Source of the DNA: a virus
Length of the DNA: 56,400 nucleotides
IMG/VR virus record: IMGVR_UViG_3300020121_000067
Location: 1 to 56,400 of that record
Strand: one strand, 5' to 3'
The notes under the pieces were generated by a model, which searched no databases, was not told the origin of the DNA, and saw only the letters and a list, made by a program, of their open reading frames with translations. Made by a program: the position numbers and the translations under genes. Position 1 is the first letter of the stretch. Every line of letters begins with the position of its first letter. Positions 1 to 56,400 of this stretch are shown here, one piece after another.

Positions 1-127
1 ATGGGAACTGCGCGGATATGTTGGTCTCCTGCGATACTCCATTCACCAGCGTGAACGCGGTCACCTTGATGTACGCAGTCCCAGTTCCAATGAACCAGCC
101 GGAGCCTATGTCAGCGACCAGCGTGGC
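1..127. repeat. 127-bp direct terminal repeat, left copy (assembly overlap)
   Basis: Bases 1-127 are identical to 56274-56400. A perfect repeat of exactly 127 bases at contig ends is the usual mark of a circular sequence from a de Bruijn assembler run with k=127, not a biological terminal repeat. An open reading frame passes through the join in frame, which supports circularity (or circular permutation of the packaged DNA). Confidence 0.95.
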
Positions 128-1858
128 AGTCACCTCAGGAGCGGCAGCGAGCGCTACGGGAATCGCCAGCATGTACATCGGCGGGTCAGCGCACTGCGCT
201 CCCTTCGCGAAGTAGGCGAAGTTCCAATCCATCGGTTGAATATCCGGCAGTGTGGGATCGCCGAACAGCCACGGGCGAATGTCCTCGGAGATCAGGCGGT
301 CCCGCGTGCCATCGAAGATCGCCACGCCAAGGTGCGTCAGCCGTGCCACGCCGAATCCGGGAAGGAACTGCGTGCTCCGCGAGGCGATACATCCCATGTC
401 GGTCTGTGCGCGCTGGATGGAGAAGTTGCTACTACCGAAGACGCCGTTGATCTGGAACGTGCTGAAGTTCTTGAACGCGATTAGAGATCCGGTGGGTGGG
501 ATGCCTGCCTCGGCGATGGTGTAAGGCTGCAACCCCGTGCCGTAGTCGCTGTCATCGCGGTCGAGGAAGGCGGTATTCAGCGGGTTCCATGAGTTCTGGT
601 TGTTGATGTCGGACATCTTCAGGCAACTTGGCCCGTCGAGCTCATCGGCGGTCGTGGTGGGCTGCGTGTTCAGCAGCCAGAGGGAGCCGGCATAGACGCA
701 GCAGTGTGCTGCTCCCCGGGGAGCAATGTTGGCGTTGGTGATTCCAGTGTTCTGCCAGATGATGTTGTTGTCTCCCACGATCTGGTTCTTGGTCTGCGGC
801 CATGTGGGAGCAGCCCCGCCACTGACCCCGCCCTGCGTGGCTTTGAATACGAAGTTGCCCGCGTTGCCTACCGTAGGCAGGATCACGTCTCCGGCTTGGT
901 GAGTCGCCGCGGCTACGAAGTTCGGATAGGACGCAGTGAACGTGTTCGTGAGCGCGGTCATCGTGGGCGGAGCGCCGTCGGTGATCGCCTGCGGTGGGAA
1001 GGAGTTCCCCGGAGCGATGATGATCTTGTTGTTGAACTGCACCATCTGCGGGAGCGGGGATATGTTGCCGATCACGCCGCCGGATGCGTTCGGCGGGCCA
1101 CCGGAACCTGCTCCCGTGCCACCTGTGCCACCACCACCTCCACCGATGTCGCCGGGAGTGCCGTCCTGCGGGGCGATGGCATCCGCTGGGAGAATGGCGA
1201 TGACCTGCGCGACGCCGTAGATAGGAGCGGTGATCTGATACACCGGACACTGCTGCGTGTTGTTGGTCGTGGGTGGGGCCTGTGTTCCTAGGGCTAAGCC
1301 GTTGTCCTGAAAGGTAGTGGCCCCGGCAGCTGCGGTGCCGATCTTGAGGTATCCGGACACGGTGTTCACCGGAGCGCGGTAGATATTGAATCCCCCAGCG
1401 GCGTTGGTGACTCCCGGCCATGTGAGGTTGATCAGGTGATTGGCCACGATAGCAAGACTGTTGGAGGTGCGACCGGGAGTCTCGCCGCCCGCGCCGTCGA
1501 GCGCGGTGATTACATAGCTGTAGGTTCCAGCGCCGAGAGTACCACCCGCTCCGCCATCGGCCGCAGTCAGCGAGGCCGGCGCCACGATCTGGGTGCTGTA
1601 GTCTTTCTTCACTCCCACGTAGTAGCGGTTCGCGTTAGTTGGCTGGTAGAGAGCGATCTCCGTCCACGGCCCGGTGCCAGGCTGGAGGGCTGAGTTCAGC
1701 CGGGATATGATGAGCGACCCGTCGCAGGTGATGAGTGATCCCCGCTTGGAGTAGACGAGGTTGGAAATGCGGGCGACGGAGCCGGGGGGCTGGGACTGGT
1801 CTCCGGTAGTACCTACGAGGCCCTTCTTAAAATTTTTCTGTGAGATGGTTTTGCTCAC
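1..1858 (-). CDS. Tail hub / DNA-stabilisation-type protein, N-terminal part (gene crosses the circle junction)
   Basis: Reading from a GTG at 1858 the minus strand stays open to base 1. Because 1-127 equals 56274-56400, the frame continues at 56273 and stops at 55555, giving about 858 residues. The GTG overlaps the TGA of the upstream connector gene (GTGA), so the two are translationally coupled. The product starts MSKTISQKNF, has a YSKRGSL segment near residue 37, Ig-like beta segments, a glycine-rich linker (DIGGGGGGTGGTG) and a long repetitive beta region. Its place directly after the P22 gp4-like connector, its size and its beta-rich character suit a short-tail hub or packaged-DNA stabilisation protein (P22 gp10 position). 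That assignment is inference from order and fold type. No catalytic motif was seen. Confidence 0.85.
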   Translation of the reverse strand, partial: MSKTISQKNFKKGLVGTTGDQSQPPGSVARISNLVYSKRGSLITCDGSLIISRLNSALQPGTGPWTEIALYQPTNANRYYVGVKKDYSTQIVAPASLTAADGGAGGTLGAGTYSYVITALDGAGGETPGRTSNSLAIVANHLINLTWPGVTNAAGGFNIYRAPVNTVSGYLKIGTAAAGATTFQDNGLALGTQAPPTTNNTQQCPVYQITAPIYGVAQVIAILPADAIAPQDGTPGDIGGGGGGTGGTGAGSGGPPNASGGVIGNISPLPQMVQFNNKIIIAPGNSFPPQAITDGAPPTMTALTNTFTASYPNFVAAATHQAGDVILPTVGNAGNFVFKATQGGVSGGAAPTWPQTKNQIVGDNNIIWQNTGITNANIAPRGAAHCCVYAGSLWLLNTQPTTTADELDGPSCLKMSDINNQNSWNPLNTAFLDRDDSDYGTGLQPYTIAEAGIPPTGSLIAFKNFSTFQINGVFGSSNFSIQRAQTDMGCIASRSTQFLPGFGVARLTHLGVAIFDGTRDRLISEDIRPWLFGDPTLPDIQPMDWNFAYFAKGAQCADPPMYMLAIPVALAAAPEVTATLVADIGSGWFIGTGTAYIKVTAFTLVNGVSQETNISAQFP

Positions 1859-3123
1859 GGAACGATGACCCCACCGAAGAAGCTCCCGAGGCCGGGATAG
1901 GTCTCTACTCCGCGTGCACCGCCGATCTGAATCTGCCTCGGCCCTCCTATCGGCTTGTTCAGTGGCGATGACTGGATGATCGTCTCAAACAACTTATACT
2001 GCTCGGATGCTCCCTTGTAATCGCGCTCCACTGTCTTGAACCGGTGAAGTAGATAGTGATCCAGCGCAGACTTCCATCCCGGCGGGACGTTGAGAATCGC
2101 CGTGGACTGGCCGATCTTATATCGCGGCGGGATTCTAAGCCCGTGGAAGAAGATGTTCAATTCGGTCACGGGAGTAGCCGCCGCCCACGCGCGCGCAATG
2201 GTGCCACCCAAGCCGCGCACCACGAGGGTGATTGAGCTGCCTCCCGTCACGGAAGAATAATATGCGATTTCAATGTTGCCGAGCGAGTCCGGCCCCAGCA
2301 GTACGAGTCCCATCGGAAGCACAAAGGACGTGGCTCCGGCAGCACAGGCGATGGTTCCGGTCTGCGCGGCGGTGATGGCCGGGGTGAGAGTCATCACTCC
2401 GGACGTGCGAGACGGCTGCGGCCACGCTTCGATGATCACGCGCTCGGAGACGGAGGACACCACGAAGGACATCGCGTAGTTCCCCGTGACCTTGTTCTTG
2501 CGGAAGATGGTGTCCGTGCCGGAGATCGACATCGGATAGCCGTCGTACCACGCCTTGTCGGCCTTCCACCAGTTGCCAGTGAGGGTGTAGATGCCCTGCC
2601 CTGCGACGGACGCTACACCGGACACATCCGGCAATCCCCCGCCACACTTAGCCGCTCCATCTTCGAGGCCGTCATTGATCCAGCGGTACACGGCGAACGC
2701 GGAGATGGCCTTGCCGTCGGAATCTGGCATGAAGGCGTTGTTACGAACATTCGGGATGTCGGAGTAGCCAGCGTCTAGGCCTACGATATCGAGCGGTAGC
2801 GTGGTGGAGCTGAGGCAGAAGTTCTCCTGCCCAGAGACGATGCCAATGTAGGCGGCTATCTCGGTGACTCCGAGGGGAAGGGTTCCGGACACGCGAATGC
2901 CGTGCCCCGCGTCCACAGCGAACGGGCTGGTCTCGGAGCTGGGGAGTGTCTCGCCCCAAGCGGTGCGATAGGCCAGCTTGACGAAGTAATTTCCCGAGGG
3001 GAGGGTGTTGGCCGTGGCGATGAGAGCGACCGTGACTTCCGCGCCGGGCGGTGACAGGGCCCCGGTTGGAACATCAACAGCAGCTTCGCGCAAACCGAGA
3101 ATGAGATCGCCAACGGTCGGAAT
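1855..3123 (-). CDS. P22 gp4-like head-to-tail connector protein, probable ATT start
   Basis: The frame is open from just after a TAA at 3138-3136. The first in-frame codons read ATT CCG ACC GTT GGC GAT CTC ATT, which gives (M)PTVGDLILGLREAAVDVP, the typical opening of tail accessory / gp4-like connector proteins. An AAGGGAGG ribosome site lies six bases before the ATT. The first ordinary start (TTG at 3093) has no ribosome site and would remove this conserved opening. From ATT the protein is 422 residues. The middle and C-terminus are beta-rich, ending in GLGSFFGGVIVP. It would sit between the portal ring and the hub protein encoded next. Function is by family resemblance of the N-terminus and gene order; the ATT start is inference. 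Confidence 0.75.
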   Translation of the reverse strand: MPTVGDLILGLREAAVDVPTGALSPPGAEVTVALIATANTLPSGNYFVKLAYRTAWGETLPSSETSPFAVDAGHGIRVSGTLPLGVTEIAAYIGIVSGQENFCLSSTTLPLDIVGLDAGYSDIPNVRNNAFMPDSDGKAISAFAVYRWINDGLEDGAAKCGGGLPDVSGVASVAGQGIYTLTGNWWKADKAWYDGYPMSISGTDTIFRKNKVTGNYAMSFVVSSVSERVIIEAWPQPSRTSGVMTLTPAITAAQTGTIACAAGATSFVLPMGLVLLGPDSLGNIEIAYYSSVTGGSSITLVVRGLGGTIARAWAAATPVTELNIFFHGLRIPPRYKIGQSTAILNVPPGWKSALDHYLLHRFKTVERDYKGASEQYKLFETIIQSSPLNKPIGGPRQIQIGGARGVETYPGLGSFFGGVIVP

Positions 3124-3135
3124 GGGACACCTCCC

Positions 3136-3393
3136 TTAAGTCTGAGAGTCTATCCCTACTACTGTAACAGCTGACTCGATGGCGGCTTGGTCAGCCGGGG
3201 CCACGGCGATATACATCGTGACAGTGGAGCCTACCTGCCAGCTCTGGAGGATCGAGGGAGAGAGCGTCATCAGCACGATAGGCCCAGCGAATCCTGATCC
3301 TGCCGGAGTGATGGTCACCTCGGTGTACGGGGACAGCTCCGGCCCGTTGGATATGCCGAGGAACTGTCCCGTGATCTTGGCTACGATGCTCAT
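3136..3393 (-). CDS. Small virion-region protein, function unknown
   Basis: Encodes 85 residues from ATG at 3393 (MSIVAKITGQFLGISNGPEL), all predicted beta-type with many Thr, Val and Ile and no cysteine. It lies between the 141-aa gene and the connector gene on the same strand, so a decoration, head-completion or tail-associated role is likely. Coding is supported by tight packing with both neighbours. No motif was recognised. Confidence 0.75.
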   Translation of the reverse strand: MSIVAKITGQFLGISNGPELSPYTEVTITPAGSGFAGPIVLMTLSPSILQSWQVGSTVTMYIAVAPADQAAIESAVTVVGIDSQT

Positions 3394-3413
3394 GGCGTCT
3401 CAATCACCCTGCC

Positions 3414-3839
3414 TTACACCATCGCAACTTCCATGTCCCAGGTGGAGGTGTTAACTCCGGTGGTGATGGTGGCGGTGACAGAGGTAATGCTGAGTTCCGT
3501 GTTGAACTCGTAAGTCAGATCCACAAGCGTGCCGGCGGGAGTGACCACTGCTGGGGTGGTGATGGCAACGACAGACACGCCATCCGTCACGGTGATGGTG
3601 ACCATGAGGATGGTAGTAGCCGCGTTAACCGACACCGTGCGCAGCCGCACGCGACCGCGCGACGGCGCAGGCCCACCGCTGGTGTTGAACGCGGTTCCGC
3701 CTGCGGGCGTGGTGGCACCGGTGGCGGGGATAATCATGGAGAAGGTTCCGGCAGCCTGCACGTTTCCTTCTACCTTGCCGTAGTTGGACGCGGAGCCGAA
3801 TCCGGGGAATGATTCTTTTATGCTACGAGTGAACGCCAT
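3414..3839 (-). CDS. Virion protein immediately downstream of coat, possible capsid decoration protein
   Basis: Encodes 141 residues from ATG at 3839, preceded by GGAGGCATCAT, a good ribosome site. The N-terminal 30 residues (MAFTRSIKESFPGFGSASNYGKV) are mixed and the rest is Ala/Thr/Val-rich beta sequence. The position directly after the major coat gene is where many tailed phages keep a decoration protein. No family signature was identified, so the role is positional inference. Confidence 0.7.
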   Translation of the reverse strand: MAFTRSIKESFPGFGSASNYGKVEGNVQAAGTFSMIIPATGATTPAGGTAFNTSGGPAPSRGRVRLRTVSVNAATTILMVTITVTDGVSVVAITTPAVVTPAGTLVDLTYEFNTELSITSVTATITTGVNTSTWDMEVAMV

Positions 3840-3882
3840 ATGATGCCTCCATCAATCTTGTCTGCGGCGGTGCTGATACTAT

Positions 3883-3913
3883 GCCGGGTGATGATGCAGT
3901 GGCACCACCCGGC
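3883..3913. promoter_or_regulatory. Stem-loop between coat and the next gene
   Basis: GCCGGGTG at 3883-3890 pairs perfectly with CACCCGGC at 3906-3913 across a 15-base loop. It lies in the 128-base gap after the coat stop, with no T-run on the minus strand. It could stabilise coat mRNA or partially terminate transcription so that coat is made in excess. A strong terminator is unlikely. Confidence 0.5.
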
Positions 3914-3967
3914 TTTCCCTCCAGAGGTGTTGCCACCGCTGGCCCGGAATTAACAATCTAAAGCCAA

Positions 3968-4954
3968 TCAGGCTATGCCCGTCACTTTTATGCCCATCCG
4001 TGGCGAAATATTTGACAATTGCCAGGTAAGGTACAAAGTGGAGACCAAGACACGTTGGTTGGTTGGCTTCATAAATGGATCCACATTAAAGTAATCCGCT
4101 TCATGAAACACCGGGAACATGTACTTCGAGTTCAGCAGATACGCCACATTCGCCGGACAGAAGAAATCCGGGATCGTGATCGCGTTGTTGAACAGGAAGT
4201 GGTTGCGGAATCCCACCTGCAAGGCTTCATCATCCTGCATGCCCTGGCCAAAGCGGATCAGCCCGGTGAAGGCGTTCTTGAAGTTGGCATAGCGCGTGCG
4301 GTCCATCGGGAACATGTCCGGCTCGTCGTAGCCCCAGGTGACGGTCTGGTAGGCGACCTCGGCGATTGCCGCCTGAAGGTTGCCGCCGCCGTTGGCCTGG
4401 TTCGCCGGGGGCTGAAAGAAAGCGTTCGCCGCCTGCGAGCGGTCGATGCCTGCGATGGTGTTGGCGGTCTGCCCCACCCAGCTGTCGATGTCGTCGATGT
4501 CGTTGGTCGTGTTCTGCGGCGCGGTGTGCCAGAGCGCGCGGGAGAGTTTTTGCAGGAACGATGCCGAGGCGGTTTGATACTTCGCCCGGATGATGTCGAG
4601 GTTCCCGGCCCCGCCGCGGTTCAGGATGATGTCGGTGATCGGGATGACAATCGGCTGCCGGATCGGGCGCCACTGTTGATTGGCCGGCTGGATCGAGTCC
4701 ACCACGGAGGTATCGAGGAGCTGATCGCCGAAGTAGCTGCCGCCGGGGGTCTCTTCCTGGTTGATCTCCGGGAAGATCAGCTCGCCCGCTCCGAACTTCT
4801 TGCCCTCGCGGGTGAAGCCCCAGAACACGGGGGACGGACGGAACACGTTGTCACCGAGCACCGGGACGATGTACTTCTGCGAGATGGCGTTGACGGTGTT
4901 CGAGAGTTGGACTGGCGGGGATGCGAGTCCGAGTCCTACGACGCTGGGTGCCAT
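3968..4954 (-). CDS. Major capsid (coat) protein
   Basis: Encodes 328 residues from ATG at 4954 (MAPSVVGLGLASPPVQLSNT). The size, the position after a scaffold-like gene, and features such as the N-terminal ALxxxxNxI-type helix region, a central domain with QxxVTWGYDEP and FLFNNA, and a C-terminal beta strand ending MGIKVTGIA fit an HK97-fold coat protein. No protease or delta domain is obvious. The C-terminal third has a close short paralogue encoded at 10468-10839. The call rests on order and overall character rather than a database match. Confidence 0.85.
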   Translation of the reverse strand: MAPSVVGLGLASPPVQLSNTVNAISQKYIVPVLGDNVFRPSPVFWGFTREGKKFGAGELIFPEINQEETPGGSYFGDQLLDTSVVDSIQPANQQWRPIRQPIVIPITDIILNRGGAGNLDIIRAKYQTASASFLQKLSRALWHTAPQNTTNDIDDIDSWVGQTANTIAGIDRSQAANAFFQPPANQANGGGNLQAAIAEVAYQTVTWGYDEPDMFPMDRTRYANFKNAFTGLIRFGQGMQDDEALQVGFRNHFLFNNAITIPDFFCPANVAYLLNSKYMFPVFHEADYFNVDPFMKPTNQRVLVSTLYLTWQLSNISPRMGIKVTGIA

Positions 4955-5022
4955 GTTGTTGCTCCTTCGGGTGGTGCTTAGATTTCTGTTTCAACTTCGG
5001 CTTGCTGATACTTGTGTTGCTA

Positions 5023-5892
5023 TTACGCGCTGCCTGCGGGAACTCCCGCGAGCATGTGCTGAATGTCTGTGTCGTTCAGAGCTTCGTGAAGCTGATGCTC
5101 GATGGTGTGCGTGCGGCCCTTGTCATCCACCGGAGGCTTCATGTGCGAATGTCCGGGAGCACCTGCTCCGGGGCGAACGCTGTCGGCCAGCTGCTGCTGC
5201 CGAGCGCGCTCAGCGCCACGGGCTTCGGCGGCTTCGATTTCCTTCTTGTGCCGGGCCTCGTAGGTCAGGTCGCTGACCGCCTTCTGGATGTTGTACCGCC
5301 CAGTCTTGTCGCGGAGGTTGTTATCGTCGGCGTACTTCAGCGCGGTCGGGAGGTCGAGCTTCACGCCTTCAGGGATGTCCTTGGAGAGGTCGCGGAAGGT
5401 GCGGTCGTAGTGATCGTCCATGTTGACCTTTAGCGCGATGCCGAGGGCCTTGCGCGTGTCGGCGAGGTCTTTCTCAATCTTGGTGATGGCGGCTGCGGAG
5501 GTGGCGGAGCCGAGTTTCTTCTCCAGCCGTTTTTCCAGCGCGGTGAGAATTCTGGGATCCACGTCAGCGAGTAGCTCAGCGTCGGGATCGTCATCGGCAT
5601 CGGGAGCCTTGCCCCTGCGCGGAGTGATGCTCTCCAGCCGTCCCTCGATCAGGTCGTCGATGGGGATGCCCATCTTCTCCGCCACGGTCTGTAGCGTAGT
5701 CGCCAGCGCAGACTGCGCACGCACGAGATTCGCCTCGCGGGCTTCGAGCTCAGCTGTAGAACCACCTTCCGATTCCGCGTCCATCGAGCGGAGTTCGCCC
5801 ACGGTGAAGGACTCATCTCCGACGGCGATAACCATGTCGTCCTTGAGGGATTTGTTTTCGATGATTTTCTGCAATTTTCCGGGCTTCTTCAT
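5023..5892 (-). CDS. Capsid scaffold protein
   Basis: Encodes 289 residues from ATG at 5892, preceded by TAGGAGACGACA. The sequence is highly charged and helical, with long Glu/Lys/Arg/Ala stretches (AELEAREANLVRAQ, PRILTALEKRLEKKLG, EARHKKEIEAAEARGAERARQQQ) and acidic linkers, typical of tailed-phage scaffolds. It lies directly upstream of coat in the same transcript, the classic order. It would guide procapsid assembly and exit or be degraded before packaging. No protease motif was seen. Confidence 0.85.
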   Translation of the reverse strand: MKKPGKLQKIIENKSLKDDMVIAVGDESFTVGELRSMDAESEGGSTAELEAREANLVRAQSALATTLQTVAEKMGIPIDDLIEGRLESITPRRGKAPDADDDPDAELLADVDPRILTALEKRLEKKLGSATSAAAITKIEKDLADTRKALGIALKVNMDDHYDRTFRDLSKDIPEGVKLDLPTALKYADDNNLRDKTGRYNIQKAVSDLTYEARHKKEIEAAEARGAERARQQQLADSVRPGAGAPGHSHMKPPVDDKGRTHTIEHQLHEALNDTDIQHMLAGVPAGSA

Positions 5893-5913
5893 TGTCGTCT
5901 CCTAGAACTTGTG

Positions 5914-6345
5914 TTACATTCCCCCGCCGCCGCCCACGTCATCCCCGCCACCACCACCCGCCTGTTGCATCATCCCCGGAGGGAGATTCGCCGAGTTGGC
6001 GATCTGCGGTCGCACCGCGTTGAGCGTGGCAGCCGCCTTCTGGATGGGTTCCTTGGCTTTGGAGATGGCTTTCTGAGCGTCAGCGATTTTCTGCGCCGCG
6101 TCCGGGACTTGGGTAATCATCTGGATGTAGAGGCCGGACAGTGCTTGGTTGATGCGGTCGAGCATCTTGATCGCGGCCTGCGGGTCGGCACCGGACAGCC
6201 CCTGGTACTGGGATTGGAGTTGGTCACCCGCCACGTCCGGAGATGCTACACCGGCGGCACCGCCACCCGGCTGCCCACGTTGCGCGAGCCGCTCCATGAT
6301 CTTCTGCGTCAGCAGAGCGGACATCGGACTGGTGCCAGCGGCCAC
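5914..6345 (-). CDS. Head-associated protein, unknown
   Basis: Encodes 143 residues from GTG at 6345 behind an AGGGG site that lies within the upstream gene. It starts MAAGTSPMSALLTQKIMERL, has a central helical region (DRINQALSGLYIQMITQVPDAAQKIADAQKA) and ends in a glycine-rich tail (QQAGGGGGDDVGGGGGM). It lies between the small basic proteins and the scaffold. It may be a minor head or scaffold-accessory protein. No family was recognised. Confidence 0.7.
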   Translation of the reverse strand: MAAGTSPMSALLTQKIMERLAQRGQPGGGAAGVASPDVAGDQLQSQYQGLSGADPQAAIKMLDRINQALSGLYIQMITQVPDAAQKIADAQKAISKAKEPIQKAAATLNAVRPQIANSANLPPGMMQQAGGGGGDDVGGGGGM

Positions 6346-6348
6346 GAG

Positions 6349-6468
6349 TTATCCCCTCTTGCCCTTGCGGAACCCGCCGCGCTTGGTGTTGTGGGACTTG
6401 TGGCGGATGGTGCCGCGCATGCCGTACTGACCCGAGCCCTTCAGTGATTTTCCACGGTTGTGAGACAT
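6349..6468 (-). CDS. Tiny basic protein, 39 aa
   Basis: ATG at 6468 behind a strong TAGGAGGTCCGCG ribosome site opens a 39-residue frame to TAA at 6349. The product is extremely basic, with Arg/Lys/Gly/His making up most of it (MSHNRGKSLKGSGQYGMRG at the start, KRGGFRKGKRG at the end). It belongs to a run of tiny basic products in the head region (also 6748-6801 and 9514-9651). Binding to packaged DNA or RNA is a reasonable guess from charge only. Confidence 0.65.
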   Translation of the reverse strand: MSHNRGKSLKGSGQYGMRGTIRHKSHNTKRGGFRKGKRG

Positions 6469-6478
6469 CGCGGACCTC

Positions 6479-6640
6479 CTATTTCTTTTTCTTTCCGGGG
6501 ATGAAGCCGAGCGGGTCGCCGGGCTTCAGGACGGGCGAGTTGTTGACATTTGGGCCCTTCTCACCGTGCGGAGCCCCCACCGTCAGTGGGGACTTTAAAA
6601 TTTCCTTATCGAATGTGTTGCCGAACTTTTCAGGTGCCAT
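6479..6640 (-). CDS. Small protein, 53 aa
   Basis: ATG at 6640, with GAGGAGATGCAGCG before it, opens a 53-residue frame ending TAG at 6479. The product begins MAPEKFGNTFDKEILKSPL and ends in PGDPLGFIPGKKKK, a lysine tail. The stop codon provides part of the ribosome site of the next gene. Unknown function; the packing and ribosome sites support coding. Confidence 0.65.
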   Translation of the reverse strand: MAPEKFGNTFDKEILKSPLTVGAPHGEKGPNVNNSPVLKPGDPLGFIPGKKKK

Positions 6641-6747
6641 CGCTGCATCTCCTCACGCAATCGGTTGATGAATCCCGCCCCGGCAGGTGCGTGGCCTGCC
6701 GGAACCGAGATAACTGTGTTTCCCCTTGCTACTTATCGCTTCCGGAA

Positions 6748-6801
6748 CTACTTCCGTCCGCGATGCTTACGATGACCGCCACGTTTGTGCTTTCTCGCCA
6801 T
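6748..6801 (-). CDS. Possible 17-residue basic peptide
   Basis: A strong GGAGGATCACTACC site precedes ATG at 6801, followed by 17 codons (MARKHKRGGHRKHRGRK) and TAG. The composition is almost only Arg, Lys, His and Gly, like the 39-aa product encoded at 6349-6468. The start signal is good but the frame is very short, so this may be a micropeptide, a leader or a remnant. Confidence 0.4.
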   Translation of the reverse strand: MARKHKRGGHRKHRGRK

Positions 6802-6905
6802 GGTAGTGATCCTCCTTCGCTGGTATTAGCCTGCGTACTGTGCTTGCTGCATACCGCCCGAGGCGCGAAGGCCAGCGCTAACGGGAGGTTCCGGGGAACC
6901 GAATG

Positions 6906-7190
6906 TCATGTGCCAGCGGCCATCGCCATCTCCATCTCTGGAGTGACTGCATGCTGCGGGTGCCTGGCGTCACCGTAGAGGTCGATCATCGTCTGCGCGG
7001 AGCGAGTGAGGTAGGAGATGAAGTCTGCTTCCTCGCGGTACTGTTCGCGGCAGGAGGCGTGAACCTCCATGCTGGGAGAGAGTACCCCGTCGATGGCAAC
7101 CTGCACGTCGAAGTACTCGCCCTCTTTGCGGAGACGAATGATTTCAATCTTCGGTGATGTCGCTGTGGTCACGGGGAGAGCATACAGCAA
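6906..7190 (-). CDS. Small head-region protein, unknown
   Basis: Encodes 94 residues if the TTG at 7190 is used, or 88 from GTG at 7172; neither has a strong ribosome site. The product has a beta-rich front (SPKIEIIRLRKEGEYFDVQVAIDG) and a helical rear (EQYREEADFISYLTRSAQTMIDLYG). It lies between the HTH-like 71-aa gene and the small basic genes. No family was recognised. Confidence 0.65.
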   Translation of the reverse strand: MLYALPVTTATSPKIEIIRLRKEGEYFDVQVAIDGVLSPSMEVHASCREQYREEADFISYLTRSAQTMIDLYGDARHPQHAVTPEMEMAMAAGT

Positions 7191-7241
7191 GGGCAGACGT
7201 ATGTAATAAGAGTTATGACAGTGATGCGGAACGCGGGAGAG

Positions 7242-7457
7242 TCAGATGATGTTCTGAATCCACAGCCTGCCGCGACGATCCCGCATGTGTGGAATGGAGA
7301 ACGCAGACAAGCGACCCGTGCGGTGCCACATGTAGACCGTGTTCAGCGGGCGGTGTACGGCGCGTGCGTACTCGGCGGGGGTCAGCCAGTGGTTGCGCCA
7401 CTCGAAGCGGAGGAGGGTGGAGCAGTCGGCGATGGCGGGGAGGATGGAGTCGCTCAT
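7242..7457 (-). CDS. Small excisionase/MerR-type helix-turn-helix protein
   Basis: Encodes 71 residues from ATG at 7457, which overlaps the portal stop (ATGA). The central part WLTPAEYARAVHRPLNTVYMW followed by a basic wing (HMRDRRGRLWIQN) matches the compact winged-HTH form of excisionase / MerR-like DNA-binding domains. Position between portal and small head genes is odd for a regulator. It might act in packaging or late gene control. Family-level call only. Confidence 0.65.
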   Translation of the reverse strand: MSDSILPAIADCSTLLRFEWRNHWLTPAEYARAVHRPLNTVYMWHRTGRLSAFSIPHMRDRRGRLWIQNII

Positions 7458-9199
7458 CGACGTGTACCTCGCGCGCGGGCCATTGCTTCGAGGGCAAGTT
7501 CCTGCTCGTGCTCCCGCGCTATTTCCTCCGCGTGTGGGAAGTTCAGCATGTTCAATCCACGGCGCACGGAGAGAATCTTGTTCTTCATCAGTTCCGGAGC
7601 CATCTTGCGCAGCACGGTCTGCGACAGCGGCTGGATGGATGCTTCATCCACTTCCACGTCGAAGATGTCCGGGCGACCTTGCATGAGATAGTCCAGCGGC
7701 TTCCATTCGACTGGCTTGCGGCCTTCGTCGGAAGGCACGAGGTTAGTGCGGTGGAGGTGGTAGAACCGGGCCATCGAGTAGAACCACAGTTCAGAGAAGA
7801 GTTGGAAGCTGACCGCTCCGAGGCGACCGCGCAGTTGAGTCAGCCCTTGCGCACGGAGCACGGACTCGTCATACAGCTCTGGACTGAGATTCCCCGCTCC
7901 GGGATTGCCACTGCGCGCCGGGGTGAATCCCTGCAACGCCTTCTGCCGGTCGAGCAGTGACGCCGGTATCTGCGTGAAATGCGCCGGCATCTGCGACGGG
8001 AACACGCACTGCGGAACCTGCGATTGCGGATTGATGACGCACACCTCTCCGGGGATACCGCCAAACGCCTCCACGTCGATGCCGGTGTTCGAGTGGATGA
8101 ACCAGATGCCGTTGTTCAGGCGCACGGCGTTCTCAAAGACGCCGGTCATCAGGCGCTCGGCCACGTTCTGGAGGGTGACGCTATAGCGAATCGCGGGAAC
8201 TCCCCAGATGCCGAACAGCGGTGGCATGGACCAGAACGGCACCGTGGGGAACATACCCAGCGGCCAGGGGTTATCGCCGTCGCTCAATATCCTGCCTTCA
8301 CACTCGATAATCAGGCGACCATTAGGATATTTCCATTCCAAGTCTGGACTGGTGCCATTGCCACGATTCTTGTCCGGGTCGGTAATCTCCCCACCGGGGA
8401 GTTGTTTCTTCTCCACGCGAGCAGCGATGCGAGTGTAGTCCTGGCAGTAGGCGTAGCGCACGCGGAGACGGGTGTCGAATGGAGCTGCCTTGTTCGAGGG
8501 CAGGCCACCGACGGATGCCATCGGGCCGTCGGGCATCGTGAGTCCGGTTCCAGCCGGGCCGAGGAGGGAGTGTCGTGGCGTCGTCGTGGGACGTGATTTC
8601 AATCCGACCGAGGTCAGTGGCCATCGACGGCGGATTTCATCGACGTGTATGTAGTCTTCGAGGATCTCAAACGAGCGGTCGAGATCGTAATCGGTCACCG
8701 GATCAGGATAGTAGCTGGCTGGGTTCCTCGCCTTGGCCCAGAGCATGCCCTTGCCACCACGGGCCTCGGGATTCAGGCCAATTTGCAACACCCCGAGTCC
8801 GCCGAACAGTGACCACAGCATCGCAAACATCGCGTGGTAATTCACCCTCGCCTTGCGCCACTCCGCTTGGAAAGTCTTCTCGCGGTCTTCCTCCTGCGCT
8901 CCGCTCTGTTGATTAGTTATATAAACACGCGGAGATGATTCGCTGAGATCGTTAGCCTCGTAGAGCATCAGGGTTTGTAGCTCTGGGATTTTAATTGACG
9001 GGCGGAAAGTAGGCACAGGCGAACCACTCGCGCCGGAGTCTGAGAGAGTATAGAATTCCTGAATATCTTGGAGATAATTCTGACCAAGTACCTTGTCGCG
9101 TTGCTCAGCGGAGAGGCGCATCCACTCATCCAGGTTGCGAGCCAAGGGTGATATATCAGCGGCCTCGCTGGACTTCTTCGTGGTGAAGACGGTAGCCAT
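7454..9199 (-). CDS. Portal protein
   Basis: Encodes 581 residues from ATG at 9199. Size, position between terminase and scaffold/coat, and content fit a podovirus portal: an alpha-helical N-terminus with LARNLDEWMRL, a wing region with PYLS-like helices, aromatic segments (NPASYYPDPVTDYDLDRSFE) and a helical C-terminal crown ending EHEQELALEAMARARGTRR. The protein would form the dodecameric ring through which DNA is packaged and ejected. No frameshift was seen. Confidence 0.85.
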   Translation of the reverse strand: MATVFTTKKSSEAADISPLARNLDEWMRLSAEQRDKVLGQNYLQDIQEFYTLSDSGASGSPVPTFRPSIKIPELQTLMLYEANDLSESSPRVYITNQQSGAQEEDREKTFQAEWRKARVNYHAMFAMLWSLFGGLGVLQIGLNPEARGGKGMLWAKARNPASYYPDPVTDYDLDRSFEILEDYIHVDEIRRRWPLTSVGLKSRPTTTPRHSLLGPAGTGLTMPDGPMASVGGLPSNKAAPFDTRLRVRYAYCQDYTRIAARVEKKQLPGGEITDPDKNRGNGTSPDLEWKYPNGRLIIECEGRILSDGDNPWPLGMFPTVPFWSMPPLFGIWGVPAIRYSVTLQNVAERLMTGVFENAVRLNNGIWFIHSNTGIDVEAFGGIPGEVCVINPQSQVPQCVFPSQMPAHFTQIPASLLDRQKALQGFTPARSGNPGAGNLSPELYDESVLRAQGLTQLRGRLGAVSFQLFSELWFYSMARFYHLHRTNLVPSDEGRKPVEWKPLDYLMQGRPDIFDVEVDEASIQPLSQTVLRKMAPELMKNKILSVRRGLNMLNFPHAEEIAREHEQELALEAMARARGTRR

Positions 9200-9513
9200 C
9201 AGGCTTTTATCACCTTGGCATTTTTAAATTTAGCATCATCGTCGGGCGTGTATTCCGTCAGTTCGGACATGGATTTTATATCATCATAATCAACCACGTG
9301 CCCATTCGTGTCCATCACCGCCGATAGATAATCCCATTCGTCACAATCATTGAAAACTACGAATATCCAGCCATCATCGGCCACAAACGTAACATTCCCG
9401 GCATACACATGTGCCCATGAATTCCCAGCAACAGATACGCCCAACTCGCCACGCTCAATTTGTTTCAATCGAGTGAGAGCCTCTTTCTCGAATCCAAATG
9501 GAAGAGTACGCAT
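9199..9513 (-). CDS. Accessory protein of unknown function, AT-rich
   Basis: Encodes 104 residues from ATG at 9513, right after the previous TAG. The sequence is acidic at the end (EYTPDDDAKFKNAKVIKA) and mixed alpha/beta in the middle (VTFVADDGWIFVVFNDCDEWDYL). The gene is visibly richer in A and T than portal and scaffold, like 10468-11101, so it looks like a later addition (moron). No family assigned. Confidence 0.7.
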   Translation of the reverse strand: MRTLPFGFEKEALTRLKQIERGELGVSVAGNSWAHVYAGNVTFVADDGWIFVVFNDCDEWDYLSAVMDTNGHVVDYDDIKSMSELTEYTPDDDAKFKNAKVIKA

Positions 9514-9651
9514 CTATTTCCGCTTCCCCGGTCTCGGTGGCGTCATGCGGTTCGGTGATTTGGTGCCATGACGTAGGCGCGGCCCACGCTGGGCTTCCTC
9601 GTTCGTGCCACCGTAGGCGTTGTCCGCGATGACAATCGGCCCCTTGGCCAT
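9514..9651 (-). CDS. Small basic protein, 45 aa
   Basis: ATG at 9651 behind AGAGGTGAAGTAGTC opens 45 codons to TAG. The product starts MAKGPIVIADNAYGGTNEE and ends in an Arg/Pro/Lys-rich tail (MTPPRPGKRK). It lies between the 210-aa gene and the 104-aa accessory gene. Unknown function; good start signal. Confidence 0.6.
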   Translation of the reverse strand: MAKGPIVIADNAYGGTNEEAQRGPRLRHGTKSPNRMTPPRPGKRK

Positions 9652-9653
9652 GA

Positions 9654-10286
9654 CTACTTCACCTCTGCGGGGATAGTATCACGCCTCTCCGATTCAGCAA
9701 CATCGAATTCGTGGGTCGCCTCTTCCTCACCGCGCAGCCACGCTCCCACCAGCGCCGCTGCGTCCTTGCCGGAATCCTCATCCCCGGACGATCCCATGTA
9801 CTCCTCCAGCTTCTGCATCGTGTCGATCATCTGCGGCAGGGTGATCTGGCCGGACATGATCAGGACTTCGGCGTTCGTGGAGAGATCGCGCTGGAGCTGG
9901 CGCCACGCGGCTCCCTTTTTCTCATCGCGCGCCGTGGAGAAGGCTTCAAATATTTTTGACAGTACGCTGCGCGCCTTGGCTACTGCGGCTTGCGAATCTC
10001 CCACGGGTACTCGCGGTTCCGGTTGCGCAGCTCCTTGGCCTGGGACTCGGCTGCCGCGGTTCGCTTCGTCGCGTGGCTTTGCTCCAGGAGGTATAGGTCT
10101 AGTTCCGACTTCACCGCCGGGACGTGGCGAGCGGTTGCTTCGGTTACCTCGTCCACGGGGGCGCGGTTGTTGAGCGAGTTCACCGCCTGAAGTTCCGACT
10201 CTACGCTCCGTGCCAGTGGTGAGGGCTTCGTGGATGTCGCTGGCCCAGCGGGTGTCGGGGATGTTTGGATCGGGGTCGATGGCCAT
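9654..10286 (-). CDS. Virion-region protein, N-terminal half overprinted on the upstream gene
   Basis: Encodes 210 residues if ATG at 10286 is used. That ATG has a GAGGAGGCCCCCGA ribosome site and gives MAIDPDPNIPDTRWASD. The first 100 residues overlap the 168-aa gene in another frame by 307 bases and are Arg/Pro/Gly-rich and probably disordered. The second half (AAVAKARSVLSKIFEAFSTA through GSSGDEDSGKDAAALVGAWL) is a convincing helical, acidic protein. An alternative is a later GTG start inside the frame, which would remove most of the overlap but has no good ribosome site. Confidence 0.65.
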   Translation of the reverse strand: MAIDPDPNIPDTRWASDIHEALTTGTERRVGTSGGELAQQPRPRGRGNRSNRSPRPGGEVGTRPIPPGAKPRDEANRGSRVPGQGAAQPEPRVPVGDSQAAVAKARSVLSKIFEAFSTARDEKKGAAWRQLQRDLSTNAEVLIMSGQITLPQMIDTMQKLEEYMGSSGDEDSGKDAAALVGAWLRGEEEATHEFDVAESERRDTIPAEVK

Positions 10287-10486
10287 TCGGGGGCCTCCTC
10301 TGTCTTTGCGGGGACGTAATAGATTCTAGCTCCGAGGCGCAGGGTGAGCGTCGCGGCGTTGTCGGAGCTGATGTTCTGGAGCGAGAGTTCGAGACAGAGC
10401 TGCTGGAGTTCGGAGAGAGGACAGGTGAAGGTGCCGCCGTGCTGCGCGAGTAGTTGGATCAGGGATTTCAGGAACTCTGGTGACAT
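9980..10486 (-). CDS. Head-region protein, unknown
   Basis: Encodes 168 residues from ATG at 10486 (MSPEFLKSLIQLLAQHGGTF). The N-terminal 60 residues look folded. The rest, SerPro-rich then helical (ESQAKELRNRNREYPWEIRKPQ), overlaps the next gene by 307 bases in another frame. The start overlaps the end of the capsid-like gene 10468-10839. No family recognised. Confidence 0.65.
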   Translation of the reverse strand: MSPEFLKSLIQLLAQHGGTFTCPLSELQQLCLELSLQNISSDNAATLTLRLGARIYYVPAKTEEAPEWPSTPIQTSPTPAGPATSTKPSPLARSVESELQAVNSLNNRAPVDEVTEATARHVPAVKSELDLYLLEQSHATKRTAAAESQAKELRNRNREYPWEIRKPQ

Positions 10487-10839
10487 ATATTATTCATTTC
10501 CTGAACATGACTAGTAACCGGAGCCGAGCCAAATTTCCACTCTGAGTCTCCTACCCTTAACCAGCAATTCATTCTGTGATCCTCAACATAATGCACATTG
10601 ACAAATTGAACTACGTCTTCAGGCAAATCCTTGGCCAGCGTCAAAACGGCGTTGTTGAACATGTGGCGTTGTATTCCCAACCGCTTACGCCATTCGTTAT
10701 ATCTAGGCGTAGCCTCAAGCATAGATATTATTTTGTTCAGTGTATCCTGCGTACCCCGCAGATGCGTTGGCTCATCGTAGCCAAAGGTAACAGACTGATA
10801 CCCATACTCCAGCAAAGATAGTGATAATTCAGCGTTCAC
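10468..10839 (-). CDS. Short paralogue of the coat-protein C-terminal region
   Basis: Encodes 123 residues from GTG at 10839 behind TTGGAGGGCGT. Residues near 14-23 (YQSVTFGYDEP) match YQTVTWGYDEP of the coat protein encoded at 3968-4954. The FNNA motif, a following P-x-x-V segment and the end (VQEMNNIC versus WQLSNISP) line up in the same order. The N-terminal two thirds of a coat protein are absent. The gene is AT-richer than its neighbours. It may modulate capsid assembly, occupy special capsid positions, or act against other phages' coat assembly; all of these are inference. Confidence 0.75.
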   Translation of the reverse strand: MNAELSLSLLEYGYQSVTFGYDEPTHLRGTQDTLNKIISMLEATPRYNEWRKRLGIQRHMFNNAVLTLAKDLPEDVVQFVNVHYVEDHRMNCWLRVGDSEWKFGSAPVTSHVQEMNNICHQSS

Positions 10840-10852
10840 ACGCCCTCCAAGT

Positions 10853-11101
10853 TCATGCCGGTATCATTACAACTTGTTCCGGCTGCTTACCTTCCGCCGG
10901 AGATGATACAAACAAAGCATTAAACACTCTTGTTCCCTCTTTGGTATATGCATAACCAAGATCGGCAGGCCACCCCATCAAACGATGAAAGCTCTTGTTG
11001 TCGAATGGCCCAATAGATACGGCTACCCTTGCGTTTTGCGGCATGGACTTCAACATCTCTATTAGTTCAGCCACTGTATAGCCTTTTAAGTTTTCATTCA
11101 C
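10853..11101 (-). CDS. Small accessory protein inserted after terminase
   Basis: Encodes 82 residues from ATG at 11101, just after the terminase stop. It opens MNENLKGYTVAELIEMLKSM, a helix that resembles many small phage proteins with a 'tvaELiemLk..p' start. It is AT-rich. A copy of the last bases of the terminase gene follows its stop (10830-10856), which suggests insertion. Function unknown. Confidence 0.7.
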   Translation of the reverse strand: MNENLKGYTVAELIEMLKSMPQNARVAVSIGPFDNKSFHRLMGWPADLGYAYTKEGTRVFNALFVSSPAEGKQPEQVVMIPA

Positions 11102-13941
11102 ACTCCCTCCAAATTCGCGCCAGCGGTTTTCTTCTTCCCCTTGTTGATCGCTTCCAGCGCCTTCAGATGCCGGTTCCCATGATCAAGTAGCATTCCCATG
11201 TCGGTGGTGAACGGATCGAGCGCCCAGCTCACTCCGGGGATCTGGTTTCCATCACCGGATGGCTTGTCCAAGGTCTCAGCGCGGCCCTTGCCGATGCGGG
11301 TGGTGTGATATTGCTTGACCGCGATCCACCCGAGGAGTCCCGCCATGAAGATGTCATCGTGTCCCTTGATGACCTGCCAGTTCCACGCCATCTCCATCTG
11401 CGCACGGGACATCTGTGCGAGGAATTGCTGGTCGGTGACGTGGGCTTCTCCCCGGCGGAGTGCAAGGCGGAAGCGGTCGAACAGCATGCGCCGTGAGCGT
11501 TGCGTGGTTTCCCAGCCGAGGGCGGTGGACGCTTTCGCGTGAACTTTATCATCGCGTGAGCCACGCCAGAGATATTGCTGTGGATAGTAGTAACGGTCGC
11601 GTAGCTCCTGTGCGGCGGTGGCCCCCCAGCCGCCGGTGAACTCGATGTTGATCATCGCATTGTTATAAAAACGCCCGAGACCGTTGAGAAAGTAAGCAAG
11701 AGTCTCAGGAGGAATTCGTTCGGCGAAACGAAAAGCCATCCGTCCAGTATCTCCGTTCCAGCCCACGATGGCAGCAAAATCGCCAGTTCCAACGCCTTTA
11801 GCAGCGTCAGCTCCGATGTAATATTGTCCTTTTTCTGTTGGCAGTTCCCAGACACGTATTTCACCCTCTGGCCTTTCTTCAAAGATTGGAATTCCTCCAT
11901 CTGTAGTGATGATCGTTCCGCGCAGGATCGGCTTCTGATTGTCGCGCTTGGCCGCACTCAACTCAATGCTGTCGAACGCCGGCCTGCCGGAGGAGATGAA
12001 TCCTTCCTCCGGCGTGTTGTGTGTGAGTATTCCCTCGGCAGAGAACGCAGCCTCTCCCTCGATAGTGAAGTCATAGGTTTCCTCTATGCCATCAGGAACC
12101 ACGCACACGACTTCATCGCGCAGGATGTTAAGTTTTCCCTGACACACTTTGCGCTGGCACTTGCCTCCGCGTTTGCGTGCACTGCGGAATTTGATATCGC
12201 GGATGAATATTTCCGATCCGTATCGCGTACAGAGGAGTTTCCATCCAGTGTATTGCTTGCCCGTGCCACCGATTTTGTTCTCCGCCATGATGGAGGAATC
12301 TATGCCGAATCCCAGCAACAGGAGTTGCACTGAGCGAACGAACTCATAATCCTTGGCATACATGCTAACAAGGCCCAATCGCGGTGAATAATGGCCATCC
12401 GCCTCGAACAGGCCAGAGAGGAACTTGGCCACCACGTTGCGCGGAGATTTCCAGATACATTCTGGCACTACGATGTTGCGCTTGTGGTATCCATCCTGTG
12501 CGGGCTTTATAGCTCCTAGGTGGAGCATGATGTATTTGGCTGCGGAGCGTCCATCGTCGTCCTTACCACGGGCGGATATGTAATCGCATCCCTTGCGTCC
12601 TTGGATGGGAGATATGTTTTTCGTGGTGGTTCTGCCGATTAACTTCTCCGTCAACGCACGGACTTCTGTCACCACGTCCTGATCCTTGGCATCGCAGGCC
12701 ACGCTGAACTCGGTTTTGTACCAGCAACCATCGCCCATGAAATATCCGAGCAGTAGACCCCAATCCTCAGATATTTCCACGGAGGTGGTGGCTCCGGGGA
12801 TGGAATGCCAATGCGCAGTGTATGGACGTTCGGAGAATCGTGGAGATCGTAGAGTGAGCACATCTCCCGGCATGAGCGCAGCGAGTAATTTCCATCCCTC
12901 AGCGGTCATCACCGGATGATCGTGTGTTCCGCGCAGGATGCGGCCTTGGCGCGTGGTCAGTTTGTAAATTGGTGAGGCTGGCTGAACGTGCCAGCGAATA
13001 ATCTTGCCACTCTCGGTCAATTTGGCCTTGGAGGCTTCGCCCACGGGAATGATTCCCAGTTCCGTGCTCACGCGAGCCTCGGCGGTTAGACAGGATGGGT
13101 AATCCTGCTTCATCAGATCGTGGTTCCCCGCGCAGGCCTTGGCCATCGTCCAGCGATACCACGCGATCTGGTTCTTGGTGCAGGAGAACTCACGCGCCAG
13201 CCATTTCTCATACTCACCCTTCGGAGCGTCATTGGCGAGAATGCGCGTCTCCTCATCCGAGAGCGAGAACCCCGGATCCTCGTGCCACGGCATGAATATC
13301 GGGATGAAGCCGTTGGCCCCGTCCACTGCGTCATGCCAGTAGTTGTAGAACGCCTGGCCCGGGCCTTCGATGCCGTTCGGCGTGGTCTCGATGATGATGA
13401 TGTTGTCCGGGTCTTTGGAGACGGTGTTCACCATCGAGACGAAGGATTCCTCTCCCGGATAATACGACGCTTCCGACAAAAGAACCGCGCTAGCGGTGAG
13501 CCCGCGGCCACCGATCACAGTCTTGGCGGTCGCACGAGTGAGCTTGGAATAGTGTCCGCCCTGAAAATTGTAGGTGATCTGCGTCTTGTCGGATTTTATG
13601 TCCACTCCGCGTCGCTGCATCGCCTCCGCGAACGGCTGCGCACGCTCCTCGTAGAGTTCCTTGGCGGTTTTATCCAGCTGCGCCACGATGACGGACTTAC
13701 CTCCGCGCTTGGCCATGTTGTGCGCGGTCAGGAGCGCGACGGCCCAGGTGGAGCCTCCCGTGCGGCGGGACTTGTAGAGGATGACTTGCAGAGGCATGTT
13801 CGGGCGGTAGTGTTCGCGAATCTCCCGCATGATGCGTTGCTGCGATGGAGCGAAGATGAATGGCACCGTGCGTCCGGTGTCGCGGTCGCGGATCGGGAGG
13901 CGCGAGCAGAAGGACTCGAAGCGGGCGAGGTCTAGCGGCAA
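11098..13941 (-). CDS. terL: Terminase large subunit interrupted by an intein
   Basis: Encodes 947 residues from TTG at 13941, one codon after the TAA of the upstream zinc-ribbon gene in the same frame. The N-extein (1-283) holds the packaging ATPase with a P-loop variant KSRRTGGST (57-65) and LLSEAS as Walker B. The C-extein (643-947) holds the RNase H-fold nuclease with ADAAKGVGTGDFA, INIEFTGG and GHDDIF. Residues 284-642 are an intein between YPS and TPEEGF, a highly conserved stretch of TerL. After splicing the enzyme is about 588 residues, normal for the family. It cuts concatemers and drives DNA into the prohead through the portal. Confidence 0.93.
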   Translation of the reverse strand: MPLDLARFESFCSRLPIRDRDTGRTVPFIFAPSQQRIMREIREHYRPNMPLQVILYKSRRTGGSTWAVALLTAHNMAKRGGKSVIVAQLDKTAKELYEERAQPFAEAMQRRGVDIKSDKTQITYNFQGGHYSKLTRATAKTVIGGRGLTASAVLLSEASYYPGEESFVSMVNTVSKDPDNIIIIETTPNGIEGPGQAFYNYWHDAVDGANGFIPIFMPWHEDPGFSLSDEETRILANDAPKGEYEKWLAREFSCTKNQIAWYRWTMAKACAGNHDLMKQDYPSCLTAEARVSTELGIIPVGEASKAKLTESGKIIRWHVQPASPIYKLTTRQGRILRGTHDHPVMTAEGWKLLAALMPGDVLTLRSPRFSERPYTAHWHSIPGATTSVEISEDWGLLLGYFMGDGCWYKTEFSVACDAKDQDVVTEVRALTEKLIGRTTTKNISPIQGRKGCDYISARGKDDDGRSAAKYIMLHLGAIKPAQDGYHKRNIVVPECIWKSPRNVVAKFLSGLFEADGHYSPRLGLVSMYAKDYEFVRSVQLLLLGFGIDSSIMAENKIGGTGKQYTGWKLLCTRYGSEIFIRDIKFRSARKRGGKCQRKVCQGKLNILRDEVVCVVPDGIEETYDFTIEGEAAFSAEGILTHNTPEEGFISSGRPAFDSIELSAAKRDNQKPILRGTIITTDGGIPIFEERPEGEIRVWELPTEKGQYYIGADAAKGVGTGDFAAIVGWNGDTGRMAFRFAERIPPETLAYFLNGLGRFYNNAMINIEFTGGWGATAAQELRDRYYYPQQYLWRGSRDDKVHAKASTALGWETTQRSRRMLFDRFRLALRRGEAHVTDQQFLAQMSRAQMEMAWNWQVIKGHDDIFMAGLLGWIAVKQYHTTRIGKGRAETLDKPSGDGNQIPGVSWALDPFTTDMGMLLDHGNRHLKALEAINKGKKKTAGANLEGV
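12016..13092 (-). mobile_element. LAGLIDADG intein inside terL (359 codons)
   Basis: The first residue is Cys284 (CLTAEARVSTE) and the last two are His641-Asn642 (GILTHN), followed by Thr as the +1 extein nucleophile. Splicing block features (block A with Cys1, TxxH-like GTHDHPVMT block B, C-terminal HN) are present. Two dodecapeptide-type motifs, LLGYFMGDG and FLSGLFEADG, mark a homing endonuclease of the LAGLIDADG class. The intein sits at the conserved YPS-TPEE site, a functional hot spot, as is usual for terminase inteins. It is full-size and appears intact. Confidence 0.93.
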
Positions 13942-13944
13942 GGG

Positions 13945-14034
13945 TTACTTCCCCCTACATATACAGCATTTACGCAGGTGCTTACGTTTGCGCACCATGC
14001 GAACGCCACATCCGGGGCATGGGACTGAGGCCAT
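13945..14034 (-). CDS. Tiny zinc-ribbon protein, 29 aa
   Basis: ATG at 14034 overlaps the TGA of the 208-aa gene (TGATG) and opens 29 codons to TAA. The product has CPGC near the start and CCIC near the end with a basic middle (VRKRKHLRKCC), a minimal zinc ribbon. Its frame is the same as terL, separated only by TAA and one codon, so rare readthrough would add this ribbon to terminase. Function unknown. Confidence 0.6.
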   Translation of the reverse strand: MASVPCPGCGVRMVRKRKHLRKCCICRGK

Positions 14035-14660
14035 CACTTACCCTTCTGCTTACCGCCAGTCGAGGCAGCGAACTCCGCATCCCGCTTCACATTCTCCTGA
14101 TAAATCTGCTGCTTCGACTTCTGCGTCGCAGGCGCATCTCCCGGCAGCATCCCCCGGTCAGTCATCGCTGCGATGCCGTGCTTCCTGCGGTTCTCCTCCA
14201 CGATGCAGGCGTCGGAGCAGAAGTACTCGGTGATGAACGCTCCGGTGGCGGAGTCTTTGCGCGGACGGACCATCCGCCAGTTGCGGTTGCCCAGCTGGCG
14301 TTTGGTGGTGTGGCACATGAGGCATGCGGTGTCGAGGGTCTCCTGCGTCCGGCGGATTTCAATCGTGCGAGCCGCGAGTTCGCAGCGCGCCCGCATCTTG
14401 GCCAGCAGGACGAAGCCCTCCTCGATGTCGATGGTCGAGAAAAACTCGCGGACTTCGGTGTCGTACTCGGCTTCCGTGGCCCAGCGCGCGTAGGCGAGAA
14501 TGGACGCGGCAGCCGAGGCCTTGGCCTTGTCGCCGGAGTGGGATGCGTGGTTCAGTTCGGTCGCAGCCTCGGAGGGCGTGAGATCAAGGTCGTTGCCGAT
14601 GAGATCACCGGGAGGGAGGACAGGTTCCGGGACTGCGGGGACTGCATTGTGTTTGGCCAT
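14034..14660 (-). CDS. Protein upstream of terminase with treble-clef-like cysteines
   Basis: Encodes 208 residues from ATG at 14660 (MAKHNAVPAVPEPVLPPGDL). The central region is helical. Cysteines CLMC and FCSDAC around residues 115-152 resemble a FYVE/FCS-type zinc site (YFCSDACIVEEN). Position just before terL is where a small terminase subunit is often found, but I see no clear HTH. It could be an accessory DNA-binding packaging protein. Confidence 0.65.
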   Translation of the reverse strand: MAKHNAVPAVPEPVLPPGDLIGNDLDLTPSEAATELNHASHSGDKAKASAAASILAYARWATEAEYDTEVREFFSTIDIEEGFVLLAKMRARCELAARTIEIRRTQETLDTACLMCHTTKRQLGNRNWRMVRPRKDSATGAFITEYFCSDACIVEENRRKHGIAAMTDRGMLPGDAPATQKSKQQIYQENVKRDAEFAASTGGKQKGK

Positions 14661-14881
14661 TATCGTGTTCCTTCTTTCTCGCGATTGCTCTCCTCCGCGT
14701 TCAACTCTTCAATCTTCCGCTGGAGTTCCCACGCCACGTCGATGGACATGCCTTGATTCTCTCTGCGTAGTCCCAGAGCAGCGGCGAACACGTCAATCAC
14801 CGCCAGTTGCGCGGACATAATTTCGTTGCGACGGCGGAGTTGAATGATCTCCTGATGAGCGGACTGCAATAGATTCTTCAT
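14660..14881 (-). CDS. Small helical protein, 73 aa
   Basis: Starts at ATG 14881 (MKNLLQSAHQEIIQLRRRNEI). The whole product is predicted helix with heptad-like leucines and a charged end (RKIEELNAEESNREKEGTR), a likely coiled coil. It overlaps the start of the next gene by one base. Unknown role; gene packing supports coding. Confidence 0.65.
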   Translation of the reverse strand: MKNLLQSAHQEIIQLRRRNEIMSAQLAVIDVFAAALGLRRENQGMSIDVAWELQRKIEELNAEESNREKEGTR

Positions 14882-14893
14882 AGTTGCCTTTCA

Positions 14894-15172
14894 TTAACGA
14901 AAATATTTAATCCTGCCGAGCCGATCCTTCTCCACCGACCGCGCGCGCTTGTACTGTTGCATCGTCGGATGCTCGGCCACGAACCGCTTGAACTCCGGCG
15001 CGGTGCGCACCTGCACGGAGATGATCTTGCGGATGTCGCGGCAAGCGGTGCAGCCGAAGCAATAATGAGTCACGTATCCATGCTCGCGGTGCTCCTCCAC
15101 GAGGATCATGGAGTCACGCGGGGCCTCGGGTGGATGATCGGGACTCTTACAAAGTGGTGGCTTCTGCGGCAT
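14894..15172 (-). CDS. Small Cys-containing protein, 92 aa
   Basis: The best start is ATG at 15172, overlapping the TGA of the 250-aa gene (TGATG); the longer upstream reading is a shadow of that gene. The product starts MPQKPPLCKSPDHPPEAPRD and contains YCFGCTACRDI, with a basic C-terminus (RARSVEKDRLGRIKYFR). Probably zinc-binding. Function unknown. Confidence 0.7.
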   Translation of the reverse strand: MPQKPPLCKSPDHPPEAPRDSMILVEEHREHGYVTHYCFGCTACRDIRKIISVQVRTAPEFKRFVAEHPTMQQYKRARSVEKDRLGRIKYFR

Positions 15173-15924
15173 CAGTGCCTCACTCCGAACCTGCGAATCT
15201 TTCCACTCCCACGACACACTGGACATGCGGCCTGCGAAGCTCCGCCATCGGGCAGCGCGACCTGCATGGTTCCACTGCCGCCACACCTGCCGCAGGGATC
15301 GCTCGCCGGGGATTCCTCCAGCCTGCGACGTTCGTTCATCGCCTTGCGTCTCGCTGCGGGAGTTTCAGCGAGGTTTATATCGGCCTCGGCGGTTTCGAGT
15401 CCCGCTGCTACCGCGTCGCGGTCTCCTTCCGCTGCTTCTCGGATGGCTTCGGCTTGAGGGTCTTCAGCATAATCTGTGTCGTCCTGCGTATGGCCATCAG
15501 GTTGTTCAGTTGCTTCCGACACGCTTCTATATTCTTGTCTATTTGTCGAAGGCACTTTTCTAGCGTCATGTGATCCTCCAGCGGCGGCGTTAACCGCAAA
15601 CATCTTCGTGTCCGTTGGCGTCACCAGCATCAGCGATTCCACGTCGGCGGGGAGTGACTGCACCACGGCGCTGACCACCGAGCTGAACGCGAGGTCGTGG
15701 ATGCGCAGCACGGCGATGGCTCCATGACGGAAGAGAGATAACACCGGTGGAGTAGAGTCGAGGGAGCGCGGGCCAGTGGTTATGGGCTTAGCGGCGGATG
15801 CCACTGGCTGAGAGGTTGCGCTCCTGCTACGCGGGATGAAGTGTCCCCGCGAGTCACGTTGTCGTGGGGGGATCTGGCTCGGCGGTGCTGAGTTTGTCTG
15901 CATGGTTTTCTTCCGGGTTGGCAT
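15172..15924 (-). CDS. Protein with C-terminal DnaJ-type zinc motif
   Basis: Encodes 250 residues from ATG at 15924 (MPTRKKTMQTNSAPPSQIPP). It has a Ser/Pro-rich disordered start, a short folded core (VLSLFRHGAIAVLRIHDLAF), an acidic disordered middle and a C-terminal pair CGRCGGSG and CPVCRGSG, like one DnaJ zinc repeat. The disordered middle is overprinted by a separate short gene (15408-15569). Its N-terminus overlaps the upstream gene by 71 bases. Function unknown. Confidence 0.7.
   Translation of the reverse strand: MPTRKKTMQTNSAPPSQIPPRQRDSRGHFIPRSRSATSQPVASAAKPITTGPRSLDSTPPVLSLFRHGAIAVLRIHDLAFSSVVSAVVQSLPADVESLMLVTPTDTKMFAVNAAAGGSHDARKVPSTNRQEYRSVSEATEQPDGHTQDDTDYAEDPQAEAIREAAEGDRDAVAAGLETAEADINLAETPAARRKAMNERRRLEESPASDPCGRCGGSGTMQVALPDGGASQAACPVCRGSGKIRRFGVRH
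15408..15569 (-). CDS. Overprinted 53-aa helical protein
   Basis: ATG at 15569 has a strong GGAGGATCAC ribosome site and opens 53 codons inside the 250-aa gene, in another frame. The product is a regular amphipathic basic helix (MTLEKCLRQIDKNIEACRKQ onward, ending EKQRKETATR), far more protein-like than a random shadow. The host frame at this point encodes a low-complexity acidic linker, which tolerates overprinting. Likely a true nested gene, function unknown. Confidence 0.55.
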   Translation of the reverse strand: MTLEKCLRQIDKNIEACRKQLNNLMAIRRTTQIMLKTLKPKPSEKQRKETATR

Positions 15925-16291
15925 TGGGATACTTTACTCCTTCGTGGAGGGAGACGGCCTTAACATCACGTTCCAGATCGCGTAGCTCGCGGTCGAGGCC
16001 CGCGCCTTCAACGATTTTGAATTCCTCCGTGAACTCTGGCACCACATTCCCCGCTGTCATGAAATCCTTCACCGTCCGCCAGTCCTGCCCCGCTGGAGCG
16101 TCGGTCATCAGGCCAGTCTCTATGCGACCAGCTACGGTGCCGTCCTTGTGGTAGCGCACGATAGAATCCTTGCGCAGTGTACGCTGAATGCGCTGGCGAT
16201 TGGCCTCACGGAACTCCTCGCGTAGCTCCTCGAAGCTGCGCTGTCCATCCGCAGGGAGGACAATACTATCGCGCTGGATGGAGTCGCTCAT
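15854..16291 (-). CDS. Accessory virion-region protein, unknown
   Basis: Encodes 145 residues from ATG at 16291, which overlaps the TGA of the 38-aa gene (ATGA); a GTG two codons earlier is possible. It is charged and helical at the front (RSFEELREEFREANRQRIQRT) with beta segments later. It ends in a Pro/Thr-rich tail that overlaps the next gene. No family recognised. Confidence 0.7.
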   Translation of the reverse strand: MSDSIQRDSIVLPADGQRSFEELREEFREANRQRIQRTLRKDSIVRYHKDGTVAGRIETGLMTDAPAGQDWRTVKDFMTAGNVVPEFTEEFKIVEGAGLDRELRDLERDVKAVSLHEGVKYPNANPEENHADKLSTAEPDPPTTT

Positions 16292-16404
16292 TTCCACGCC
16301 AACACTCTAACTACTACTGATAAAGCGCCACCATCAGCGTCATATCCAGCCACTACGCGCAGGACAGTTTGGCCGTCCAGTCTTTCCAGTTTGAATAATC
16401 TCAC
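16288..16404 (-). CDS. Small protein, 38 aa
   Basis: GTG at 16404 overlaps the TGA of the 116-aa gene (GTGTGA context) and opens 38 codons to TGA. The product is a compact beta protein (VRLFKLERLDGQTVLRVVAG). Coupled starts on both sides support it. Function unknown. Confidence 0.5.
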   Translation of the reverse strand: MRLFKLERLDGQTVLRVVAGYDADGGALSVVVRVLAWK

Positions 16405-16751
16405 ACGGACACCTCTTCAGTAGCATTATGATCGGACATCTCGGGGATAGCGGCTCCCGCGTCAGTGGCGACTGGTTCCACCACCGCAGGCTCATCCACC
16501 TGCGCCGTCACCACCGGAGCAATCGTGACCGTGATCTCATCACCGATCTCCAAGGTTCCGCGCTGGAGTGATTCCATGCCCACAACGAAGATCGACGCTG
16601 GCGCTCCCGTTGGGTATATCGTCACCGCCAGCTTCACGTCCACGTCTTCGTCGTGGTCTACCGGATTGCCCAGAACGTCCACCGGGCCGTTGCGGTGAGA
16701 GCGCCCGGTGATCCAGCCGCGCATGGTGATCGAGCCGTCGGGGTTCAACAT
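16401..16751 (-). CDS. Small beta-rich protein, unknown
   Basis: Encodes 116 residues from ATG at 16751 (MLNPDGSITMRGWITGRSHR). The first 80 residues look like a beta domain; the end is Ala/Val/Glu-rich and disordered. It follows the 185-aa structural-looking gene with two bases between. No family recognised. Confidence 0.7.
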   Translation of the reverse strand: MLNPDGSITMRGWITGRSHRNGPVDVLGNPVDHDEDVDVKLAVTIYPTGAPASIFVVGMESLQRGTLEIGDEITVTIAPVVTAQVDEPAVVEPVATDAGAAIPEMSDHNATEEVSV

Positions 16752-16752
16752 C

Positions 16753-17310
16753 TCAGTAGCCTCCGAAGATCATGATTGAGCTGCCGGCGAGGAAACTGTT
16801 GGCCCCGAGGATCAGCGCGGTCACCGAGGTGATCTGCGCGGTGGTGTTGACCCACTCGCCCGCTTGCTGGATGACGATGCCAGGGGTCGCTACCGCGCCT
16901 GAGCCGATTACGACACGACCGCTGACGACCTTGCCCTGTCCGAGGAAGTTGATGATGTTCAGCGAGGCCACGATCTGCTTTGTGGTGGCAATGCCAAGGC
17001 GGATCTGCGCAGTCGTGGCGGTCTCGGCGTTGGTGTTGAGCGTGGCCCCCTGCGCGATGGATACGTTGCGGTCCCAGTAGTTGTTGCCGCCGTCGCCGTT
17101 GAACCTGAGGGTGGGAATGTCGCTGCCGCTGAGGCCGGGGCAGTTGAGACGGATTTCCAGCGTGGGATAGGCCGGTATCGGAAGCACGGGAAAGGATGCA
17201 GCGTTGGCAGTGAGCGTGGCGCCGGTGATGTAGAACGGAGGTACTACGCTGTCGAAGCCATAGGACTGGCCGAGGGCTGCGGTGAATTGGCCGGGGTTGA
17301 TTGTCGCCAT
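16753..17310 (-). CDS. Beta-rich virion protein (fibre or decoration type)
   Basis: Encodes 185 residues from ATG at 17310 (MATINPGQFTAALGQSYGFD). It contains the IPTLRFNGDGGNNYWDR motif, a pattern that recurs in phage fibre or decoration domains, followed by Thr/Ala/Val-rich beta strands. It lies far upstream of terminase in the minus arm. A virion surface role is likely; the specific role is unknown. Confidence 0.7.
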   Translation of the reverse strand: MATINPGQFTAALGQSYGFDSVVPPFYITGATLTANAASFPVLPIPAYPTLEIRLNCPGLSGSDIPTLRFNGDGGNNYWDRNVSIAQGATLNTNAETATTAQIRLGIATTKQIVASLNIINFLGQGKVVSGRVVIGSGAVATPGIVIQQAGEWVNTTAQITSVTALILGANSFLAGSSIMIFGGY

Positions 17311-17328
17311 GACGGAGGCTCCTCTGGG

Positions 17329-18009
17329 TTACTTCGTGGATTGCTGCATCGCGATGAGCGTACTACTGTTCTCGCCAGAGTGCAACAAATATTGCTCGGC
17401 TATGTAGCGGGAGTAGGCGGGAGGGATTGCCTCCCGCGTCTCATGTCGTGTCATCCACGTCAGCCCCATCTCCCTGCCCCATAGCTTCTCTGGGTCTTGC
17501 CTGCCAAACTCCGCGTAGATGCGCTGACGACTTTCCTCCCGATGAGGATTCAACACTGGCTTATCCACTTTACAACGCGGGCGCGACGCGGGCAGGAATG
17601 GAGACTCGAACAGCCTATGCCGATGTACTCGCATCCCGAACATGGTTCCACACAATACCAAGGGATTACGCAGTGGCGCGCCCACTACATTCTCAATGAC
17701 CCACGGAACTCCCAGCTTTAACAATAGCTCCCGAAGAGGTTCTATCAACATCGGTTGCGGGGCGGCTAAATGCCGCATAGCAGCCGAATACGACTGGCAT
17801 GGCGGACTGGCCCATATGAAATCGAACTTCCTTCCTATACGCCTCGCTACGGCAATCGCATCGCCCTGAATAAAATCATGTCCACAGTAGTTCTTCTGCC
17901 ACTTGATATCCACTCCCGTAACGTGAGCCTCAGGCCACGCCTGAATCATTCCCATCGTGGCCCCGCCCGCGCAACAATACAAATCCAGCACCCGCCGTGG
18001 AGGATTCAT
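17329..18009 (-). CDS. C5 cytosine DNA methyltransferase, short form
   Basis: Encodes 226 residues from ATG at 18009, overlapping the stop of the zinc-ribbon gene. The motifs come in order: motif I DLYCCAGGA (9-17, SAM binding), motif IV SPPCQS with catalytic Cys71, motif VI ENV (106-108), motif VIII HRHRLFE, and a motif X-like IPPAYSRYIAEQ near the end. The target-recognition region is short compared with about 330-400 residues in bacterial enzymes. It probably methylates phage DNA to block host restriction; no partner endonuclease was seen. Specificity cannot be read. Confidence 0.9.
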   Translation of the reverse strand: MNPPRRVLDLYCCAGGATMGMIQAWPEAHVTGVDIKWQKNYCGHDFIQGDAIAVARRIGRKFDFIWASPPCQSYSAAMRHLAAPQPMLIEPLRELLLKLGVPWVIENVVGAPLRNPLVLCGTMFGMRVHRHRLFESPFLPASRPRCKVDKPVLNPHREESRQRIYAEFGRQDPEKLWGREMGLTWMTRHETREAIPPAYSRYIAEQYLLHSGENSSTLIAMQQSTK

Positions 18010-18236
18010 GCCGCTTCCCCACCGTTCCCGACCATCACCTTCGGCTCTGTGTGATCCCTATGTTTGTTCTTGTCTCCGTCGGTGGGAGAGCTTCCGATCC
18101 TGGTGACCCGCACGACGAACACGCCTCCACACTCGCCACAGTGGAAGCGTCTCGTCCACGCGGCGGTGCCTTCTCCAGTCCACGCGGGGTCGGTGGGTCG
18201 CATCCAGATGGAGTTGCAGGCGGGGCAGCAGGTCAT
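18006..18236 (-). CDS. Zinc-ribbon protein, 76 aa
   Basis: ATG at 18236 overlaps the TGA of the repressor gene. The product has CCPAC near the N-terminus and CGEC near residue 35, a two-knuckle zinc ribbon, then a basic and disordered tail. It is coupled to the repressor-like gene above and the methyltransferase below. Possibly a transcription or DNA-binding accessory factor. Confidence 0.7.
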   Translation of the reverse strand: MTCCPACNSIWMRPTDPAWTGEGTAAWTRRFHCGECGGVFVVRVTRIGSSPTDGDKNKHRDHTEPKVMVGNGGEAA

Positions 18237-18499
18237 CGCTGGTTCACCATCTTGTTGGGATGTGCTACCGGAGGTTCCACCATTCTCACTCCCTCAATCC
18301 TCAGTCCCAGCCACTCCCACAGCCTGCCGAACGTCTCGATGTCCGGCTCCTTCTTCGCGGCGGTGATGCGCGACATGGTGCTCGGGGAGATGCCCGCGCG
18401 CTGCGACGCCACACGAAGGGACTGGCAGGTGGAGACCTTGGACTCCACGAGGTCGTGGAAGGAGACCCATGAGTTGTTGAGCTTGACTTCTACGGCCAT
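18233..18499 (-). CDS. XRE-type helix-turn-helix regulator
   Basis: Encodes 88 residues from ATG at 18499 with AGAGGACTCCACG before it; the longer frame upstream is a shadow of the small gene 18517-18669. The HTH spans about 29-63 (LRVASQRAGISPSTMSRI then PDIETFGRLWEWLG), the classic repressor DNA-binding fold. No dimerisation or cleavage domain is present. It lies next to the divergent control region with two perfect palindromes (18684-18699 and 18892-18910), so it probably acts there. Confidence 0.8.
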   Translation of the reverse strand: MAVEVKLNNSWVSFHDLVESKVSTCQSLRVASQRAGISPSTMSRITAAKKEPDIETFGRLWEWLGLRIEGVRMVEPPVAHPNKMVNQR

Positions 18500-18516
18500 C
18501 GTGGAGTCCTCTGGTA

Positions 18517-18669
18517 TCAATCCTGTTTTAGTGCTGCTCTCAACGCACACATCGCATTGGCCGCGTTGCATGCGGCTTGGGAGAAGTGCAAAGCATCTCC
18601 GGAATTGGTCGCTTTCGCGGCCTTGGTTATCAAGGACTCTACATCTAACTCTTGCTGTGAAGTGTTCAT
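18517..18669 (-). CDS. Small helical protein, 50 aa, first gene of the minus arm
   Basis: ATG at 18669 has GGAGGTAGAACCC before it and opens 50 codons to TGA. The product is an Ala-rich helix pair (MNTSQQELDVESLITKAAKA then FSQAACNAANAMCALRAALK). It lies just downstream of palindrome 18684-18699, which would overlap its leader. Function unknown; it may be a regulator partner. Confidence 0.6.
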   Translation of the reverse strand: MNTSQQELDVESLITKAAKATNSGDALHFSQAACNAANAMCALRAALKQD

Positions 18670-18683
18670 TGGGTTCTACCTCC

Positions 18684-18699
18684 AACGATATTTATCGTT
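18684..18699. promoter_or_regulatory. Perfect inverted repeat upstream of the minus arm, likely operator
   Basis: AACGATA (18684-18690), two bases, TATCGTT (18693-18699): a perfect 7-bp inverted repeat 15 bases before the first minus-arm ATG. The stretch just upstream on the minus strand is AT-rich and includes TATAAT and a TTGCAT-N17-TACCCT pair. It would suit a repressor dimer controlling that transcript. Confidence 0.55.
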
Positions 18700-18891
18700 A
18701 TGGTGCAGGGTAGCACAGTAATATTATAAATGCAACACTAAAAATTGTGTTTGATATTTGGATGACCTTGCGCCCTCCGCGCACCCCGTAGCCCTCGTGT
18801 GCGACCCCCGGGCTCGATGTTCCGGGCAAGGGTGGTCATCGCACGCTGCTGCTTCGGCTTACGACCGTGGCCATCACCATGCTTGCGGGGA

Positions 18892-18910
18892 TCATAGTTA
18901 ATAACTATGA
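18892..18910. promoter_or_regulatory. Perfect 19-bp palindrome in the divergent control region
   Basis: TCATAGTTA (18892-18900), one central base, TAACTATGA (18902-18910). It lies in the otherwise poorly coding stretch between 18700 and 19007. A perfect 9-bp arm palindrome is expected very rarely by chance and suits a dimeric regulator site. Which protein binds is unknown. Confidence 0.5.
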
Positions 18911-18977
18911 CTGTGGTCGTGGTTATAGGCGTGAGCGTGGTCGTGGAAGGATGTGTGAGCAAGCACACGAGTAAGTA

Positions 18978-19000
18978 ACCTGAGTCGCGGTCGCTCAGGT
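18978..19000 (-). terminator. Weak hairpin after the minus-strand gene 19008-19274
   Basis: ACCTGAG (18978-18984) pairs with CTCAGGT (18994-19000) around a GC-rich loop. On the minus strand it lies just after the TAG of 19008-19274 and is followed by TTACTTACTCG. It is T-rich but without a clean U-run, so termination may be partial. Confidence 0.35.
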
Positions 19001-19007
19001 CTGATGA

Positions 19008-19274
19008 CTACTCCGTCGGCAATGTGCGTGGCGGTATCACTGGTCCTGTCCCGTCCCTGGCCTGTCGCTCAGCTCGTGTGAGCGGTCGTGGTGGCGGGGG
19101 TACTCGTCCCTTGCGTATACGCGCAGCCCGTGCCTTGCGCGCGAGCATCCATCGACCCCAAGCGCGAGAGCGACGATCAGCCGGCATATCCGATATAACC
19201 CATCCCATCGTTAGAAAAGATACCACGGGCCAAGGATCACACTTGTGCTGATTCATAAGAAAATTATTATCCAT
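19008..19274 (-). CDS. Possible basic protein, up to 88 aa
   Basis: The frame runs from ATG at 19274, or from internal ATGs (MGWVISDMPADRR), to TAG at 19008. The product is Arg/Pro-rich (GRWMLARKARAARIRKGRVP). No clear ribosome site was found and the start abuts the plus-strand early promoter, so it is uncertain. If real, it is a lone minus-strand gene with a weak hairpin behind it. Confidence 0.35.
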   Translation of the reverse strand: MDNNFLMNQHKCDPWPVVSFLTMGWVISDMPADRRSRAWGRWMLARKARAARIRKGRVPPPPRPLTRAERQARDGTGPVIPPRTLPTE

Positions 19275-19291
19275 CTAAGGTGATTTTGCTA

Positions 19292-19320
19292 TTGACATGG
19301 GATACTCCCAGAAGCATAAT
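19292..19320 (+). promoter_or_regulatory. Early plus-strand promoter with operator in the spacer
   Basis: TTGACA at 19292-19297, a 17-base spacer and CATAAT at 19315-19320: a near-consensus sigma-70 promoter pointing into the early arm, 23 bases before the first ATG. The spacer holds a palindrome GGGATACTCCC (19299-19309), whose reverse complement occurs at the same place in the 26925-26953 promoter. Strong evidence for a regulated early promoter. Confidence 0.85.
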
Positions 19321-19342
19321 AGCGCTTGTGAGTGAGGATTCT

Positions 19343-19657
19343 ATGACCATCGCAGAGACTAAGGCGCAAGCGGAACAGTGGCGGGATACAGCCACGGATT
19401 CACTGTATTGCAAGGCTAGAGTGTTTGCCACTCGTGACTACCGTACACACCAGATCACGGTGCAAGGTCACATGGGCATTGCACCAGATTCGAATACGAT
19501 CATTCTGTATCCAATATCCATTTATCGCTTCGGGTACTGGAACAAGGCGAACATTCGTAAGCAGATGGCAGAGGTCAAGCGGGAGCTGAAAGCCGCGATC
19601 GCGCAAGACGGATACAGACTCACGGAACCATTGGAAGTGCAGGAAATACGATTCTAA
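19343..19657 (+). CDS. First early protein, 104 aa, unknown
   Basis: Best start is ATG at 19343 behind GAGGATTCT, 23 bases after the -10 box. The product has a helical start (MTIAETKAQAEQWRDTATDS), beta strands in the middle and a C-terminal charged helix (IRKQMAEVKRELKAAIAQDG). As the first product of the strongest promoter it may be a host take-over or regulatory protein. No family recognised. Confidence 0.75.
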   Translation: MTIAETKAQAEQWRDTATDSLYCKARVFATRDYRTHQITVQGHMGIAPDSNTIILYPISIYRFGYWNKANIRKQMAEVKRELKAAIAQDGYRLTEPLEVQEIRF

Positions 19658-19697
19658 GGAACCAGTCGGACAGACTTTAAACGGAGGATTTTTCACC

Positions 19698-19919
19698 ATG
19701 CCACGTATGCACAAAACAGCCCAGATAGAGCAGCAGTTGCCGATATTACTGGAATACGTCCGTATCATGCCACAGCGGGATCGCGATTATATCCCGCAAC
19801 TGATTGCCAGCGCTGAGACCATCTTGTATGCCATTCAAGAGGGTATGATTTCGCGGGACGGTGACACGTTTGAATTGACGGAGGAAGGTCTGAAGGTGTG
19901 GGGCGAGGTGACAGCATGA
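19698..19919 (+). CDS. Small early protein, 73 aa
   Basis: ATG at 19698 behind GGAGGATTTTTCACC. It is helical (HKTAQIEQQLPILLEYVRIM) with a C-terminal segment that looks like part of a winged helix (MISRDGDTFELTEEGLKVW). Its stop overlaps the next start (ATGA). Function unknown. Confidence 0.7.
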   Translation: MPRMHKTAQIEQQLPILLEYVRIMPQRDRDYIPQLIASAETILYAIQEGMISRDGDTFELTEEGLKVWGEVTA

Positions 19920-20521
19920 GAGTGCTTGTTGCCTGTGAGTTCTCAGGCATTGTGCGCCGTGCATTCCGCGACCGTGGTCATGATGCCATAAGCTGCGATC
20001 TCCTTCCGGCTGAAGACGGATCACAGTATCACTTTCAGAAGGATATTTTGGAGGTGTTAAGGGAATCAGATTCCGAAGCATGGGATCTGATGATCGCGCA
20101 TCCTCCCTGCACTTATCTGGCGAATAGCGGAGTACGCTGGCTTTATACAAATGGCGTGGGTAGCAGACGCAATGAAGAGAGATGGACGCTTATGCGGGAA
20201 GCCGCACAGTTCTTTCTCGCCCTGTGGAACAGCGGAATACCTAGGATAGCCATTGAAAATCCCGTCATGCATGGACATGCCCGCCAGATCATAAAAAGGG
20301 CAGCGGACCAGAGAATCCATCCCTATCAATTCGGGCATGGAGAAACCAAGGAAACTCTTCTATGGTTGAGAAATTTACCTGTATTGAAATATACGAATGT
20401 GGTCAGCGGCAGAGTTCCCAGAGTCCATCATGAGCCGCCATCGGCTGACAGGTGGAAGAACCGCAGTCGTACCTATCAGGGAATCGCGGATGCAATGGCG
20501 GATCAGTGGGGAAAGGCTTAG
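19916..20521 (+). CDS. C5-methyltransferase-like protein (second copy type)
   Basis: Encodes 201 residues from ATG at 19916, overlapping the TGA of the previous gene. It starts MRVLVACEFSG, a motif I-like SAM site, then HPPCTYLANSG with Cys65 in the catalytic PC position and ENP (114-116) in place of ENV. Motifs VIII to X and a target-recognition domain are missing. This is a common phage form of the cytosine-methyltransferase fold; whether it methylates DNA is not certain. It is only distantly like the enzyme at 17329-18009. Confidence 0.8.
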   Translation: MRVLVACEFSGIVRRAFRDRGHDAISCDLLPAEDGSQYHFQKDILEVLRESDSEAWDLMIAHPPCTYLANSGVRWLYTNGVGSRRNEERWTLMREAAQFFLALWNSGIPRIAIENPVMHGHARQIIKRAADQRIHPYQFGHGETKETLLWLRNLPVLKYTNVVSGRVPRVHHEPPSADRWKNRSRTYQGIADAMADQWGKA

Positions 20522-20582
20522 CCATCGCTAGGGCGCAGCTGGCCAGCGCGGGGGCTGCGTCTTGTGGGAGGACTGATCCATC

Positions 20583-20744
20583 ATGCAGCACATTGATTTA
20601 TCGCACATCTACCACAGACCCGGAGAGCTGTTCTGGAAAGAGAACGATCCGTTCCAGGGTGCGGTACCGTGCTTTCAGCCGAATCCATTCGGATTCAATA
20701 GGCCCGTGGCGCGGCCGATGATCTGGCGCGACTCGGAAGATTAG
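20583..20744 (+). CDS. Small early protein, 53 aa
   Basis: ATG at 20583, with GGGAGG 11 bases upstream, opens 53 codons to TAG. The product starts MQHIDLSHIYHRPGELFWKE and is aromatic and Pro-rich. No family seen; spacing and codon use fit the early arm. Confidence 0.55.
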   Translation: MQHIDLSHIYHRPGELFWKENDPFQGAVPCFQPNPFGFNRPVARPMIWRDSED

Positions 20745-20806
20745 AACGGCGCAATTTCGCGCAACATGACCGGGGGACACCCATTTAAAACGGAGGATTT
20801 GACGAT

Positions 20807-21307
20807 ATGAACACAATCGATTACAGCAAACAAGCTCAGGACATTCTCACCAAACACAATATAACCTTCAGCGCGGTACTTGTGGGCGATGACTGCCCCG
20901 CGTTCTGTGAAGACGCGGAAGCCGGACGCGATATGGACAAGGTGAATGTGTTTCCCAGGCGGACGCATATCCACGGGAAGCATTACCGCTGCACATTCAC
21001 GGCGAAGGATCGTGCGCCGTTGTACATGGATTTCTGGAACAGCTACGCAGATGAGGCACACAACGCCAAGGATATATTCGCGCGGCCAAAGAATGACCGT
21101 AAAAAGCGAGTGCCAACGCCTTACGACGTGCTCGCCTGTATCACAAAGAGCGATCCCGGCAGCTTTGAGAATTTCTGCGGTGACTTCGGCTATGACTCGG
21201 ATTCACGCAAGGCAGAGAGTGTATATCGCGCAGTGGTGGCAGAGTGGCAGAGAGTGGCCAAGTTCTTCACAGCGGAAGAACTCGCGGAATTGCAGGAGGT
21301 GGCATGA
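20807..21307 (+). CDS. Conserved-looking phage protein, 166 aa, unknown
   Basis: ATG at 20807 behind GGAGGATTTGACGAT. The sequence includes HGKHYRCTFTAKDRAPLYMDFWNSYAD and PTPYDVLACITKSDPGSFEN, a pattern seen in widespread hypothetical phage and bacterial proteins. Its stop overlaps the next start. Function unknown. Confidence 0.8.
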   Translation: MNTIDYSKQAQDILTKHNITFSAVLVGDDCPAFCEDAEAGRDMDKVNVFPRRTHIHGKHYRCTFTAKDRAPLYMDFWNSYADEAHNAKDIFARPKNDRKKRVPTPYDVLACITKSDPGSFENFCGDFGYDSDSRKAESVYRAVVAEWQRVAKFFTAEELAELQEVA

Positions 21308-21696
21308 TGGCGACCACTAAAGACAAGCTCATCTTCACTCATGCCATGGCCAGGCACACATCCGCGACCGTGCGGCAGTGCGAGGCGTTGATGCGGTTTG
21401 CGCACACATTCAAGCAGGTTACCGAGTGGGCCGCGATTGAACCAGCGAAAGGCGCCGCGTATGACCGCAAGCGGTTGCGGATTGCCAACAAGATTGGACG
21501 GGTATGCGAGGAGATTACGGGATTCACAGGCAAGTCAGGGGACACATGCTCTTGTGGATTGCCTGTGAAGGCGCATGCCAGGGCGAATCACTCGCCATGG
21601 CCGATTGCGGCAATGGGGGCATGTGTTCCCATATTCGCTGATGCGACAGTAACCGTCCGCGTTCCCGGCGGCGAGGGAATCGTGGTGCCGGCATGA
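21304..21696 (+). CDS. Early protein with Cys pair, 130 aa
   Basis: ATG ATG at 21304-21309, overlapping the previous TGA and preceded by GGAGGTGG. Helical front (FTHAMARHTSATVRQCEALM) and a CSCGLPVKAHARANHSPW segment that may bind zinc. Overlaps the next gene by four bases. Unknown. Confidence 0.7.
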   Translation: MMATTKDKLIFTHAMARHTSATVRQCEALMRFAHTFKQVTEWAAIEPAKGAAYDRKRLRIANKIGRVCEEITGFTGKSGDTCSCGLPVKAHARANHSPWPIAAMGACVPIFADATVTVRVPGGEGIVVPA

Positions 21697-22751
21697 CCAA
21701 CACACAGACTATTCCCAGCATTCCGGTGATTCCCATGAATCCAGAGATTGATCTAATCGCGAGAGTGGAAGCGGCGAGGAGAGCCAAGGGCACTAGTCCG
21801 TTCGTGGGGATTGCCACTCCCAAGGGTACGCTCATGCTCCGGCGGGACGTGCTCAAAAAGTCATTGCAGGGCTTGCGCGTGATTGATGCCGAATTAATAG
21901 AAGCAAAGGAGGGCATGATCACCGGAACCTTGGACTTCTATGCAGGCCGAACTTCGTACCGTTCGCATCTCGCCTTGCGGGTCCACGCAGTAGGTGAGAG
22001 GGCTAAGGCAGTGCGTCTGTACATTCACCAGCCTTGGAAGATCGGCGCAGGAGTGTTTCATAAGGACTTGGAATCCTGGCAACGCGCAAACATGCGGAAG
22101 TGGGGAGTTTGTGATTGTTATGACTTTGCACGACATAAGACATGCTCACATATCGAAACCGCCACACGCCCAAAGCTGAATAAGTATGAGAAGGCCATCG
22201 CCAAACTTGAGAAAGAGATGCCAAGGGAACGGAGGCCGCAGAATCCCGCTGTGAGTGAGTATCAGCCGCAGCTCGCAAGCGCCGATGAGCGCCGGAGCTG
22301 GCACACGTGGAAGCTACAGAAGGGCACGCGGCGGGCAGTCATGGCCATAGCAAGGCGCGGAGCGAGGGATCTTAGTTCCACGCAGATATATGCGGAAGTG
22401 GCGAAGCTCACAGCGCCATACTTCGGGATGGTAAATCATCATGAGGTATTCAACGGCAGCAGTCCAAGGCCGGAGCCAGTGTATCAGCTGGAAACGCATT
22501 CCATCACTGTAAGGAAATGGGGAGAGATTACAGCAAGGCAGCGCGAGCACGCGGGATTGCAGAACCTATTCTATTACATGAATAAGCTCTGGGAATTCTG
22601 CGGACTGGAGGAAAAGCCTCGGGGAAAGAAATATTACGAGCATGCCCCGACCTGGGGAGCGGATCACTATAAATCTTGGCTCCATGACCTGCACACTCGG
22701 AAGCAGCTGGAATCACAGATAGCGGCGATACGCGCGGAGGCTCAGCCATGA
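21693..22751 (+). CDS. SWIM-like zinc-finger protein, 352 aa
   Basis: ATG at 21693 overlaps the previous TGA. Around residues 145-160 the motif VCDCYDFARHKTCSHIETA fits CxC-xn-CxH of SWIM zinc fingers, found in DNA- or protein-binding proteins including phage and recombination factors. The N-terminal third is mixed alpha/beta; the C-terminal half is helical and aromatic (RQREHAGLQNLFYYMNKLWE). It could be a DNA-binding early factor. No enzyme motif seen. Confidence 0.75.
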   Translation: MTNTQTIPSIPVIPMNPEIDLIARVEAARRAKGTSPFVGIATPKGTLMLRRDVLKKSLQGLRVIDAELIEAKEGMITGTLDFYAGRTSYRSHLALRVHAVGERAKAVRLYIHQPWKIGAGVFHKDLESWQRANMRKWGVCDCYDFARHKTCSHIETATRPKLNKYEKAIAKLEKEMPRERRPQNPAVSEYQPQLASADERRSWHTWKLQKGTRRAVMAIARRGARDLSSTQIYAEVAKLTAPYFGMVNHHEVFNGSSPRPEPVYQLETHSITVRKWGEITARQREHAGLQNLFYYMNKLWEFCGLEEKPRGKKYYEHAPTWGADHYKSWLHDLHTRKQLESQIAAIRAEAQP

Positions 22752-22918
22752 GCAATCCCGCATTCGACCGCTGGTGGGAGGAGTGGCAGGCGCGCAATGA
22801 GGCACTGTACATCGAGGCAGGGCGCGAGCGCTGGGCGCAGGCGCATCTGGATTTTCACTTTAGCAGTACCAATATTCCAACTACGAAGGAGAATGACAAT
22901 GAACAGGATCACGATTGA
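22748..22918 (+). CDS. Small acidic protein, 56 aa
   Basis: ATG at 22748 overlaps the previous stop (ATGA). The product starts MSNPAFDRWWEEWQARNEAL and ends acidic (KENDNEQDHD). Its last 20 bases overlap the next start. Unknown. Confidence 0.6.
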   Translation: MSNPAFDRWWEEWQARNEALYIEAGRERWAQAHLDFHFSSTNIPTTKENDNEQDHD

Positions 22919-23078
22919 CTTTGTAATGCTGGTGTCGCTGCTGTTGTCGCTGCATCAGCGGGAGCGGTTGCATCTGCGTCCGCCGAATCCAGAGCCGCCG
23001 CCGCCGGTCTGTTGTCAGCATTTTGGCCATGCGGATTTCCCGAGTCATCGGCATCGCATGCGGAAGTTGTTTGGATAG
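22899..23078 (+). CDS. Small protein with N-terminal hydrophobic segment, 59 aa
   Basis: ATG at 22899 behind GAAGGAGAATGACA. Residues 6-18 (IDFVMLVSLLLSL) are hydrophobic. The rest is Pro/His/Arg-rich with a CC pair. It may be membrane-anchored. Unknown. Confidence 0.6.
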   Translation: MNRITIDFVMLVSLLLSLHQRERLHLRPPNPEPPPPVCCQHFGHADFPSHRHRMRKLFG

Positions 23079-23085
23079 GTGATCG

Positions 23086-23271
23086 ATGGCCAGGCGCGCA
23101 ACCAATCCCGAGATCATCGCGGCAATTAACGTCATGTGTGATCGCACGCCGGAGGTCACAGCGGGGGAGCTGCTGAGGATCACGCGGGAATGTGCGCGGG
23201 CGCGGCGGGATGATTATACGGAGTTTGACTGGAGGGAGGAGCGGAATTATGACATCTCAACTACTGGATAA
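23086..23271 (+). CDS. Small protein, 61 aa
   Basis: ATG at 23086 (MARRATNPEIIAAINVMCDR), helical and charged. It overlaps the membrane-protein start at 23249 in another frame. Ribosome site weak. Unknown. Confidence 0.6.
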   Translation: MARRATNPEIIAAINVMCDRTPEVTAGELLRITRECARARRDDYTEFDWREERNYDISTTG

Positions 23272-23455
23272 ATTGATGGACTACGGCCCATATCTACCTC
23301 TTACCATCACAGAGCACAGTCACAACCGAGTTATAAGAATAGCAGGACTGATTGGGTTCTGTATCTGGTGGCTGCCCGTAATGGCCATTTTAATAGTCCC
23401 AGCTTTAATACTTATGTGGGTGGAAATATTTGAAGGCGTATGGAGGGGCAAATGA
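23249..23455 (+). CDS. Small membrane protein, 68 aa
   Basis: ATG at 23249 behind GGAGGAGCGGAATT. Residues about 32-62 hold one or two hydrophobic segments (GLIGFCIWWLPVMAILIVPA), followed by a short basic end. It overlaps the helicase start by four bases. Probably an inner-membrane early protein. Confidence 0.7.
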   Translation: MTSQLLDKLMDYGPYLPLTITEHSHNRVIRIAGLIGFCIWWLPVMAILIVPALILMWVEIFEGVWRGK

Positions 23456-25110
23456 ACTGGTCACACTTTCAAACTGAAATCTACGAGGCATTCGAGCACG
23501 GCGGGGAATCGCTGCTCATAGAAGCGGTGGCCGGCTCGGGAAAAACCCGGACGCTGGAGGAGCTGGCGCGCATCATGGGAGAGAAGATGCCGGGGTTGCG
23601 CGGGGTGATGGTTGCTTTCAATAAGTCAATCGCGCAGGAGCTACAGGCGAGGATTGACAAATATGGCTTCAGGAACGTCCAGGCGATGACTCTGCACTCG
23701 GCGGGATGGTCCGCGTGGCGGAGGGCTGGGGGATTGGACTGGACTCCCGGGCCACCGGACAACCTCAAGACAGTGAAGATCATGCGGGAAGTCTTGAGCT
23801 ATGAGGAGAATAAACAGTTCGGCGAGACCACGCGGAAGCTGGTGGGGTATGCGAAGGGGATTGGGATCGTGCCTCATGATGATGGCGAGCAGTCAGTAAT
23901 GCTCGGCACTAATGGGGAGTTACATGATCACGTGCATTTTGAACGCAGCTCTTGCGGTTCTGACGTTCCCTGTATGCAGGTTCGTGGGCTGGTTCCTGAT
24001 ACTGAAGCAACATGGGAAGGTCTCATGGATCATTACTCGCTCGACGCGGAGGACTGCAACATCGACTGCGTGAGGCGGGTGCTGGCGAGGGGGATTGAGC
24101 TGGCGAGGGAGACCTGTGACTTTCCCGACATGATCTATATGCCCCTTATTGCTGGTGTTCCATTCGATAAGTATGACGTTGTATTCGTAGATGAGGCTCA
24201 GGACTTGAGTGCCGTGGATCACGAAATCGTGGGAAGGATGAGCAGGGATAGAGTTGTAGCCTGTGGTGACAGAGGACAGGCAATTTATGCATTCAAAGGC
24301 GCAATGTCGAACAGTATGGATGCCATGAAAGAGAGGTTCCAGATGACCGAGTTACCGCTGTCGGTGAGCTATCGCTGTCCGCAGGATGTTGTGAGCTGGG
24401 CTCAGCAGTGGGTTCCACAGATTGAGTGGGCGGACACGGCGGACTTTGGCTTCGTGGGGAAGGAAGGCACGGACTGGAAGGGACAGGCTGAGATCGCGCT
24501 GGAGGGGATTAGCAAATGGAAAGGAATCGCCGACTTCCAGCCGGGGGATGCGATCCTCTGCCGGCTCACGCGTCCGCTGGTTGCCGCGGCGTTCACGCTG
24601 ATCCGGGGGAGGGTCGCCTGTCGCGTTCTGGGCAGGGCCATAGGTAAGGGACTGGTTGACCTGATACGCAAGGCTAAATCGCCACAGGATGCTCACCTGC
24701 GAGAGTTTGAGGCTTGGTTGGACGATTATGAGTCCAAACAGGTAGAACGCCTCAGGAGCAAGGGAAAGCACGCGCAGGCGGGGCTGCTGGTGGATAAGAC
24801 AGATACCATTCGCGTGTTCATGGAGGATCTGGGTCCGGACGCCTGGGTTGAGGAACTCATAGTGGATATTGAAAAGCTGTTCGTGGACAACGGCGGATCG
24901 GCTGGGATGGTCACGCTGGCCACGGTTCATAAGAGCAAGGGTTTGCAATGGTCCCGTGTGTTTATTCTTGATGCTGGCGATCTGATGCCCTGCCCTTGGG
25001 CGAGGGGCAACGGCTGGGAGATGCAACAAGAGAAAAACCTGCAATATGTAGCGGCCACTAGGACGATGAAAGAATTGCGTTATATCACCACGTCTGACTT
25101 GAAAGGATAA
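23452..25110 (+). CDS. UvrD/PcrA-like superfamily 1A DNA helicase
   Basis: Encodes 552 residues from ATG at 23452, overlapping the previous TGA and behind GGAGGGGCAA. The motifs are in order: Q-motif (FQTEIYEAF), Walker A AVAGSGKT (25-32), Walker B VDEAQD (Asp247), motif III GDRGQAIYAFKGA, motif IV SVSYRC, motif V TLATVHKSKGL and motif VI QYVAATR. It is an ATP-driven 3'-5' translocase shorter than host UvrD (about 720), as is common in phages. It likely acts in replication or recombination with the nuclease and Sak4-like protein of the same arm. All core residues are intact. Confidence 0.93.
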   Translation: MNWSHFQTEIYEAFEHGGESLLIEAVAGSGKTRTLEELARIMGEKMPGLRGVMVAFNKSIAQELQARIDKYGFRNVQAMTLHSAGWSAWRRAGGLDWTPGPPDNLKTVKIMREVLSYEENKQFGETTRKLVGYAKGIGIVPHDDGEQSVMLGTNGELHDHVHFERSSCGSDVPCMQVRGLVPDTEATWEGLMDHYSLDAEDCNIDCVRRVLARGIELARETCDFPDMIYMPLIAGVPFDKYDVVFVDEAQDLSAVDHEIVGRMSRDRVVACGDRGQAIYAFKGAMSNSMDAMKERFQMTELPLSVSYRCPQDVVSWAQQWVPQIEWADTADFGFVGKEGTDWKGQAEIALEGISKWKGIADFQPGDAILCRLTRPLVAAAFTLIRGRVACRVLGRAIGKGLVDLIRKAKSPQDAHLREFEAWLDDYESKQVERLRSKGKHAQAGLLVDKTDTIRVFMEDLGPDAWVEELIVDIEKLFVDNGGSAGMVTLATVHKSKGLQWSRVFILDAGDLMPCPWARGNGWEMQQEKNLQYVAATRTMKELRYITTSDLKG

Positions 25111-25115
25111 TCACA

Positions 25116-25364
25116 ATGGCAGGAACCAGCAGGATCACCGATGTGTATTTCTTCCCCAATGGGAACACGGCGGTTATGAACTCCGAGGGTCAGCAGGTAG
25201 GAGAGTTGCAGCAGCCGTGGTTGTTGCTGTTCGCCAAGTTCATAGAAGCCAACGCCACGGAAGCATTGAAGGGGGATTTAGAGAAAATCCAGTGGCATCT
25301 ACCATCGGGGCAGATAGCGGAGTTGTTCAAAGTGGAAGACGACTACAACTGGCGGGTGAAGTGA
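25116..25364 (+). CDS. Small early protein, 82 aa
   Basis: ATG at 25116 five bases after the helicase stop. Beta then helix (ITDVYFFPNGNTAVMNSEGQ, LLLFAKFIEANATEALKGDL). Overlaps the next GTG. Unknown. Confidence 0.7.
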   Translation: MAGTSRITDVYFFPNGNTAVMNSEGQQVGELQQPWLLLFAKFIEANATEALKGDLEKIQWHLPSGQIAELFKVEDDYNWRVK

Positions 25365-25441
25365 GCGGCCACCTCCACATCCGTCCCGCATGGCTGCTCC
25401 TAGGCGCAGCTCTCCTGTGGGTGATCCTGAGAGGTTGTTGA
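25361..25441 (+). CDS. Hydrophobic micropeptide, 26 aa
   Basis: GTG at 25361 overlaps the previous TGA and opens 26 codons ending AALLWVILRGC and TGA, which overlaps the next ATG. The sequence is mostly hydrophobic, so a single membrane span is possible. A very similar ending (KALLWVLLRGC) recurs at 25626-25667. Small, coupled on both sides; moderately supported. Confidence 0.4.
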   Translation: MSGHLHIRPAWLLLGAALLWVILRGC

Positions 25442-25629
25442 TGGCCAAGGAACGAAAGTGCATCGATTGCGGAGCGTCGTTCGTCTGGGAGCGCAAACCG
25501 GGGATGAGTCCTAGGCGATGTGCTGAGTGTCATGCGATGCGGAAGCAGACTCGCAGCGGAACTGGGAACATGACACACCGCCCGATGGGACATAGGACGC
25601 GGCAGCAACACAAGCGAGTGCCGTATTGA
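25441..25629 (+). CDS. Zinc-finger protein, 62 aa
   Basis: ATG at 25441 overlaps the stop of the micropeptide. CIDCG near residue 7 and RRCAECHAM near 27 form a CxxC-CxxC zinc ribbon; the tail is basic (MGHRTRQQHKRVPY). Flanked by two near-identical hydrophobic micro-frames. A nucleic-acid binding role is likely from composition. Confidence 0.65.
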   Translation: MAKERKCIDCGASFVWERKPGMSPRRCAECHAMRKQTRSGTGNMTHRPMGHRTRQQHKRVPY

Positions 25630-25667
25630 GCAAGGCTCTCCTGTGGGTGCTGCTTCGAGGGTGCTAG
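25626..25667 (+). CDS. Possible 13-residue hydrophobic micropeptide
   Basis: TTG at 25626, overlapping the stop of the zinc-finger gene, opens SKALLWVLLRGC and TAG. It repeats the end of the 25361-25441 product. It could equally be a duplicated fragment without function. Confidence 0.25.
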   Translation: MSKALLWVLLRGC

Positions 25668-25690
25668 ATGTGGGCGGGAGGGGTGAATAT

Positions 25691-26749
25691 TCACTCAGGT
25701 GGAGGAGCATTATTCATGATTGTCCACTTCAACTGCTTCAATTCGGCCGCGGGAGCATACCGGCTGATCCAGTCGGACACCTCACTGAGTGCGTTTCCAC
25801 ACTTTTTGCAACATTTGTGGGGGGCTACTGGCTTGAGCTGGTCGTTAGTTGCAGTATCACACTCCTCTGCAACTAACGCCTCTGCATCCGCTGGCAGTTC
25901 CAGCGTGTCCTCATCGAGGAGTAGATCCTTCTTGAGCATCTGGCCGTGGGAGCGTATCAGCCGCAGTCCCTGGGTCACGAGTTCAATCTGGGCGCATACC
26001 TCATGGGATCGGGGAGGATGGATGGTTAACAGTTCCCTTATGGCCTTACTAAGATCGGCAGCGGGAGCCACGGAATGCTGTAAGCAGCCAATGGCATAGT
26101 CATGGAGGTCGCGGTCGGATATGTCCCCCCACCAGAAGATAGTAGCTCCGAGGCGGAAGCGGAAGTGGCTCAGGGGAGCATCGGATGCGTCAACTCCCAA
26201 GGCCTCGATTGCTACATTGGAGACGGCGCCAGTGCCTGGGCGTGGGTCTCCTAGGTGCTTTATAAACTTGGACACGCGGGTGTTGTATTCCTGTATTTGC
26301 TCCCGGCTGGGCATTGTGTCTTGTATTGGTTCGTGGATAGCGATCCAGTGGAAATGCTTGAGGCTGCGCATGTACGGCTGGTTTTCCCAGAACCGTGCGA
26401 TGCGCTCCTCAGCGAGGCGAGATGCACATTCCAGACAGGTCTTCAGCCGGCAGGTGCGATGCTGCTCCTCGAACTGGTCGTGGTGGTCAGGGCAGCGGTG
26501 GATGCGCTTGGAGCCGCAGTCCTCGGATCGCCAAGATTTGGAATCCAGTCCCACGGCGGCGAGGGCCTTGGCGCGTGGGGAGCGGAGCTGGCGGACGCAT
26601 TGTGTCTCCGATTCCAGCGCGGCCATGATCTCCTCGTGCGAGGGCTCCGGCGCGCGGCAGGATTGCAAGGCGTCGAGGGAGGGGTCGTTGATTGAGGGGA
26701 GAGTGGGTAGGAATGACGTGCGAGGGGTGTTGCATGCGGCAGCTTGCAT
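25691..26749 (-). CDS. Zinc-finger protein with a possible degenerate Rep-like fold
   Basis: Encodes 352 residues from ATG at 26749, on the opposite strand to all neighbours. An N-terminal Cys/His cluster (CGSKRIHRCPDHH then CRLKTCLECASRLAEERIARF) resembles the zinc finger of plasmid rolling-circle Rep proteins. After it comes KHFHWIAIH in the place of Rep motif 1 and LSHFRFRLGATIFWWG where the metal-binding HxHxH of motif 2 would be; two of the three His are missing. A C-terminal CKKCGN pair forms another zinc site. It may be a non-catalytic DNA-binding relative. Fold call is inference. Confidence 0.7.
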   Translation of the reverse strand: MQAAACNTPRTSFLPTLPSINDPSLDALQSCRAPEPSHEEIMAALESETQCVRQLRSPRAKALAAVGLDSKSWRSEDCGSKRIHRCPDHHDQFEEQHRTCRLKTCLECASRLAEERIARFWENQPYMRSLKHFHWIAIHEPIQDTMPSREQIQEYNTRVSKFIKHLGDPRPGTGAVSNVAIEALGVDASDAPLSHFRFRLGATIFWWGDISDRDLHDYAIGCLQHSVAPAADLSKAIRELLTIHPPRSHEVCAQIELVTQGLRLIRSHGQMLKKDLLLDEDTLELPADAEALVAEECDTATNDQLKPVAPHKCCKKCGNALSEVSDWISRYAPAAELKQLKWTIMNNAPPPE

Positions 26750-26867
26750 ACAGAGTGGTGCTCCTATGTTCGGCGTTTAGCTCAGCAGAGGCCAGAAACG
26801 CCGGGGGGACGACAGCACGGGCCATCGTCCCACCTAATAGGAATTTCGACCACTCCTGTGCGATTAG

Positions 26868-26896
26868 ACGGTAATCATATTAGAAATGGTTGTCAA
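26868..26896 (-). promoter_or_regulatory. Promoter candidate for the minus-strand gene
   Basis: On the minus strand TTGACA (26896-26891), a 17-base spacer and TACCGT (26873-26868), in an AT-rich stretch about 120 bases before ATG 26749. The -35 box is consensus, the -10 weak. Confidence 0.45.
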
Positions 26897-26924
26897 TATA
26901 TAAATTTTACCTAGGTGTATTTTC

Positions 26925-26953
26925 TTGTTGCGGGGAGTATCCCTGGTGTGATA
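26925..26953 (+). promoter_or_regulatory. Promoter candidate for the Mini-A gene with shared operator
   Basis: TTGTTG (26925-26930), 17 bases, GTGATA (26948-26953), ten bases before ATG 26964. The boxes are weak, but the spacer holds GGGAGTATCCC (26933-26943), the reverse complement of the palindrome in the 19292-19320 promoter at almost the same spacing. The short distance to the ATG leaves little leader, so the start site may be shifted. Confidence 0.45.
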
Positions 26954-26963
26954 GGGTGGTGGC

Positions 26964-27869
26964 ATGCCGAAGATCAAATATCAGGATATAAACTTCAAAC
27001 CTGCATCCTTGGCCCTCATCGAGAAGGCCAACGAGATCATAGCAAGTTATCAGAGTCAGGGATATGACCTGACGCTTCGGCAGTTGTACTACCAGTTCGT
27101 CTCCCGCGACATCATTCCCAATACACAAGCTAGCTATAAGAACCTAGGCAGCGTGGTCAATGACGCAAGGCTGGCCGGGATGATCGACTGGAACGCGATT
27201 GTGGATCGCACCAGGGAACTGCGTGGACTGCCACACTGGAGTGATCCTAGCGATATCGTGGATAGTTGCTCAAGGCAGTTCAACATTGACAAGTGGAAGG
27301 ATCAGAAGTATCGACCAGAAGTGTGGATCGAGAAGGACGCACTGGCGGGAGTATTCGAGCGCGTGTGTAATGAATTAGATGTTCCCCTGTTCTCCTGTCG
27401 TGGATACACAAGCCAGAGCGAGATGTGGGTCGGCGCCCAGAGAATGCTTCGTTATCGCAAGCAGAAGCAGACTCCGATGATCCTCCACTTCGGAGATCAC
27501 GATCCCAGCGGAAAGGACATGTCGCGAGATATTCAGGATAGGCTGTGTCTATTCACTGGCCGGGAGATTGAATTTGAGCGGCTAGCGCTGAATATGGATC
27601 AGGTGAGGGAATATGATCCCCCACCGAATCCAGCGAAGGTTACGGACTCCCGAGCTAAGGGATACATCGCCGAGTTCGGGGACGAAAGCTGGGAGCTGGA
27701 TGCGCTGGAACCAAGCGTATTAGAGGAGTTGGTACGCGGGGCCATTGTCAAGGTAGTGGATGAGGAGAAGATGGAGGCCGCTGATAAGGAGCAGGAACGC
27801 CATCGTGAGACCTTGCAGCTTATATCTGAGAGGTTCGAGGAGTGTGAGGAGTTGGTGAGGAATGAATAA
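26964..27869 (+). CDS. Spo11 / topoisomerase VI A-subunit-like protein (Mini-A type)
   Basis: Encodes 301 residues from ATG at 26964. LRQLYYQFV places Tyr43 where Spo11 and Topo VI-A keep the catalytic tyrosine (RxIFY pattern) in the winged-helix domain. The Toprim part follows with WIEKDA (Glu123) and GDHDPSG (Asp178, Asp180), the acid triad that binds magnesium. No B-subunit (GHKL ATPase) gene was found in the genome, as in the stand-alone A-like 'Mini-A' proteins of mobile elements. It probably makes Tyr-linked double-strand breaks or nicks; target and use are unknown. The stop overlaps the next gene by eight bases. Confidence 0.8.
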   Translation: MPKIKYQDINFKPASLALIEKANEIIASYQSQGYDLTLRQLYYQFVSRDIIPNTQASYKNLGSVVNDARLAGMIDWNAIVDRTRELRGLPHWSDPSDIVDSCSRQFNIDKWKDQKYRPEVWIEKDALAGVFERVCNELDVPLFSCRGYTSQSEMWVGAQRMLRYRKQKQTPMILHFGDHDPSGKDMSRDIQDRLCLFTGREIEFERLALNMDQVREYDPPPNPAKVTDSRAKGYIAEFGDESWELDALEPSVLEELVRGAIVKVVDEEKMEAADKEQERHRETLQLISERFEECEELVRNE

Positions 27870-28317
27870 GCCTAGGCAGAAGAAAATCCTTCCCCCGCCG
27901 GAACTCCAGGCGCGAGAGGTTCCGCTCTCCGATGAGCAAGTTGCGATAGAGGATTCACGCAGGGGGGATATCCACGCGACGACGATCCGCTGGCGGGATC
28001 TCGTGCTGGCGACCTGGCAGCTCGGGGATGATAAGAAGTATCGCGGGAGGCTGCCGGAGGGGCTCAGTTCCCAGCAGTTCTGGGCGAAGGTCACACGTGC
28101 GGCGGGCAGGCTGGCCGCGATGCGTCATGTTCATACCAAGGCTTGCTATAGCCGCGTTCCTGAAACTGAGGGTAAGGGAATGTATCTCAGTTGTGGTAAG
28201 ACGCTGGAATCGCCGGGGGAGTATGCAGGCATGAAGGTGGGAGTGGCGGTGCGAGGGAGGGAGTGGTGGGTGTGGTCGGTGCGGAAGCCGGGGGCTAAGG
28301 ATTTGGAAACTGAGTGA
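27862..28317 (+). CDS. Protein coupled to Mini-A, unknown
   Basis: Encodes 151 residues from ATG at 27862, inside the last codons of the Mini-A gene. It starts MNKPRQKKILPPPELQAREV, has a helical middle (TIRWRDLVLATWQL, WAKVTRAAGRLAAM) and ends in beta (VGVAVRGREWWVWSVRK). The overlap suggests it is co-translated with Mini-A and could be its partner. No GHKL motifs. Confidence 0.7.
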   Translation: MNKPRQKKILPPPELQAREVPLSDEQVAIEDSRRGDIHATTIRWRDLVLATWQLGDDKKYRGRLPEGLSSQQFWAKVTRAAGRLAAMRHVHTKACYSRVPETEGKGMYLSCGKTLESPGEYAGMKVGVAVRGREWWVWSVRKPGAKDLETE

Positions 28318-28319
28318 CC

Positions 28320-28334
28320 GGGGGCTCGTTCCCC
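28320..28334 (+). promoter_or_regulatory. Leader hairpin, copy 1
   Basis: GGGGGCTCGTTCCCC forms a short G/C stem with a CTCGTT loop, followed by CAGA and a purine-rich ribosome site, 22 bases before ATG 28357. A near copy sits at 29063-29076 before the next gene. Confidence 0.45.
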
Positions 28335-28356
28335 AGAACAGAAGAGGAAGGAATTT

Positions 28357-29055
28357 ATGATTACACTTGATAGTTTTGCAGGAATGCATATTTCATCCGC
28401 CTGTAAAGAAGCGGTTGACCGCGCCAACTTGAACAAAGACGCTGTACGCTTTGAGTTCAATGGCACTGAAGTTATAGCTCACCCCGGCGATGATCCGGCT
28501 AAGTTAGAAGCGAAGTGGTCAGCCGATTTTGAAGTCGCTGCAAAGGCTTACCGCGAATCGCCCGAATATGCCGAACGCCAACGCCAGATTGCCGAAGAAG
28601 ATCACCGCAAGCGCACCGCATCGCTGAAAAATAAAGCCAAGACAGAAGCCGAGATGCGCGAGGCTGAAAATCCTTGGCCCTACACAAAAGAGCAACTTGT
28701 CGAATATATCACTTCATTGCTTGACCGTCCGCACAATTACGGAACGTGTGTGTATGCCATGAGCCTTGCCGCTACCGCAGCTTTCAACTACATGGCCCAT
28801 GAAATCGGCAGCACAGGATTTCAGGCATCATGCGCCGATCTGGATTTCATTCGCCGCTCTCGCGGCATAAAAGGCCCGTTCATGATCCTTAAAGCAGAGG
28901 ACGCGCTTTATCCGCAATATAACCTGCCTGAGAAATTGGCCGAAGCAATGGAAGAGTGGAAGCCGTGGCTTAAGGAACAGGCCGCAAAGAATCTGACAGA
29001 CAAAGACGGCGCACATCCGAACGTGATAGCGCACTGGAAAAAACTGGCTGAATAA
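28357..29055 (+). CDS. Phage protein of unknown function, 232 aa, foreign-looking
   Basis: ATG at 28357 behind GAGGAAGGAATTT. A charged helix region (YAERQRQIAEEDHRKRTASL) leads into PYTKEQLVEYITSLLDRPHN and a conserved-looking core (GTCVYAMSLAATAAFNYMAH). Codon use leans to A/T third bases (GAA, AAA, GCG/GCC mix) unlike the neighbouring GC-rich genes. It shares a leader hairpin with 29100-29717, so the two probably came together. Function unknown. Confidence 0.8.
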   Translation: MITLDSFAGMHISSACKEAVDRANLNKDAVRFEFNGTEVIAHPGDDPAKLEAKWSADFEVAAKAYRESPEYAERQRQIAEEDHRKRTASLKNKAKTEAEMREAENPWPYTKEQLVEYITSLLDRPHNYGTCVYAMSLAATAAFNYMAHEIGSTGFQASCADLDFIRRSRGIKGPFMILKAEDALYPQYNLPEKLAEAMEEWKPWLKEQAAKNLTDKDGAHPNVIAHWKKLAE

Positions 29056-29062
29056 CCTTTGC

Positions 29063-29076
29063 GGGGCTCGTGCCCC
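29063..29076 (+). promoter_or_regulatory. Leader hairpin, copy 2
   Basis: GGGGC (29063-29067), TCGT loop, GCCCC (29072-29076), then CAGATAAGAGAGAAGAAC and ATG 29100. It repeats the layout of 28320-28334. Confidence 0.45.
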
Positions 29077-29099
29077 CAGATAAGAGAGAAGAACAAACA

Positions 29100-29717
29100 A
29101 TGAAGAATAAACACAATATCACTCCTGCGGCGGTTTCGGCTGCTGCGCGCGGCGACATGGACAACTTTATGGTCGCTATCACACCGGGCGGAATTGAAGC
29201 TCAGGAAGCAATGGGGCAAGCCGCTCTTGTTGGCACTCTTGGCATCCTGCCGAAAGAATGCCCTCGCCAGCAGCTTGAAAAATTGGGGTTCAAGTTTGGC
29301 GCGGATTCGGATGATCTGTTTGTTAACGTGACGTTCCCCGCTGGCTGGAGCAAGAAAGCAACCGACCATTCCATGTGGTCTGATTTGCTGGACGACAAGG
29401 GGCGCAAGCGTGGCGGCATCTTCTACAAGGCGGCTTTCTACGACCGTTCGGCGCACATGAGTCTCAATCGTCGCTATGTGGTCACATCCGAATACCTGAA
29501 TGCTGCCGGGGAAAAACACGACTGGAAAAGCAACGCAGAGCCAGCAAAAAGGCGCATCGTGGTCGAGGATCGCGGAGAAAACAAAACGCTCTGGCAGTCT
29601 GAATCATATAGCCGCACGGATTACAAAACAGATGAAGCAGCCCAGAAAGTTGCGCGTGAATGGCTGGCAGAAAAGTTCCCGCAGCACGAAGATGAGACTG
29701 CTTACTGGGGCGCGTGA
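29100..29717 (+). CDS. Phage protein of unknown function, 205 aa, foreign-looking
   Basis: Best start ATG at 29100 after the purine-rich site AGAGAGAAGAAC; the longer frame is not needed. Contains an Ala-rich start (PAAVSAAARGDMDNFMVAIT), a GWSKKATDHSMWSDLLDDKG segment and YDRSAHMSLNRRYVV. Composition and leader match 28357-29055. No known motif, mixed alpha/beta. Confidence 0.8.
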   Translation: MKNKHNITPAAVSAAARGDMDNFMVAITPGGIEAQEAMGQAALVGTLGILPKECPRQQLEKLGFKFGADSDDLFVNVTFPAGWSKKATDHSMWSDLLDDKGRKRGGIFYKAAFYDRSAHMSLNRRYVVTSEYLNAAGEKHDWKSNAEPAKRRIVVEDRGENKTLWQSESYSRTDYKTDEAAQKVAREWLAEKFPQHEDETAYWGA

Positions 29718-29767
29718 TGTGGCTGGGGTTCCATGGTGGGGCCAGTGTTCAAGGGAGGATTTAAATT

Positions 29768-29824
29768 ATGACAACACGTATCTACATCGACCGCAGCCGG
29801 ATCATAACCCGTGAGCGTGAGTAA
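29768..29824 (+). pseudogene. Truncated copy of the nuclease gene start, 18 codons
   Basis: A strong GGGAGGATTTAAATT site and ATG at 29768 open MTTRIYIDRSRIITRERE and TAA. The last eleven residues match DRSRIQTRER of the real nuclease start at 30185. This is what would remain if the HNH gene had entered the 5' end of the nuclease gene. It ends two bases before the HNH ATG and may still be translated and couple that gene. Confidence 0.65.
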
Positions 29825-29826
29825 CT

Positions 29827-30261
29827 ATGTCTAAGCCACGCACAGAAGCGGAGCGGGAAGCCCACAAACTTTACATGAAGCAGTATCATGCAAAGCGTCG
29901 TGCTGCTGATCCCGAATACAATCGCGTCTTTCTTGAGAGACTGGCCAAGGTAGAGTCCATGAGCGCTCAAGATATACAGATGCGTAGGCGAGCCTCTATG
30001 AATTGGGGACATAAGAATCCAGATAAACGTCGCGCTCACTATCTAGCCAAATTGAAGAACCCCATCGAACAGCCTTGTGCCGTATCTGGATGCGGCAACA
30101 AGGCCGAGCGCCATCATCCAGACTATTCCAAGCCGGAAGAAATTGTGTGGCTGTGTCGAAAACATCACAAAGAGGAGCACTTAAATGAAAAGAGAATTCA
30201 CGGATCGCTCAAGGATTCAAACTCGGGAGAGATGCCCCAGACGTTTTTGGCTGGAATATAA
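29827..30261 (+). CDS. HNH-type zinc endonuclease-like protein, possible homing gene
   Basis: Encodes 144 residues from ATG at 29827. N-terminal repeats of basic helix (REAHKLYMKQYHAKRRAADP) lead to CAVSGCGNKAERHHPDY and WLCRKHHKEEH, the Cys-Cys-His-His pattern of small phage HNH proteins. The reading frame runs on over the first 77 bases of the nuclease gene, so its natural end may be earlier in the ancestor. It has the look of a free-standing homing endonuclease that sits at the 5' end of its target gene. Confidence 0.75.
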   Translation: MSKPRTEAEREAHKLYMKQYHAKRRAADPEYNRVFLERLAKVESMSAQDIQMRRRASMNWGHKNPDKRRAHYLAKLKNPIEQPCAVSGCGNKAERHHPDYSKPEEIVWLCRKHHKEEHLNEKRIHGSLKDSNSGEMPQTFLAGI

Positions 30262-31867
30262 AGAAGCGGGCACCGGCATCGTGCCGAAGCGGACGCCGCT
30301 GGCCTTGGGCGTTGGTGGAGCTATCCATGAAGGCCTAGCTGCATTACTACAGCGTGGGCAGAAGCTCATAGATGATCCTCAGCCGGGGCTTGCATCTTGG
30401 CATATGGCATGGGGCGTGATTGAGGATGTAGCTGTCAGTGCTGCGCTGGCCGATTTCTCCGCGCACGCCTCCGGGCTGGAGCTGGATGCGAACGAGTCCG
30501 CCGCGCTGGGCGTGGTGCAGGCGGACGCGAAGCAGCTGGCCGAGCAGATGGTCGCGCAAGCGAGGGAGCTGGGCATGTCTGAGCAGGACATCGCAGGGAT
30601 CACGCAGGGGGTGGATCCAGCGGTCGCGAGGAGTGAATTCGAGCGGTATCTCTTTGCTGAGCAGTCGGCGCTGGTCGAGGCGCTGGTCCGGGCCTACGCG
30701 AGGCGGAGGCTGCGTCCGCTGCTGGAGGAGTTCGAGGTGCTGGAGGTGGAGCGGGAAGGGAGCTGGAAGCTCAGCGAATGGGACGCTGGTATAGAGACAA
30801 GCGATGGTGGCCCGCGACCCTATCAGCCTGTTTACTACGAACTCTGGTTCATGTCCCGTCCCGACGCGCTGCTCAGGCATCGCCAGTCGAATGAACTCTA
30901 TCTTCTGAGTTATAAGACCACCGGCGGCTGGGACGTGCGGAAGGCGAGGGACATTGAGCATGACATGCAGGGACTGAGTGAAGGGGTGGAGGTTGAGCGG
31001 CGGCTGGGGGAGTGGTGGGAGCATTTGACTTCAGCTCATCGTAACCTCTTGGATGTGGAGATCAGGGCAGTAGCTGATAAGTTCAAAACTACTCCAGCTA
31101 TGATTCAATATCTGGAGGCATTGTCATCTGCGCCGCGCATCCATGCCATCCGCTACGAATTCCTGCTGAAGGGGGAGCGGTGGAAGGACAAGGAACTATC
31201 AGCGAGGCTGGGGATCGAGGCGCGGAGCCAGCAGAGTCATTTGATCCGGCAGTATGTGGCGACATCCACGCCCAAGAAGGGGGATGGTGGATACAGCGTA
31301 GGAGACGTGGCGTGGAGCTGGGATTTTTACAGAATTGAAGATAATAAAGACAGCAAACTCAGCTGGCAAAATTGGCACTCGCGTCCGGTGGAGGATGTGA
31401 AAGCGTGGATCGACAAGCTCGACTCCAGTGACCTCCTGATGTCCGGCGAGGACTCCACCGTAGGGCTAGCGCCGCGGCAGCTGGGATGGAAGTCCCAGGC
31501 GCAGGCGATGGGCGTCACGAAGGAGCATCCCTTGGAGAAGGTGTTCGTGCCGGCGGTGACGATATTCAGGAATGACGATCAGCTGCGCGACTGGGTAGAG
31601 CAGGTGGAACATGCGGAGCGGGAAGTGGCGATTCACGTCGCTGAGGTGAATGCCGCGAGCGATCCTGGCGAGAAGCGGTCGCTGTTGAATCGCTATTTTC
31701 CACAGGTGAGGCAATCCTGTGAATATCCTGGGACTTGTCCGTATGCGAGGGATCGAGTCTCCGTGTGCTGGGGCAGCGCGGAGATGCAGGTTGATCCCTT
31801 GGGGGTGGGCGGCGGGGAATACGTGCGGCGAGTGGCGAACCATCCGCAGGAGGTGTCGCATGACTGA
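30185..31867 (+). CDS. Cas4/RecB-like PD-(D/E)XK nuclease with Fe-S cysteines
   Basis: Encodes 560 residues from ATG at 30185 behind GAGGAGCACTTAA. It opens RIQTRERCPRRFW with Cys17, then AIHEGL with His48, SRPDAL (metal Asp), LYLLSYKTT (the xxK motif) and DMQGLSEG, the Q-motif. Near the end SCEYPGTCPYARDRVSVCW supplies three more cysteines, so four cysteines could hold a 4Fe-4S cluster as in Cas4 and AddB. It is longer than Cas4 (about 200). Role: resecting DNA ends for the Sak4-like protein in the same arm. Confidence 0.88.
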   Translation: MKREFTDRSRIQTRERCPRRFWLEYKEAGTGIVPKRTPLALGVGGAIHEGLAALLQRGQKLIDDPQPGLASWHMAWGVIEDVAVSAALADFSAHASGLELDANESAALGVVQADAKQLAEQMVAQARELGMSEQDIAGITQGVDPAVARSEFERYLFAEQSALVEALVRAYARRRLRPLLEEFEVLEVEREGSWKLSEWDAGIETSDGGPRPYQPVYYELWFMSRPDALLRHRQSNELYLLSYKTTGGWDVRKARDIEHDMQGLSEGVEVERRLGEWWEHLTSAHRNLLDVEIRAVADKFKTTPAMIQYLEALSSAPRIHAIRYEFLLKGERWKDKELSARLGIEARSQQSHLIRQYVATSTPKKGDGGYSVGDVAWSWDFYRIEDNKDSKLSWQNWHSRPVEDVKAWIDKLDSSDLLMSGEDSTVGLAPRQLGWKSQAQAMGVTKEHPLEKVFVPAVTIFRNDDQLRDWVEQVEHAEREVAIHVAEVNAASDPGEKRSLLNRYFPQVRQSCEYPGTCPYARDRVSVCWGSAEMQVDPLGVGGGEYVRRVANHPQEVSHD

Positions 31868-32063
31868 AGTATATGTGCTCAAGGAAACCGACTACTACGA
31901 CAACACTGGAATATCCGGAGTAACAACCCGCAAGGACGTGGCGGACTATTGGGAAACCCTTTCTGGCTGCTGGGTGGAGACCGCCACGCTTGATGATTTG
32001 TCGGATTACCGACTGGAAAGATTCAGGCCGAAGGAAGCGCAACCTGTAGACATAAAAAAGTAA
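31860..32063 (+). CDS. Small protein, 67 aa
   Basis: ATG at 31860 lies inside the last codons of the nuclease gene. It starts MTEVYVLKETDYYDNTGISG, a compact acidic alpha/beta protein seen as 'hypothetical' in many phages. Coupled to the nuclease by overlap. Unknown. Confidence 0.7.
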   Translation: MTEVYVLKETDYYDNTGISGVTTRKDVADYWETLSGCWVETATLDDLSDYRLERFRPKEAQPVDIKK

Positions 32064-32083
32064 CCTTCCCCCACATTATGTAG

Positions 32084-32113
32084 TTGACAATGATTGTGGA
32101 TAGGAGCTAGTAT
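32084..32113 (+). promoter_or_regulatory. Second early promoter candidate
   Basis: TTGACA (32084-32089), 18 bases, TAGTAT (32108-32113), in a gap of 81 bases before ATG 32145. It would drive the zinc-finger gene, Sak4-like protein and onward. The GGGATACTCCC operator is absent here. Confidence 0.55.
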
Positions 32114-32144
32114 CGCATCCTCGAAGTAAACGGATTACACACTC

Positions 32145-32315
32145 ATGCAGCAGTCAAAACATAAGTCTCATTGCCAGTGCGGATGCGGGAAGCAGTTTCG
32201 GCCCAAGGTGCGGTGGCAGAAGTACGCCACGATCAGGTGCAAGAACCGTGCGGCGGCTGCGAGGCTCCGCGAACGAGCGAGAATGAATGGGCATCAGGCG
32301 GTGAGTCGTGGCTAA
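32145..32315 (+). CDS. Small zinc-binding basic protein, 56 aa
   Basis: ATG at 32145 opens 56 codons to TAA. CQCGCGKQF gives three close cysteines with another at residue 32, then an Arg/Ala-rich helix (NRAAAARLRERARMN). Its end overlaps the next gene start at 32308. Likely nucleic-acid binding. Confidence 0.65.
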   Translation: MQQSKHKSHCQCGCGKQFRPKVRWQKYATIRCKNRAAAARLRERARMNGHQAVSRG

Positions 32316-32496
32316 GATTCTAATCAATAACTCTCATTATGTGGTTTCAACGCAGTACTGTACTAATGCAGTTGGTGGCAGCAATCCCGATGGAAAAACA
32401 GTCTTTATAAGACAAAAGAGAACCAACAAGGAGATACAAATTCCCATGAATATTTGGGAGAAGATAGTCATGGCCGTGGAGGAAAGAAATGGCTAA
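32308..32496 (+). CDS. Small protein, 62 aa
   Basis: GTG at 32308 inside the end of the previous gene opens MAKILINNSHYVVSTQYCTN and ends at 32496, overlapping the ATPase start by eight bases. Beta-rich. Unknown. Confidence 0.6.
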   Translation: MAKILINNSHYVVSTQYCTNAVGGSNPDGKTVFIRQKRTNKEIQIPMNIWEKIVMAVEERNG

Positions 32497-33538
32497 ATCC
32501 ATCTGCCTCTACGCCGCGACCGGCTGCTGGAAGTCCACGCAGATCAAGTTCTTCGCCCGCCGTATAGCCGAGGTCACCGGCAAGGCGACTCTTCTCCTGT
32601 CCACCGACGGCGGCGGCTGGGCCCCGTGCGAGCCGGAGATCATCGCTGGGATGATTATCCCGTGGAGGATGGAGACCGCCTACACGCCGCTGTCACTATT
32701 ACGGAAGGTATCGCAGGGCTACTGGCCTAAGAACGTGGATCAGATCAACGAGGCCATTGCCAGCGGATTCGCCACTGGGCAGCTCGACCTTGAGAATTCC
32801 AGCATGGTTCCTATCGACTGGACGAAGATCGGAGGCATGGCCGTAGAAGGTCTTACCTCCCTGTCCGAGATGATGATGCGGTTCTTGCCGGACAAGGGAC
32901 TCGCCGTGGGAGGCCAGTCTCGCAATGGTAACAACATGAGCTTCCAGCAAGGCGTAGTGGTGAATGGCGAGGCCACGCTGGAGACCTTCTCCAGCAATAC
33001 GCAGGGCGACTATGGCTGGGTGCCCAATCAGATTTATGGGATTGTCAACAACCTGAACTCCCTACCATGTCACTCGATCATGTACACCGCCTTGGAGGCC
33101 AAGGGCAAGGACGATGATGGCAGCACGGTCTATGGCCCGGATCTCCCAGGGAAGAAGGCCACGGCCAAGTGTGGCCCGTGGTTCGGTGATCTTATTCATG
33201 GTCAGGATTATCCCGTGCCGAGAACAGTGAAGGTTCCCGATCCGGCGGATTCATCGAAGCAGATGGATCAGGTGGTAGTGGACGTGGCAGTGAGGATGTT
33301 CTATCGGAAGCATCCCGATCCGAGCACTGGGATACTATTCCCGGCCAAGCCGCGCTGTGCGCCGGAGAAGATAGCAGAGCTGGAAGCGGAGTTCCCCGGG
33401 GGATTTTTCACACCCACTACGGAATATGGGCTGGATCGCTACATGAGCGCAGTGGACAGGCTAGCGGCGGACGCCAGTCGCGGGGAATCGCTGCTGAACT
33501 GGAGAGATCGCGCGGACAAGCTCCTTGGGAGGAAATAG
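32489..33538 (+). CDS. Sak4-like RecA-fold ATPase with altered P-loop
   Basis: Encodes 349 residues from ATG at 32489. The N-terminus MAKSICLYAATGCWKSTQIK resembles the P-loop of Sak4-type single-strand annealing ATPases, but both glycines are replaced (AATGCWKST, 9-17). GGMAVEGLTSLSEM stands where Walker B should be (Glu for Asp), followed by VGGQSRNGNNMSF and a SLPCHSIMYTALEAKGKDDD strand. It lies between the nuclease and the SSB-like gene, the usual place for a phage recombinase. Activity with the changed P-loop is not assured. Confidence 0.8.
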   Translation: MAKSICLYAATGCWKSTQIKFFARRIAEVTGKATLLLSTDGGGWAPCEPEIIAGMIIPWRMETAYTPLSLLRKVSQGYWPKNVDQINEAIASGFATGQLDLENSSMVPIDWTKIGGMAVEGLTSLSEMMMRFLPDKGLAVGGQSRNGNNMSFQQGVVVNGEATLETFSSNTQGDYGWVPNQIYGIVNNLNSLPCHSIMYTALEAKGKDDDGSTVYGPDLPGKKATAKCGPWFGDLIHGQDYPVPRTVKVPDPADSSKQMDQVVVDVAVRMFYRKHPDPSTGILFPAKPRCAPEKIAELEAEFPGGFFTPTTEYGLDRYMSAVDRLAADASRGESLLNWRDRADKLLGRK

Positions 33539-33540
33539 TT

Positions 33541-33675
33541 ATGTTCTTATGCACAGAATGCCATGCCAAAACTGACTGCAAAAACAAGCAGCTAGAGGAA
33601 ATTCCTTTTGGCATGAGCTATGGAAAATGTGAGAGCTGTGGCCAGACCAAGCCCTGCGCTGACTGCCACGGATAA
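33541..33675 (+). CDS. Tiny zinc-ribbon protein, 44 aa
   Basis: ATG at 33541, two bases after the ATPase stop. CTEC near the start, CESCG and CADC later: three Cys pairs, enough for one or two zinc sites. Ends at TAA 33675. Unknown. Confidence 0.65.
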   Translation: MFLCTECHAKTDCKNKQLEEIPFGMSYGKCESCGQTKPCADCHG

Positions 33676-33697
33676 CCAAGTTCGCAACACAAGCCCG

Positions 33698-33710
33698 CCC
33701 CTGCGCGGGG
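33698..33710 (+). promoter_or_regulatory. Short G/C hairpin before the SSB-like gene
   Basis: CCCC (33698-33701), loop TGCGC, GGGG (33707-33710), about 40 bases before ATG 33749 and its GAGGAGACATC site. Could protect the mRNA of the abundant SSB-like protein. Confidence 0.35.
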
Positions 33711-33748
33711 GAGTCACACGCAGCGGAATCTTAAATTGAGGAGACATC

Positions 33749-34618
33749 ATGGCAAGCAATCCATTCGCAACGGGCGGTGCGCAACCGGGAACGGCCGCGT
33801 CCCCCTTCGGAAACACCACCAACCAGCCAGCGACAGCGCCGAATGGCGTAACCGCTGCTCCACAGCCTGACAACCAGACCCAGCACGTCCCGGAGCCGCT
33901 GCCCTCGCTTGACGATCCGGGGCTCACCTCGGAATCGCTCACCGCGAAGGAAGGCGACGCCTTCGCAGCGCCACCGCCGGCGCCGGACGGAATCTACCGC
34001 GTTAAGTTGAAACTCCGGGGAGTGAAGGCCGAGGACGTGGGAGGCGCTGACATCTCGCAGTACACCAACGGCGCGGAGGTCGCACCGTGGGTTACGGGAG
34101 TGGCCAAGGACCGCCAGGGGAACGTCACCGGCACCTTCGCCAAGACGATCATGGACGTGCAGATCATCGATCCTAAGTTCCCGGAACTCGCTGATACCTA
34201 TCTCCAGGTGCCGTTCAAATGGATGGACACGCGCAGTAGCCAGAAGGGACTGTCGAAGATCATGACGATCCTGACGCTGGCCGGGAAGCGTCCGGACGGG
34301 CAGCCCTGGGTGGTCGTGGGGCAGAATTACAGCCACCGTACGCTGATGGAGACGTTTGTGAAGTTCCTCGCCGGGGAGCCAGAGCTACTGGCCAGGTCGG
34401 AGTGGTCGGCGAGCTGCGATGTCTGCGGGCAGGCGGCGAAGGCGAGTGGCACGGCGTATCCCAAGTCCACCGACGGCATGAATCGCTTCCCGCCGCTGCC
34501 GGGTAAACCGGGGCAGTACTCACCGGACCTGCCGTGCCTGGTGAACCGCGCGCACGGCACGACCAAGGCGCGGGCGATGGTGGTGCAGTATTACTCGCTG
34601 GATTACAAGGCGAAGTAG
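33749..34618 (+). CDS. SSB-like / DUF669-type recombination partner
   Basis: Encodes 289 residues from ATG at 33749 behind GAGGAGACATC. A Pro/Ala/Thr-rich disordered start (about 1-70) leads to a beta domain (DGIYRVKLKLRGVKAEDVGG, TIMDVQIIDPKFPELADTYL) with a Cys pair CDVC near residue 225 and an ordered end. It follows the Sak4-like ATPase, where phages commonly keep a single-strand binding protein. The call is from position and beta character; no OB-fold motif can be proven by eye. Confidence 0.6.
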   Translation: MASNPFATGGAQPGTAASPFGNTTNQPATAPNGVTAAPQPDNQTQHVPEPLPSLDDPGLTSESLTAKEGDAFAAPPPAPDGIYRVKLKLRGVKAEDVGGADISQYTNGAEVAPWVTGVAKDRQGNVTGTFAKTIMDVQIIDPKFPELADTYLQVPFKWMDTRSSQKGLSKIMTILTLAGKRPDGQPWVVVGQNYSHRTLMETFVKFLAGEPELLARSEWSASCDVCGQAAKASGTAYPKSTDGMNRFPPLPGKPGQYSPDLPCLVNRAHGTTKARAMVVQYYSLDYKAK

Positions 34619-34623
34619 CAAGA

Positions 34624-34774
34624 TTAGGGATGCTCGGAACGGCAACGTCCGGGGGCGTGGGCAGTAACACGACGTAACCATCCCTGATGATTCCGCCATC
34701 AGTGCTCATTCTCTTTGGGTTGCGCTGATGGCGGGATTGATATAGCGCTCTCTAATCAGAGGGTTATATCAATC
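34624..34774 (+). ncRNA. Structured RNA or leader candidate
   Basis: Three stacked inverted repeats lie in the 186-base gap before 34805. TTAGGGATG (34624-34632) pairs with CATCCCTGA (34679-34687), enclosing a GCAA tetraloop hairpin (GGA ACG GCAA CGT CC). ATTCCGCCATCAG (34690-34702) pairs with CTGATGGCGGGAT (34725-34737). GATTGATATA (34735-34744) pairs with TATATCAATC (34765-34774) with a CTCT/AGAG inner stem. No open frame uses this stretch. It could be a cis-acting leader, a small RNA or a terminator plus leader. Confidence 0.5.
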
Positions 34775-34804
34775 TAAGTAATACATAACAAAAGGAGAAT
34801 ACTC

Positions 34805-35191
34805 ATGGACATCGCATTGTTGCTGGAGTCCCACCGCACCAACCTGCTCAAAGACCTGAATGGAAGACTGGAAGGCCATCATAATCTAACGCCGTATCAG
34901 ATAGTGGAGATTTGCTACGACCGCGCCACAATCAAGACGCTGCTGGACAATATCAGTAATGGACAGCAGCCAGCCGGTCACGCAGTCACCGGAACGAACA
35001 CGACCACCATCACCACCCGCAGGGTGAAAGCCGGGAGCAAGAAGGCCCGGGATCGCGCGCTCAAGGCGGGGGAGACTCGGCGCAGGAACCTAGCGGCGAA
35101 GGCGGGTCAGGGGAACCTTGCTCCGGCGGGCGGGGCAACCAACTCCAACGAGTCGGAGGCCACATTCCGCAGTGAAGGCGGTGGCCAGTGA
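34805..35191 (+). CDS. Protein downstream of the structured leader, 128 aa
   Basis: ATG at 34805 behind AAAAGGAGAATACTC. Helical front (MDIALLLESHRTNLLKDLNG, PYQIVEICYDRATIKTLLDN), then a basic middle (RRVKAGSKKARDRALKAGET) and a Gly/Asn-rich tail. A DNA- or RNA-binding helical protein is likely. No family seen. Confidence 0.7.
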   Translation: MDIALLLESHRTNLLKDLNGRLEGHHNLTPYQIVEICYDRATIKTLLDNISNGQQPAGHAVTGTNTTTITTRRVKAGSKKARDRALKAGETRRRNLAAKAGQGNLAPAGGATNSNESEATFRSEGGGQ

Positions 35192-35502
35192 GCACAGTCA
35201 ATGAACTGAAGCGACAGGCCCTAGATGCCGTAGAGGGCCTGTACTCTGCCTGTGAGCGAGATGTGGAGAAGTTGGAAGCTAAGGTGCTGGAACTGGAAGA
35301 GGAGTTGGAAGAGATTGATGAAGGTGAAAAGATTGATCCTGATCCTGAGTGGGGAAACTGCCGTCGTGGATGTCCTCCAGCATTTATCAACAGCCGTGGG
35401 TTCTGCTCCCCCGCCTGCGCGATGGGAGCGCCGAGGGGAGAGTTCGTCACGCTCAACGCCAGCACGGTTGTCAGCGCGGCTGGTGGATTGTTCGGCAGCT
35501 AG
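35188..35502 (+). CDS. Coiled-coil and Cys-containing protein, 104 aa
   Basis: GTG at 35188 overlaps the previous TGA. Residues 20-47 form a Glu/Leu coiled coil (DVEKLEAKVLELEEELEEID), followed by CRRGCPP and CSPAC, a possible zinc site. Ends at TAG 35502. Unknown. Confidence 0.65.
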   Translation: MSTVNELKRQALDAVEGLYSACERDVEKLEAKVLELEEELEEIDEGEKIDPDPEWGNCRRGCPPAFINSRGFCSPACAMGAPRGEFVTLNASTVVSAAGGLFGS

Positions 35503-35700
35503 ATGCCGCCGCGATCAGACCTCCATCCCCGAGGCAGCGGTTACCACTCCGCCAAGGAGCTGGAGAGCATCCGCCTCGTGGCGAGGCGGGATCAGGACTC
35601 GCGGATTACGGTCTGCGCGGACTGCGGGCGGGAGCGAACCAACATAAAGCGTCACCGGGGGAGTAAACAATGCAAGAAGCCAAGAGCGATTACGACCTGA
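35503..35700 (+). CDS. C2HC-type zinc-finger protein, 65 aa
   Basis: ATG at 35503, immediately after the previous stop. CADCGRERTNIKRHRGSKQC near the C-terminus is a C2HC finger of the small phage type; the front is Pro/Arg-rich. Overlaps the helicase start by 31 bases. Likely nucleic-acid binding. Confidence 0.65.
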   Translation: MPPRSDLHPRGSGYHSAKELESIRLVARRDQDSRITVCADCGRERTNIKRHRGSKQCKKPRAITT

Positions 35701-37037
35701 TGGATGAGGGACTGGCGGAGGAACAGGTCGCGAGAGCCGAGACTCCACCGCCGTGCAAGTTCACCACCGGTTGCGCCGGGACGGGAAAGACCTACAACGC
35801 GGTGAAGGCCGTGCAGGCCGATCCCAGCAGCGGCATCTTGAGTTCCACCACCGGAATCTCCGCCGTGAACCTCGGCGCAATCACGATCAATAGCCTTCTT
35901 AAATATAGTGATGTGAAGGTGATGCGCGATCACTTCCTCACCGGGGCACTCTCCCGCGTGCTCCATCCACTCGCGAAGGCCCATCGCTGGCTGGTCATAG
36001 ATGAAATCTCCATGTACGGCGGCGACGCGCTGGACATTCTCTATCGCGCGGTAGAGGAGGCGAATCGCTACGTGGATGTACCGGAGCCGATGGGGATACA
36101 CATCATCGGGGATCTAGCGCAGCTACCGCCGGTGAGGGCGCCGTGGGTGTTCACCGCCGCGTGCTGGGAGCGGTTCCGGGAGAACACGGAGACATTGACC
36201 AAGGTGTGGAGGCAGGGCGACACGCGGTTCCTCTCGGCGCTGAATCTAGTTCGCTGTGGTGAAGGAGCTGCTGCTGCCGAAGCCCTGACCTCCCTCGGAG
36301 CAGTGTTCCACTCTGCGCTGGACACTGAGTTCGACGGGACCACGATCCTGCCGCGGAACGATCAGGTCTAGCGCTACAACGCGCTGGCGCTGGATCGAGT
36401 GCCGGGGAAGAAGTTCAAGGTGACCTCCCGCCGCTGGGGCCAGCAACGCAGCGAGTGGGGCCAGAACATCCGTACGAAGGAGTGGGGGATCCCACCGGAG
36501 GTGGAGCTGAAGGTCGGGGCGTATGTGATGCTGCTGGCCAATCACTCAGAATTTGAATGGGTAAACGGAGATTGTGGCTGGATAGTTGCCTATGGAATTG
36601 ATGGCCCGGATACATGGATTGAAATCAGGCTGGTAAGAACTAACAATGTAATTAGGCTTATGCCGCTGGTGCGCGGCGTAGAGTCCTCCGACCGTCCCGC
36701 CAGCTGGAGCTCCACCGCGCAGAAGGTCCCGGCATCGCAGGATGACGGTGGCTGGCTCCCACGACCGCACTACCGCAGCCGGGTGAAGCGGTATGTGAGT
36801 GGGCAGATCAGTTACTTTCCATTGCGGTTGGCTTATGCTACGTCGGTTCATAAGAGCCAGAGCCTCACCTTGGACAGAGTACAAGTGGACTTCCGGAACA
36901 ACTTCTTTAGTCAGCCAGCCATGCTCTATGTTTCTTTGAGCCGCTGTCGCTCACTCCAGGGACTGCGGCTCGTGGGGCAACCTGAGGTGTTCGCCAAGCA
37001 CTGCAACTTCGATGAAAGGATTCGTGAATGGTTATAG
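35670..37037 (+). CDS. PIF1/Dda-like SF1B helicase interrupted by an in-frame amber codon
   Basis: ATG at 35670 behind GGGGGAGTAAACA. Codons 1-233 hold Walker A GCAGTGKT (34-41), DEISM, GDLAQLPPV and LTKVWRQGD. Then TAG at 36369-36371 (codon 234) breaks ILPRNDQV from RYNALALDR, and the same frame runs on to 37037 with YATSVHKSQSLTLDRV and LYVSLSRCRSL, the C-terminal helicase motifs. Dda-like proteins normally continue NxQV-x-RYNxxAL here, so only one residue is lost. TAG is an ordinary stop elsewhere in this genome. Expected full length is 455 residues, normal for the family. Confidence 0.8.
36369..36371 (+). other. In-frame amber codon in the helicase gene
   Basis: TAG in the context GTC TAG CGC TAC. 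Both flanks are clearly homologous to one continuous helicase and no frame change occurs. It could be a nonsense mutation, read error, suppressed codon or readthrough site. A restart at ATG 37066 cannot rescue the helicase since that is past the gene. Confidence 0.75.
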
Positions 37038-37065
37038 ATTAACGGACGCTGGGGGAATGGGGGTA

Positions 37066-38010
37066 ATGGAAAAGAAGATGACGGAACTTACAAACGAAGA
37101 ATTAGCGCGGTCTATCAGAATGGCGCACCGGAGCCACAATCTTACCTGCCGCGCAGATGAGTATAACGCGATGTGGGCAGAGTTATTGAGCCGCATTCCA
37201 AAGGGGGCCGCAGTCTCAGCCTCTCCGCAGCCTCCGAAGTTGATGATAAGCCGTGGCGGAGAAATCCATGAATGGTGTCCTGATTGTCGCGGCGATTGTT
37301 GCTCACCCTATAAGCCTAAGCCCATCTCAGGCGGAGCATCCACAGGGGAGCAGCCGCCTACGTCAGAAATGGCAGAAACTTTATCGCGGATAGCCGCACA
37401 ACCATCTACGGAATGCCATTTTGGGGCTTCGCATCCCTCTGGGCCATCCGCGAAGCTCTGTGATTTTCCTTTCACTGAAAAATGCTCTCAATTTGAGGCT
37501 TGCGTTCGAGCGAACAGATGCTTAAAGAACCTGCCTGAGCCATCCGCGCCCAAGGTTGAGCCGCTGATTTCCGATTACGGCCCACAAGATGAAGCAACGG
37601 AGACGGCCTCCGCGCCCACACTCACAGAAGCAGTTCATAAGGCTTACCAAGATGTTCTGGGCGACAAAATCCCCTACATCAAAGGGCAGATGGATCACAG
37701 CGTAAACAAGGCTGCTTACGAACTGTGGTGCGTGATTGCAGAGCTTGAAAGAATCGCCGCCGCGACCTCCGTGGCAGGAACGCAGCCCACTCCACTTTGC
37801 CCGCATTGCGACCCCGAAGATACCGAATACCAAAAACAAGCGTGCAGATGCGCGGCCCAAGGTACGCCACAGGTGGAAGCACTGGCAGAAGATATTGTGT
37901 TTCACTTTGGCGTTCAAGGCAACCCGCTAAACCTAGAAGCTATGCGTGAATTTCTGAAGTCGCACTTACCCGGCGCACCCGCTCAGCCGGGGCCGGAGGA
38001 GAAGAGATGA
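37066..38010 (+). CDS. Cys-rich accessory protein, 314 aa, foreign-looking
   Basis: Best start ATG at 37066 behind GGGGGAATGGGGGTA; an upstream ATG at 37012 would lie inside the helicase frame. Helical start (ELTNEELARSIRMAHRSHNL) then several Cys pairs (WCPDCRGDCC, CPHCDPED, CRC) spaced by Pro/Ser linkers, and a PLISDYGPQDEATE region. A patchwork of short helices and zinc knuckles suggests fused pieces. AT-richer than its neighbours. Function unknown. Confidence 0.75.
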   Translation: MEKKMTELTNEELARSIRMAHRSHNLTCRADEYNAMWAELLSRIPKGAAVSASPQPPKLMISRGGEIHEWCPDCRGDCCSPYKPKPISGGASTGEQPPTSEMAETLSRIAAQPSTECHFGASHPSGPSAKLCDFPFTEKCSQFEACVRANRCLKNLPEPSAPKVEPLISDYGPQDEATETASAPTLTEAVHKAYQDVLGDKIPYIKGQMDHSVNKAAYELWCVIAELERIAAATSVAGTQPTPLCPHCDPEDTEYQKQACRCAAQGTPQVEALAEDIVFHFGVQGNPLNLEAMREFLKSHLPGAPAQPGPEEKR

Positions 38011-38564
38011 TTGACGATCTCGGAAAGCTATCGAAGCATTTGGACGAAGTAGCAAGGAAATGCGATTCAGAGGCGGGAGAAGAAATCATGAGTGACGTTA
38101 CAAGAAGAAAGCCACGGGAAGCGCAAGGAACGCCGGAGCCGCCGACGCGCAACCTAAACGAAGTACGTGAGGATATTGGCGATGCCATTCAAGCACTACG
38201 ATCAGGTTGGCCAGCGAATGATGTGATTTCAATACTGCAAGAGTGCAACGATTCGCTGGCGCTGGCCGGGCCGCAGAACGGGCAATGGTGGGTAAGGGTG
38301 GAAGATCGGTTGCCAGAAGATGATTCTGATGTTTTTGCGGCAATATGGTGGCGCAATGGCGACAATCCCGCATATAGCCACTACGTCATCCACGATTGCT
38401 CCTATTACGAAGGCGGCACCGGATCAGGGCAGAAGATATTCACGGATTGCGAAGGTGAAGAGTTCGAGCACACCGACGTGTCGTACTGGATTTACAAGAA
38501 AGATTTAGCCGCTGCGCTCCCCGCTCCACCTACCGGGGACGCGCCAACGGAGAAGAAACTGTGA
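38007..38564 (+). CDS. DUF551-containing protein, 185 aa
   Basis: ATG at 38007 overlaps the previous TGA. The end holds WWVRVEDRLPEDDSDVFAAI and YWIYKKDLAAALPAPP, the two halves of the DUF551 pattern (WxxVxDxLPxxxxxVL and a WxPLPxPP close) found in many phages near recombination genes. The N-terminal half is helical. Function of the domain is not known. Coupled to the polymerase by GTGA. Confidence 0.8.
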   Translation: MIDDLGKLSKHLDEVARKCDSEAGEEIMSDVTRRKPREAQGTPEPPTRNLNEVREDIGDAIQALRSGWPANDVISILQECNDSLALAGPQNGQWWVRVEDRLPEDDSDVFAAIWWRNGDNPAYSHYVIHDCSYYEGGTGSGQKIFTDCEGEEFEHTDVSYWIYKKDLAAALPAPPTGDAPTEKKL

Positions 38565-41500
38565 GCCATCGCCACAAGCCGCAGTCGTGTGTTGGCTGTC
38601 CGTGTCATGACCATGGGAACGATTTCTCCGCCGTGGAAGGCACAGGCTCAAGCGGAGTTATGTTCGTTGGCGAGGGCAGCGGAGAACATGAGCAGCTGGA
38701 TCAGCTTCCATTTCGACCCTATGCTCCCAGTGGAGCTGTGCTAGAACGCTGCCTGCGGAGAATGGGACTGGACAGGAAGCAGTTCTCCATCACCAACTGC
38801 ATTCGCTGCCGGCCGCGGAAGAACTGGTTAGAGTCGGCGCCGTGGGAATACTCCGCGCTCCGCCAGTGCAGGCCGAACCTCGACTCTGCGATTGCGCAGT
38901 ACCGTCCGAGGTGCATTGTCGCTCTCGGAGGAGTGGCGCTGCGGGAGCTGACCGGGGAGGCTGGCGAGGCGAGGGGGGTAACGCATCTTGCGGGCTACAT
39001 CATGCCATTAGCATCACAGACATCAGAACACTCAGTAACCTCGCCAGATGATGCGCCTTGGGCCACTAAGCGAATTCCAAACGTAGGAGCCATTCCAACT
39101 ATCGCTAATTTCCATCCAAGCTACCTCCGCCGGGGCAAGGCCTCGCACCAGGGAGTGTTCTCGCGGATCATCCAGCGGGGGCTGGTGGTCGCATCAGGCA
39201 GGGATAGGAATTACATGTGGGGGGTCGATCCTGATGACTCGGCGACATGGCAGCAGCCGGACGGATCACGCTTGCAATACTGGACTCACCCCACGATGGA
39301 CCAGGCGCGGTCAGTGTTGCGCTACCTCGAAGACAATCCCAATCTCCCGGTGGCCAAGGACATCGAAACCAGTGAATCATCATCGCTGGATGAGGACGCT
39401 CGGGAGGGATTCAGCGACACCGAGGTGCGACTGTTCCAGCTTAGCTACCAGCCCGGGACCGGGATAGCGATTCCCTACACGGGAGAGTTCAAAGACATCG
39501 TGAGACGAATGCTGCATCTCAGGAACCCGTTCTATGGTCACAACTGGGACAACTTCGATCATAAGGTGTTGCGCGCAGCCGCGGCACGTGAGGGATGGAC
39601 GTATGCGCCAACACAACGATGCTTCGACACGCTTGATATGTATCATCATTGGCAGCCTGACCTACCTGCTCATCTCCAGTTTTGCTCTAGCTTTATCAAT
39701 TTTCCTTTCCCTTGGAAGCATCTGGCCGCTACTAATATTGAGTTCTATGGTATTTGTGACGTGGATGCTGATTTACAACTTGGACAATTTCTTGAACGGA
39801 CGTTGAAAAAGGACAATTTATGGGGATCAGGCAATGAATATTCCCTGACCACGGGCTACACCGGACAGGAGCGCGAAGTCCGGCCAGTGCTGGCTGCGAT
39901 GGAGGATCGCGGGGTGCCGATTGATGACGCGGCGAGGATCAGGCTGGGAGCGGAGTTCGAGGCCGCACAGCGGGAACTTGGCGCTGCATTGCTACCGAGG
40001 TTCCCGGAGTCGGCGAAAAAACTGGATCCCTACAAGACATTCCCGCCGGAGTTGAAAAAGCTGCCCGAGGCTGAATGGTCGAAGCTGTTCCGGGAGCCTG
40101 ACAAGTGGAAATGCAAATGTGGTCGTGAGAACAAGATGGATGCTCTTGCCTGTGGGAAGTGCGCACGGTCGCAGGACGATGGAAAGATAAAAGCTGGGAA
40201 GTGGTATCGCTACGGCCAGCGTGAGGTGGATGAGGCAGGGCTGGACGCTGGAGGGGAACCCACGCTGGTGAAGGCACTCCGCTGGTGCTACATCCCGGAG
40301 TTCAATCCTAACTCCGGCAAGATGCTCATCGAATATATGAAGGCGATGGGGCATAAGGTTCCTAAGTCCAAGATCGAGGACGATGAAGGCAACCAGAAAG
40401 ACACCACCGCGGCGAAGGAACTCCAGCGCCTGGCAGTGAAGACCAATGATGACTTTTACCTGAAGGTGATCGAGTACCGCGGGCTGACGAAGCTGCGCGG
40501 AACCTATGTCGATGGCTTTCGTCCGGGGAGCGATGGCCGGGTGCATACGACGTTCACGTTTCAAACGGCGATTGCGCAACTCTCGGCCAGGAATCCGAAC
40601 ACAACTAACATTCCTAAGCTCAAGCCCACTCCCGCGCTGGCCAAGGCCATCCGGGGCATGGTACGTGCGGACGATGGCTGTGTGTTGGCTGAGGTGGATT
40701 TCAAGTCCTGCCACGTGATCACGCTGGGGCTGCTGGCCAATGATCCAATTTACACGCGTCTTGGCAGGTTGGACATTCATAGCGCTGTGGCTGGCCATTT
40801 CCTTGGACACTGGAACCTGAAGGAGATTATCAATGAAACGGATGAACAACTCCTTGCTAGATTTAAATGGCTTAAGAGCGACCCGGAACGCAAGCGTGTC
40901 CGCGATGACCAGGCCAAGCATGCAATCCTCGGAATCGGAAATGGACTCCGCGCGAAGGGACTATTTGAACGATATATGGAGTCGTTTCCGCCGCGAACGT
41001 GTCCATCCTGTGGAGGAACCACTAGAGTCGCTGGCGTCCGAGGACTTAAGAGATGTCCTATGTGCGGAGGAACTGGACGGCAGTCTGGATTAGGCATCGC
41101 GGATTCAATTTTGTCAATGTGCGAGGAAGACCTGTTCGGTGCGGTGTTTATATATCAGGAGGAGCAGCGCAAGGAAGCACATGAGACACAACGCCTGCGT
41201 ACCCCCTTCGGTCATCAGCGGAGGTTCTACGAGGTCTATCGCTGGGATGGTCGCAAGGGGATCTGGTCGCACGGTGATCAGGCAGAGGAGGCAGTCGCTT
41301 ATCGCCTTGCCAACACGGCTCATGCTCATATGCGAGAGGTTATGAAGGAGCTGGCGCAGCAGGGGCTGGATGAGAAGTATGGCCTGTTCAACATGGTACA
41401 CGACTCGCTGATGTTCCACTTCCCGGAAGCGTTACTGGAGTCATTCCCCCGGGAGGTGTTCCCGGTGATGACCGCCGAGTCCAAGGTCATGCTGGGACTG

Positions 41501-41620
41501 TGGCTGGGAGTGGAAGGTAGCTGGGGTAAACGATGGTCAGAGATGAAAGACTTGGAGACTCCCACGGTGAATCCTGCTACACTGCCCGCAATGGAGGCCA
41601 CCACTGCATGTGTTGTGTAG
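38561..41620 (+). CDS. UDG-exonuclease-PolA fusion DNA polymerase with two zinc inserts
   Basis: Encodes 1019 residues from GTG at 38561. Residues 1-200 are a family-4-type uracil-DNA glycosylase: Cys10/13/83/103 for a 4Fe-4S cluster, GEGSGEHEQ (37-45) as motif A and HPSYLRR (His185) as motif B. Next a DEDD 3'-5' exonuclease with KDIET (Asp267, Glu269) and NFDHK (Asp333). The family A polymerase has motif A EVDFKSCH (Asp713; His718 in place of the steric-gate Glu), O-helix RDDQAKHAILGIGNG (Lys786) and motif C MVHDS (Asp948, Ser for Glu). Zinc ribbons are inserted at C518-C534 and C814-C835. It is the phage replicase, unless the altered residues change its job. Confidence 0.9.
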   Translation: MSHRHKPQSCVGCPCHDHGNDFSAVEGTGSSGVMFVGEGSGEHEQLDQLPFRPYAPSGAVLERCLRRMGLDRKQFSITNCIRCRPRKNWLESAPWEYSALRQCRPNLDSAIAQYRPRCIVALGGVALRELTGEAGEARGVTHLAGYIMPLASQTSEHSVTSPDDAPWATKRIPNVGAIPTIANFHPSYLRRGKASHQGVFSRIIQRGLVVASGRDRNYMWGVDPDDSATWQQPDGSRLQYWTHPTMDQARSVLRYLEDNPNLPVAKDIETSESSSLDEDAREGFSDTEVRLFQLSYQPGTGIAIPYTGEFKDIVRRMLHLRNPFYGHNWDNFDHKVLRAAAAREGWTYAPTQRCFDTLDMYHHWQPDLPAHLQFCSSFINFPFPWKHLAATNIEFYGICDVDADLQLGQFLERTLKKDNLWGSGNEYSLTTGYTGQEREVRPVLAAMEDRGVPIDDAARIRLGAEFEAAQRELGAALLPRFPESAKKLDPYKTFPPELKKLPEAEWSKLFREPDKWKCKCGRENKMDALACGKCARSQDDGKIKAGKWYRYGQREVDEAGLDAGGEPTLVKALRWCYIPEFNPNSGKMLIEYMKAMGHKVPKSKIEDDEGNQKDTTAAKELQRLAVKTNDDFYLKVIEYRGLTKLRGTYVDGFRPGSDGRVHTTFTFQTAIAQLSARNPNTTNIPKLKPTPALAKAIRGMVRADDGCVLAEVDFKSCHVITLGLLANDPIYTRLGRLDIHSAVAGHFLGHWNLKEIINETDEQLLARFKWLKSDPERKRVRDDQAKHAILGIGNGLRAKGLFERYMESFPPRTCPSCGGTTRVAGVRGLKRCPMCGGTGRQSGLGIADSILSMCEEDLFGAVFIYQEEQRKEAHETQRLRTPFGHQRRFYEVYRWDGRKGIWSHGDQAEEAVAYRLANTAHAHMREVMKELAQQGLDEKYGLFNMVHDSLMFHFPEALLESFPREVFPVMTAESKVMLGLWLGVEGSWGKRWSEMKDLETPTVNPATLPAMEATTACVV

Positions 41621-41808
41621 GAGTTCATTGCATACGCTGTCATTCACCGCTGGCGCCGGTGCTCTACGACGATGACGGAACCATGCTGGTGTGGATATGC
41701 GGATGTCTGGCTTTGGGGTCATTTAATGATCGTCCTCGCGTAACCGCGAGATATTGGGACAAGAACGGCCCCGCTCCGGCGTGGCTGTTAGAGGAGGCAT
41801 CAATATGA
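41608..41808 (+). CDS. Zinc-ribbon protein, 66 aa
   Basis: Best start ATG at 41608 with GGAGGCC before it, inside the end of the polymerase frame. CIRCH and CGCL give a zinc ribbon. Overlaps the endolysin start by four bases. Often found near phage lysis genes as a hypothetical; unknown. Confidence 0.6.
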   Translation: MCCVGVHCIRCHSPLAPVLYDDDGTMLVWICGCLALGSFNDRPRVTARYWDKNGPAPAWLLEEASI

Positions 41809-42260
41809 TAGACACCAAGGGATTTCTAGCTAAGTGTAAACAGGCCGCGATGAACCTGGGCCTGAGCTGGCCGGGGTACGTGGCTGCTGAGGCTGCGCTG
41901 GAATCGCGCTATGGAACGTCGCAGCTGGCCGTTCAAGCCATGAACCTCTTCGGCATGAAAATGCACAAAGGTACTCCAATCGAGGACACGCTGGCCCTCC
42001 CCACGAAGGAGTTTATCAATGGCCAGTGGATATCCACCGTGGCTCATTGGATGAAATACCCTGACTGGGAGGCGTGCCTACGCGACCGCCAAGCCACGCT
42101 CCTGCGACTGGCTCCTACGTATCCCAGCTATCAGGCCGCGTTAGATGCGAGTGATGGAGAGACCTTCGTGCGGGAAGTGTCATCCACGTGGAGCACCGAT
42201 CCCCATCGCGCGGACAAGGTTCTGGAGATTTACAACGAGAACCAGGATGTGCTGGCCTAA
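41805..42260 (+). CDS. Endolysin, GH73 (FlgJ/LytD-type) N-acetylglucosaminidase
   Basis: Encodes 151 residues from ATG at 41805 behind TAGAGGAGGCATCAAT. GYVAAEAALESRYGTSQLAV places catalytic Glu33 in the AALESxxG motif; MNLFGMK, HWMKYPDWEACLRDRQA and STDPHRADKVLEIY match the rest of GH73. It cuts the glycan chain of peptidoglycan. No signal peptide, so release needs the membrane protein encoded at 42703-43071 or another holin. No cell-wall binding domain. Confidence 0.9.
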   Translation: MIDTKGFLAKCKQAAMNLGLSWPGYVAAEAALESRYGTSQLAVQAMNLFGMKMHKGTPIEDTLALPTKEFINGQWISTVAHWMKYPDWEACLRDRQATLLRLAPTYPSYQAALDASDGETFVREVSSTWSTDPHRADKVLEIYNENQDVLA

Positions 42261-42263
42261 TTT

Positions 42264-42710
42264 ATGTACACAAAAACAGTTAGTTTAGAAGATCGCTTCT
42301 TGAGTAAGGTGTCGCCAGAGCCAAACACCGGATGCTGGCTATGGATGGCCAATGTTACTCCTAGCGGGTATGGGATGTTTCAAATTGGCAGCTATAAAAA
42401 TGGAAAAATGGTTCCGGCTCACAGGGTAAGCCATGAATTATTTAAGGGCCCGATACCTGAAGGTCTAGAGATAGATCATCTGTGTCGAACTCCAGCCTGC
42501 GTTAACCCAGATCACATCGAAGCCGTTACTCGACAGGTGAACATATTGAGAGGAACAAACACCTGTGCCATAAACGCAAGAAAAACGCATTGTACTAAAG
42601 GGCATGCTCTAATTGGAGATAATGTTCGTATCTGGAAGGGGTGGAGAATATGCATAAAGTGTAACTCCATGAGGGGTAGGAAATTCCGGGAGAGGATGAG
42701 AAATGAATAA
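42264..42710 (+). CDS. HNH endonuclease (HNH_3 type), likely homing gene
   Basis: Encodes 148 residues from ATG at 42264; no good ribosome site. CWLWMANVTPSGYG, APAHRVSHELF-type helix (PAHRVSHELFKGPIPEGLEI) and DHLCRTPACVNPDHIE form the ββα-metal HNH core, followed by a CTKGHALIGDN zinc-like close and a basic end. The gene is AT-richer than the lysis genes it separates, which points to a later insertion. Confidence 0.85.
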   Translation: MYTKTVSLEDRFLSKVSPEPNTGCWLWMANVTPSGYGMFQIGSYKNGKMVPAHRVSHELFKGPIPEGLEIDHLCRTPACVNPDHIEAVTRQVNILRGTNTCAINARKTHCTKGHALIGDNVRIWKGWRICIKCNSMRGRKFRERMRNE

Positions 42711-43071
42711 TTTTGTCGATCAACAACTGCCCATCGGACTGGTACTCGTGTTTGTGCAGAACTGGCTCAAGCAGCAGTCTTGGTTCCCTTGGCTGAACTA
42801 CCAATCCACCAAGGCCAATCACGCGTTCGCGATCATCACCACTGGCCTCGCCACGTTCGGCGTTCACATCTCTCACACCGGGACATTCGTCTCGGGAGGC
42901 TCCGTCCTGCTGACCTTCCCCGCCGGAACGGTGATGCTGGCAGGGCTGTGGCACTGGATACAGCAGTATGCCGTGACCAAGGGAGTGTACACGGGACTGC
43001 AATCGCAGTTGAATCCGCCAGCCGCGCAACAGCCAGCAGCGGTGGTTGAGACTAAGGATTTGAAGAAATGA
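42703..43071 (+). CDS. Membrane protein in the lysis module, candidate holin
   Basis: Encodes 122 residues from ATG at 42703, coupled to the HNH stop by overlap. Two or three hydrophobic stretches (QLPIGLVLVFVQNWL, AFAIITTGLATFGV, LTFPAGTVMLAGLWHW) and a Pro/Ala/Gln-rich charged tail. Position after the endolysin and the membrane spans suit a holin, but no family motif was seen. Confidence 0.65.
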   Translation: MNNFVDQQLPIGLVLVFVQNWLKQQSWFPWLNYQSTKANHAFAIITTGLATFGVHISHTGTFVSGGSVLLTFPAGTVMLAGLWHWIQQYAVTKGVYTGLQSQLNPPAAQQPAAVVETKDLKK

Positions 43072-43514
43072 GCGGAGCCGCATACAACACGGGCAACTCT
43101 AAACAGGATTACGAGACTCCACTTGATTTCATCGCAGCAGCAGAGAAGCGATTCGGCAAGCTGGACTTGGATCTGGCGGCTAGGGATGACAACAAAAAAG
43201 CTCCTGCTTATTTATCAGACTCACTCAACACAGACTGGCCTACAGATAAATTGTGTTGGCTCAATCCACCATTTGCACGAGTCGAACCGTGGGCGAGGAA
43301 GTGCCATGAGTCGGGCTCCAAAGTGTTGTTCCTCGTCCCTGCTAGCACCGGATCAAAGTGGTTCATCGACTACGTATTCATGAAATCGCTGGTGCTGTTT
43401 CTGTACCCGCGCATTCCATTCGATAAGACTCGGCCCAAATGGGGATTTCCTAAGGACTGCATACTGGCAGTCTACGGAGGCACCCCCGGATTTGAAACTT
43501 GGAAATGGAAATAA
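43068..43514 (+). CDS. Phage Dam-type N6-adenine methyltransferase
   Basis: Encodes 148 residues from ATG at 43068 overlapping the previous TGA. It opens with DYETPLDFIAAAEKRFGKLD, then LDLAARDDNKK, WLNPPF (motif IV, N-P-P-F) and VLFLVPASTGSKWF, the usual order of the short phage Dam family. It would add m6A, probably to evade restriction. Its place in the lysis module is unusual but seen in other phages. Confidence 0.88.
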   Translation: MSGAAYNTGNSKQDYETPLDFIAAAEKRFGKLDLDLAARDDNKKAPAYLSDSLNTDWPTDKLCWLNPPFARVEPWARKCHESGSKVLFLVPASTGSKWFIDYVFMKSLVLFLYPRIPFDKTRPKWGFPKDCILAVYGGTPGFETWKWK

Positions 43515-43527
43515 AGGAGATGAAAGC

Positions 43528-43905
43528 ATGATCCAACGCAAGCACTTACTCACTGTGATGCTGCCATTACTGGTTTTTTTAATGGCCATAACGGAAGCTA
43601 GCTGTCGTCACAACATCCACCCCGGAGCAATATCCAACGTGGATTCCAATGCCTACGACTCGCTGCTGGTGGCGCAGGCCGCGCTCGACGAGGGCAGGAA
43701 GATCATCGCCGAGAAGCCGGAGCAGTCTTACAAAGACGCCTTCAACAAGGCTGTGGCGGTCTACAACCAGGCCGAGGCTGACTGGCAGCTCTATCATTCA
43801 ACCAAGGATCCAGCCCTCGCCACGAAGCTGTCCGGCGAGATCGCCGATGTTATTAAATCCGTGGCTGACATGCGCACGGCATTCGGAAAGAAGGTGGGAC
43901 AATGA
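43528..43905 (+). CDS. Probable secreted lipoprotein, 125 aa
   Basis: Best start ATG at 43528 behind AAAGGAGATGAAAGC. Residues 7-20 (LLTVMLPLLVFLMAI) form a signal sequence, followed by TEASC with a lipobox-like Cys (Glu at -3 is unusual). The mature part is helical (QAALDEGRKIIAEKPEQSYK). It could be a spanin-type or surface-exclusion protein. Moderately supported. Confidence 0.65.
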   Translation: MIQRKHLLTVMLPLLVFLMAITEASCRHNIHPGAISNVDSNAYDSLLVAQAALDEGRKIIAEKPEQSYKDAFNKAVAVYNQAEADWQLYHSTKDPALATKLSGEIADVIKSVADMRTAFGKKVGQ

Positions 43906-44108
43906 ACCCAGCACTGACTAACTTGCTCAATATCCTGTCCATCGCGGCCGGTGCGGTAGCTGACACCGCCAGTGGGAAAGTCTCCGATGTCGGCGAGATC
44001 GCGGAGTACATCCTACGAATCGCCAACGCCAGCATCATGGCGTATGAGGCGCAAACCGGGAAGCCGATTGATCCGGCGCTGTTGAAGCCGGAAGCTCCGA
44101 TCACGTAG
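43902..44108 (+). CDS. Small helical protein, 68 aa
   Basis: ATG at 43902 overlaps the previous TGA. It is helical (MNPALTNLLNILSIAAGAVA, VGEIAEYILRIANASIMAYE), with a mildly hydrophobic start. It is the last gene of the plus arm before the terminator. Unknown. Confidence 0.7.
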   Translation: MNPALTNLLNILSIAAGAVADTASGKVSDVGEIAEYILRIANASIMAYEAQTGKPIDPALLKPEAPIT

Positions 44109-44140
44109 TCGCGGGGGAGTTGTAATGGGAAATTAAATCA

Positions 44141-44163
44141 GGGGCCAGTGGATGGCCCCTTTT
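44141..44163 (+). terminator. Rho-independent terminator at the convergence of the two arms
   Basis: GGGGCCA (44141-44147), loop GTGGA, TGGCCCC (44153-44159), then TTTT. It lies between the last plus-arm gene and the last minus-arm gene. On the minus strand the same stem is followed by TGATTTAATTT, so it may work weakly both ways. Confidence 0.85.
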
Positions 44164-44164
44164 A

Positions 44165-44287
44165 CTATGCAGCAGGTTTGGGCGGTGGAGGTGGCGGGTT
44201 CTTGGGCGGTTGTGGTTTTGACTCTTGCCAATTCGGCGGTTTTGGGGGTTGTGGGCCACCTTGATCATCTAATCTGTGCTGAAGCAT
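44165..44287 (-). CDS. Proline-rich small protein, 40 aa
   Basis: ATG at 44287 behind AAAAGGAGAATTAA opens 40 codons to TAG. The product is over half Pro/Lys/Asn/Gln (PPKPPNWQESKPQPPKNPPP). It resembles the Pro-rich part of outer-membrane spanins, but there is no lipobox Cys. It is the last gene of the minus arm. Confidence 0.55.
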   Translation of the reverse strand: MLQHRLDDQGGPQPPKPPNWQESKPQPPKNPPPPPPKPAA

Positions 44288-44606
44288 TTAATTCTCCTTT
44301 TCTGGGTCGATGGTAAGATATCACTCGCTTACATCCGTTCTTTTGCTCAAACAGCAGGTCAGCCAAGGTCTCTCCATATTTCCAGTCCACTGTCGAGTAG
44401 CATATCTTCGATGGAATGGGCTGCATGCGCGCAGGCTGAATGTCGAAGTCGGTGTTCGGTTGAGAGGGCGCCAGTATTAAAACATCTGAGTAGGGCACGA
44501 TGTTGCTGGCTAGCTGATGATCACGAATCCCGTACCCGGCCACGATTCCTGCGGCGAGTATCACTGGCATCCCGATCCACACCGTTACTTTCCCCCTGGG
44601 GCGCAT
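44265..44606 (-). CDS. Small membrane protein, 113 aa
   Basis: ATG at 44606 inside the 90-aa gene frame opens MRPRGKVTVWIGMPVILAAG and continues to 44265. One N-terminal membrane span, then a soluble part with two Cys (KICYSTVD, NGCKRV). It overlaps the 90-aa gene by 86 bases in another frame and has no clear ribosome site. It may be translated by coupling, or joined to the 90-aa product by a +1 shift. Confidence 0.6.
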   Translation of the reverse strand: MRPRGKVTVWIGMPVILAAGIVAGYGIRDHQLASNIVPYSDVLILAPSQPNTDFDIQPARMQPIPSKICYSTVDWKYGETLADLLFEQKNGCKRVISYHRPRKGELNASAQIR

Positions 44607-44793
44607 CGCCGGTATCGAGGTCACAGGCTCGCTTGAGCCGGGAGATGTCGTGATTGACGGACTCCTGCCAATCGGTGAAGGTCTTTCTCTGAAGGTCGTG
44701 AGCAGCCATAAAGCGTTGATAGTGATACTTGAAAACCCAAACGCATACGCCACCCATTCCCACCAGTATAGAGTTAAAAATGTCATGCCACAT
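44521..44793 (-). CDS. Small membrane protein, 90 aa
   Basis: ATG at 44793 behind AAAGGAAAGGCG. MWHDIFNSILVGMGGVCVWV is a single membrane span, then a helical stretch (MAAHDLQRKTFTDWQESVNH). The C-terminus after residue 63 reads poorly (DTRRRNRGRVRDS). The bases CCC CAG GGG GAA AGT lie near the point where the other frame becomes convincing, a possible slip site. Confidence 0.6.
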   Translation of the reverse strand: MWHDIFNSILVGMGGVCVWVFKYHYQRFMAAHDLQRKTFTDWQESVNHDISRLKRACDLDTGDAPQGESNGVDRDASDTRRRNRGRVRDS

Positions 44794-44859
44794 CGCCTTT
44801 CCTTCCCGCTACCTGAGTTACTTCTCCTTAGTTACCCACTGCGCGGGTACACTTGCTTC

Positions 44860-45252
44860 CTACTTATGAATCGCTGCATAGATGCCTATTAACACTAAAA
44901 CCAGTCCTGCTGCCGCCACCAGGAACCCCCAGCCCTGTTTGAGTCCCTGCCCGGTTCCTTCACCCTTTGTGACTCTATTTTCCAGCATTCCGATCCGGTC
45001 GATCAATGCCTGATGTGCTGATGTATATTCGGTACGCGGCAGGAATTTGACCTCCCGGTCATCCATCGCCTGCCGCCACTCATTTGCACTATCCCTCCAC
45101 TTCTCGGAGTTATATTCCGCCTTGTTGACCGCTGTCTCAGCCGATGTCAACGCTGTGGATACTGCCTCCTTCTGACCGTTTAGCAGGGCAGTGAAATGAA
45201 TGTACAGCGTCTCCAGAGTCCAACCGCTGGCACTCTTTGGCTCCGGCGTCAT
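44860..45252 (-). CDS. C-terminally anchored coiled-coil protein, 130 aa
   Basis: ATG at 45252 overlaps the previous TGA (ATGA). Helical coil (NGQKEAVSTALTSAETAVNK, HQALIDRIGMLENRVTKGEG) and a final membrane span (WGFLVAAAGLVLVLIGIYAA). This layout is common in phage lysis-associated membrane proteins. Function not proven. Confidence 0.7.
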   Translation of the reverse strand: MTPEPKSASGWTLETLYIHFTALLNGQKEAVSTALTSAETAVNKAEYNSEKWRDSANEWRQAMDDREVKFLPRTEYTSAHQALIDRIGMLENRVTKGEGTGQGLKQGWGFLVAAAGLVLVLIGIYAAIHK

Positions 45253-45401
45253 TCGTTCTTATTGGCAAAGTATATTCGATACTTCAACCGCGCCTTGCCA
45301 TCTCCATTTCTTTCCCATTCCACGCGGAACTTCAACCCATGAATGATACCCAATAGGAGGGATATGATGGTAACGTGTCCCACTTCCATCATGCTCATCA
45401 T
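45249..45401 (-). CDS. Small membrane protein, 50 aa
   Basis: ATG ATG at 45401 overlaps the TGA of the 293-aa gene and opens 50 codons. One hydrophobic stretch (VTIISLLLGIIHGL) then a charged tail (RVEWERNGDGKARLKYRIYF). Coupled on both sides; unknown. Confidence 0.55.
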   Translation of the reverse strand: MMSMMEVGHVTIISLLLGIIHGLKFRVEWERNGDGKARLKYRIYFANKNE

Positions 45402-46279
45402 GCGAAGGTCACAGTCAGGTTGTTGATCATTGCCTTGTACGGCTTCGCATCTCCAGTCGCGTCGAGCTGATACGCCGCGTTGCAGTACGGCTGGTTCGTC
45501 GTGCTCTGGCTCACGGGATGGCTGAAGGTCACAGGAGTCGCCACTCCGTCCACGATCACCTGCGTGAACTGCACCGTCTTGTCGTCGCAGGTTGCGTCCA
45601 GCTGGAGATGTGTAGGCTTCCCAGCGGTAACTGTCGCTTTCACTCCCAGCGGGATCCAGACTTTCTTCACGTAGTCGAATCCCCGGATGACCCAGCCTCC
45701 AGTGATCGGCAGGAGCTGCGGCCCAATGTTGATGACCACGCCATTGGATTTACGAATCTGGTAATCCAACTCCCCGGCCTGCACGTTCGCGAGAGGGTCG
45801 AATATGTAGTCACAGGAGATGGAGAAGTTCTTGGCTGTCTCCATGAGGGATTTCTGGTCTGAGGTCAGGGTGGAATACAGCCGGCGCAGGCAGTACACGT
45901 TGTCGGATTCACCACCTACCAGCTTTGTTGGCTTGAAGTCGGCGGTCGCGGGTGATCCCGGCACAATGGCCACGGTGCCGTGTGGTCCGGTCTTCGGCGA
46001 TCCAGGTGAACGCGCTTCGTACCACAGCGTCTCCGGCATCACGGACTGGATGTTCGAGATCGTAACCACCTTCGGAGCTGTAAGCTCTGCGATCTGCTGT
46101 TTCAGCGCGGCGATCTGCTGATCCTGCGCGTCGGCCAGCGCTGCCGCTGCCGTGGCGTCGTCAATGATCTTCTGAAATTCCGGTTTCACAAATTCCTTCT
46201 TCCTGCGCCCGTAGGGTATCTCTCCGTGACCGTTGCACCTCGGACACTTCCGCATCTTTTGTACGTTGACCCTGAGCAT
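45398..46279 (-). CDS. Tail-region protein with zinc knuckle and beta domain, 293 aa
   Basis: The frame starts at ATG 46279 (or ATG 46255). KCPRCNGHG near the start is half a DnaJ-type zinc site; a helical coil (ALADAQDQQIAALKQQIAEL) leads into a beta domain (VVTISNIQSVMPETLWYEAR to the end) of jelly-roll or laminin-G type. It follows the tailspike and a membrane protein. Possibly a receptor- or polysaccharide-binding protein. Function inferred from fold type only. Confidence 0.6.
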   Translation of the reverse strand: MLRVNVQKMRKCPRCNGHGEIPYGRRKKEFVKPEFQKIIDDATAAAALADAQDQQIAALKQQIAELTAPKVVTISNIQSVMPETLWYEARSPGSPKTGPHGTVAIVPGSPATADFKPTKLVGGESDNVYCLRRLYSTLTSDQKSLMETAKNFSISCDYIFDPLANVQAGELDYQIRKSNGVVINIGPQLLPITGGWVIRGFDYVKKVWIPLGVKATVTAGKPTHLQLDATCDDKTVQFTQVIVDGVATPVTFSHPVSQSTTNQPYCNAAYQLDATGDAKPYKAMINNLTVTFA

Positions 46280-46310
46280 GAGTATGTGAGCTGCTGCATT
46301 ATCTCACCCT

Positions 46311-46481
46311 TCACCCTTTGATGACGAACCCAAAGACGTGCCAGCCGAGGAGGAATATCAGGATTCCCAGCAACAGATGCCCACCGAACGGACGCCAGTT
46401 GCCGGGAGCGGGCTGGTACATCCAGCCTCCGAATAGAACCCACACGATGAACAGAAACCAGAACAACATGCTTATTGGCAT
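46311..46481 (-). CDS. Small two-span membrane protein, 56 aa, candidate holin
   Basis: ATG at 46481 behind AAAGGAGGCATCT, a strong site. MPISMLFWFLFIVWVLFGGW and LLLGILIFLLGWHVFGFVI are two membrane spans joined by a Pro/Gly loop. It lies between the tailspike gene and the 293-aa gene. Size and topology suit a small holin or antiholin. Confidence 0.65.
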   Translation of the reverse strand: MPISMLFWFLFIVWVLFGGWMYQPAPGNWRPFGGHLLLGILIFLLGWHVFGFVIKG

Positions 46482-46496
46482 AGATGCCTCCTTTTA

Positions 46497-49130
46497 CTAT
46501 CTCGCAAAACATCTCAAATATAAGATGTCGCTGGCCACCCACGCGGCAGCGACGAACGTGGAGTTGAAATTTCCGATTGTAGCGGTCGTGGTGGAGTCCG
46601 CTGTCTGTCGGCAGTAGTTCACCGTTGCCGAGAACGTGGTCTTGTCCTGGCAGGTGCAGTTCCATCCGTTCGTGGCCGTGGGTAGGCCTATGACTCCACT
46701 GGTGGCCGTGCCTCCCGTGCCTACGTTGATCTCGAATGCAGCTGTGCCGTTCGGCTGCACGATGGATGGTGTGGTGCCGAAGCCGGAGGAGATAGTGGGA
46801 GCCGCGTTAGACAGTAGAAGATTAGTTTCTGTGATGGTCGTTGCTTTAATACTATTAGGCGTAGTCGTCCCGATAGGCGGAGGACTGAGTAAATCCAAGT
46901 TTCGCACTACTGGAGAAAACGCTCCGTTGTTATAGGAACACTCCAACGCATGCGCCGTGGAATCTCCGTAGCATACATCTGTTGTTGCTCCCGCCGCTGG
47001 AGCCGTGGTCTCACCGAATACATGAAGCGATTCTTTTATGCCGCCAGCAAAACTACCCTGTGCTCCTGTGCCTACACCAAACAGTCCCGCCGATATGCGA
47101 GACAGGTTTGTATCTAACCCCGCAGCGCCGGGACTGACGTTTGAGGAGAATCCAAAGGAGTGTCCCGATCCCAGGCGAAAGTCGCTGGCGGTCAGGAATC
47201 CTTTAGTGGCATTGCCTACTGACCAAAGAATTCCACTGCCCGCCGCGAAGAACATTCCGGTTGTCGGATCGGATGCTTCACCATAACTTGTTGCGGATGT
47301 GCCTCCGTCCCCAGCCACGAATGATATAGACTTGCAAGGCAGTCCCGCGCTACAGATAAGCTGATTGGTTCCGGTTCCGCCATTAAGCACTGCCGCTCCA
47401 ACGGAGTTGGCATAGCTATTTCCGGTGACGGTGTAGTTGTTGGCCGTTCCTGCCGTAATCTCCACATTGGCCTTGGGCAGGTTGGCGGGTGCTCCATTTG
47501 ATATAGCGAATGTACTATTAAGAATAGAGAAGTTTCCGATATTGGCAGCGGCGAAGAAATCGCTGAATGTGTTGTTTGCAGCCTGACTATTATTGCCGAA
47601 ACGTGCACCGTTGATCGTAAGATGTCCGTTAGTGCTCAGGCCTGTCAGCCGCACTCCCTCATCCTGGTTCAGGTAAAACAGTCCTCCAGTCCAGGTAATG
47701 CGGGTGCCCGCGTTTACCAGCATTCCTATAAGCCCGGACTGTGCCGTGGCGTTGGAGAAGTCCACGCCCTGCACGGAGTCGATTACGATTGGGGTCTTGG
47801 TTACGCCGCCTTCGAAGGTTGAACTGTTGATCTTGATGTTTGATGGCGGGTTACCGGCGGCCACCTGCTCGAAATGTAGTTGTACTGAATCTGATCCTCC
47901 CCATGCGGCTTCTATATTGTCTAAGTGAATTGAATCGCTCCCGTCCTTCATACAGAAGAAAGCGTCACTGTAAGCGGGGCCGTTAGAGATGGATAGGATA
48001 TTAGTGAAACTATTTGACGCTACAGTCCCAGTTGGTACTCCGCCATTCGATATTCCGCAGTGAAAGGCCGCTCCCGAACCACCGCCCTGAAATATCATCT
48101 TGTCGAATAGGTTATCGCCTCCGGTAGAGATGGTGTCTAGATTGATACCGTCCCAGACCGGTTCGACCCAGATTTTCTCGAAAGTGTTATTGCCGCCCTG
48201 AACGTGAAGTCCTACTCCAGCACTGCGCACCACAGAAGATGTAACCTTGAACTGGCTGAAGTGATTAGCCGCTCCGGCAGCGGTTACTTTAATAATGTCG
48301 GCGGTTCCTGAGTTTGTACTGAAGATTGTGTCGTTCCAGCTCGCGCCTTCGATGGTGGAGCCATTGGCAGACCAATTCACGCAAGGGTTCTGAGTACATC
48401 CGACTGTGACATCACCGAGTAAATGGCGAACCTGATTAGTGCCTTCTGTCCACGTACCAGCACAAGCCTGTGCTCCAGTCAAGGCCAGAGCATTACAAAC
48501 TCCGCCTCCCGATGCCAGCAATGCGGTATCGCAAGCGGTCATCTTCGCGCAGAAATCCGCCCCGGCAATCTGATCGACAAATAAATATGAGGCCGTGTTC
48601 AATGTCGTGAGCGTGGTCAGGCCCGGAACTGAGAGCGTTGCTGGTACTAGATTAGGCGCGAAATCGTTAATGGTTAGCAGCGTCGTGTTAACGCTTGCAT
48701 TGCGGGAAAAGAACTTGCAGTTAAACCCTGTTCCGTCACCACAATAAAAAGCTAAGGCGGTAGGGAATGGGCCTTGCACTAGCCATCCGGGGGAACCCGC
48801 ACTGGCCGGCAATCCCGTGGTTCCTGTCGGGTTCAAGCTGGAGGTCACCGGATTGGGAATGTTAGAGTTCGGCAACACTCCCGTCACATCCGCAGCTAAA
48901 TTTACAGTGTTGCATGTCGGTGGCAGTCCATTGTTCAGCACGCGCACGAACTGGTTCACGCAGGTTCCAGTGCCAGAGATGGTGGCGGGGATGTTGGAAC
49001 CGGTGACTGTGCCGTTGGCGTTGATGTTCCCGTCCGCTTGAAGATTGTTGACGTGCGTGGTCTGCGCGGACGCTGTAGCCATCAGCACCAGCGCGAGGAT
49101 AATTCCAATAAGTCTGTTCATTCGTCTCAC
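46497..49130 (-). CDS. Beta-helix tailspike-like protein with signal peptide, 877 aa
   Basis: ATG at 49130. Residues 1-22 (RLIGIILALVLMATASAQ) form a clear Sec signal with an ASA-Q cleavage site. The repeats NLAADVTGVLPNSNIPNP and long stretches such as GVGLHVQGGNNTFEKIWVEP and INGARFGNNSQAANNTF suit a parallel beta-helix like phage tailspikes and pectate-lyase folds. A C-terminal domain ends LYLRCFAR. It is a likely receptor-binding or depolymerase protein. The signal is unusual for a phage tail protein. Confidence 0.8.
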   Translation of the reverse strand: MRRMNRLIGIILALVLMATASAQTTHVNNLQADGNINANGTVTGSNIPATISGTGTCVNQFVRVLNNGLPPTCNTVNLAADVTGVLPNSNIPNPVTSSLNPTGTTGLPASAGSPGWLVQGPFPTALAFYCGDGTGFNCKFFSRNASVNTTLLTINDFAPNLVPATLSVPGLTTLTTLNTASYLFVDQIAGADFCAKMTACDTALLASGGGVCNALALTGAQACAGTWTEGTNQVRHLLGDVTVGCTQNPCVNWSANGSTIEGASWNDTIFSTNSGTADIIKVTAAGAANHFSQFKVTSSVVRSAGVGLHVQGGNNTFEKIWVEPVWDGINLDTISTGGDNLFDKMIFQGGGSGAAFHCGISNGGVPTGTVASNSFTNILSISNGPAYSDAFFCMKDGSDSIHLDNIEAAWGGSDSVQLHFEQVAAGNPPSNIKINSSTFEGGVTKTPIVIDSVQGVDFSNATAQSGLIGMLVNAGTRITWTGGLFYLNQDEGVRLTGLSTNGHLTINGARFGNNSQAANNTFSDFFAAANIGNFSILNSTFAISNGAPANLPKANVEITAGTANNYTVTGNSYANSVGAAVLNGGTGTNQLICSAGLPCKSISFVAGDGGTSATSYGEASDPTTGMFFAAGSGILWSVGNATKGFLTASDFRLGSGHSFGFSSNVSPGAAGLDTNLSRISAGLFGVGTGAQGSFAGGIKESLHVFGETTAPAAGATTDVCYGDSTAHALECSYNNGAFSPVVRNLDLLSPPPIGTTTPNSIKATTITETNLLLSNAAPTISSGFGTTPSIVQPNGTAAFEINVGTGGTATSGVIGLPTATNGWNCTCQDKTTFSATVNYCRQTADSTTTATIGNFNSTFVAAAWVASDILYLRCFAR

Positions 49131-49807
49131 AATGCCTGCTGCGGCCCGGTGGCGATGAGGTTAGTCCCATCGAACACCCCGGCCTGCGTGTTGATCGTGT
49201 TGGCGGTTGTAATCAGGGGGGTGAATCCCTTGATGTTGGCGGGGTAGGCGAACGTGCGGCCTCCCACGGCGTCTTCGATCAGTTTCAGTATCACGGTCGC
49301 ACCTATTGGAATGCCGCTCAACACCGGAGCGGTCACGTTCCCCGTGAGTGTCATTTGAAAGGTGATGACCGGGACTTTGCTGTTCACTCCCGGCCCTGCA
49401 AGGGCGGGGGTAGCTGAGAAAGGGACGATGGTGAACACCGGCCCACCGCCGGAGGTGACGAGCGACGCCGCCGCCGCTTGCAGGGCCGCGCTAATATCCT
49501 GGTTGTTCCCGGTGATGGTGATGAGCGTGTTGAATGACACTGGCGGGATCGTGCTGCTGACTACATTGAAGCGCCATTGTGACGGCGTGGGGGTGATGGT
49601 GTCGTTCCCTGCGAGTGGCATCGACATCGCGCCGAAGGAATCCGTGAACCCTGGGACTACGATCTCAAACTGTCCTTGGGGGACGCCACCGCTGGTGTAC
49701 GGCCCCGCACCAGGAACAGCGTTCTGTCCCACGAACGAGGCTATGATCTGCGAGTTCACGTAAGGATTACCCGCTGGATCTCGAACTGTGGCCGTCACCA
49801 GAGTCAT
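49127..49807 (-). CDS. Tail or baseplate-like beta protein, 226 aa
   Basis: ATG at 49807 overlaps the TGA of the 101-aa gene; the longer frame upstream is a shadow. Beta-rich with fibre-type pattern (MTLVTATVRDPAGNPYVNSQ, TIPPVSFNTLITITGNNQDI). It ends four bases into the tailspike start. A fibre or tailspike adaptor role is likely from order. Confidence 0.7.
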   Translation of the reverse strand: MTLVTATVRDPAGNPYVNSQIIASFVGQNAVPGAGPYTSGGVPQGQFEIVVPGFTDSFGAMSMPLAGNDTITPTPSQWRFNVVSSTIPPVSFNTLITITGNNQDISAALQAAAASLVTSGGGPVFTIVPFSATPALAGPGVNSKVPVITFQMTLTGNVTAPVLSGIPIGATVILKLIEDAVGGRTFAYPANIKGFTPLITTANTINTQAGVFDGTNLIATGPQQAL

Positions 49808-50112
49808 CAGTAAACGCTCGCAGTGTAGGCCCCGCCCCCGGCGGCTGCCTGCTGGAATATGCCGTTCGACGCCGGCATGTCGAAGGTGATGACGGTGTTC
49901 ACCGCCGTGTTGGCGGGGATGATGCCGATGATCGTGCCGCTGGCTGCGGAGGCGTTGTCGAAGAACACGATGGCGTTGGCTCCGATTAGCGTGGTGACCA
50001 GCACCTTGCACAGCCGCGATTGCTGAGAGCGGAGGGCTATCCCTGCGACGGCCTGCGTGTTGGTGACCGCCACGGTGAGGTCTCCGCCTCCGGAATATTG
50101 ATGGACTGGCAT
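49807..50112 (-). CDS. Small virion protein, 101 aa
   Basis: ATG at 50112 (MPVHQYSGGGDLTVAVTNTQ). Beta-rich with Ala/Gly/Thr, similar in style to other structural proteins here. It follows the ejection-type gene by five bases and overlaps the next start. Unknown. Confidence 0.7.
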   Translation of the reverse strand: MPVHQYSGGGDLTVAVTNTQAVAGIALRSQQSRLCKVLVTTLIGANAIVFFDNASAASGTIIGIIPANTAVNTVITFDMPASNGIFQQAAAGGGAYTASVY

Positions 50113-50117
50113 GGGAT

Positions 50118-52262
50118 CTATTGCCCGCCTTTCTTAAGAGATTCAGTAATAGCTTCTAACTCGCTTGCCGATGAGTGTAGCGGTCGTCCTCTGGCATCAT
50201 TCACAACATAGTATGGGCGATTGAACCGGCGAATATCATGCACTATCCAGTTGCGTGGTAGTCGTGCCCGTGCGTCCTTAAGTGCTACTGGATCATCTGG
50301 TGGAGGTACTGAACGCTTAGTCTTGGCCAATGGCCCCGCTGTAGGCTTAGATTCTATAGCTGCGGCAGGTTTCTTCCCCGCACCGAATTTCAATTCCAGT
50401 GATTTCTGTATCGCACGAGACTGCTCGGCGGGAGTCAGTTCGTTGAACTTCCTCCCGGGGAATAGTTCCTCGGTTGCACGGGCGAGGTGGCTGGTGTCAG
50501 CCTTCGGCTTAGCTAGTTCTTTCAGCCTCGCAGCCTCGGGATCACCACCGGACTTCGCCGCAGCGTCCGCCTTCGCCTCGGCAGCGCGGATTCGTTCTGC
50601 CCACTCGGGGTGCTTCTTCCCCGCGACTGCGGCCTGGCGCCGGAGGGATTCCGTGCGCGCCTTGGCTTCGGCTACGCGATCCTTCACTCGGGCTGCGGTG
50701 TTGACATCACGCTCGGGAGTGGTGGCTGGAGGCTCACCGGATGCTCCACGGCGCAGGGACTCAATATCAGGTTCCACCTCAGGAGCACGTTTCGCCTTGG
50801 CCAGCAGGCCAAGTTGCCTGCGTGGGATTCGATGCCCGATGTCTTCCTTGAACGCCTTGCCCACCGCACGATTGGCCTGAGTCTCCGGGCCACGGCGCAG
50901 CACCTTCGGCAGCTTGAGGTAACCACGGATTCCGTGCTGCGACGCGACGCCGTGGATGTCCTCCCCGCCGGGACCGCCTTTGAACTTGGCCTGCGCGGCC
51001 TCTAGCTTCTCAGCGTGGCCCTTCTCCACCTTGCCAGTCGAGCGGTTGTACTCTCCTAGCGTGTCGCGGAGGTTAAGTATCTGCTCCTGACGCATGCGCA
51101 TGTCGCGGAGCCCTGATCCCGGATGCTTGGACTCAAGGTAATCCATGTACGTGTCGCGGAGCGACTTGCGCAGGATGTCATTGATGGCCACGCTCGCACG
51201 GGTCTTGGCCGTGGACAGCTCCAGAGATGTCTTCCCGCCGTGCGATCCCCAGAGTTTGTTCTGCTGCCGCATCTCCTTGCCAATGTCACGCAGGCTCCAC
51301 GGCTTGCGGTAGTTCGTGGCCTCAGCGCGCATCTCAGCAGCCTCGGCAGCGGCGGAGGGGGGCAGCTCCTTCGCAGCGGCTTTGAGTGCGTCGGCGGCTT
51401 TCGAGGGGACGATCTTATCCCCTGCGAATGGTTGCTCAGCCAGTGCGGTCTGCGTGTTGAACCGCTCGTTCGTGGCCTCGACCGCCTTCGCGAGGTCGCT
51501 AACCGTTTTCAGTGGCATCTTGCGCGCGCTGACCGTTTCCATGATGTCCGGGATGGTCATGCGGAAGGCGTTCGGCGTTCCGGGAGTGGAGCCGCTGGCA
51601 TAGGTGGCCTTGGCGATGCGGGATTCCATCTCCGATTTGGCGGAGCGCAGGCGACCGGACTTGCCGAGGGCGACGGAGCCAGCCACACCGGATAGGGAGG
51701 ATAGAATACGCTCCAGCCTGTCAGCGTCGCTCTCCCCCGGCTGTGGGGTGAACAATTCCTTCCCTGATTTCACCGCCCCGTAGGCCCCGATGATAGGTCT
51801 CGCCTGCGGGATCAGCGACGCTGCTCCGAGCGCGGCGGACTTACCTCCGAGGGCTCCACGGGTGTACTTCGCCACGTCGGCCATCACCAGCGGAGCATAT
51901 TGCCGCGTCGTGCGGAAGAACGGCGACCGAGATGGATTGTTCTCGTCCTCGCGCTGGCGGGTCGCGGCGGTATTTCGCATGGAGCGTTCGAGGTCTTCGA
52001 GCAGCGTGGTCTTGTTCTGATACTGCGGCCCACGACCGAGGATGAAGTTGCCCACCTTGGAGATTCCCTCGAAGCGTGTGCCTCGGGTGGGATCAGGCGG
52101 GGTAGCTACTGGCTTGGTTTGCGCAGATGGAGCGGTGATCCCCAGCCGCTCGCGCACTTGGCGCTGCAACTCCGCCGGCGCGGACTGGAACTCCGGCGAG
52201 GCGAGGATCTTCACTATGTCCTGGTTGCCGTACTGCGAGGATTCCTGACCCTGCGGAGGCAT
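50118..52262 (-). CDS. Ejection-type internal virion protein, 714 aa
   Basis: ATG at 52262 overlaps the TAA of the previous gene (TAATG). Helical and basic with long charged stretches (LLEDLERSMRNTAATRQRED, EAAQAKFKGGPG) and Ala/Pro-rich tail. Position after two further ejection-like genes, and the lack of tape measure, suit a podovirus internal protein that enters the host with DNA. No transglycosylase motif was seen. Confidence 0.7.
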   Translation of the reverse strand: MPPQGQESSQYGNQDIVKILASPEFQSAPAELQRQVRERLGITAPSAQTKPVATPPDPTRGTRFEGISKVGNFILGRGPQYQNKTTLLEDLERSMRNTAATRQREDENNPSRSPFFRTTRQYAPLVMADVAKYTRGALGGKSAALGAASLIPQARPIIGAYGAVKSGKELFTPQPGESDADRLERILSSLSGVAGSVALGKSGRLRSAKSEMESRIAKATYASGSTPGTPNAFRMTIPDIMETVSARKMPLKTVSDLAKAVEATNERFNTQTALAEQPFAGDKIVPSKAADALKAAAKELPPSAAAEAAEMRAEATNYRKPWSLRDIGKEMRQQNKLWGSHGGKTSLELSTAKTRASVAINDILRKSLRDTYMDYLESKHPGSGLRDMRMRQEQILNLRDTLGEYNRSTGKVEKGHAEKLEAAQAKFKGGPGGEDIHGVASQHGIRGYLKLPKVLRRGPETQANRAVGKAFKEDIGHRIPRRQLGLLAKAKRAPEVEPDIESLRRGASGEPPATTPERDVNTAARVKDRVAEAKARTESLRRQAAVAGKKHPEWAERIRAAEAKADAAAKSGGDPEAARLKELAKPKADTSHLARATEELFPGRKFNELTPAEQSRAIQKSLELKFGAGKKPAAAIESKPTAGPLAKTKRSVPPPDDPVALKDARARLPRNWIVHDIRRFNRPYYVVNDARGRPLHSSASELEAITESLKKGGQ

Positions 52263-53584
52263 TACTTGCCTCCCTTGAGGATTCGGTCGATGAGCGATTG
52301 TGCGGGATCGGCCGTGTTCCCCGAATCGGTGAACGTCCCCTTCTGCATGGCGACGTTGATCTCATCCATCAGGCGTTGCAACCGCTCGCGAGCGTCCTTG
52401 GAATCTCGCGTGTTCGTGGGATTCGGCAGCTCGGCCTTCAGGCGTTCAATCGTGGCCTCGGTGGCACGACCCGAGCGCACCAACTGCGCCATGCCGGAGA
52501 TGGTCCCCACCAGCTGGTTATACGTCTGGAGGAACTTCTTCTGTGAGTCGGTCATGCCGGACGCGGCGCCGAGGGTGAACAGCCTGCCGATGAAGCCTTC
52601 CTTGTCGGGACTCTGAGCGATCTGCTGGAGGCGGAGGCGCGACATCCCCCCCTCGTCTAGTGCCTTCATGGAATCGTCATTCATCGCCCGCTGGATGAAG
52701 GTTGAGGTCTCACGCAACATGACCTGCTCCCGCGGAGTGAACTTCCCCTGCTCCCAGCCGTAGCGGCGGGCGAGCTGCGACGCTACGGGGATAAGCTTGG
52801 AGTACTTCACCTTGTCCATGTCTTTGCCGTCGAGGAGTTCGTTGGCGGTTTCGCGGACGTAGGGATTCACGGAGGCTGAGGGTGGAATGTGGCCGTCTGC
52901 ATCGAGGGGCAACGTCCCAGCTGTCTTGGATGTATCTGACTTCTTTGCCAATGGCCCAGCCCCGCGACGCTTTCCCGCCAGTTGAGGGCGTGCGGCGGCT
53001 CCTGAGGGTGCGGCGGTAAGAGTTGCCAGAGGGCCTGCTGGGGAGGCTGTAGCGACTGAAGACGTGGCTGCTGGCTTGGCCTTGCTGCCGCCCCCGCCCG
53101 GAGGCCCGATAATCGGCTTCCGACGGGTCACCGTGGTCAATCCTGTCAGCGGGTCGGTGGTGTCGGTCTCGCTCTCGATCAGCCCCCGCTGCGGTGGCGC
53201 ATCCAGCTGCCGTGAATATTCATTACCCGATAGCGGATCGTAGCTGACGTAGCTCCACCCGGTCTTGGAGTTCTTGTCCTGCTCCAGCTTGGTGACTACC
53301 TTCCCGGCGATTTCCTTGGGTGCGACGCTGAAGTACCGCTGCTTCTCCACGTCGGTGAGCTTGCGTCCAATGGCCGCTTCCACATCCGCGATCTGCTTGG
53401 CCTGTGGGTTCCCCTCGGCCAGTCGCATGATCTGGCGGAGGTGATCACGCTGGAGTGCTGCGGACTCAAGCTGGGAATACACCTGTTTCTTCTTGAGGTC
53501 TTCCTCCGCCCGTTCCTGCTTGGCCTTGGCGAAGGACTGCCCCACGTCCCCGAGCGTCTGGAGCAGGGATGCGAGGGTGGCCAT
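52262..53584 (-). CDS. Internal virion protein, 440 aa
   Basis: ATG at 53584. Helical front (LQTLGDVGQSFAKAKQERAE), Ala/Pro/Thr-rich linker and helical C-terminus (EGGMSRLRLQQIAQS, RDSKDARERLQRLMDEINVA). It belongs to the ejection cluster with 53588-54190 and 50118-52262. Assigned by order and style. Confidence 0.7.
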   Translation of the reverse strand: MATLASLLQTLGDVGQSFAKAKQERAEEDLKKKQVYSQLESAALQRDHLRQIMRLAEGNPQAKQIADVEAAIGRKLTDVEKQRYFSVAPKEIAGKVVTKLEQDKNSKTGWSYVSYDPLSGNEYSRQLDAPPQRGLIESETDTTDPLTGLTTVTRRKPIIGPPGGGGSKAKPAATSSVATASPAGPLATLTAAPSGAAARPQLAGKRRGAGPLAKKSDTSKTAGTLPLDADGHIPPSASVNPYVRETANELLDGKDMDKVKYSKLIPVASQLARRYGWEQGKFTPREQVMLRETSTFIQRAMNDDSMKALDEGGMSRLRLQQIAQSPDKEGFIGRLFTLGAASGMTDSQKKFLQTYNQLVGTISGMAQLVRSGRATEATIERLKAELPNPTNTRDSKDARERLQRLMDEINVAMQKGTFTDSGNTADPAQSLIDRILKGGK

Positions 53585-53587
53585 GGG

Positions 53588-54190
53588 CTAGGCCCCCGCG
53601 AACATGGAGAGTAGTGAGCCGATGTCCATACCGGAGTCACCGCCGGGGACTTCGAGCGGTGGTACGGAAGCGTCCGTGCCTGCGGTGATTCCAGAGGTGT
53701 CGATCTGCGATGCGCCTTGGCCGATCATCACAGGATCCGGAGAGCTCTTGCCTCCTAGGAGGTTCTTGATAATTGCAGAGATGTCCAGCGGCTGCGGAGC
53801 GGTGCCACCGAAGTCAGGGGTGCCAGATGGAATCCCCAGCGACGCCATGGCTTCGTTGATCGCCATCTGCTGCTGGTTCTGTTGCAACGGCCCGAGAGCC
53901 TGCGCCTCGATCTCCGCCATGATCTGTGGTGAGGTCGATAGTCCGCGCTCCGCGCCGAACGCCTGTACCTGGTTGTTCACTCCAGACACCAGTCCTTGGT
54001 CGAGAGGTTTCTGGAATCCAGATACGTACTGCGACATCTTCGCGGGGTTCGTAGACAGCGAGCGCAGGAATTTCTGATAGTTGATCTGATCGGTGAGGTA
54101 TTTATTCTTCTGCCGGTTGCCGAGGAAGCTGGAGATCGCGGAACCCGCTCCGCCGACCAGGCCGCCGATCTTAGAGAACACCTGAGACAT
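53588..54190 (-). CDS. Internal virion protein, 200 aa
   Basis: ATG at 54190, overlapping the previous TGA. Gly/Ser/Ala-rich hydrophobic start (FSKIGGLVGGAGSAISSFLG) and Gln-rich middle (LGPLQQNQQQMAINEAMASL), typical of short-tailed phage ejection proteins. Ends DIGSLLSMFAGA. Role inferred from that style and order. Confidence 0.7.
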   Translation of the reverse strand: MSQVFSKIGGLVGGAGSAISSFLGNRQKNKYLTDQINYQKFLRSLSTNPAKMSQYVSGFQKPLDQGLVSGVNNQVQAFGAERGLSTSPQIMAEIEAQALGPLQQNQQQMAINEAMASLGIPSGTPDFGGTAPQPLDISAIIKNLLGGKSSPDPVMIGQGASQIDTSGITAGTDASVPPLEVPGGDSGMDIGSLLSMFAGA

Positions 54191-54543
54191 CAGCTGCCTC
54201 CTGACATGGCTAGTCCCGGCTGCTGCTGGTCTCCGAATCCGAGTGCACGCATGGCCTCTTGAATGTTCCCCGGCTCCCCAGCGATGGATTGTGTCAGGGA
54301 TGCAAACGGCATGTCGGTCAGTGATCCGCCGGTCTGGGCCTGTGCGTCTGGAGCTGCGCGCCGGAGGGCTGCGGTCTTGGTCGCCGCGTCGAGCTTGGCC
54401 TGCTTATCAGCGTCAGCCTTGGCCTGCTGCTGCGCGGCAGCATTAGGATCAGTAGAGGAACCTCCTCCGCTGCCTCCGCCAAATAAATGCGGCCCAACGG
54501 TAGACAATAGAGTACCGACTATAAGTGGAATAGCTACTGGCAT
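54190..54543 (-). CDS. Small internal virion-like protein, 117 aa
   Basis: ATG at 54543. MPVAIPLIVGTLLSTVGPHL is hydrophobic, followed by GGGSGGGSS and a charged helical stretch (AQQQAKADADKQAKLDAATK). It resembles small membrane-active virion proteins encoded near ejection proteins. Function unknown. Confidence 0.65.
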   Translation of the reverse strand: MPVAIPLIVGTLLSTVGPHLFGGGSGGGSSTDPNAAAQQQAKADADKQAKLDAATKTAALRRAAPDAQAQTGGSLTDMPFASLTQSIAGEPGNIQEAMRALGFGDQQQPGLAMSGGS

Positions 54544-54546
54544 TAT

Positions 54547-54951
54547 TTAGAACTTTCCAAATTCCCACGCCCCGGACACTGGCAGGAGGTCGCCCCGGCT
54601 GCGCTGCACGATCCTCATGAGCTTGGTCTCAGCAGCGGCTGAGTCCGAGAGGAAGGTAAGGTAGCCCAAGAGACCGCGACGCCTCGCGTCCGAGAAGGCA
54701 CGGCGCAAGAGTAGCATGGAGGTCAGGGGCGGGGCGCTGGGAACGACAGAGATGCGGATCAGCAGCAGCATGGATTGCAGCTCCCCGGCGATGAGCACGC
54801 CGATGATCTGGGCGTCGCGGATGGCTACCCACGTGTGCGATGGATCGAGAGGGAGTTGTTCCGGCCAGAAGGAAGATTCGCCGTCGCGGAGGGAGTCGTA
54901 GGGGATTACATCCGTGTCGCGGAGGAGACGTACCTGCATGAGTGGCAGCAT
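54547..54951 (-). CDS. GNAT-fold acetyltransferase-like protein
   Basis: Encodes 134 residues from ATG at 54951 (or ATG 54939). WVAIRDAQIIGVLIAGELQS and RRAFSDARRRGLLGYLTFLS fit the strand-helix order of GNAT proteins, with the R/Q-x-x-G-x-G/A site in poor form. GNAT-like proteins are known in podovirus ejection clusters. A GAAA hairpin (54960-54977) precedes it. Catalytic use is unproven. Confidence 0.6.
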   Translation of the reverse strand: MLPLMQVRLLRDTDVIPYDSLRDGESSFWPEQLPLDPSHTWVAIRDAQIIGVLIAGELQSMLLLIRISVVPSAPPLTSMLLLRRAFSDARRRGLLGYLTFLSDSAAAETKLMRIVQRSRGDLLPVSGAWEFGKF

Positions 54952-54959
54952 AGCACGCG

Positions 54960-54977
54960 GGGGAGGTTTCCCTCCCC
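54960..54977 (-). promoter_or_regulatory. GNRA hairpin before the GNAT-like gene
   Basis: On the minus strand GGGGAGG, loop GAAA, CCTCCCC: a perfect 7-bp stem with a GNRA tetraloop, eight bases before ATG 54951. It may hide or control the ribosome site, or mark an RNA processing point. Confidence 0.45.
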
Positions 54978-55008
54978 TATTATCTGCTCAACAGGCCAGC
55001 ACCGTGTC

Positions 55009-55551
55009 CTAGCTAATCGACGTGCTCGGATTCGCAGCCGTCACCGTCGTGGTGGCTCCCACCACCGGTGCGGTGATTGAGCAGGCCAGCACCACGTCGG
55101 GGATGGTGTCCCCGCCGGAGTCTCGCGTGCTGATGGTCAGGTTCGCGGTGCCAAGGGAATACGTCACCGAGGATGAACTGCCAGAGGTGGAACCCACAGC
55201 CACTGCCGGCCCGTCGGAGGCCACGGTGTAGGTGCAGCGGGAAGTGATGTCCACCGGCGGGGTGGAGCTGTCAAACGTCTGGAACGTCAGCGTATCGGTT
55301 CCAGGGATGGATTTCAGGGAAGTTTGCGGCATATTGATTGCTCCTGTGTCGGAAAAGATTATGGTGCTGGCCCGGCCACGCGGATGCGATGTCAGGATGC
55401 GGAATATCTGCTCCACACGACAGGCCAGCCTGCGCAGCTCGTGCCGGATTTCTTCAATCTCGGATGGTTTGTGATTTCTGTGTCTTGTCACGAAGGGATT
55501 GTACGACAGGATACGTTGGAATAGATGTCTTATTTTGGACATGATGCTCAT
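55009..55551 (-). CDS. Virion protein with two possible starts, 180 or 107 aa
   Basis: The frame opens at ATG 55551, four bases after the hub gene stop. It first gives a basic helical segment (EIEEIRHELRRLACRVEQIF), then from ATG 55332 a beta domain (MPQTSLKSIPGTDTLTFQTF to the end). The second ATG has AGGAGCAATCAAT before it, a better ribosome site. Either one 180-residue protein or two nested products are made. It lies in the tail cluster; function unknown. Confidence 0.65.
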   Translation of the reverse strand: MSIMSKIRHLFQRILSYNPFVTRHRNHKPSEIEEIRHELRRLACRVEQIFRILTSHPRGRASTIIFSDTGAINMPQTSLKSIPGTDTLTFQTFDSSTPPVDITSRCTYTVASDGPAVAVGSTSGSSSSVTYSLGTANLTISTRDSGGDTIPDVVLACSITAPVVGATTTVTAANPSTSIS

Positions 55552-55554
55552 ACA

Positions 55555-56400
55555 TCAGGCGAACTGCGGAGGCACCGACTCCGGTAGTGGCTCCGTCTCC
55601 CAGTCCAGCGCATCAATGTCCACTTGGCCTGTGCCTGCGATGGTAGCATGAGCTGTCAGCGCCGTGGTCAGCAGATCCGCCCACGCGAGGAATCGCGACT
55701 GGCCGAAGGAGTAGGTCACCGGAACCTGTGCGATGTCGTCCACATAGTCATAGCTCGGAGTGACAGTCACGGTAGCGAGATTCGCAGGCGTGGCGATTCC
55801 CTTAACGGCCACGCGCTCGTAGAACACGCGGGAAGTTCCTCCGCCCGCAAGGAGTTCCGCTGGGCGCACGCTCCAAGTGATGGGAGTACCATCCCAGGTC
55901 AGGTCTCCCGCTTGCAGCCTCCGCGTCGATCCGTCGTTGAAGCTCCCGGCTACAGTGATGGGCTGCGTACCCGGAGCGCGGACTTGCCGCAGCACTGAGA
56001 TCGAGAACGGGAGGTCGATGACCGTCCAGCACTTTTGCACGAGGTCGTAACAGAGGATGCGGGTGAGACCTCCGACTCCGGCGTTCAGCGTTCCGGCGGT
56101 AACGAAGCCAGACGGGCTATGGAAGATTACGCCTGCGAGGAACTGCGCGGGAGTGATATCGGTGTACGCGGAATAGGCCAACGATGAGAAGCCAAAGTAC
56201 ACGCGGTACTTCGTGGCGAGGGGATTTGGCGTTCCCTGCACCTGCACGGACGTAGACAGGAATTGCGGTTGCAATGGGAACTGCGCGGATATGTTGGTCT
56301 CCTGCGATACTCCATTCACCAGCGTGAACGCGGTCACCTTGATGTACGCAGTCCCAGTTCCAATGAACCAGCCGGAGCCTATGTCAGCGACCAGCGTGGC
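55555..56400 (-). CDS. Tail hub / DNA-stabilisation-type protein, C-terminal part
   Basis: Continuation of the gene at 1-1858. On the circle the frame runs from 1858 to 1 and then from 56273 to 55555; bases 56274-56400 repeat 1-127. The segment FTLVNGVSQETNISAQFPLQ starts about residue 599. The C-terminal part is beta-rich (TAGTLNAGVGGLTRILCYDL, VQKCWTVIDLPFSISV) and ends EPLPESVPPQFA. A GTG at 56337 is internal to the full-length gene. Confidence 0.85.
   Translation of the reverse strand, partial: ATLVADIGSGWFIGTGTAYIKVTAFTLVNGVSQETNISAQFPLQPQFLSTSVQVQGTPNPLATKYRVYFGFSSLAYSAYTDITPAQFLAGVIFHSPSGFVTAGTLNAGVGGLTRILCYDLVQKCWTVIDLPFSISVLRQVRAPGTQPITVAGSFNDGSTRRLQAGDLTWDGTPITWSVRPAELLAGGGTSRVFYERVAVKGIATPANLATVTVTPSYDYVDDIAQVPVTYSFGQSRFLAWADLLTTALTAHATIAGTGQVDIDALDWETEPLPESVPPQFA
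56274..56400. repeat. 127-bp direct terminal repeat, right copy
   Basis: Identical to bases 1-127. See the left copy for interpretation. Confidence 0.95.

Follow-up and report, generated by a model that had tools for sequence, protein, structure and literature searches.

Architecture of the fusion gene

The stretch of DNA analysed here (the window) corresponds to a complete IMG/VR virus record with a length of 56.4 kb. It carries a soil-phage gene in which one open reading frame (ORF) joins a uracil-DNA glycosylase (UDG) to a 3'-5' exonuclease and a DNA polymerase of family A (PolA). The following features can be assigned:

38561..41620, + strand: UDG - 3'-5' exonuclease - family A DNA polymerase, single 1019-aa ORF (profile matches, predicted structure)
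38561..39193, + strand: family-4-like Fe-S UDG domain, residues ~1-211 (cysteines C10, C13, C83, C103; pocket residues E38, G39, E44, F51, N79, N88, H185)
39278..39811, + strand: DEDDy 3'-5' exonuclease domain, residues ~240-417 (D267, E269, D333, Y396, D400; secondary structure of the model)
40112..40162, + strand: zinc ribbon 1, residues ~518-534, CxC...CxxC (only in the window sequence; pLDDT <50 over most of it)
40298..41548, + strand: family A polymerase core, residues ~580-996 (Pfam, fold match)
40577..40579, + strand: Gln673 replacing the otherwise invariant Arg668 of E. coli numbering (alignment, survey)
40697..40714, + strand: motif A, D713-F-K-S-C-H718, catalytic Asp retained and His in place of the steric-gate Glu710 (alignment, survey)
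40901..40945, + strand: motif B / O helix, R781...K786...L790...N794-G795 (alignment)
41000..41065, + strand: zinc ribbon 2, residues 814-835, CPxC...CPxC (in 11 of 23 clade sequences compared)
41297..41311, + strand: Ala913 and Ala917 replacing Asn845 and Gln849 (alignment)
41399..41407, + strand: motif C, H947-D948-S949 (alignment)

The ORF starts with GTG, overlaps the upstream stop by 4 bases and encodes 1019 aa without interruption. Its product is matched by the Pfam families DNA_pol_A (5.5e-26; 91.8 bits, cut-off 34.3) and UDG (4e-19, above the cut-off of the Pfam UDG superfamily) as well as by the PHROG 17 DNA polymerase profile (2.7e-51). Together with an NCBIfam match and the catalytic residues, this bears out the proposal of the initial annotation that one 1019-aa frame combines UDG, DEDD exonuclease and PolA, and all residues named there were found (Cys10/13/83/103, His185, Asp713, Asp948, His718, Ser949, Asn794 and both Cys-pair inserts). 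The closest relatives are L001 and L002 with 79 and 77% identity, respectively. Since dN/dS against L001 is about 0.11 for the whole gene (0.14 for the UDG part and 0.07 for the polymerase part), the ORF evolves like a real gene that is subject to purifying selection. An AlphaFold2 model built with 22 relatives reaches a mean pLDDT of 73, with values >90 across much of the palm and low-confidence stretches including 153-176 and 515-548, the latter corresponding to the zinc ribbon 1 insert. Best PDB matches of the model are the Klenow, Bst and Taq polymerases at a target TM of about 0.7, indicating a Klenow-type fold. Bacterial relatives were not found in a profile search of genome contigs with an alignment of the fusion. 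The fusion enzyme is real and conserved.

The UDG domain was initially described as complete-looking, and the comparison with Thermus UDGa, the uracil pocket of which is formed by E41, G42, E47, F54, N80, N89 and H155 (PMC5387724), fully agrees with this view, as all seven residues are matched by the pocket residues listed above and the four Fe-S cysteines of family 4 are retained. However, the NCBIfam family-4 profile matches (3e-18) at only 66 bits versus a cut-off of 125, and the domain is therefore termed family-4-like rather than a family 4 member. Moreover, motif 1 reads GE[GA]SG in UDGs of the window type and GE[GA]PG in family 4, and the domain is joined to a polymerase, unlike Thermus UDGa. 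Identity with UdgX, which is marked by a GEQPG motif and a KRRIH loop (PMC10359453), was rejected, as the window UDG has GEGSG and CRPRKNW instead. Among UDGs of the close clade, E38, E44, N79, H185 and the Fe-S cysteines are invariant, while position 39 varies between Ala and Gly, position 51 between Phe and Leu, and N88 is replaced once by Asp. Judging from these residues, uracil excision by the window UDG is likely. The exonuclease predicted earlier could be specified as DEDDy type, with all five catalytic residues of the DxE, D and YxxxD signature in place.

Intein-like inserts were seen in three related loci at three different sites, namely a 271-aa insert at the UDG Fe-S cysteine matching Cys83 of the fusion (L002:5998-9783), an insert in the pre-motif A segment of the polymerase domain (L025:5746-8559) and a 244-aa insert after motif A of a His-gate polymerase (L077:2665-6417). 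In addition, a DnaJ-type zinc ribbon motif is found in the UDG-exonuclease linker of L001, L007 and L009 and at 15172-15924 (-) of the window; such motifs occur at several unrelated places in these genomes, as if representing a mobile loop module.

Active-site replacements and the His-gate clade

Alignment to E. coli Pol I equates D713 with D705, H718 with E710, K786 with K758, L790 with F762, N794 with Y766 and H947-D948-S949 with H881-D882-E883. Accordingly, both metal-binding Asp (713 and 948) are kept and the Glu steric gate is lost to His718, as had been claimed. Three further changes not mentioned before are Q673, A913 and A917, corresponding to R668, N845 and Q849, respectively (E. coli numbering is used in the following). 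Equivalents of the family A catalytic residues D705, D882, K758, R754 and H881 are all present, the match to R754 requiring one inserted residue. In contrast, R668, E710 and Q849, which are usual family A traits and not the definition of the family, are replaced by Q, H and A.

Other peculiarities pointed out in the initial annotation proved less distinctive. The motif C variant HDS is present but unremarkable, as position 883 is occupied by A (15), S (8), E (5), Q (2) or D (2) in 32 comparison enzymes. Reading HDS as a hint of RNA polymerase-like behavior was rejected, Ser and Ala being commoner than Glu at this position among the phage PolAs compared. The replacement of the O-helix Tyr by Asn794 exists, but N, F and L are all found across the clade. 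Likewise, both zinc ribbons are there, but ribbon 1 is absent from the relatives with 77-79% identity and ribbon 2 is confined to one sub-branch, and the ribbons were thus rejected as a defining feature. As for the two residues on which the suspected novelty hinged, Ser949 turned out to be the norm among known phage PolAs; the same holds for His718, but within a clade for which a description was not found.

This clade was delineated by aligning 34 members with 32 other family A polymerases (from E. coli, T7, other phages and viral contigs). Position 668 is Q in all 34 members versus R in 32/32 others, and position 710 is H in 34/34, with E (31) or D (1) in the others. Moreover, S707 is replaced by K and N845 by A or S in every member, whereas Q849, present in 32/32 others, gives way to A, S or T in 33 of 34. 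Leu replaces F762 in 33/34 members, and Y766 is substituted by N (21), F (12) or L (1). At the same time, equivalents of D705, R754 (again with one inserted residue), K758, G767, H881 and D882 are retained throughout (34/34). Among 138 non-redundant viral PolAs surveyed, the Q668/H710 type (Q/H) accounts for 44, and the remaining 94 all have E710, combined with R668 in 90 cases, Ser in one and an unreadable position in three; mixed Q/E or R/H types were not encountered among the 138. As the scans used patterns favoring one type or the other, these proportions do not represent frequencies in nature.

Two trees computed after masking of the trait columns still place the His-gate sequences together on the same side of one branch (SH-aLRT 100 and 99). 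According to these phylogenies, His718 marks a single deep clade of uncultivated phages with one origin. The clade is apparently new to description, as a paper on a His-gate PolA was not found in the literature searched, the coverage of which is incomplete. Its nearest rows, L225 and L217, have the ordinary R668 and E710. The sister row L217 additionally bears Asn at the O-helix Tyr position and is possibly an intermediate.

In E. coli Pol I, E710 functions as steric gate with position 762 as its helper (PMC13228545), while R668 and Q849 form hydrogen bonds to the primer-terminal base pair in the minor groove (PMC3347538). The clade-specific changes hence hit one coherent network, the former two positions gating the sugar and the latter two contacting the terminal pair.

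UDG retention, genome context and proposed function

At the 44 Q/H loci, the UDG is encoded in the same ORF in 34 cases and in a separate ORF in eight, the remaining two loci being cut by contig ends; the UDG thus persists as a separate ORF where the fusion gene is split. In L028, L069, L073 and L074, UDG-exonuclease and polymerase reside in separate ORFs, with a gap of about 1.7 kb containing small ORFs in L028. E38, E44 and N79 are kept in 42/42 of the Q/H loci with UDG and H185 in 41, while N88 is changed to Asp in 10/42 and Fe-S cysteines are missing from some outlying members. In contrast, a UDG-like domain is found at only 44 of the 94 ordinary-gate loci, and all four of E38, E44, N79 and H185 are present in just 11 of these 44. 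The corresponding Fisher p of 3e-13 is descriptive only, as the compared rows are related, and the retention counts do not represent independent events, all of them falling within one clade. Turning to named phages, the UDG part has degenerated in the records of Triscuit, BHU-1 and Goe24, whereas MW202455 and MW202554 have it intact. In L225, an intact UDG ORF adjoins the R/E-gate polymerase. Since the sister rows have R/E gates and L225 an intact UDG, the UDG association predates the gate change and did not become necessary through it. Coupling of uracil detection to synthesis, as suggested earlier, appears plausible from these sequences and agrees with the intact UDG being strictly retained.

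Poxvirus D4 is a UDG that serves as processivity module for the poxvirus polymerase. By analogy, the UDG domain might mainly bind DNA or support processivity, with excision being secondary. UDG-like domains on ordinary phage PolAs often outlast their catalytic residues (33/44, including Triscuit, BHU-1 and Goe24), and this persistence indicates that the UDG fold probably has a non-catalytic use beside ordinary PolAs. For the His-gate clade, however, such a role is rather unlikely, as pure binding would not need the essentially invariant E38, E44, N79 and H185.

PolA and UDG are encoded in all 19 related records, whereas a family B polymerase or PolC/DnaE was not found in these possibly incomplete records. 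Beyond the fusion, the window encodes a UvrD-like helicase, a topoisomerase-family protein, a PD-(D/E)XK nuclease, a Sak4-like protein and a Pif1/RecD-like helicase, a set suggestive of a recombination-rich replication module. A single TAG in frame (36369-36371) interrupts the Pif1/RecD-like helicase (35670-37037, +); it is ascribed to mutation or sequence error, since the alignment with L002, L007, L009 and L018 continues through this site without a change of frame. Three DNA methyltransferases are also predicted in the window, at 17329-18009 (-), 19898-20521 (+) and 43068-43514 (+).

Taken together, we consider it fairly probable that the phage uses the fusion as its own replicative polymerase, in which uracil excision is tethered and the minor-groove and sugar-gate network is rewired, while DNA is still made. 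The replicative role is inferred from PolA being the only DNA polymerase found in the 19 related records, and the recombination-rich module lends further support. The N-terminal family-4-type UDG would excise, or at least bind, uracil in DNA being copied or newly made, the exonuclease would proofread, and the polymerase would extend by normal two-metal chemistry. In ordinary enzymes, R668, Q849 and N845 would probe the primer-terminal pair from its minor groove, and E710 with its partner Y766 the sugar. This sensing set has been replaced together (R668 by Q, Q849 by A/S/T, N845 by A/S, E710 by H and Y766 by N/F), giving an active site that is rewired yet working and DNA-making, while the UDG tethered in cis would keep uracil out of the DNA. 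An AP endonuclease is needed to finish repair after uracil excision.

Alternatively, substrate choice might truly have changed, His718 and Asn/Phe794 admitting ribonucleotides or a non-standard base or sugar in conjunction with the loss of R668, N845 and Q849. In favor of this reading, steric gate, helper and minor-groove contacts are altered simultaneously, and DnaG N-terminal, Prim-Pol and Toprim_2 domains were not found in the 19 related, possibly incomplete records. However, the missing primase may reflect detection failure or use of the host primase, the proofreading residues are intact, and a bulky His may gate as well as Glu. Moreover, neither PurZ nor thymidylate synthase (ThyA) was found in 20 clade records (0/20 each) and dUTPase not in 19, all possibly incomplete. 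A changed substrate is thus given limited probability. The more far-reaching idea that the clade swapped the whole minor-groove and sugar-gate set and thereby its polymerizable substrates, with an obligatory tethered UDG policing the product, is likewise doubtful from the sequences at hand.

Host defense by dCTP deaminase raises dUTP, and the UDG could counter such systems by removing uracil just put in by the polymerase. As dUTPase and thymidylate synthase were not found in the related records, uracil is apparently not excluded from the nucleotide pool by these phage enzyme families, and the UDG is always kept. Nevertheless, excising uracil from both strands would be costly in itself, and this explanation is quite improbable.

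Comparison with known systems

The UDG-exonuclease-PolA fusion is already known in phages and not special to the window. The same domain order is found in MW202455, Brevundimonas phage StAshley, vir526, Microcystis phage Mel-JY34 and Microbacterium phage Triscuit, with the UDG pocket kept in MW202455 and recognizable UDG motif-1 and HP motifs in StAshley, vir526 and Mel-JY34. Unlike the window, all five retain the ordinary gate with R668 and E710 (Asp at 710 in Mel-JY34). Polymerases of SPO1-like and other Herelleviridae, for which the relatives Goe24 and SBSphiC were compared, share PolA, exonuclease and the HDS motif C with the window but have the ordinary R/E/Y gate. Goe24 shows a weak UDG-superfamily N-terminus with eroded UDG residues; a paper describing a UDG domain for SPO1 or for phage polymerases was not found in the literature searched.

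The 2-aminoadenine polymerase DpoZ of vibriophage phiVC8 has Ser in motif C and shares this as well as Leu at 762 with the clade, and Phe at 766 with L020-type relatives (PMC8599892). Unlike in the clade, the E710 and R668 positions are not among the deviations described for DpoZ. A Z-genome (2-aminoadenine) reading was rejected, as despite the DpoZ-like L762/F766/S883 the PurZ search described above was negative. Leu at position 762 has reportedly been observed in phage phiJL001 as well.

Virome PolAs with Leu762 occur together with non-ring helicases (PMC6302109), and the Leu762 groups (PMC6302109, PMC9069017) share with the window this residue as well as a non-ring SF1 helicase and a RecB-like nuclease in the genome. 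The 2022 virome PolA survey retained only sequences with a required Arg, printed as R688 (PMC9069017). Since position 668 is conserved in our alignment and 688 is not, R668 was probably meant, in which case the Gln668 clade has probably been filtered out of that survey. Nearly all family A polymerases possess Arg668, Glu710 and Gln849, and virome surveys filter on active-site residues. A natural clade replacing the three together represents a direct test of their purpose and might yield polymerases that tolerate new nucleotides. With an intact UDG beside the His gate versus frequent decay beside ordinary-gate PolAs, it becomes testable why phages join UDG to PolA. Compared with the known systems, what stands out is neither the fusion nor the ribbons nor HDS. 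It is that R668, E710, N845 and Q849 have been replaced in concert across a whole clade of polymerases in which the UDG is always retained intact.
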